Notes under the pieces: generated by a model
Told to the model about the DNA's origin: nothing
Database searches by the model: none
Seen by the model: only the letters and a program-made list of their open reading frames with translations
Shown: positions 1 through 23,850 of the stretch, piece after piece
How positions within the stretch are numbered: the stretch's first letter is position 1
Layout: each line of letters opens with the position of its first letter
Made by a program: the position numbers and the translations under genes
NCBI RefSeq assembly: GCF_001050015.1
Contig: NZ_CVTB01000292.1
Coordinates: forward strand, 1 to 23,850
Reading direction: 5' to 3'
Length of the DNA: 23,850 nt
Source: Mycolicibacterium malmesburyense
GTDB lineage: Bacteria > Actinomycetota > Actinomycetes > Mycobacteriales > Mycobacteriaceae

Positions 1-867
1 GGGGGGATCGACGGGCCGGAAGCCCGCCTCGGCCCACAGCTTCTGCGCCTCCGGGGTGTAGGTGAAGTTCTTCAGCGCGTTGGCCTTGTCCAGGTGCGCG
101 CTCGACGTCACCACCGCGACCGGATTCTCGATCTTGAAGGTCTCCGGCGGGTTCACGTACTCCAGGCCGAAGTTCAGCGCCTCGTTCTCATAGGCCAGCA
201 GCACGTCACCGCTGCCCTGCCGGAATACGTCGGTGGCCTCACGGCCCGAACCCGGGCGCAGCCTGATGTGCTGGGTCACCAACTCGGTGACATAGTCCAG
301 GCCGGCCTGGGCATCCTGACCGCCCTTGCTGGCCCACGCATACGGCGCCAACAGATTCCACTTGGCCGAGCCGGAGCTCAGCGGGCTGGGCGTGATGACC
401 TCGACGCCCGGCTTGAGCAGATCGGGCCAGTCCCGGATGTTCTTCGGATTGCCGGGCCGCACCGCGAAGGACACCACGGAGCCGAACGGGATTCCCTTGG
501 TGGCGTCGGCGTTCCAGTCCTTGGCGACCTTGTCGGCCTTGACCAGGCGGGCAATGTCGGGTTCGACGGAGAAGTTGACGATGTCGGCGGGCTTTCCGTC
601 GACGACCGCGCGCGACTGGTCACCCGAGGCGCCATAGGACGTCGTGACACCGACACCCTCACCCTCCGGTGTGGCCGCGAAGGCGGGGATGACCTTGCTC
701 CACCCCGGCTCGGGCACGGCGTACGCGACGAGCGTCAGCGTCGTGTCGGCGCCGTTGCCGCCGTCCCCGCCCACCACGTCGCTCGAACCGCCACTGCAGG
801 CGGTGAGCACGGTGGCGGTGGTGGCCAGCGCCATGGCGGCGCGCCAGGTGTTGCGGAATTTGATCAT
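1..867 (-). CDS. subI: Sulfate-binding lipoprotein of sulfate ABC transporter (3' end outside window)
   Basis: Periplasmic-side substrate-binding component of the CysA/CysT/CysW sulfate importer. The 289 visible residues start at ATG 867. They open with a lipoprotein signal (MIKFRNTWR, hydrophobic stretch, lipobox LTAC with the acylated Cys at residue 24). The mature part shows hallmarks of the sulfate/thiosulfate-binding family: TLTLVAYAVPEPGW, a TTSYGASGDQSRAVV segment, PADIVNFSVEPD, NPKNIRDWPDLLKPGVEVITPSP and GSGRE near the C-terminal half. The reading frame is open at base 1, so about 50-60 residues are missing by family length. A good Shine-Dalgarno (GAAAGG, 879-874) lies 6 nt before the ATG. 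Upstream lies a polycysteine leader ORF that probably attenuates it. CysT/W/A genes would be expected just outside the left edge. Confidence 0.95.
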   Translation of the reverse strand, partial: MIKFRNTWRAAMALATTATVLTACSGGSSDVVGGDGGNGADTTLTLVAYAVPEPGWSKVIPAFAATPEGEGVGVTTSYGASGDQSRAVVDGKPADIVNFSVEPDIARLVKADKVAKDWNADATKGIPFGSVVSFAVRPGNPKNIRDWPDLLKPGVEVITPSPLSSGSAKWNLLAPYAWASKGGQDAQAGLDYVTELVTQHIRLRPGSGREATDVFRQGSGDVLLAYENEALNFGLEYVNPPETFKIENPVAVVTSSAHLDKANALKNFTYTPEAQKLWAEAGFRPVDPP

Positions 868-985
868 CGGTGACCTTTCGTTGGGGGATTTCGGTGGACC
901 CGACCCGACGGAAAGGCGATGGATCTCAGCGCGAGGCTTCATCCCACAACCGTTACCGACACCGAACCGCGGACGGGCGGAGGAG
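868..985 (-). promoter_or_regulatory. subI leader: candidate Shine-Dalgarno sequestration region
   Basis: This 118-nt untranslated stretch separates the stop codon of the polycysteine short ORF from the subI start. The subI Shine-Dalgarno GAAAGG (879-874) has a perfect 6-nt complement, CCTTTC, at 916-911 on the same transcript, so the ribosome site can be hidden in a hairpin with a loop of about 31 nt. In the M. smegmatis polycysteine attenuators, ribosome behaviour on the Cys codons decides whether the downstream Shine-Dalgarno is free. The pairing is seen in the sequence; its role here is inferred. Confidence 0.55.
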
Positions 986-1078
986 TCAGCAACAACAACA
1001 AACGTCGGCAACAGCGCTGTGACTCACGGCAATGAGGGCCAGCACATGGCCGCTCTTGTTGCCGGACGCCGTTTGCAT
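986..1078 (-). CDS. Polycysteine leaderless leader peptide (30 aa) upstream of subI
   Basis: Short ORF from ATG 1078 to TGA 986. It encodes 30 residues that begin MQTASGNKSG and end ADVCCCC, with four consecutive Cys codons (TGT TGT TGT TGC) directly before the stop. A TAGGCT -10 box lies exactly 7 nt before the ATG, so the transcript should start at the A of the start codon (leaderless), and no Shine-Dalgarno is needed. Polycysteine leaderless short ORFs are known in M. smegmatis as cysteine-responsive attenuators of sulfur-assimilation operons, one of them in front of the subI operon. When cysteine is scarce, ribosomes slow on the Cys codons and downstream expression rises. In-frame GTGs (1045 and 1027) are alternative starts, but the ATG fits the -10 spacing best. 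Confidence 0.85.
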   Translation of the reverse strand: MQTASGNKSGHVLALIAVSHSAVADVCCCC

Positions 1079-1085
1079 GGCGGGA

Positions 1086-1091
1086 AGCCTA
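1086..1091 (-). promoter_or_regulatory. -10 box for the polycysteine leader / subI transcript
   Basis: TAGGCT on the minus strand fits the mycobacterial TANNNT -10 consensus and is followed by 7 nt (TCCCGCC) and then the ATG of the polycysteine ORF. A TTGACG element (1118-1113) lies upstream, but with a 21-nt spacer, too long to be a confident -35. Confidence 0.6.
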
Positions 1092-1132
1092 ACAGAGTTC
1101 TCCCAACCTGCTCGTCAAGGGTTTCGGAGGCG

Positions 1133-1210
1133 TCAGCGGGTGTAGAGCCACATGACGATCACCAAGATCACCAGGATGACCAGCACCAACGTCACCCGCG
1201 AGCGCGGCAT
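1133..1210 (-). CDS. 25-aa single-span membrane microprotein
   Basis: Tiny ORF with ATG at 1210 and TGA at 1133-1135. It encodes MPRSRVTLVLVILVIVM-like sequence: a basic N-terminus (PRSR), about 17 strongly hydrophobic residues and a short WLYTR tail, the profile of a single-span membrane peptide with a positively charged inside end. It starts 8 nt after the stop of the 64-aa membrane protein; GGTGGG precedes the ATG but is very close to it. The two probably share one transcript. No function is recognised. The composition (hydrophobic, with Arg at both ends) makes a chance ORF less likely, but conservation is needed to prove it. Confidence 0.5.
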   Translation of the reverse strand: MPRSRVTLVLVILVILVIVMWLYTR

Positions 1211-1218
1211 CCCACCGC

Positions 1219-1413
1219 TCACTGGTCGGCGTCCCGTTCGTGGCGGACATGGCGCAGCAACCTGATTCCGTTACCGAGGGCACCGTCGAGCACGACCGCG
1301 ATGCCGTACGCCAAAGCGAGGACGACCGGCATCACCACCGCGGTCTGGGCGACGAACGGCAGACCGGTGAGCCAGAGCTCGACACCGTCCCACCAACTCA
1401 GGAAGCCACCCAC
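1219..1413 (-). CDS. Small conserved-type membrane protein (64 aa)
   Basis: ORF from GTG 1413 to TGA 1219. The protein begins MGGFLSWWDGVELWLTGLPF, has a hydrophobic segment at about residues 18-43 (QTAVVMPVVLALAYGIAVVL), and ends in a basic, polar tail (RLLRHVRHERDADQ). One or two membrane spans are likely. Its position next to subI matches the small membrane protein Rv2401A of M. tuberculosis (recalled, not compared here). The GTG is supported by a TAGGCT -10 box 6 nt upstream, a leaderless arrangement, and no Shine-Dalgarno is present. It is divergent from the FAD monooxygenase, with only 24 bp between the two start codons. Function unknown. Confidence 0.75.
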   Translation of the reverse strand: MGGFLSWWDGVELWLTGLPFVAQTAVVMPVVLALAYGIAVVLDGALGNGIRLLRHVRHERDADQ

Positions 1414-1419
1414 GCGGCC

Positions 1420-1425
1420 AGCCTA
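1420..1425 (-). promoter_or_regulatory. -10 box of leaderless 64-aa membrane gene
   Basis: TAGGCT (minus strand) ends 6 nt (GGCCGC) before GTG 1413. It lies inside the 24-bp divergent space and overlaps an 8-bp perfect palindrome, GCCTAGGC (1421-1428), that could bind a factor acting on both directions. Confidence 0.5.
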
Positions 1426-1437
1426 GGCGATGCGAGG

Positions 1438-2661
1438 ATGAAGCCCGTGCCCGTCGACACCACCTGCATCATCGCCGGCGGCGGTCCGGCAGGCATGATG
1501 CTCGCGTTGATCCTCGCCCGCGCCGGGGTCGAGGTCACCGTGATGGAGAAACACGCCGACTTCCTGCGCGACTTTCGCGGTGACACCGTGCATGCGAGCA
1601 CGCTGCGACTGCTCGACGAGTTGGGGCTCTCCGACGAGTTCGCCGCCGTTCCGCACCGGGAGATCGACACGCTCACGCTGACGGTGCAGGGCACGCAGGT
1701 CTCCATGGACCTGCGACGAATTCCCGGTCCGCACAAGCACATTGCGCTCGTCCCGCAGTGGGATTTCCTGGAACTGCTCGCCTCGGCCGCGGCCCGCGAG
1801 CCGTCGTTCACGCTGCTGCGCAGCACCGAGGTGCTCGCGCCGATCCGTGAGGGCGGCAAGGTGGTCGGCGTCCGCTACCGCGGCACCGACGGGGAGGTGC
1901 GCGAGATGCGCGCGACGCTGACCGTTGCCTGCGACGGCCGGTCGTCGACGCTGCGCACCGAGATGGGACTCGAGCCGACGAACTTCGGCGCGCCGATGGA
2001 CGTCTGGTGGTTCCGGGTGCCCCGTGCCCCGGAGGATCCGCACGGGCTCGCCGGCGTCCTGGGGGCCGGGCACGCACAGATCGTCATCGACCGCGGCGAT
2101 TACTACCAGTGCGCCTACGTCATCCCGAAGGGCCGCGACGCGCAATTGCGCGCGCAGGGCGTCGCGTCGCTGCACCGCGGGGTGGTGGCGCTGGTGCCGT
2201 GGGTGGCCGACCGTATCGGGGCGGTGACGTCGTTCGACGAGGTGAAGCTGCTCGACGTGCAACTGAACCGGCTCAGGCGCTGGTACACCGACGGCCTGCT
2301 GCTGATCGGCGACGCGGCCCACGCGATGTCACCGGTCGGCGGGGTCGGAATCAACCTGGCGGTCGCCGACGCCGTCGCCGCGGGGCGGATCCTGGCGGGG
2401 CCGTTGCGCTCGGGCACGTTGTCGCGCAGGCATCTGGCCCGGGTCCAGGTGCGGCGCTGGCTGGCGACGGCGCTGATCCAGTCGGTGCAGAGGCTGATCC
2501 ACCGCCGCGTCATCGCCGTCGCGGTCGCGTCGACGGAGCAGGCCGAGGCGCCGCGGTTCGTGCGTGTCGCGGCGGGGTTGCCGGTGCTGCGCCGGCTGGC
2601 GGCCTACGGCGTGGCGATCGGTCCGTTACCGGAACACATTCCGGCCTTCGCCCGCCGCTGA
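1438..2661 (+). CDS. FAD-dependent monooxygenase (group A, PHBH/UbiH-like)
   Basis: A 407-residue flavoprotein hydroxylase. It shows the N-terminal FAD-binding Rossmann motif GGGPAG (residues 14-19) after IIA, the VTVMEKHADFLRDFRGDT segment in which Glu37 would bind the ribose and Arg44/47 the flavin region, the CDGRSSTLR motif, and the second FAD motif LLIGDAAHAMSPVGGVGINLAVADA (Asp292). This set is typical of single-component aromatic or polyketide hydroxylases that use NAD(P)H and O2. ATG 1438 is preferred because the nucleotide motif starts soon after it; GTG 1447 is possible, and the long upstream extension of the frame overlaps the divergent membrane gene. No strong Shine-Dalgarno is visible. 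The substrate is not predictable. It is not part of the remembered M. tuberculosis gene order here, so it looks like an accessory gene. Confidence 0.85.
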   Translation: MKPVPVDTTCIIAGGGPAGMMLALILARAGVEVTVMEKHADFLRDFRGDTVHASTLRLLDELGLSDEFAAVPHREIDTLTLTVQGTQVSMDLRRIPGPHKHIALVPQWDFLELLASAAAREPSFTLLRSTEVLAPIREGGKVVGVRYRGTDGEVREMRATLTVACDGRSSTLRTEMGLEPTNFGAPMDVWWFRVPRAPEDPHGLAGVLGAGHAQIVIDRGDYYQCAYVIPKGRDAQLRAQGVASLHRGVVALVPWVADRIGAVTSFDEVKLLDVQLNRLRRWYTDGLLLIGDAAHAMSPVGGVGINLAVADAVAAGRILAGPLRSGTLSRRHLARVQVRRWLATALIQSVQRLIHRRVIAVAVASTEQAEAPRFVRVAAGLPVLRRLAAYGVAIGPLPEHIPAFARR

Positions 2662-2719
2662 CGGCGCGTCGAACGCCGACGAGTAGACGGCGAGCACGTC
2701 GGCAGTCGATGATGACGGC

Positions 2720-4756
2720 ATGGTTCTGCAACAAACCGGGCCGTCGGACGGGTCGACGGAGGCGGAGAACGGGGCGAAGCCCGCCCAGGCCGTCCTATCG
2801 AACACCCCGTTGACCGTGACGGCGCCGACGCCGTACGCGCCCACCGGTGCATTGCGGAATCCGTTTCCGCCGATCGCCGACTACGGATTTCTGTCCGATT
2901 GCGAGAACACCTGCCTGATCTCGTCGGCCGGATCGGTCGAGTGGTTGTGCGTGCCGCGCCCCGACTCGCCGAGCGTGTTCGGTGCGATCCTCGATCGCGG
3001 CGCCGGCCATTTCCGGCTCGGCCCCTACGGGGTGACGGTGCCCTCGGCGCGGCGCTATCTGCCCGGCAGCCTGATTCTGGAGACGACCTGGCAGACCCAC
3101 ACCGGCTGGCTGATCGTGCGCGAGGCGCTGGTGATGGGCCCCTGGCACGACCTGGAGACCCGGTCGCGCACCCATCGCCGCACGCCGATGGACTGGGACG
3201 CCGAGCACATCCTGCTGCGCACCGTGCGATGTGTGAGCGGCACGGTCGAACTGGTGATGAACTGCGAGCCGGCGTTCGATTACCACCGCATCCCCGCGAC
3301 GTGGGAGTACTCGGCGCAGGCGTACGGCGAGGCCATCGCGCGCGCCAGCCGCGACGCCGACGCCCATCCCACGCTGCGGCTCACCACGAATCTGCGGCTC
3401 GGCCTGGAGGGCCACGAGGCCCGGGCACGCACCCGCATGAAGGAGGGCGACAACGCGTTCGTCGCGCTGTCGTGGTCGAAGCACCCGGCGCCGCAGACGT
3501 ACGAAGAGGCCGCCGACAAGATGTGGCAGACCAGCGAGGCCTGGCGGCAGTGGATCAACGTCGGCGATTTCCCGGACCACCCGTGGCGGGCCTACCTGCA
3601 GCGCAGTGCGCTGACGTTGAAGGGGCTGACCTACTCCCCGACCGGCGCCCTGCTGGCGGCGCCCACCACGTCGCTGCCGGAAACGCCTCAGGGCGAACGC
3701 AATTGGGACTACCGCTATGCGTGGGTGCGGGATTCGACGTTCGCGCTGTGGGGCCTGTACACGTTGGGACTCGACCGCGAGGCCGACGACTTCTTCGCGT
3801 TCATCGCCGACGTGTCCGGCGCGAACAACGGTGAGCGGCACCCGCTTCAGGTGATGTACGCCGTCGGCGGCGAGCGCACGCTGGTCGAGGAGGAACTGCG
3901 CCACCTGTCCGGCTACGACGGCGCGCGCCCGGTGCGCATCGGCAACGGCGCCTACAACCAGATGCAGCACGACATCTGGGGCACCATGCTCGATTCGGTG
4001 TATCTGCACGCCAAATCGCGCGAGCAGATCTCCGACACGCTGTGGCCGGTGTGCAAGCAGCAGGTCGAAGAGGCGATCAAACACTGGAAGGAACCCGACC
4101 GCGGGATCTGGGAGGTGCGCGGCGAGCCGCAGCACTTCACGAGTTCGAAGATCATGTGCTGGGTGGCGCTGGACCGCGGCTCCAAGCTCGCCGAACTGCA
4201 GGGCGAGAAGTCCTATGCCCAGCAGTGGCGCGCGATCGCCGAGGAGATCAAGGCCGACGTGCTCAGGCACGGCGTCGACTCGCGCGGCGTGTTGACGCAA
4301 CGGTACGGCGACGACGCGCTCGACGCCTCGCTGTTGCTGGCCGTGCTGACCCGGTTCCTGCCGCCCGACGATCCGCGGGTGCGCGCGACGGTGTTGGCGA
4401 TCGCCGACGAGCTCACCGAGGAAGGCCTGGTGCTGCGCTACCGCGTCGAGGAGACCGACGACGGGCTGGCCGGCGAGGAGGGCACCTTCACGATCTGTTC
4501 GTTCTGGCTGGTGTCCGCGCTTGTCGAGATCGGCGAGATCAGCCGCGCCAAGCACCTGTGCGAACGGCTGTTGTCGTTCGCCAGCCCGCTGCACCTCTAC
4601 GCCGAGGAGATCGAGCCGCGCACCGGCCGCCACCTGGGCAACTTCCCGCAGGCGTTCACCCACCTGGCGTTGATCAACGCGGTCGTGCACGTGATCCGGG
4701 CCGAGGAGGAGGCCGACAGCTCCGGGGTGTTCGTCCCCGCGAACGCCCCGATGTAG
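2720..4756 (+). CDS. GH15-family trehalase
   Basis: A 678-residue cytoplasmic glycoside hydrolase with the N-terminal trehalase-type beta domain (PIADYGFLSDCENTCLISS, WLCVPRPDSPSVFGAILD, near residues 50-90) and a C-terminal (alpha/alpha)6 barrel. Barrel motifs seen are NWDYRYAWVRDSTF from Asn328, EVRGEPQHFTSSKIMCW (Glu469 in the GEP motif, the likely general acid) and GEEGTFTICSFWLV (Glu586/Glu587, the likely general base). This is the hallmark set of the mycobacterial GH15 trehalases (Rv2402/MSMEG_4535 type), which hydrolyse trehalose to two glucoses, with phosphate and Mg2+ reported as needed. The length is close to the roughly 670 aa of those enzymes. ATG 2720 follows the monooxygenase by 58 bp and has no strong Shine-Dalgarno. 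The first 45 or so residues are low-complexity, so the true start could lie a little downstream. Confidence 0.92.
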   Translation: MVLQQTGPSDGSTEAENGAKPAQAVLSNTPLTVTAPTPYAPTGALRNPFPPIADYGFLSDCENTCLISSAGSVEWLCVPRPDSPSVFGAILDRGAGHFRLGPYGVTVPSARRYLPGSLILETTWQTHTGWLIVREALVMGPWHDLETRSRTHRRTPMDWDAEHILLRTVRCVSGTVELVMNCEPAFDYHRIPATWEYSAQAYGEAIARASRDADAHPTLRLTTNLRLGLEGHEARARTRMKEGDNAFVALSWSKHPAPQTYEEAADKMWQTSEAWRQWINVGDFPDHPWRAYLQRSALTLKGLTYSPTGALLAAPTTSLPETPQGERNWDYRYAWVRDSTFALWGLYTLGLDREADDFFAFIADVSGANNGERHPLQVMYAVGGERTLVEEELRHLSGYDGARPVRIGNGAYNQMQHDIWGTMLDSVYLHAKSREQISDTLWPVCKQQVEEAIKHWKEPDRGIWEVRGEPQHFTSSKIMCWVALDRGSKLAELQGEKSYAQQWRAIAEEIKADVLRHGVDSRGVLTQRYGDDALDASLLLAVLTRFLPPDDPRVRATVLAIADELTEEGLVLRYRVEETDDGLAGEEGTFTICSFWLVSALVEIGEISRAKHLCERLLSFASPLHLYAEEIEPRTGRHLGNFPQAFTHLALINAVVHVIRAEEEADSSGVFVPANAPM

Positions 4757-4772
4757 GTCACCCCTTCCCGGT

Positions 4773-5819
4773 TCAGCCGGCCAGGGCGGGTTCGCGGGAG
4801 GCGGCGTAGTCGTTCCATGCCACGAGCACCGCCTCGAGCTGTTCGGTCGAATGCCGGCCTAGCCCGCACTCGGTCGAGATGCCGAACAGCGGCAGGAACT
4901 CCGCGGCCAACGCCGCCCTCGTGCGGGCGCCGTCGGCGCCGTCCTCGGCGTGCAGCAGGCCGAGGTAGATCTCGGTGTCGGCCTCCAGGGCGAGACCGGT
5001 CAGCGGCTGCCAGTGTGCGCGCTTGTTCCACGCCGCGACCGTCGCCGCCTGGATCGCGTCGATGCGGCGCGACACGTGCCGCGACAAGCCGTTGGCCAGC
5101 GTGACGATCGCCGAAGCGTCCCTCGGCAGGATGTGCCTGCCACCGCGGGCCGCCGCCTCCTCGTCGGGCGGATCGCCCATGAACGGTGACGCGCCGAACT
5201 TCGAATCGCCGTAGCACAGATGGAATGTCAGCTCGGCGTCGTCGTGCACCCAGGACGCCAGCCGGGCCGTGGCCGCGAAGATCGGCTCGAAACCGCCGTA
5301 GGGGTTGGGGAACCATCCCTCGACGGTCGCCAGCTCGGTCGGCAGGTCCCACTGGATCGCGAGGTCGCCCGGCGGGATCGCCTCCTGCAGCGCCTCCACG
5401 CTTCGCCGCAGCGCCTGCTCGTAGGCGTAAGCCACCTCCACCTGAGAGTCGAACTGCGCGAACGAGTTCACGGCGTTGAACGGAGTCGGTATGGACACCA
5501 GGAAGCGGGAATCCTCGGCGAGCACACCGTCGCGGCGGGCGGCGAAGAACCGGGCGTAGGACTCGGCGGCGACGCTGTGATAGTCGAGCGCGCCGAACGA
5601 CACCGGCGTTCCGGGGCGCACCCGGGCCTTGTTGTCGACCACGTCCAGCGTCGGGTTGTTCAGGAAGTGATCGGCCTGGGTGAGCACCCAGTTCGCGCGG
5701 TCACCCGGTTCGCCGTCCGGCACCCGGGTCACGCCGGGTTGCAGCCGGCCGCCCACCAGACGAAAGGCGGCGTCGACGGACGCAACGTTGATGCTGCCGG
5801 TGAGATAGAAGCCTGTCAT
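4773..5819 (-). CDS. MetE-like (cobalamin-independent methionine synthase C-terminal family) zinc protein
   Basis: A 348-residue soluble protein resembling the catalytic half of cobalamin-independent methionine synthase and its stand-alone relatives (UROD/MetE-like TIM barrel). Landmarks are an IQWDLPTE strand segment (as in DIQWD of MetE), FHLCYGD with His200 and Cys202 matching the H-x-C zinc pair, acidic residues about 20 positions later (Glu220/221), and TECGLGR with Cys318 matching the last zinc Cys. It is about half the size of MetE and lacks the duplicated N-terminal barrel and the usual folate domain. The start ATG 5819 has an AAGGAT Shine-Dalgarno and lies only 15 bp after the SfnB-like gene, so the two are co-transcribed. 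A methyl-transfer or thiol-binding role in sulfur metabolism is inferred; the exact reaction is unknown. It converges with the trehalase gene across 16 bp. Confidence 0.75.
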   Translation of the reverse strand: MTGFYLTGSINVASVDAAFRLVGGRLQPGVTRVPDGEPGDRANWVLTQADHFLNNPTLDVVDNKARVRPGTPVSFGALDYHSVAAESYARFFAARRDGVLAEDSRFLVSIPTPFNAVNSFAQFDSQVEVAYAYEQALRRSVEALQEAIPPGDLAIQWDLPTELATVEGWFPNPYGGFEPIFAATARLASWVHDDAELTFHLCYGDSKFGASPFMGDPPDEEAAARGGRHILPRDASAIVTLANGLSRHVSRRIDAIQAATVAAWNKRAHWQPLTGLALEADTEIYLGLLHAEDGADGARTRAALAAEFLPLFGISTECGLGRHSTEQLEAVLVAWNDYAASREPALAG

Positions 5820-5834
5820 AGCGGATCCTTCGTT

Positions 5835-7067
5835 TCAGAGGAGGACACCGAGCCGCGGCGGTTTCGTGCCGCGAAGGGTGTGGTTGCCGAGGTGGACGTA
5901 TTTCCAGCGGGCCGGATCGTGCAGCGAGTGCACGCGCACGTTGCGCCAGTGCCGGTCCAACGCGTGCCCGCGGTCGGTGGCCGATGCACCTGCCAATTCG
6001 AAGATGCCGCTGGCGATCTCGACGGCGAACTCCTGCGCCAGCGCTTTGGCGGCAGCCACGCGCAACGATGCGGCCGCCGCGGCGTCGCGGGTGATCTCCG
6101 GTGCGTTCAGCGCGTCGTCGACCAGCCCGGCGCCCTGGGCGAGCAGCGCCTCGAGAGCGTACAGCCGGGCCGTGAGCTCGCCGAACCGGCGCACGACGTG
6201 GGGTTCGTCGGCCGCGTTGTCGACACCGGCCTCGAACCACGGCCGCGACTTCGTGGTGACGAACCGCGCGCCGTCTTCCAGTGCGGCGCGCGCGATCCCG
6301 ATGTCGACGGCGGCGTGCAGGGCCTGGTCGAAAGCGCCGAGCACCGAGGGCGGTGCGGTGACGGGGTCGGGGTCGGGCCCCTCGTCGATGACGAACTCGC
6401 CGTCCACGGCGACGTTGGCGAACACCACCTCTCCGCTGGCGGTGCCGCGCTGCCCGAACGACGACCACTGGTCGAGGTTGAGTGTCACGCCGGGGTCGGT
6501 GGGGCGGACGAACACCGTTGCGCCATGCGATGGTTCGGTGTCGGGAATGCGGGCCGCGACGGCGATCCAGCTGGCACCCAGCGTTCCAGTCGCGTAATAC
6601 TTCGTGCCGTTGAGCCGCCACGTCCCGTCGGATTGACGTGTGACGGTGGTGAGCCGGTCGGCGCTGGTCCTGGTGCCGCGCTCGACGGTCGCGTTGCCGA
6701 GTTGGGCGCCGGCGAGCACGTCGCGGTAGATGCGGGGCGCGGGGTCGTTGTCCTCAAGCCCGCTGATCGCCTGGCTCAACACGAAATGCGAGAGCAGCAG
6801 CTGGCCGACCGCCGAATCCGCCTGGGACAGAATGCGTAACACCTCGACAGCGGTGGCGCGGGGCAGGTCGGGGCCACCATGTGCGGCGGGAACGATGATC
6901 CCCAGCAGCCCGGACTCGCCGATCTGCCGGAGCTCGCGTTCGGGCCATGCACCGGTGAGTTCGCGCTCGATCGCGCCGGCGGCGATGTCCGCCGCGATCG
7001 AATGGGCGATGCGCAGCGCCTCGTCGGCCGAAGGGAGGACGGGCGTGGTGCTTTCGGTGGTGGTCAT
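5835..7067 (-). CDS. SfnB/DszC-like flavin monooxygenase (acyl-CoA dehydrogenase fold)
   Basis: A 410-residue member of the acyl-CoA dehydrogenase superfamily, closest in style to the SfnB/DszC/MsuC branch of FMNH2-dependent monooxygenases that oxidise organosulfur compounds. Seen: an N-terminal helical domain with IIVPAAHGGPDLPRATAVEVLRILSQAD, a middle beta domain with LNGTKYYATGTLGASWIAVAAR and WSSFGQRGTASGEVVFANV (this FGQR-x-TASG segment is typical of the branch), and a C-terminal helical bundle ending DPARWKYVHLGNHTLRGTKPPRLGVLL. The catalytic Glu of true acyl-CoA dehydrogenases is not obvious. ATG 7067 is chosen because a TTCCAC-17-TAGATT promoter ends 8 nt before it and an upstream extension would overlap the lysR end. 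The MetE-like gene follows by 15 bp. A two-component system would need a flavin reductase, which is not in the window. Confidence 0.82.
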   Translation of the reverse strand: MTTTESTTPVLPSADEALRIAHSIAADIAAGAIERELTGAWPERELRQIGESGLLGIIVPAAHGGPDLPRATAVEVLRILSQADSAVGQLLLSHFVLSQAISGLEDNDPAPRIYRDVLAGAQLGNATVERGTRTSADRLTTVTRQSDGTWRLNGTKYYATGTLGASWIAVAARIPDTEPSHGATVFVRPTDPGVTLNLDQWSSFGQRGTASGEVVFANVAVDGEFVIDEGPDPDPVTAPPSVLGAFDQALHAAVDIGIARAALEDGARFVTTKSRPWFEAGVDNAADEPHVVRRFGELTARLYALEALLAQGAGLVDDALNAPEITRDAAAAASLRVAAAKALAQEFAVEIASGIFELAGASATDRGHALDRHWRNVRVHSLHDPARWKYVHLGNHTLRGTKPPRLGVLL

Positions 7068-7075
7068 GGTCCGCC

Positions 7076-7104
7076 AATCTAGGGTCGTCGGTGGTGCAGT
7101 GGAA
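7076..7104 (-). promoter_or_regulatory. Promoter of the sfnB-like/metE-like pair
   Basis: On the minus strand TTCCAC (7104-7099) and TAGATT (7081-7076) are separated by 17 bp, and the -10 ends 8 nt before ATG 7067, giving an almost leaderless mRNA. It sits in the 43-bp gap after lysR, so the pair can be transcribed apart from its regulator. Confidence 0.5.
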
Positions 7105-7110
7105 TCGGGA

Positions 7111-8067
7111 TCAAGCGACGCTGAAGGGGCGTTCAGCAACGCTGTAAACGGTTTCGGCACGCAGCTGTGCGCCGACCGCGCGGACGAGGGAGACCAACGT
7201 CGCCAGTGGTGTGCTGGCCGCGGGCGGGTGGGCGGTCGCGATCGAAATACGCCGCACGGGCGCGCGTCCCGCGACCCGTCGTATCGCGACGTCGGGATGG
7301 ACGCCGCCGTGCGCGGCGAGCGACGGCACCAGCGAGACCCCGAGATCGGCGGCCACCAGCCCCTGCACCGTGCAGTAGTCCTCGGCGCGAAACGTCACCG
7401 TTGGAACGAATCCCGCTTGTCGACACGATTTTTCGAAGACGCGGACGTCGGGACACACCCCGGTCTCGGTGCTGACGATCCACCGTTCGTCGGCCAGCGC
7501 CACGAACGGGACCGTCGACGAGGCGGCCAACCGGTGGCTCGCGGGCAGCACGACATAGAACTCGTCGTCGAACACGGCGTCGATGTGGACGCGCGGGAAT
7601 TCCGGGTCGCCGCCCGGCACCTCGGTGATCACCGCGGCATCGACGTCACCCGTCGCCAACAATGCGACGCCCTTCTCGGGATCGGCGGGCACCAGTTCGA
7701 CGTCGATCTCCGGGCACAGCGCACGGAATCGCGAGATCGCCCGCGGCAGAATGGTCGCGGCGGCGGTGGCGAAGGATGCGATCCGCACCGCGCCGTGACG
7801 CGCGCCGGCCATGCGCGCCAAGTCCCGTTCGGCGGCTGCGACCGCGCCGAGGATGGTGTCGGCGTGCTCGAGCAACCGCGTCCCCGCGGCCGTCGGCCGC
7901 ACCCCGCTCGGGCCACGCACCAACAGCGTCGACCCGATATCGCGTTCCAATGCGGTGATCTGTTGCGACACCGCCGATGTGGTGTAGTTCAGCGCCGCCG
8001 CCGCGGCCGATAGTGAGCCGCGGCGCGCGACTTCCCGCAACACCACCAACCGGCGCACATCGAACAC
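7111..8067 (-). CDS. LysR-family transcriptional regulator
   Basis: A 318-residue regulator. The N-terminal winged helix-turn-helix is plain (residues about 1-60: DVRRLVVLREVARRGSLSAA, then ALNYTTSAVSQQITALERDIG), followed by a linker helix and a periplasmic-binding-protein-like effector domain (VRIASFATAAATILPRAISRF to the C-terminus). GTG 8067 is supported by a TACGTT -10 box 6 nt upstream, giving a leaderless transcript. The gene lies between the 2OG oxygenase gene and the SfnB-like gene, all on one strand, and probably controls one or both. Many LysR members in sulfur cassettes (CysB, Cbl, SfnR-partner types) sense sulfur metabolites, but the ligand cannot be read here. It is transcribed in the same direction as its probable targets rather than divergently, which is less common for LysR genes. 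Confidence 0.92.
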   Translation of the reverse strand: MFDVRRLVVLREVARRGSLSAAAAALNYTTSAVSQQITALERDIGSTLLVRGPSGVRPTAAGTRLLEHADTILGAVAAAERDLARMAGARHGAVRIASFATAAATILPRAISRFRALCPEIDVELVPADPEKGVALLATGDVDAAVITEVPGGDPEFPRVHIDAVFDDEFYVVLPASHRLAASSTVPFVALADERWIVSTETGVCPDVRVFEKSCRQAGFVPTVTFRAEDYCTVQGLVAADLGVSLVPSLAAHGGVHPDVAIRRVAGRAPVRRISIATAHPPAASTPLATLVSLVRAVGAQLRAETVYSVAERPFSVA

Positions 8068-8073
8068 GGCCGA

Positions 8074-8079
8074 AACGTA
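8074..8079 (-). promoter_or_regulatory. -10 box of leaderless lysR
   Basis: TACGTT on the minus strand fits TANNNT and ends 6 nt (TCGGCC) before GTG 8067. It lies in the 63-bp gap after the oxygenase gene, so lysR has its own probable promoter. Confidence 0.5.
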
Positions 8080-8130
8080 TCCGCCCGCGGCGGGATTTTC
8101 GATAGTTGCGATCAGCCCGAGGAAATCGCC

Positions 8131-9123
8131 TCAGTACGCGCTCGCAACGCCCTTCGGCACGATTCCGTGATGCAGTTCGGCGACATCGGGATGCGCCCTG
8201 GTGCGCGATTTCCACGCGTTCTCGCCGTAGGTGTTGAAGATCGGGTTGTCCGGATCGGCCTCCACACCGCGCGACAGCGCCGCCAACTCCGGCGGCAGCT
8301 CGATGATCGGGATCAACGCGTCCAGCGCCGGATTGAGGAAGTACGGGATCGACACACGGTCGGTGCCCGGCGGCGGTGCGAGCACACGGTGGCGGGTGGC
8401 GCGCAGATAACCTCCGGTCGCGACCTCGAGCAGTTCGCCGATGTTGACGATCAGCGCGTCGGGCAGCGGGGGCACATCGATCCACTCCCCAGCGGCGCCC
8501 TCGACCTGCAGACCCTCGGATCCGTGCTCGACCAGCAACAGCGTCAGCACACCCGAATCCTTGTGCGCGCCGACGCCTTGCGAAGTGTCGGCGGTGCCGG
8601 GATAGCGCACGACCTTCAGCAAGGTGGCAGGACGGTCGGCGAACGCCGCGTCGAAGGTGTCCTCCGCGGCACCCAACGACACCGCCCAGTGCCGCAACAG
8701 CCGCAGCCCGACGATCGAAAGCGCGTCGGTCCAGTCCTCGAAAGCGGTGCGGAAACCCGCGGGTGCGGAGGGCCACAGGTTCGGGCCCTGCAGCCGCCAG
8801 TAACCCTCCGCACCGTCGATGATCGGGCGCTCCGGGCCGATGTCGATCTGCTCGCGCCAGTCGACCCTGCCGTTGGTCAACTCGCCGCCGATGCGCGAAT
8901 AACCCCGGAACTGTGGGCTTTTCAGCTGGCTGATCTCGTTCTTGGTGTCGACAGGCAACGCGAAGAACTCGCGCGCCACGCCGAGCACCCGGTCCATCTG
9001 CGTCCGCGGCACACCGTGTCCCACCAGATAGAAGAACCCGGCGTCGTGAGCGGCTTCGCGTAAGCGGGTCCGGAACCGGTCGGGTTCGGTGTCCGCCTCT
9101 GCGAGATCGAGAACCGGAAGCAT
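8131..9123 (-). CDS. 2-oxoglutarate/Fe(II)-dependent oxygenase, isopenicillin-N-synthase-like
   Basis: A 330-residue non-haem iron oxygenase. The N-terminal DIOX domain is typical (MLPVLDLAEADTEPDRF, AAHDAGFFYLVGHGVP, ARRFF-like AREFFALP). The C-terminal jelly roll holds the iron triad and co-substrate anchor: His187-x-Asp189 in GAHKDSGVLTLLL, His245 in ATRHRVLAP, and Arg256-x-Ser258 in DRVSIPYF. Such enzymes hydroxylate, desaturate or cyclise small molecules. ATG 9123 is chosen because the family usually begins a few residues before PVLDL and a CACAAT hexamer lies 6 nt upstream; GTG 9144, GTG 9159 and TTG 9168 are in-frame alternatives, none with a convincing Shine-Dalgarno. It heads the minus-strand cassette with lysR, the SfnB-like gene and the MetE-like gene. 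Its substrate is unknown; an organosulfur compound is only an inference from the neighbours. Confidence 0.88.
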   Translation of the reverse strand: MLPVLDLAEADTEPDRFRTRLREAAHDAGFFYLVGHGVPRTQMDRVLGVAREFFALPVDTKNEISQLKSPQFRGYSRIGGELTNGRVDWREQIDIGPERPIIDGAEGYWRLQGPNLWPSAPAGFRTAFEDWTDALSIVGLRLLRHWAVSLGAAEDTFDAAFADRPATLLKVVRYPGTADTSQGVGAHKDSGVLTLLLVEHGSEGLQVEGAAGEWIDVPPLPDALIVNIGELLEVATGGYLRATRHRVLAPPPGTDRVSIPYFLNPALDALIPIIELPPELAALSRGVEADPDNPIFNTYGENAWKSRTRAHPDVAELHHGIVPKGVASAY

Positions 9124-9308
9124 ACGGTCATTGTGGGCCGTCACCTCTGTATCGGTCACCCGGCTCAACAGAGCATGCAGGGCTGTAAAGAATCCGTGAA
9201 AACCGCGAGTTGCCTGGCCAGCACGACGTCGCGGTCGCGCCTCATAACAATTACGACTTTGTGTCTGCCCGAGCCGAATCCTTCAGGTCCGGATGGCCGG
9301 CGCGCACC

Positions 9309-9575
9309 ATGGCCGACATGACCTATCGCCCCGAAGCGGACACCTCACGACGCGTGATCGACGTGGCCACCGGAATCCTCGTCGGGCTGCGCGGTTACAC
9401 CCAGCGCGAGGCGTTCGACGAGATCGTCCGCGTGGTGAACCAGACAGGGGTCGGCATCGGCAGCATCGCCACCGGCCTGGTCGCCCTGGCCACCGGTCAG
9501 TCGTCGGCCGCGCACGCCGAGACCTTCACCGCCTGGGGCGAGCTGTTCGAACGCCGGGAGTTCAGACGCGCCTGA
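9309..9575 (+). CDS. Small ANTAR-domain protein
   Basis: An 88-residue protein made almost entirely of an ANTAR domain (about residues 13-70: RRVIDVATGILVGLRGYTQ, then REAFDEIVRVVNQTGVGIGS). ANTAR domains bind paired hexaloop RNA hairpins and act as transcription antiterminators, usually attached to a receiver, GAF or PAS sensor; here no sensor domain is present. ATG 9309 is the likely start, ATG 9318 is possible, and the open frame back to 9210 has no ANTAR-type or other recognisable sequence. No clear Shine-Dalgarno is seen. The gene is divergent from the oxygenase cassette (185 bp between starts) and converges with the lipoprotein gene (6 bp between stops). The 185-bp region ahead of it shows no confident promoter. 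Confidence 0.8.
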   Translation: MADMTYRPEADTSRRVIDVATGILVGLRGYTQREAFDEIVRVVNQTGVGIGSIATGLVALATGQSSAAHAETFTAWGELFERREFRRA

Positions 9576-9581
9576 AAACGC

Positions 9582-10289
9582 CTACTTCGCCGCGTTGGCG
9601 AGCATGTCCATCGCGATGGTGGCGGCCTCGTCTCCGATCTCGTAGCTGCACGCCCACGCCTCGACGGTGAGGTTCGACGCCGTCGACAGCGCGTGCTGGC
9701 AGGCCCAGCCGTCGGCGTCCTCCTGCGTCGTGACCTGAGTGATCAGCATGCCGTCGGTGCGGACATCACCGATCTCCCAGTAGTACGAGTCTCCCGAACT
9801 GCCCACCGCGACAGTCGAATCCGCGCATTTCTCCCAGGCCGCCCTGGACTTGTCGAAGAAGCGTTGCGCGTCGTCGGCCGAGGGGTAGAGCACCGCGGTC
9901 TGTTCGACCCAGTGGTCGTTGTCGTCGCCCGGTTCGCGCGCCACCTGATCGCGCACGTCGGTCCACCCACTGCCCGCGTACACCGGTTCCTCGGCGCCGT
10001 ACATCACCCCGAGGCAGTCGCTGTCGGAGACGTCGTCGGAGTGGTCGGTCATCTCCTCGAGTTCGCTCGTGACCTTCATCGTCGTGGCGCCCATGATGCC
10101 GTTGATCTCACCGATCGACAGCAACACGTCGTCGAGCTTGTCGGCGGTCAGTTCCGGAACGTCGACCGGACCCGTGTGGCCGCGCACCGCCGTCCCCGAA
10201 ACGGTGCTGACGCAGCCCGCCAGCGCGACCGACGCGGCCAGCACGGCACCCGCGGCGCACAGCCGCGACGCCGTGCCGAAAGCAGTCAC
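9582..10289 (-). CDS. Lipoprotein with PknH-type extracellular sensor domain
   Basis: A 235-residue exported lipoprotein. The signal peptide ends in the lipobox LAGC with Cys26, followed by a PknH-like sensor domain (DKLDDVLLSIGEINGIMG at its start; AVLYPSADDAQRFFDKS; a C-terminal VTTQEDADGWACQHALS segment). Outside the lipobox it has four cysteines (in SDCLG, EKCAD, WACQH and WACSY), matching the two disulfides of the PknH sensor fold. GTG 10289 is used; the frame extends to 10625 but that part overlaps lppR and has no signal sequence. It lies 62 bp downstream of lppR on the same strand and is probably a diverged duplicate of it. The ligand is unknown. Confidence 0.85.
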   Translation of the reverse strand: MTAFGTASRLCAAGAVLAASVALAGCVSTVSGTAVRGHTGPVDVPELTADKLDDVLLSIGEINGIMGATTMKVTSELEEMTDHSDDVSDSDCLGVMYGAEEPVYAGSGWTDVRDQVAREPGDDNDHWVEQTAVLYPSADDAQRFFDKSRAAWEKCADSTVAVGSSGDSYYWEIGDVRTDGMLITQVTTQEDADGWACQHALSTASNLTVEAWACSYEIGDEAATIAMDMLANAAK

Positions 10290-10312
10290 CGCGTTATTGT
10301 GACCGACTTCTG

Positions 10313-10322
10313 GCAAATTTGC
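10313..10322. promoter_or_regulatory. 10-bp perfect palindrome in the lppR-lipoprotein gap
   Basis: GCAAATTTGC is a perfect AT-centred palindrome in an otherwise GC-rich 62-bp gap, 23 bp before the GTG of the downstream lipoprotein. A CACAAT hexamer lies between it and the start. It could be an operator for that gene, but a single site of this length can occur by chance. Confidence 0.3.
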
Positions 10323-10351
10323 GGCGTGGGCGACAATTTCCTTCGCGCCGG

Positions 10352-11068
10352 TCAGGACCCGGCGATCTTCTCCAGCATCAGACCCGCGACGGCGCTGGCC
10401 TGCCGGGCGCCCGTCGGACTCGGGCCTGCAAGGTCGGCGATCTCGATGTCCACGATGGAGTCCCCCGCGACGCCGAGGGCCCGCTGGATCGTCGACCCGG
10501 CGTCCTGCATCACCACCGCCGAGACGACCTGGTCGTCGATGGTCACCTCGGTGATCCGGCTGGCTCCCTGGGCCGCGCGGTCGGCTTGGTTCAACACCAG
10601 CGTCTGGCCGTTGCACCGGTGCCACTTGTCGGCCGATGCGGCGAAGAACTCGCGCGCGGCATCAGCGTCGACGAACTCGACCACGCCGAAGAACCCGGTG
10701 GCGGTGGGCCCGTTGAGGTCACCGCCCGCCCACGACTGGCTGGCCACCGACCGCACCGGGCTGGCCTGGTAGACGACCTTCTGCAGCCGGTACCCGATGC
10801 TCACACAGTCGAGCGGGGCGGCCTCGGCCTCCCCCACGCCCTGCAGCAGCATCTCGGGGCCGCCCTCGACGAGCTGGCCCATGAAGCCGTCGCCGCCGAG
10901 CAGAATGCCCAGTTCCTCGGCGGTCGGCAGCGCCCGGTCCAGCGCCGGGTTCGGTGAGAGTTGGACGGCAGGCGAGACCTGGGGGGACGGCGTATCGGCG
11001 GCGGGGGTCGAACAGCCGGCGACGATCGCGCATGCGCCCAGAGCCGCCGTCATCGCCGCTGCCCGCAC
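10352..11068 (-). CDS. lppR: Lipoprotein LppR, PknH-sensor family
   Basis: A 238-residue lipoprotein from GTG 11068. A short signal peptide ends in VAGC (Cys19), then a Pro/Ser-rich linker, then a PknH-like sensor domain (ALPTAEELGILLGGDGFMG; GYRLQKVVYQASPVRSVASQ; VEFVDADAAREFFAASADKW). Only two cysteines (PLDCV and WHRCN) are present outside the lipobox, against four in the next lipoprotein, so one disulfide of the fold is missing. Its start lies 6 bp after the lepA stop, so the two genes form one transcript. This lepA-lppR order is as in M. tuberculosis (Rv2404c-Rv2403c, recalled). Its role is unknown; it is anchored on the outer face of the membrane and may bind a small ligand. Confidence 0.88.
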   Translation of the reverse strand: MRAAAMTAALGACAIVAGCSTPAADTPSPQVSPAVQLSPNPALDRALPTAEELGILLGGDGFMGQLVEGGPEMLLQGVGEAEAAPLDCVSIGYRLQKVVYQASPVRSVASQSWAGGDLNGPTATGFFGVVEFVDADAAREFFAASADKWHRCNGQTLVLNQADRAAQGASRITEVTIDDQVVSAVVMQDAGSTIQRALGVAGDSIVDIEIADLAGPSPTGARQASAVAGLMLEKIAGS

Positions 11069-11074
11069 GGCGAC

Positions 11075-12952
11075 CTACTTCTTGGCCTTGTCGGCGGACG
11101 TGTCGGTGGACAGGGCGGCGACGAACGCCTCCTGGGGCACCTCGACCCGGCCGATCGTCTTCATCCGCTTCTTGCCTTCCTTCTGCTTCTCCAGCAGCTT
11201 GCGCTTGCGGGTTATGTCGCCGCCATAGCACTTCGATAGCACGTCTTTGCGGATCGCGCGGATGTTTTCGCGAGCGATGATCTTCGATCCGATCGCCGCC
11301 TGCACCGGAACCTCGAACTGCTGGCGCGGGATGAGCTCCTTGAGCTTGGTGGTCATCTTGTTGCCGTAGGCGTACGCCGATTCCTTGTGCACGATCGCCG
11401 AGAACGCGTCGACGGGTTCGCCCTGCAGCAGGATGTCCACCTTCACCAGGTCGGACTCCTGCTCCCCCGCCTCCTCGTAGTCCAGGCTGGCGTACCCGCG
11501 GGTGCGCGATTTCAGCGCGTCGAAGAAGTCGAAGATGATCTCGCCCAGCGGCAGCGTGTAGCGCAACTCCACCCGCTCCGGCGACAGGTAGTCCATGCCG
11601 CCGAGTTCGCCGCGGCGCGACTGGCACAACTCCATGATGGTGCCGATGAACTCGCTGGGCGCGATGATCGTGGTCTTGACCACCGGCTCGTACACCGAGC
11701 GGATCTTGCCCTCCGGCCAGTCCGACGGGTTGGTGACGGTGACCTCCGAGCCGTCTTCCTGCACAACGCGATACACGACGTTGGGCGAGGTGGAGATCAG
11801 ATCGAGGTTGAATTCGCGCTCGAGACGCTCGCGGGTGATCTCCATGTGCAGCAGACCGAGAAAGCCGCTGCGGAAACCGAATCCGAGCGCCACGGAGGTC
11901 TCCGGCTCGTACGTCAACGCCGCGTCGTTGAGTTGCAGTTTGTCCAGCGCGTCGCGCAGATCCGGATAGTCCGATCCGTCAACGGGATACAGCCCCGAGT
12001 AGACCATCGGGCGCGGCTCGCGGTAGCCGGTCAGCGGTTCGGCCGCGCCGTTGCGTGCCGTCGTGACGGTGTCACCGACCTTCGACTGGCGCACGTCCTT
12101 CACGCCGGTGATGAGGTAGCCCACCTCGCCGACGCCGAGACCGGCGGACGCCTTGGGCTCCGGCGAGACGATGCCGACCTCGAGCAGTTCGTGCGTGGCG
12201 CCGGTGGACATCATCTTGATGCGTTCGCGCGGGACGATCTTGCCGTCGACGACGCGGACGTAGGTCACCACGCCGCGATAGGTGTCATAGACCGAGTCGA
12301 AGATCATCGCCCGCGCCGGGGCGTCGGCTTCGCCGACCGGGGGCGGCACCTCGCGCACGACGTGGTCGAGCAGGTCGGCCACCCCCGCGCCGGTCTTACC
12401 GGACACCCGCAGGACGTCCTCGGGTTCACAGCCGATGATGTGGGCGAGTTCGGCGGCGTAGCGGTCGGGGTCGGCCGCGGGCAGGTCGATCTTGTTGAGC
12501 ACGGGGATGATGTGCAGGTCGCGGTCGAGGGCCAGGTACAGGTTCGCCAGCGTCTGCGCCTCGATCCCCTGGGCGGCGTCGACGAGCAGCACCGCACCCT
12601 CGCAGGCCTCCAGCGCGCGCGACACCTCGTAGGTGAAGTCGACGTGGCCGGGGGTGTCGATCAGGTGCAGCACATGGCCTTCGCCGTCCAATTTCCATGG
12701 CAGGCGGACGTTCTGCGCCTTGATCGTGATGCCGCGCTCGCGCTCGATGTCCATGCGGTCGAGGTACTGCGCGCGCATGTCGCGATCGGCGACGACGCCG
12801 GTGAGTTGCAGCATCCGGTCGGCCAACGTCGATTTGCCGTGATCGATATGGGCGATGATGCAGAAGTTCCGGATCTGCGCCGGCGCCGTGAAGGTCTGAT
12901 CGGCGAAACTGCTGATGGGAATCTCCTGGTGAACGCGGACTTCGGGTGTCAC
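11075..12952 (-). CDS. lepA: Elongation factor 4 (LepA), ribosomal back-translocase GTPase
   Basis: A 625-residue translational GTPase. Motifs: G1 AHIDHGKST (residues 34-42), the switch I region [15 protein letters not shown]3 DTPGHVDF, G4 NKID, then domain II, the EF-G-like domains and the LepA-specific C-terminal domain ([23 protein letters not shown] core: [20 protein letters not shown]-terminal [23 protein letters not shown]). It acts on stalled or mis-translocated ribosomes. GTG 12952 is chosen; GTG 12982 is an in-frame alternative. The open frame continues to 13765 but runs antisense through the PemK/MazF-like gene and is not coding. The few residues before EIPISSFAD are poorly conserved in this family. 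lppR follows after 6 bp. Confidence 0.97.
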
Positions 12953-13005
12953 CAGCGTATCCAGGCACGGCCCGAAGCACACAATCGCGCCGGGTGGGCC
13001 TCGCT

Positions 13006-13011
13006 TATGCT
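13006..13011 (+). promoter_or_regulatory. -10 box of leaderless PemK/MazF-like gene
   Basis: TATGCT fits TANNNT and ends exactly 7 nt (CGGAAAT) before ATG 13019, so transcription should begin at the start codon. It lies between the divergent lepA and PemK/MazF-like genes. Confidence 0.6.
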
Positions 13012-13018
13012 CGGAAAT

Positions 13019-13618
13019 ATGCCTGCGCCCTGGAGACCGCTGCAGACCTTCCAGAGGTTCACGGAGAAGTTGGTGTTCAACGAGGCGCCGAAACTCATCC
13101 GGCAGATCGGCCAGTCCGAGACCGTGCAGCGCGGTATCCAGCAGGGCATCCGGATCGGCCTGGACGCGATCGCGGGCACCTCGAAGGAGGAACCGCCGGC
13201 GATCACCGCGGGCCGACCGGTCAGCCGTCACTTCGTGCCGACCGCCCACCGCGCGCGCAAGATCGTCTATGCCCCCGACCTCGACGGCCGCGCCGATCCG
13301 GGCGAGATCGTGTGGACGTGGGTGGTCTACGAGGACGACCCGACGCAGGGCAAGGACCGGCCCGTTCTGGTGGTCGGCCGCGACCGGTCGACGCTGCTCG
13401 GGCTGATGCTGTCCAGCCAGGACCACCACCGCGACGACCGAGACTGGGTCGCGATCGGGTCGGGCACCTGGGATTACGAGGGCCGGGCCAGTTGGGTCCG
13501 GTTGGACCGCGTGCTCGACGTCCCCGAGGACGGGATCCGCCGCGAGGGCGCGATTCTCGCCCGCGAGAAGTTCGAGGCCGTCGCCGTCCGCCTGCGCGCC
13601 GAATACTCCTGGAGCTGA
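13019..13618 (+). CDS. PemK/MazF-family-like protein, orphan
   Basis: A 199-residue protein corresponding in position to Rv2405. The C-terminal half has the PemK/MazF barrel signature: [13 protein letters not shown] (Gly95 to Asp107) and [23 protein letters not shown] (from Gly111), then an [19 protein letters not shown] end. The N-terminal 90 residues (helix-rich: [23 protein letters not shown]) are an extension not found in short MazF toxins. No antitoxin-like ORF lies next to it, so a toxin role is doubtful; the fold may serve RNA binding or another function. ATG 13019 is supported by a TATGCT box 7 nt upstream (leaderless). It is divergent from lepA and convergent with the acetyltransferase gene. 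Confidence 0.8.
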
Positions 13619-13642
13619 CCCCGCCCCCGAGGCTCCCCCGTT

Positions 13643-13707
13643 GCGCGAGCGACCGTGTCTGTGCGTTGACACGCCGCGCGCATGCGGCATTCCGCGGTCG
13701 CTCGCGG
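13643..13707. other. Structured intergenic inverted repeat, possible bidirectional terminator or mobile repeat
   Basis: In the 103-bp gap between convergent genes, 12-bp arms CGCGAGCGACCG (13644-13655) and CGGTCGCTCGCG (13695-13706) are perfect inverted repeats. The 39-nt loop holds two more hairpins: GTGTC/GACAC (13655-13659 with 13668-13672) and GCCGC/GCGGC (13673-13677 with 13684-13688). The whole folds as a cloverleaf-like element. No U-tract follows, so a classical intrinsic terminator is not shown. Elements of this look occur between genes in several mycobacterial genomes as I recall, but no second copy is seen in this window. Confidence 0.6.
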
Positions 13708-13721
13708 ACGTTTCCGAGACG

Positions 13722-14327
13722 TCAGCGCGGCTGGCGCCACATCGGCCACATGGTGGGGCCGCCATCGGGCAACGTGATCTCGCCGGTGACGTCGAACCCG
13801 AAGCGCTGGTAGTAGGCGATGTTGTCGGGGTTGCTGGACTCGAGGTATGCGGGCGCGTGCTCGGCGTCGCACCGGTCCAGACGCGAGCGCATCAACGCCT
13901 GCCCGTATCCGGTGCCGCGCACGGTCGGGTCGCTGCCGATCACGCCCAGATACCAGTGCGGTTCCTCGGGGTGATGCTGCTTCATCAGCTCGGCCATCGA
14001 CTGACCGCGCCGCACGTTGGCGCCCAGCGCCCGGATGAACGCCGGCATCATCCGCAGCTCCTGCAGCCCGCTCTGCCTCCACTCGCCCGGCGGATCCCAC
14101 AGCGCCGCGGCGCCGATGCTTCCGCCACCCGCCACCTCGACGCCCTCGGTACGCAGGAAGTGGTGGCGGATCATGGTCGCGAACATCCGCGCCAGGCCAC
14201 GCTCCCGCACGGTGTCGTCGGGCAGCATCCACTTCATCACCGGGTCGTCGTAAAACGCGCGGGCGAGCACTCCCGACATCTCACGCACGTGCCGGCGCGA
14301 CGCCGGGGCGACCTCGACGTCAGCCAC
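13722..14327 (-). CDS. GNAT-family N-acetyltransferase
   Basis: A 201-residue acetyltransferase. The acetyl-CoA pyrophosphate-binding motif is [14 protein letters not shown] (about residues 132-145, Q/R-x-x-G-x-G/A pattern in VRGTGYG), preceded by strand [11 protein letters not shown] and followed by [26 protein letters not shown], typical for the family. The N-terminus ([30 protein letters not shown]) resembles acyltransferases of the small-molecule/antibiotic type. GTG 14327 overlaps the last 8 bp of the CBS gene (GTGGCTGA), so translation is coupled. The substrate is unknown. In M. tuberculosis no such gene is recalled between Rv2405 and Rv2406c, so it is a lineage-specific member of this transcript. 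Confidence 0.9.
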
Positions 14328-14748
14328 GGGTGATGTAGGCCTGCAACTGCTCCTGCTGCGCTTCGAGCTCTTCCATGCGCGTCTTGACGACGTCGCCGAT
14401 GCTGACGATGCCCACCAGCCTGCCGTTCTCCATGACCGGAACGTGCCGCACCCGGTTCGTCGTCATCAAGGCGCTCAGGCTGTCGACCATGTCGTCGGGC
14501 GCACACGTCGCCACCAGCGTGGTCATGATCTCCGACACCGGCTGGGTGAGCAGTTCGGCGCCGCGGCGGTGCAGCGCGCGCACGACGTCGCGCTCCGAGA
14601 CGATGCCCATCAGGCCATCGGGCGACACCACGACCATGGCGCCGATGTTGTGCACAGCCAGCTCGGTGAGCAATCCCGCGACCGAGGTCTCGGGGGTAAT
14701 CGTGGCCACCGCGGCGCCCTTGTTCCGCAACACGTCCGCGATCCGCAT
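14320..14748 (-). CDS. Two-CBS-domain protein
   Basis: A 142-residue protein consisting of a CBS pair (Bateman module): CBS1 at about residues 8-60 ([32 protein letters not shown], ending [12 protein letters not shown]) and CBS2 at about 68-125 ([25 protein letters not shown], ending [14 protein letters not shown]), then a Gln/Glu-rich helical tail. Such stand-alone modules bind adenine nucleotides (AMP/ATP/SAM) and regulate partners. It matches Rv2406c in position. ATG 14748 has a GGAGG Shine-Dalgarno. The acetyltransferase start overlaps its 3' end, hinting at a functional link between the two. Confidence 0.93.
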
Positions 14749-14776
14749 CTTCGCCTCCGCTCGTGATGTTCCTCAC

Positions 14777-14782
14777 AGGCTA
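14777..14782 (-). promoter_or_regulatory. -10 box of the CBS-acetyltransferase transcript
   Basis: TAGCCT on the minus strand fits TANNNT. It lies 28 nt before ATG 14748, leaving a short leader that carries the GGAGG Shine-Dalgarno. No convincing -35 was found. Confidence 0.4.
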
Positions 14783-14862
14783 AGTCGGACGCGGGCGGGG
14801 CGGAAGGGTTTGCGAGGTTGCAACCGGGTCACACTCGCGAAGCCGCGCGTCGAGCTGGGTGT

Positions 14863-14898
14863 GAATAGCGCTTATTCGACGCGGGCGTCAGGTATATG
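14863..14898 (+). promoter_or_regulatory. Promoter and paired inverted repeats upstream of RNase Z
   Basis: Two adjacent inverted repeats, GAATA-GCGCT-TATTC (14863-14877) and GACGC-GG-GCGTC (14878-14889), run directly into a -10-like TATATG (14893-14898) that ends 7 nt before ATG 14906. The last base of the hexamer deviates from TANNNT. The first repeat covers the expected -35 position, where a bound protein would block polymerase. Confidence 0.4.
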
Positions 14899-14905
14899 TG
14901 GGGCC

Positions 14906-15766
14906 ATGATCGAGGTCACGCTGCTTGGCACCGGAAGTCCCATTCCCGACGCCCGCCGGGCGGGCCCGTCGACGCTCGTGCGCGCGGGCGGACAGACGTT
15001 TCTGGTCGACTGCGGCCGCGGTGTGCAACAACGCCTGACGGCCGCGGGCGCCGCCGCGAACGGACTGTCGGCGCTGCTGTTGACCCATCTACACAGCGAC
15101 CACATCGCCGACCTGGGCGACGTGATCATCACCCGCTGGGTCTCGACGTTCACGCCCGAGCAGACCCCGCTGCAGATCATCGGCCCGCCGGGCACCGCCG
15201 AGGTTGTCGAAAACACGCTCAAGGCGTTCGGCTTCGACATCGGCTACCGCATCGCCCATCACGCCGACCTGACGGCGCCCCCGCCGGTGGAGGTCCACGA
15301 GTACACCGAGGGCGAGGTGTGTAACCGCGACGGCGTGACCATCCGGGTGGCGCCGACCGATCACCGGCCGGTCGCCCCGACGATCGGGTTCCGCGTCGAG
15401 CACGCCGACGCATCGGTGGTGCTGGCCGGCGACACCGTCCCGTGCGAGAGCCTCGACGAGCTGGCTGCGGGCGCAGGGGCCTTGGTGCACACCGTGATTC
15501 GCAAGGACCTGGTCGACAAGATGCCCATGCAGCGCATCCGCGACATCTGCGACTACCACTCGTCGGTCGAGGAGGCGGCGACGACGGCGGCCCGCGCGGG
15601 CGTCGGGATCCTGATCCTCACCCACTACGTGCCCGCGATCGAACCGGGGCAGGAGGACGATTGGCGCGCCCTGGCCGCCTCGGTCTTCGACCGGCAGATC
15701 GAACTCGGCGACGATCTGCTGCGCGTCGAGGTGCATCCGGGTGTGTGCGCGAAACCGGCGGGTTGA
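14906..15766 (+). CDS. rnz: RNase Z-type metallo-beta-lactamase-fold nuclease
   Basis: A 286-residue MBL-fold hydrolase matching Rv2407 in position. The N-terminus [20 protein letters not shown] and the zinc motif H-x-H-x-D-H (His61, His63, Asp65, His66 in [11 protein letters not shown]) are typical of the tRNase Z/ElaC group, with further ligands in LAGDT and ILTHYVP near the C-terminus. RNase Z removes 3' trailers of pre-tRNAs. The exosite arm of tRNase Z is not obvious, so a related MBL enzyme with another substrate remains possible. ATG 14906 lies 7 nt after TATATG; GGGG just before it is too close to be a normal Shine-Dalgarno. It converges with the transglutaminase-like gene with a 2-bp gap and no visible terminator. 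Confidence 0.85.
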
Positions 15767-15768
15767 CC

Positions 15769-16608
15769 TCAGGCCAGGCGGGTGATCTCGACGACGACGT
15801 CGAGATCGGTCGACCCCTCGCCGGAGTAGATCCCCTTGAGCGGGCTGACATCGGAGTAGTCCCGGCCGACGCCCACGCTGATGTACTGCTCGTTGATCGG
15901 GGCGTCGTTGGTGGGGTCGTAGCTCCACCAGCCGCCGGTCCAGGCCTGCACCCACGCGTGGCTCTGCCCGTCGATGGTGTCGCCGATGACGGCCTTGCGG
16001 TTGGGATGCAGATACCCCGACACGTAGCGGGCGGGAATGCCCATGGAGCGCAACAAGATCAGCGTGAGATGAGCGAAGTCCTGGCAGACACCCTTACCCT
16101 CACGCAGAGCGTCGACCCCCGATGAGTGCACGCCGGTGGTCCCCGAGACGTACTTCAATTCGCTGCGCACCCAGTGCGCGGCGGCGGTGACGGCGTCGCA
16201 CGGCGCGTGGTTCTTGATGATTCGCTGGCCGACCCGGGCGATGCGCTTGCTCGCCGGCGTGTAGTGGGTGGGCGAGAGCAACTCGTCGAACCGGTCGACG
16301 ACGGCTTCGGACTGCAGATCCTCCCACGTCACTTCGCGATCCGGCATCTGGTCGAGGTCGGTCTCCACCACCGACGACGACGTCACCTCGAGTTCGGTGT
16401 GCGGGGCGTGCAGGTCGAAGGCCGTCACGGCGGTGCCCCAGTAGTCGACGTAGCGGTAGTTGCGGGTGGCCGGGACGGTCTCCACGCGGTTGAGGATGAC
16501 GTTCTGCCGCGAGTCCGAGCGCGGCGTCAACCGGGCCTCGTTGAACGACGCCGTCACCGGCGACTTGTAGGCGTAGCCGGTCGAGTGCACTACGCGCATC
16601 CGCCACAT
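15769..16608 (-). CDS. Transglutaminase-like cysteine protease-fold protein
   Basis: A 279-residue protein, the same length I recall for Rv2409c. The N-terminal beta domain (MRVVHSTGYAYKSPVTASFNEARLTPR) is the bacterial transglutaminase-like N-terminal module. The papain-like core has the catalytic triad Cys175 (GKGVCQDFAHL), His217 (GQSHAWVQAW) and Asp231 (YDPTND). This family cleaves or transfers amide bonds. ATG 16608 overlaps the TGA of the alpha-E gene by one base (TGATG), so translation is coupled. It is the last gene of the ATP-grasp/alpha-E/transglutaminase trio, which comparative genomics has predicted to synthesise or attach and process a peptide-like tag. Confidence 0.93.
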   Translation of the reverse strand: MWRMRVVHSTGYAYKSPVTASFNEARLTPRSDSRQNVILNRVETVPATRNYRYVDYWGTAVTAFDLHAPHTELEVTSSSVVETDLDQMPDREVTWEDLQSEAVVDRFDELLSPTHYTPASKRIARVGQRIIKNHAPCDAVTAAAHWVRSELKYVSGTTGVHSSGVDALREGKGVCQDFAHLTLILLRSMGIPARYVSGYLHPNRKAVIGDTIDGQSHAWVQAWTGGWWSYDPTNDAPINEQYISVGVGRDYSDVSPLKGIYSGEGSTDLDVVVEITRLA

Positions 16609-17579
16609 CAGAGTTCCCCCTCTTCGATGACGAGCGCGCCGTTGTGACCGGCGTCGTGCCACGCCACCCAGGGCGCGGAGTGAAAGTACTGCAGCGCCAG
16701 CGCTTCTCCGACGTCGAAACAGGTCTTCTGCAGGTCGGCCAGCCGCTGCTCCAACGACTCGAGCAGCACACCGGGACGCAGGAACTCCAGCTCGCTGCGG
16801 GCCCGGCCCAGGAGGCGCTGCGCCTCGGCGGTGGCGCCCAGCCGGCTGTGCGGGCGGTTCATCAACTCGTCGAGGCTGTGTTCGGCCAGCCGCAGCGAGT
16901 AGAAGATCGAGCGCGGGAAAAGCCGGTCCAGCATCATGAACTCGACGACCCGCCCGGCGTCGAGCACGCCGCGATAGGTGCGCAGGTACGTGTCATGGGC
17001 GCCGGCGGACCGCAGCAGCGTCACCCACGCCGGCGACGACGCGCTGTCCCCGACCCGCGAGAGCAGCAGCCGCACGGTCATGTCCACGCGTTCGATCGCC
17101 CGGCCCAGCACCATGAAGCGGTAACCGTCGTCGCGGGACAGCGTCGAGTCGGCCAACCCGGCGAACATCGCCGCACGACCCTCGACGAAGGACAGGAACT
17201 CGTGCGGGCCAAGGCGTTTGGCGGCGCGTTCCCGCTCGGCCAGCGCGTTGTATGTGGTGTTGAGGCACTCCCAGATCTCGGTCGACGTGACTTCTCGTGC
17301 ACCGCGGGCGTTTTCGCGGGCGGCCGAGATGGCGTCGACGATCGAGCCCTGGGTGCCCCGGCTGAACGCGACGATGTCGGTCAGCGACCACACGTCCAGC
17401 GGCGCGTCGGGCGCCTCCATCCCCAGCACCCGCAGCAGCGTCCGCGAGGCCTGGTCCGGGTCGACGCTGGAGTCTTCGAGCAGTTGGTGCACGGTCACGT
17501 CGAGGATGCGCGCGGTGTCGTCGGCGCGTTCGACGTATCGTCCGATCCAGTACAAGGATTCGGCGTTGCGGGCCAACAT
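16608..17579 (-). CDS. Alpha-E domain protein
   Basis: A 323-residue, almost wholly alpha-helical protein of the alpha-E (COG2307) family, matching Rv2410c. Family landmarks are the N-terminal MLARNAESLYWIGRYVERA, the central LGRAIERVDMTVRLLLSRV segment with conserved acidic residues, and FPRSIFYSLRLAEHSL near residue 240. The biochemical role is not proven; it always travels with circularly permuted ATP-grasp proteins and is thought to act on the same product. ATG 17579 has GGGGTGG upstream and lies 14 bp after the ATP-grasp stop. The stop overlaps the next start by one base. Confidence 0.93.
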   Translation of the reverse strand: MLARNAESLYWIGRYVERADDTARILDVTVHQLLEDSSVDPDQASRTLLRVLGMEAPDAPLDVWSLTDIVAFSRGTQGSIVDAISAARENARGAREVTSTEIWECLNTTYNALAERERAAKRLGPHEFLSFVEGRAAMFAGLADSTLSRDDGYRFMVLGRAIERVDMTVRLLLSRVGDSASSPAWVTLLRSAGAHDTYLRTYRGVLDAGRVVEFMMLDRLFPRSIFYSLRLAEHSLDELMNRPHSRLGATAEAQRLLGRARSELEFLRPGVLLESLEQRLADLQKTCFDVGEALALQYFHSAPWVAWHDAGHNGALVIEEGEL

Positions 17580-17593
17580 CGGCGCACCACCCC

Positions 17594-19240
17594 TTACTGC
17601 TGCTGTTGCTGCTGGTCTTGGGTCTGCCCGTCGCCACTCTCGGCCTTCGGACCGCGCGCCGCCTTCGGCAGCTTGCGCACGATCTCGGCGGCGCCGAGTT
17701 CGCGGTCGGCGACCGAGGTGCGCGATGCGAGCACCCAGGTGTCCTTCGATCCGCCGCCCTGGCTGGAGTTCACCACCAACGAGCCCTCGGGCAGCGCGAC
17801 CCGGGTCAGCCCGCCGGGTAGCACCCATACGTCGTCGCCGTCGTTGACCGCGAACGGGCGAAGGTCGACGTGCCGCGGAACCAGCTTGTCGCCGATCTGG
17901 GTGGGCACGGTCGACAACTGCATCACCGGCTGGGCGATCCAGCCGCGCGGATCGTTGCGGATCTTCTTGGCGACGGCGGCGAGCTCCTTCTCCGAGGCGT
18001 CCGGGCCGAAGACGATGCCGTACCCGCCCGATCCCTCGACCGGTTTGATGACGAGCTCGTCGATGCGGTCGAGCACCTCCTCGCGTTCGTCCTCGAGCCA
18101 GCACCGGAAGGTGTCGACATTGGCCAGCAGCGGCTTCTCGCCGAGGTAGTACTCGATGATCGTCGGAACATACGTGTAGACGAGTTTGTCGTCGCCCACG
18201 CCGTTGCCCACGGCGCTGGAGATCACGACGTTGCCCGCCCGGGCCGCGTTGAGCAGGCCGGCCACCCCGAGCACCGAGTCGGGCCGGAACTGCATCGGGT
18301 CGAGGAACGCATCGTCGATGCGGCGGTAGATGACGTCGACCTGCCGCTCCCCCTCGGTGGTGCGCATGTAGACCGCGTTGTCGCGACAGAACAGGTCGCG
18401 GCCCTCCACCAGCTCGACGCCCATCTGCCGGGCCAGCAGCGAATGCTCGAAGTAGGCGGAGTTGTAGACGCCCGGGGTGAGCACGACGACGGTGGGGTCG
18501 GCGACGTTGTTGGCCGCGGCGTTGCGCAGCGCCCGCAGCAGATGCGACGAGTAGTCCCCGACCGCGCGCACCCGGTGGGTGGCGAACAGGTTCGGGAACA
18601 CGCGCGCCATGGTGCGGCGGTTCTCCATCACGTACGAGACCCCCGACGGTGAGCGCAGGTTGTCCTCGAGCACGCGGAAGTCGCCCTTGGCGTCGCGGAT
18701 GAGGTCGATGCCCGCGACGTGGATGCGCACTCCGTTGGGCGGGACGATTCCTGCGGCCTCGCGGTGGAAGTGCTCGCACGAGGTGACCAGCCGGCGAGGG
18801 ATGACGCCGTCGCGCAGGATCTCCTGCTCGCCGTAGATGTCGTCGAGGTACAGCTCGAGCGCCTTGACCCGCTGGATGATGCCGCGTTCGAGCCGCGTCC
18901 ACTCCGCGGCGGAGATGACCCGCGGCACGAGGTCGAGCGGGAAGGGCCGCTCCTGACCGGACAGCGAGAACGTGATGCCCTGGTCGATGAACGCTCGGCC
19001 GAGCGCCTCGGCACGGGCCTCGAGTTCGGAGGCGTCCGACGGGGCGAGCTCGGTGTAGATGCCCTTGTAGGGTCCGCGCACGTTGCCCTGGGCGTCGAAC
19101 ATCTCGTCGAAGGCCTGGCCGTAGCTGCCGTGGTGGCCGTAGCCGGAGAAGACGCCTTCGTAGCGCTTGGCCTGCTTACGGGTGGTCCGCGACGATCGTG
19201 CGGACTCGGTCGGCAGGGTTCGCAGGCTCACCCCTGCCAT
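17594..19240 (-). CDS. Circularly permuted ATP-grasp protein
   Basis: A 548-residue predicted amide-bond ligase matching Rv2411c. The type 2 circularly permuted ATP-grasp signatures are visible: FRVLEDNLRSPSGVSYVMENR (metal/ATP-binding part), VVVLTPGVYNSAYFEHSLLARQMG, VDVIYRRIDDAFLDPM, and the ATP-binding strand LVIKPVEGSGGYGIVFGPDAS with its glycine loop, then RHVDLRPFAVN and GGLTRVALPEGSLVVNSSQGGGSKDTWV. Such enzymes couple ATP hydrolysis to peptide or amide formation. The C-terminus is a glutamine run (QTQDQQQQQQ), encoded by a CAG-rich tract. ATG 19240 is the start; no strong Shine-Dalgarno is seen. It leads the trio and is divergent from rpsT. Confidence 0.94.
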   Translation of the reverse strand: MAGVSLRTLPTESARSSRTTRKQAKRYEGVFSGYGHHGSYGQAFDEMFDAQGNVRGPYKGIYTELAPSDASELEARAEALGRAFIDQGITFSLSGQERPFPLDLVPRVISAAEWTRLERGIIQRVKALELYLDDIYGEQEILRDGVIPRRLVTSCEHFHREAAGIVPPNGVRIHVAGIDLIRDAKGDFRVLEDNLRSPSGVSYVMENRRTMARVFPNLFATHRVRAVGDYSSHLLRALRNAAANNVADPTVVVLTPGVYNSAYFEHSLLARQMGVELVEGRDLFCRDNAVYMRTTEGERQVDVIYRRIDDAFLDPMQFRPDSVLGVAGLLNAARAGNVVISSAVGNGVGDDKLVYTYVPTIIEYYLGEKPLLANVDTFRCWLEDEREEVLDRIDELVIKPVEGSGGYGIVFGPDASEKELAAVAKKIRNDPRGWIAQPVMQLSTVPTQIGDKLVPRHVDLRPFAVNDGDDVWVLPGGLTRVALPEGSLVVNSSQGGGSKDTWVLASRTSVADRELGAAEIVRKLPKAARGPKAESGDGQTQDQQQQQQ

Positions 19241-19282
19241 GCTGCAACACTTCGGACGTTTCGGCAGGCCAGAGGACTCACT

Positions 19283-19387
19283 TTGGGCATTTACCCACTG
19301 CGCTGGTAACCTGAACCCTCGCTGCCCGCGTGCCGGGCGCCTACAGACTTTGCGAAACCCCTACCGGATTTACGAAGGACTACACGC
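19283..19387 (+). promoter_or_regulatory. rpsT promoter and 75-nt leader
   Basis: TTGGGC (19283-19288) and TAACCT (19307-19312) are separated by 18 bp and form a plausible sigma-A-type promoter. The leader after it holds a small GC hairpin (GCCCG 19324-19328 with CGGGC 19334-19338) and a GAAGGA Shine-Dalgarno (19374-19379) 8 nt before the GTG. S20 synthesis is self-limited in E. coli through its leader; whether this hairpin does so here is unknown. Confidence 0.55.
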
Positions 19388-19648
19388 GTGGCCAACATCA
19401 AGTCGCAGGAGAAGCGCAACCGGACCAACGAGCGCCGCAGGTTGCGCAACAAGTCGGTCAAGTCGTCGCTTCACACGGCGGTGCGCGGTTTCCGCGCGGC
19501 CGTCGAGGAAGGCGACAAGACGAAGGCCGAGGAGCTGCTGCACAAGACCAGCCGTCAGCTGGACAAGGCCGCGAGCAAGGGCGTCATCCACAAGAACCAG
19601 GCCGCCAACCGCAAGTCGGCGCTGGCTTCCGCGTTCAACAAGCTCTGA
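19388..19648 (+). CDS. rpsT: 30S ribosomal protein S20
   Basis: An 86-residue, lysine- and arginine-rich helical protein that binds 16S rRNA in the small subunit. The sequence opens [20 protein letters not shown] and ends [13 protein letters not shown], diagnostic of S20, and the length is normal. The start is GTG 19388 with GAAGGA 8 nt upstream. It stands alone on the plus strand, divergent from the ATP-grasp gene and convergent with holA. Its last six codons (with the stop) are repeated just downstream. Confidence 0.98.
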
Positions 19649-19684
19649 GCGTTCAACAAGCTCTGAGCGTTCAACAGACTCTGA
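19631..19684 (+). repeat. 18-bp tandem repeat, three copies, copying the rpsT 3' end
   Basis: Unit 1 (19631-19648, GCGTTCAACAAGCTCTGA) encodes the last residues AFNKL and the stop of S20. Unit 2 (19649-19666) is identical and unit 3 (19667-19684) differs at two positions (AG to GA). Each unit ends with an in-frame TGA. The copies fill nearly all the 42-bp gap between the convergent rpsT and holA stops. Confidence 0.95.
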
Positions 19685-19690
19685 GTCCGC

Positions 19691-20650
19691 TCAGTCCTCG
19701 ATGAGTTCGGCGACGCGCCGGACCGCCGACTCCAGCGCGTAGTCCGCATCCGCCGCGGCCCCCTTCACGTCAGCGTTGAGCGCGGCCACCAGCCGCATCG
19801 CCTCCGCGACCGTGGTGTTCGACCATCGCCGCGCCTGCTTCTGCGCCTTCTGCACCCGCCACGGCGGCATGCCCAGCTCTGAGGCCAGCCGGTAGGGGTC
19901 GCCCGAAAGCGGCCGCACCCGCGCGATGGTGTGCACCGCTTCGGCCAGGGCGTCGGCCAACACGACGTGCGGTTCGCCGCGCATCATCGCCCACCGCAGG
20001 GCTTCGGAAGCCCCGGCCACGTCGCCGACCACCGCCTTGTCGGCGACGTCGAAACCCTTCACCTCGGCCTTGCCCGAGTGATAGCGGCGCACCGCCGCGG
20101 CGTCGACCTCCCCGCCGGTGTCGGTGATCAACTGCGAGCACGCCGCCGCCAGCTCGCGGATGTCGGAGCCGATCGCGTCGAGCACCGCGGTGACGGTGTC
20201 CTCGCCGACCTTCACCTTCAGCGACCGGAACTCGCGACGGACGAAGTCGGCACGCTCGGCGACCTTGGTGATGCGCGCGCAGGGATGCACCTGGGCACCG
20301 AGCTTCTTGAGCTGATCCGCCAGCGCCTTGGCGCGCCCGCCACCGGAGTGCACGACGACGAGCATGGTGCCGGGCGGCAGATCCGCGGCGGCCTCGGCGA
20401 TGAGTGCGACCGCGTCCTTGCCGGCCTCGGCCGCCGACTCGAGGACGACCACGCGCTCCTCGGCGAACAGTGACGGGCTCAGAAGCTCGGCCAGCTCGCT
20501 GGTGCTGACCTCGCCGGCGCGCAGGCGGTCGACCGGAATGTCGTGTGTGCCCGCCTGTTTGCGGGCCTGCCGCAGGACCGCCGCCACCGCGCGTTCGACC
20601 AGCAGATCCTCGTCCCCGAGCACGAGATGCAACCGCGACGCTTCGCTCAC
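19691..20650 (-). CDS. holA: DNA polymerase III delta subunit
   Basis: A 319-residue clamp-loader subunit that opens the beta clamp. The N-terminal [21 protein letters not shown] is the degenerate AAA+ P-loop region of delta; [26 protein letters not shown] and the [15 protein letters not shown] segment belong to domains I-II, and the C-terminal [20 protein letters not shown] to domain III. The length is usual. GTG 20650 overlaps the comEC stop by 4 bp (GTGA) and has a G-rich Shine-Dalgarno (GGGGGG). It is the last gene of comEA-comEC-holA. Confidence 0.95.
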
Positions 20651-22254
20651 CCCCCGATCGTGTCACGCCCACCCGACAGCCCCGCGACCGTCCACGCCAG
20701 AAGGCACACCGCGCCGAGTCCGGCCGCGATCCGCACCAAGCGATACCGCCACATGAGCACCGCCGCCGTGCCGAGCCCCGCGACCAGCATCACCCCCGGC
20801 AGACCGGACGGCACCGCCACCGCGGACCCCGGGACGGCCGCCGCCCAGCGCGCCACATGCAGCAGCCACCACAGTTCCGGACCGGTGAACCGGATCAGCA
20901 GGTCGGCCCCGGCGGGCCAGATCCGGCCCAGCGCGGCCGCGGCCGTGCCCAGCACGGTGATCGGCGGGATCACCGGCGCCACCGCGACATTGGCCGCGAT
21001 CGATACGACGCTGAACATCCCGGCCATCCCGGCGACGAGCGGTGCGGTGACGAGTTGCGCGGCGGCGGCCACGCTGACCGCGTCGGCGGCGGGTTTGGGC
21101 CAGCCCCGCCCGACGAGGCGTCGCGACCACACCGGGGCGAGCACGACCAGGGCCGCGGTCGCCGACACCGACAGTGCGAACCCGACGTCGACGGCCAGCT
21201 CCGGGGATCCGATCATCAACACCAGCACGCTGGCCGACAGCGCGGGAATGGCCTGCCTGCGCCGGTGCGACAACACCGCCAGCAACGTGATCGCCCCCAT
21301 CACCGCCGCGCGCAGCACACTCGCCGACGGCTGCACGACCACCACGAACGCGAGCAGCGCGACGGCTGCCGAGCCCACCGCCGCGCGCGGCCCGATCAGG
21401 CCCGCCGTCAACAACACGGCACCGCACACGATCGTCACGTTCGCCCCGGACACCGCGGTCAGGTGGGTCAGACCCGCCGCGCGGAAGTCGGCCGTCGTCT
21501 GACGCGGCACGGCCGAGGTGTCGCCGAGCACGAGCGCGGGCAGCATCGCGGCCTCATCGGCGGGCAGCGACCGCCGCGCGGCCTCGGAAAAACCGGCGCG
21601 AACCTCGTGGGCGGCGCGCTGGATCGCGGACGCTTCGCCGTAAGTGGGGTGGCCGGTGGCCGACAGCACCGCCACGGTGAGGTCCCGCCGCGTGGGTCGC
21701 CCGATTCGCGCGCGGAGCGCCACCGGCGTGCCCGCCGTCAACTCCGCGATGCGGCCGGTCGAGGCGAACACCACCACACGGCCCGACATTTCGCGTGCGT
21801 CCAGCGACACCAGATCTGCGCGGAACATCGTCCGGTTGCCGCCGAGCGCCCGTGGGCTCTCCGTCGGTGTGACCACGACGGCGGCGGTCGTGCCGTAGCG
21901 CTCGGTGACCGGATGGTGACGCAGCTCGTCGACCCGCAGGCCGATCGCGATCGCGAACGCCGCGGCCACCAGGCCGACCGCCAGCACGCCCGCGCCGAAC
22001 GCCTTTCTGTCGCTCGCCGCCCGGCGGCCCTTCCTGTCGCTCGCCGCCCGGCGGCCCTTCCCGTCGCTCGCCGCCCGGCGGCCACTACCCCACCATCCCA
22101 GCGCCGCGGCGGTCGCCACCGATACGACCGCGGCCACCACCGAACCGACCGTGGGCCAGAGGATCCCGGCCCCGGTCACCGCCCAACCGGTCAACGCCGC
22201 GGGCACCAGGCGCAGATCGAGTGGGCCCGCCTCGGCGTCCGCCACCAGGGTCAC
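20647..22254 (-). CDS. comEC: ComEC/Rec2-type DNA-uptake channel protein
   Basis: A 535-residue integral membrane protein. It has an N-terminal region with hydrophobic segments at about 20-55 and 85-106, a soluble DUF4131/OB-like part ([18 protein letters not shown] to about residue 220), and the competence core [21 protein letters not shown], then [24 protein letters not shown] and many membrane spans. The C-terminal metallo-beta-lactamase domain found in B. subtilis ComEC is absent, as in other mycobacterial forms. A basic 9-residue repeat (residues 58-84) sits between the first two membrane segments. GTG 22254 overlaps the comEA stop by 4 bp. In competent bacteria ComEC carries single-stranded DNA across the membrane; natural competence in mycobacteria is not established. 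Confidence 0.92.
22004..22084 (-). repeat. 27-bp tandem repeat in comEC, three copies
   Basis: Units at 22058-22084, 22031-22057 and 22004-22030 encode [18 protein letters not shown] and GRRAASDRK. The repeat is in frame and falls in a short basic linker between membrane segments. The near-identity of the DNA units points to recent expansion. Confidence 0.93.
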
Positions 22255-23072
22255 ACATGGACGAGGTCGCGCAGTTTCTCGAGCCGCGCCGGGCCAATGC
22301 CGTCGACGTCGCCGAGTTGGTCGACACTGGTGAACCGGCCGTTGGCGTCCCGCCAGGCCACGATCGCGGCGGCCGTCACCGGACCGATCCCGGGCAGCGT
22401 GTCGAGTTGCTCGACGGTCGCGGTGTTCAGGTCGACCTTGCCGCGGGCCGGTGCGCCGCCGTCACCGGACGACGGCGTGTTCGCCGGGGCCGGCGCCGCA
22501 CCGCCCGTACCGATGGAGCTGCCCATGACGGGCGGTTCACCCGGCGGCGGTGCGATACCGACGACGATCTGCTCACCGTCAGCGATTCGCCTGGCCATGT
22601 TGAGCCCCACCAGATCGGCGCCGTCGAGCGGCCCGCCCGCCGCGGTCAGCGCATCGGCGATCCGCGCTCCGTCGGCCAGCGTGACCAGCCCCGGCTGGTG
22701 CACCAGGCCCACGACGCTGACGACGACGGGACCACCCGGCGCGGGCGACGCCGCTTCCGGTGTCGGGCTCGCCGACGAAACCATCTGCACCGGCGGCAGT
22801 TTCGCCGCCGCCACCGCCGGGGTGTCGTCGCGCAACAACACGAACGCCGTCACCAGCACGGCGAGCAGACCCACACCGCCGAGCGCCAGGACCCCGGCCC
22901 GGCCGGGATCGGCGCGCACCGCCGCGAGCCAACCGGCCGCACCGCCGCCGGTGGATTCGGGTAGCCAGCGCGTCAGCGATGTGTCCGGCCGGCGGTCCTC
23001 GTCGTCAGGCTCGGCCTCCACCTCGGTTCCCAGCCTGCGCTGCAGGCGCTCGGCAGGCAGTTCAGTTCTCAT
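22251..23072 (-). CDS. comEA: ComEA-type DNA-binding membrane protein
   Basis: A 273-residue protein. It has an acidic/basic cytoplasmic N-terminus (residues 1-58), one membrane span (about 59-80, VLALGGVGLLAVLVTAFVLL), an extracellular Pro/Ser/Ala linker, an SLBB-like domain (116-172: VVVSVVGLVHQPGLVTLADG), a low-complexity spacer, and a C-terminal helix-hairpin-helix pair (213-273: VDLNTATVEQLDTLPGIG, DQLGDVDGIGPARLEKL) that binds double-stranded DNA. This is the standard ComEA layout with the mycobacterial long N-terminus. ATG 23072 is chosen over upstream codons because a TAACTT -10 box lies 7 nt before it (leaderless). The stop overlaps the comEC start by 4 bp. Confidence 0.94.
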   Translation of the reverse strand: MRTELPAERLQRRLGTEVEAEPDDEDRRPDTSLTRWLPESTGGGAAGWLAAVRADPGRAGVLALGGVGLLAVLVTAFVLLRDDTPAVAAAKLPPVQMVSSASPTPEAASPAPGGPVVVSVVGLVHQPGLVTLADGARIADALTAAGGPLDGADLVGLNMARRIADGEQIVVGIAPPPGEPPVMGSSIGTGGAAPAPANTPSSGDGGAPARGKVDLNTATVEQLDTLPGIGPVTAAAIVAWRDANGRFTSVDQLGDVDGIGPARLEKLRDLVHV

Positions 23073-23079
23073 GCTTGCG

Positions 23080-23085
23080 AAGTTA
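23080..23085 (-). promoter_or_regulatory. -10 box of the comEA-comEC-holA operon
   Basis: TAACTT on the minus strand fits TANNNT and ends 7 nt (CGCAAGC) before ATG 23072, which predicts a leaderless operon transcript. Confidence 0.6.
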
Positions 23086-23172
23086 GGTGCGGGCGCCGAC
23101 CGCACGACGCGCCAACGGCCGCGAGCGACGCGCCCTGTGGATGAAATCAGCGTTGGGGATGAGCCCGATGTC

Positions 23173-23178
23173 TACAGT
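23173..23178 (+). promoter_or_regulatory. -10 box of the right-end membrane gene
   Basis: TACAGT ends 6 nt (GTGGCT) before GTG 23185, another leaderless arrangement, and is divergent from the comEA promoter about 90 bp away. Confidence 0.5.
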
Positions 23179-23184
23179 GTGGCT

Positions 23185-23850
23185 GTGGATCGTCGAGTGC
23201 CGATGGTCGCCGCCATCGCGTTCGCGGTGCTGTACGCCGTTGCACTGCTGATCGTTCCGGCACTGCCCGGGATCGACCGGCCCGGCCTCGACATCGTCAC
23301 CCATCTCAACGAGCACTCCGGCGCGGTCCGGACCCAGGCGCTGCTGCTGGCGTTCGGCTCGCTGGCTCTGGTGGTGGTGCTCGGCCATGCCCGCGACCGG
23401 CTCGCGGGACCGTACGCGTTCGTCTTCACCATCGGTTCAGCCGTCGTTCTCGTCCAGATCAGCATCGCGACCTGGTTCACGGCCGGGTTGTCCTTGCATC
23501 CGGGCGATCTCGGTTCCGGCACCGCCCGGGCGATCACGGACGTCGTCACGATGTGGGGACCCATCCTCACCGTCGCCGACATCATGGTCGCCGCGCCGAT
23601 CCTGTTGGCGGCCAACGAAGGACGCTTCCCCCGCTGGCTCGGCATCGTCGCCGCCGTCTTCGCCGTGGAGCAGCTCATCGAGACCATCACGATCATCGGG
23701 CCGCCGGGGAGCTTCATCTCGCCGGGCGGACCGATGAACCTGTACCTCGGCGGGCCGTTGTTCATCCTGTTCTTCCTGGCGCTCGGCGTCGCCCTGTCGC
23801 TGCCCGAAGCGCCGCCGCCGCCGAACAGCAAGCCAGACGTCGACCCGGGC
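23185..23850 (+). CDS. Multi-pass membrane protein (3' end outside window)
   Basis: The 222 visible residues are in an open frame reaching the right edge. Hydrophobic segments lie at about residues 7-27 (MVAAIAFAVLYAVALLIVPA), 51-66, 77-98, 121-138, 148-165 and 183-205, suggesting six spans, followed by a Pro-rich tail (LPEAPPPPNSKPDVDPG), so little is probably missing. No catalytic motif or known family is recognised with confidence; it resembles small DUF4386-like or general hypothetical membrane proteins. GTG 23185 is preferred because TACAGT ends 6 nt upstream; GTG 23179 is in frame too. In M. tuberculosis eis follows comEA at this position, and this gene is different. Confidence 0.7.
   Translation, partial: MDRRVPMVAAIAFAVLYAVALLIVPALPGIDRPGLDIVTHLNEHSGAVRTQALLLAFGSLALVVVLGHARDRLAGPYAFVFTIGSAVVLVQISIATWFTAGLSLHPGDLGSGTARAITDVVTMWGPILTVADIMVAAPILLAANEGRFPRWLGIVAAVFAVEQLIETITIIGPPGSFISPGGPMNLYLGGPLFILFFLALGVALSLPEAPPPPNSKPDVDPG

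Follow-up and report, generated by a model that had tools for sequence, protein, structure and literature searches.

In the window (the whole stretch of 23,850 nucleotides analysed, from Mycolicibacterium malmesburyense), a short Cys-rich leader-peptide ORF (uORF) is located on the minus strand upstream of subI, the gene of a sulfate-binding lipoprotein. The features of the locus, from the subI side to the promoter, are:

1..867, minus strand: 5' part of subI, sulfate-binding lipoprotein gene, running off the window edge (match to PDB 6ddn)
874..916, minus strand: subI Shine-Dalgarno hairpin, CCTTTC (911-916) with GAAAGG (874-879), present in the centroid fold
952..993, minus strand: Cys/stop hairpin, the last Cys codons and the stop pairing with downstream GGTGTCGGTAAC, present in the centroid fold
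976..985, minus strand: pyrimidine-rich, G-poor ten bases directly 3' of the uORF stop
986..1078 including the stop, minus strand: leader-peptide ORF of 30 codons, MQTASGNKSGHVLALIAVSHSAVADVCCCC, presumably leaderless (NF042937, 36.0 bits)
989..1000, minus strand: four Cys codons TGT TGT TGT TGC (codons 27-30), followed by TGA
1012..1071, minus strand: helix H1 inside the uORF (1067-1071 with 1012-1016), one pair covarying between A-U and G-C
1027..1064, minus strand: inner uORF helices H2a (1059-1064 with 1027-1032) and H2b (1047-1051 with 1037-1041)
1079-1085, minus strand: 7-nt spacer between TAGGCT and ATG
1086..1091, minus strand: TAGGCT -10 box, with TGT just 5' of it (1094..1092) and the ATG 7 nt on

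The SubI fragment matches the SubI lipoprotein of PDB 6ddn with an E-value of 4.2e-125, and 118 nt separate the uORF stop from the subI start on the same strand. The gene that directly follows the uORF is subI, part of a sulfate ABC transporter operon; subI itself is seen in the window and the other operon genes in the close relative L001, where genes for a permease (PF00528) and for an ABC ATPase (PF00005) lie downstream of subI, a region beyond the window edge here. We take MSMEG_4533 to be subI. The first-pass annotation had described a 30-codon ORF beginning 7 nt after a TAGGCT box, closing with four Cys codons and a stop and lying upstream of the sulfate-binding gene; all of this can be read directly on the minus strand, where the ORF runs from 1078 to 986, TGT TGT TGT TGC is followed by TGA, and a gene whose product matches SubI begins at 867 on the same strand. 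The TGT preceding TAGGCT makes the promoter an extended -10.

Between the FAD oxidoreductase gene and the leader lie two small minus-strand ORFs (1133-1222 and 1219-1413), a short hydrophobic peptide and a 64-aa protein, which are also found upstream of subI in relatives and gave no match in Pfam and NCBIfam scans. Further away in the window, the longest frame of elongation factor 4 (lepA; 11075-13765, minus strand) has 896 codons, and the true start probably lies well inside it, because the family match covers residues 297-888 only.

The uORF at 1078..986 is the sole ORF of 6-60 codons in the window with a TANNNT box 6-7 nt before its ATG or GTG. In 200 dinucleotide shuffles the mean was 2.25 such ORFs, and none ended in at least two Cys. 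Conservation of the region upstream of subI across mycobacteria, proposed earlier as a check on the leader, was followed in a SubI-fragment scan of one genome per species, from which the best 80 loci of 181 relatives were kept. The frame and the Cys-Cys end are preserved: 77 of these 80 best loci carry a leaderless uORF whose end consists of two or more Cys followed by 0-4 residues, and in all 77 a TANNNT -10 box is situated 6-7 nt before the start, with the promoter consensus tcTGtTA.gcTTCgcgcCATG over 78 rows. Two of the three loci lacking a uORF call, L045 and L058, hold 153 and 0 nt upstream of subI, and the third, L075, holds 500 nt with no uORF; four of the 77 uORFs (L037, L041, L056 and L061) are far diverged. 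Since none of the shuffles gave such an ORF and 77 of 80 related loci have a CC-ending leaderless one, a chance origin of the uORF with its Cys end is very unlikely.

The comparisons that follow rest on different subsets of these leaders. Alignment A1 (76 of 78 rows) and the folding leave out L061, whose uORF has 7 codons, and L056, which is diverged and starts with GTG; alignment A2 (58 rows) also leaves out L037, L041 and 16 further rows; alignment A3 holds 77 of the 78 rows, L061 being too short; and the codon analysis is confined to the 65 of 78 uORFs of exactly 30 codons, the window included. In the alignment of 77 peptides (window in), Met1, Cys28 and Cys29 are invariant, and Gly6, His11, Ala14, Leu15, Ala17, Val18 and Ala22-Val26 are at least 90% conserved. 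Codons 28-29 read TGT TGT in 65 of 65 uORFs, in contrast to the Cys codons of subI in the same loci (57 TGC, 7 TGT). Codon 27 encodes Cys in 36 of the 65; at codon 30, 43 have Arg and 21 have Cys. Judged from these codons, the four-Cys run is a lineage-specific feature, and the leader keeps a TGT-TGT core. The pN/pS of the mycobacterial uORF is 0.45 (pN 0.189, pS 0.418), which, set against pN 0.131 and pS 0.445 for subI, points to weaker constraint on the uORF than on subI itself.

To cover the genus more broadly, a covariance model (R1) comprising the uORF and the following hairpin was built from 58 sequences. With E ≤ 0.01 as the limit, R1 has a match in 266 of 297 genus genomes; subI was found in 394 of 396 genomes at E ≤ 0.001, weakly in a few. 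Among the best 20 R1 matches, 17 have a listed subI position, and each of these 17 matches stops 75-113 nt short of subI on the same strand. In genome G010, two subI copies are each preceded by a weak leader-model match just upstream.

A diverged set was assembled from 30 genomes chosen because R1 matched them not at all or only weakly (E about 1e-12 or worse), 29 of them with a strong subI hit; sequence was retrieved for 30 of 35 places. At 25 of these 30 loci a leaderless uORF with CC and one further residue at its end is kept, some of only 17-18 codons and often with the peptide body lost, as in the 18-codon MHLTSDAPECDVFVHCCR. Of the 13 chosen genomes in which R1 found nothing, 8 still carry a CC-ending uORF. 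The 12 bases TGTTGTCGCTGA are identical in 24 of the 25 loci. The five loci without a CC uORF are L125, L138, L149, L150 and L151. At L125 and L138 the whole leader is absent and there is no room for it between the upstream small gene and subI, and these two genomes could act as natural controls; inspection of the L150 and L151 loci revealed no uORF. In L149, a 3.3-Mb mycobacterial genome, the uORF promoter and start are kept and the subI frame is open, and the terminal Cys pair is lost.

Beyond the genus, an order-wide search with the model matched 38 of 298 genomes, and five of the matches lie in genomes new to the analysis, three with subI downstream and two without. For the genera of the three with subI downstream, 18, 37 and 6 genomes were returned, none of which had been in the genus search, and 17, 37 and 5 of them match at E ≤ 0.1. 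Of the 58 loci fetched, 52 have subI downstream, and 45 of these 52 carry a leaderless uORF that passes the filter (44 GTG, 1 ATG), e.g., VSSAAEYRVRHQLALIAVGMLAVADIDCC; by eye, the body is also recognizable in the remaining seven, in which the Cys codons are followed by a few extra residues. Over the 45 uORFs the 19-codon body has a pN/pS of 0.154, and the last six residues include two Cys in 34 uORFs, a single Cys in 7 and three Cys in 4.

The structure of the leader RNA was derived by averaging single-sequence pairing over 76 leaders, because RNAalifold, when run on the full leaders aligned with gaps, predicted hardly any structure (-5.3 kcal/mol). The window leader folds better than its shuffles (z -2.2, 3 of 200 as low). 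In A1 (75 distinct rows), 90.7% of cells pair, compared with at most 57.1% paired and 44 both-side-changed cells when the partners are slid. Cells changed on both sides number 63 against 24.9 in shuffles (0 of 500 as high), and the stricter counts give 10 against 6.9 pairs with a both-side change (11 of 500) and 37 against 34.0 further pair types (32 of 500); these shuffles ignore relatedness, and shared descent makes the P values obtained across related leaders too optimistic. The covarying pair of H1 joins third codon positions on both sides, with both sides changed in 22 of 75 rows (A-U to G-C in 21) and 8 rows unpaired; the mean pairing probability of H1 is only 0.26-0.39, and the helix is absent from the minimum-energy fold of the window itself. 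In the Cys/stop hairpin 90.4% of cells are paired and one pair fails in 33 of 74 rows. Two alternative helices were rejected: the AVAD codons with GTCGGTAAC pair in 88.7% of cells with covariation not above shuffles, and CGGCAACA with the Cys codons pairs in 92.9% with no covariation. A search for direct pairing of the uORF with the Shine-Dalgarno sequence found none, and an Rfam scan of the window yielded no family at the gathering score, the best hit near the leader having E 0.33 and 16.8 bits against a cut-off of 37.

The subI Shine-Dalgarno sequence is held in a conserved hairpin, the property by which masked-Shine-Dalgarno attenuators are recognized. Across 99 leaders (2 of 101 had no recognised Shine-Dalgarno sequence and were skipped), its unpaired probability is 0.283, compared with 0.436 when the upstream arm is shuffled, and it is lower in 69 of the 99; the hairpin is stronger than its shuffled controls. 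A helix of at least five pairs with the Shine-Dalgarno sequence occurs in 79 of 101 leaders and is absent in 22, a count made without a control, and at one position of the helix 28 of 71 rows cannot pair. GCAAG near the Shine-Dalgarno sequence accompanies the arm CCTTGC in 8 of 14 leaders, versus 9 of 87 leaders without that arm.

Taken as a whole, the explanation we consider likely is that the uORF is an Ms4533A-type leader peptide of the subI sulfate-uptake operon with ribosome-stalling control. Within it, the peptide almost certainly belongs to that family, and control of subI by the leader in response to cysteine is very likely, both as judged from sequence. The transcript start, translation, the cysteine response and relief of the block by a stalled ribosome are the parts that we infer. 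Transcription would start at the A of the ATG, so that a ribosome would translate the peptide at once. With ample Cys-tRNA, the ribosome would clear the terminal Cys codons and leave, the downstream RNA would fold, the Shine-Dalgarno sequence of subI would stay in its hairpin and expression would be low. When cysteine is short, the ribosome would wait on the Cys codons, the Cys/stop hairpin could not form and subI expression would rise. As sulfate uptake feeds cysteine synthesis, the small ORF is likely a brake on sulfur assimilation, and the leader very probably lets the bacterium lower sulfate uptake when cysteine is plentiful.

How the block itself is exerted was approached by terminator search and by folding. 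No intrinsic terminator-like site was found on the minus strand of 850-1250, and one was found on the plus strand; this rules against a classical transcription attenuator and leaves Shine-Dalgarno masking or Rho as the block. Equilibrium folding of 76 leaders with a ribosome placed on the first Cys codon or on the stop codon shifted Shine-Dalgarno exposure by more than 0.05 upwards in 11 and downwards in 9 (p 0.42); a second run with the same two positions gave p 0.56, and 23 diverged leaders p 0.85. Compared with no ribosome, one on the first Cys codon left the sequence slightly freer in the 76-leader group (0.262 vs. 0.221, p 0.038), and another run of stalled against free RNA gave 15 up and 10 down among the 76 leaders. 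Every state modelled for the window leaves the Shine-Dalgarno sequence buried (unpaired 0.003-0.005). Apart from the small stalled-versus-free difference in one group, a simple anti-sequestor switch was thus not seen in ensemble folding. Because folding gave no clear on/off switch, the final step, Shine-Dalgarno unmasking or Rho termination, is one that we infer; we favour Shine-Dalgarno masking over Rho and put its chances at about even.

With the same leader peptide, the block could alternatively be Rho-dependent, the departing ribosome exposing a pyrimidine-rich Rho-loading stretch that a ribosome held on the Cys codons would cover. The ten bases after the stop fit such a stretch, with a pyrimidine fraction of 0.80, 0.72 and 0.83 and G at 0.07-0.10 in groups of 76, 25 and 45 leaders, as does the lack of an intrinsic terminator-like site on the minus strand of the leader, and Rho was put forward for mycobacterial cys leaders in 2005 (PMC1262725), by authors who graded their own Rho prediction as rather weak. 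However, the conserved pyrimidine stretch extends over only about 10 nt, some of its bases also serve in the 5' arm of the Cys/stop hairpin, and under Rho control the conserved Shine-Dalgarno hairpin would be unneeded; we consider this route less likely than masking.

A different source of the pause is proposed by reading the leader as a nascent-chain arrest peptide: when cysteine is short, the ribosome would pause owing to the peptide body inside its exit tunnel as well as to how many Cys codons there are. The low pN/pS of the body in the further genera, where 7 of 45 uORFs have a single Cys in the last six residues, speaks for it, as do the mycobacterial positions H11, A14, L15, A17, V18 and A22-V26, at least 90% conserved among 77 peptides with synonymous changes. 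Against this, the body is lost and only a CCR end kept in several mycobacterial lineages, namely L123, L124, L126-L128, L131, L133-L136 and L145, the body also encodes RNA helices, and the mycobacterial pN/pS of 0.45 indicates weaker constraint than on subI; we therefore regard arrest as unlikely. Equally speculative is its extended form, in which the conserved H-x-LALIAVG-xx-(A/S)VAD(V/I) would be a cysteine-tuned exit-tunnel arrest peptide and the mycobacterial polycysteine run would have arisen later, by amplification from an ancestor with one or two Cys that sister genera have kept. That the ORF is a chance reading frame, or the leader untranslated and without function, is exceedingly improbable given that the start, frame, -10 box and Cys codons are kept across genera, that no shuffle reproduced the ORF and that the peptide falls into the curated family NF042937.

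Returning to the leader peptide with ribosome-stalling control, the window peptide matches the NCBIfam model NF042937 ('Ms4533A family Cys-rich leader peptide') at 36.0 bits against a cut-off of 31 (E 5.9e-9), and so do 70 of 77 peptides, counting that of the window, at E ≤ 0.001. Neither NF042936 (Ms4527A) nor NF042933 (Ms5788A) recognizes the window peptide, and a Pfam scan of four leader peptides returned no family. Family membership, together with conservation before subI, upholds the likeness to the cysteine-responsive leaderless short ORFs of M. smegmatis that the first-pass annotation had drawn. Its statement that this system is thereby extended to the present genome is right in that the leader belongs to the system, but the family already has a name and a curated model, so there is no extension; and its remark that standard annotation easily misses the gene is no longer generally true, because the model library that NCBI uses for annotation has NF042937. 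The subI leader is therefore one more case of a known, curated family. The locus can serve well as a positive control when leaderless uORFs are to be read from raw sequence.

In Shell 2015 (PMC4633059), conserved leaderless uORFs, several of them Cys-rich, are described before cysA2, Rv0485 and nirA. Seliverstov 2005 (PMC1262725) proposed that mycobacterial cys operons are preceded by leader peptides with a run of Cys close to the stop, suggested Rho, and reported no conserved terminator hairpins for the actinobacterial cys leaders. Cysteine-dependent attenuation in M. smegmatis (Canestrari 2020) is cited in PMC9031893 and also in PMC9094748, and is read as translation attenuation in PMC13236596. 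Our literature search returned no paper joining subI, a uORF and cysteine, and none naming Ms4533A or NF042937; the passages of PMC9386245, PMC7790235, PMC11133741, PMC8092266 and PMC8079986 added nothing on subI. Less expected are two points: other genera conserve the amino acids of the peptide body although they have fewer Cys, and the hairpin over the Shine-Dalgarno sequence is conserved. Neither occurs in the passages of the papers cited here other than Canestrari 2020.

Compared with known systems, the leader agrees with the Ms4533A family in passing the curated cut-off and in its leaderless start and Cys-Cys end before subI, and differs from its relatives in having four terminal Cys, where 43 of 65 30-codon uORFs end in Arg. 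The subI leader may also be likened to erm-type translation attenuators. Attenuators of this type share the uORF, the stalled ribosome and the masked Shine-Dalgarno sequence; in the subI leader, unlike in these, the signal would be uncharged Cys-tRNA, and direct pairing between the uORF and the Shine-Dalgarno sequence was not found. The mechanism of translation attenuation is set out in general terms in PMC13236596. Ms4527A-family leaders (NF042936), before sirA/nirA, are likewise leaderless Cys-run uORFs before a sulfur gene, with a different -10 (CACAAT or CAGAAT), a mostly GTG start and another body (e.g., SLVARRHVDFKRVCTCCC). Cys-run uORFs before the sulfite reductase gene (sirA) were also observed at L081-L084, with a -10 of CACAAT (L081-L083) or CAGAAT (L084) at 7-nt spacing, a GTG start (ATG in L081) and a body like LVARRHVDFKRVCTCCC; scans of two of these four peptides gave, for each, a match to NF042936 and a weak one to the model NF042934 ('putative leader peptide'). 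The Ms5788A family (NF042933), before cysA2, is again a Cys-rich leaderless uORF with a different gene and peptide. Finally, the cys leader peptides of 2005 (PMC1262725) resemble the subI leader in that they, too, are encoded by short ORFs that precede mycobacterial cys operons and carry a run of Cys close to the stop.
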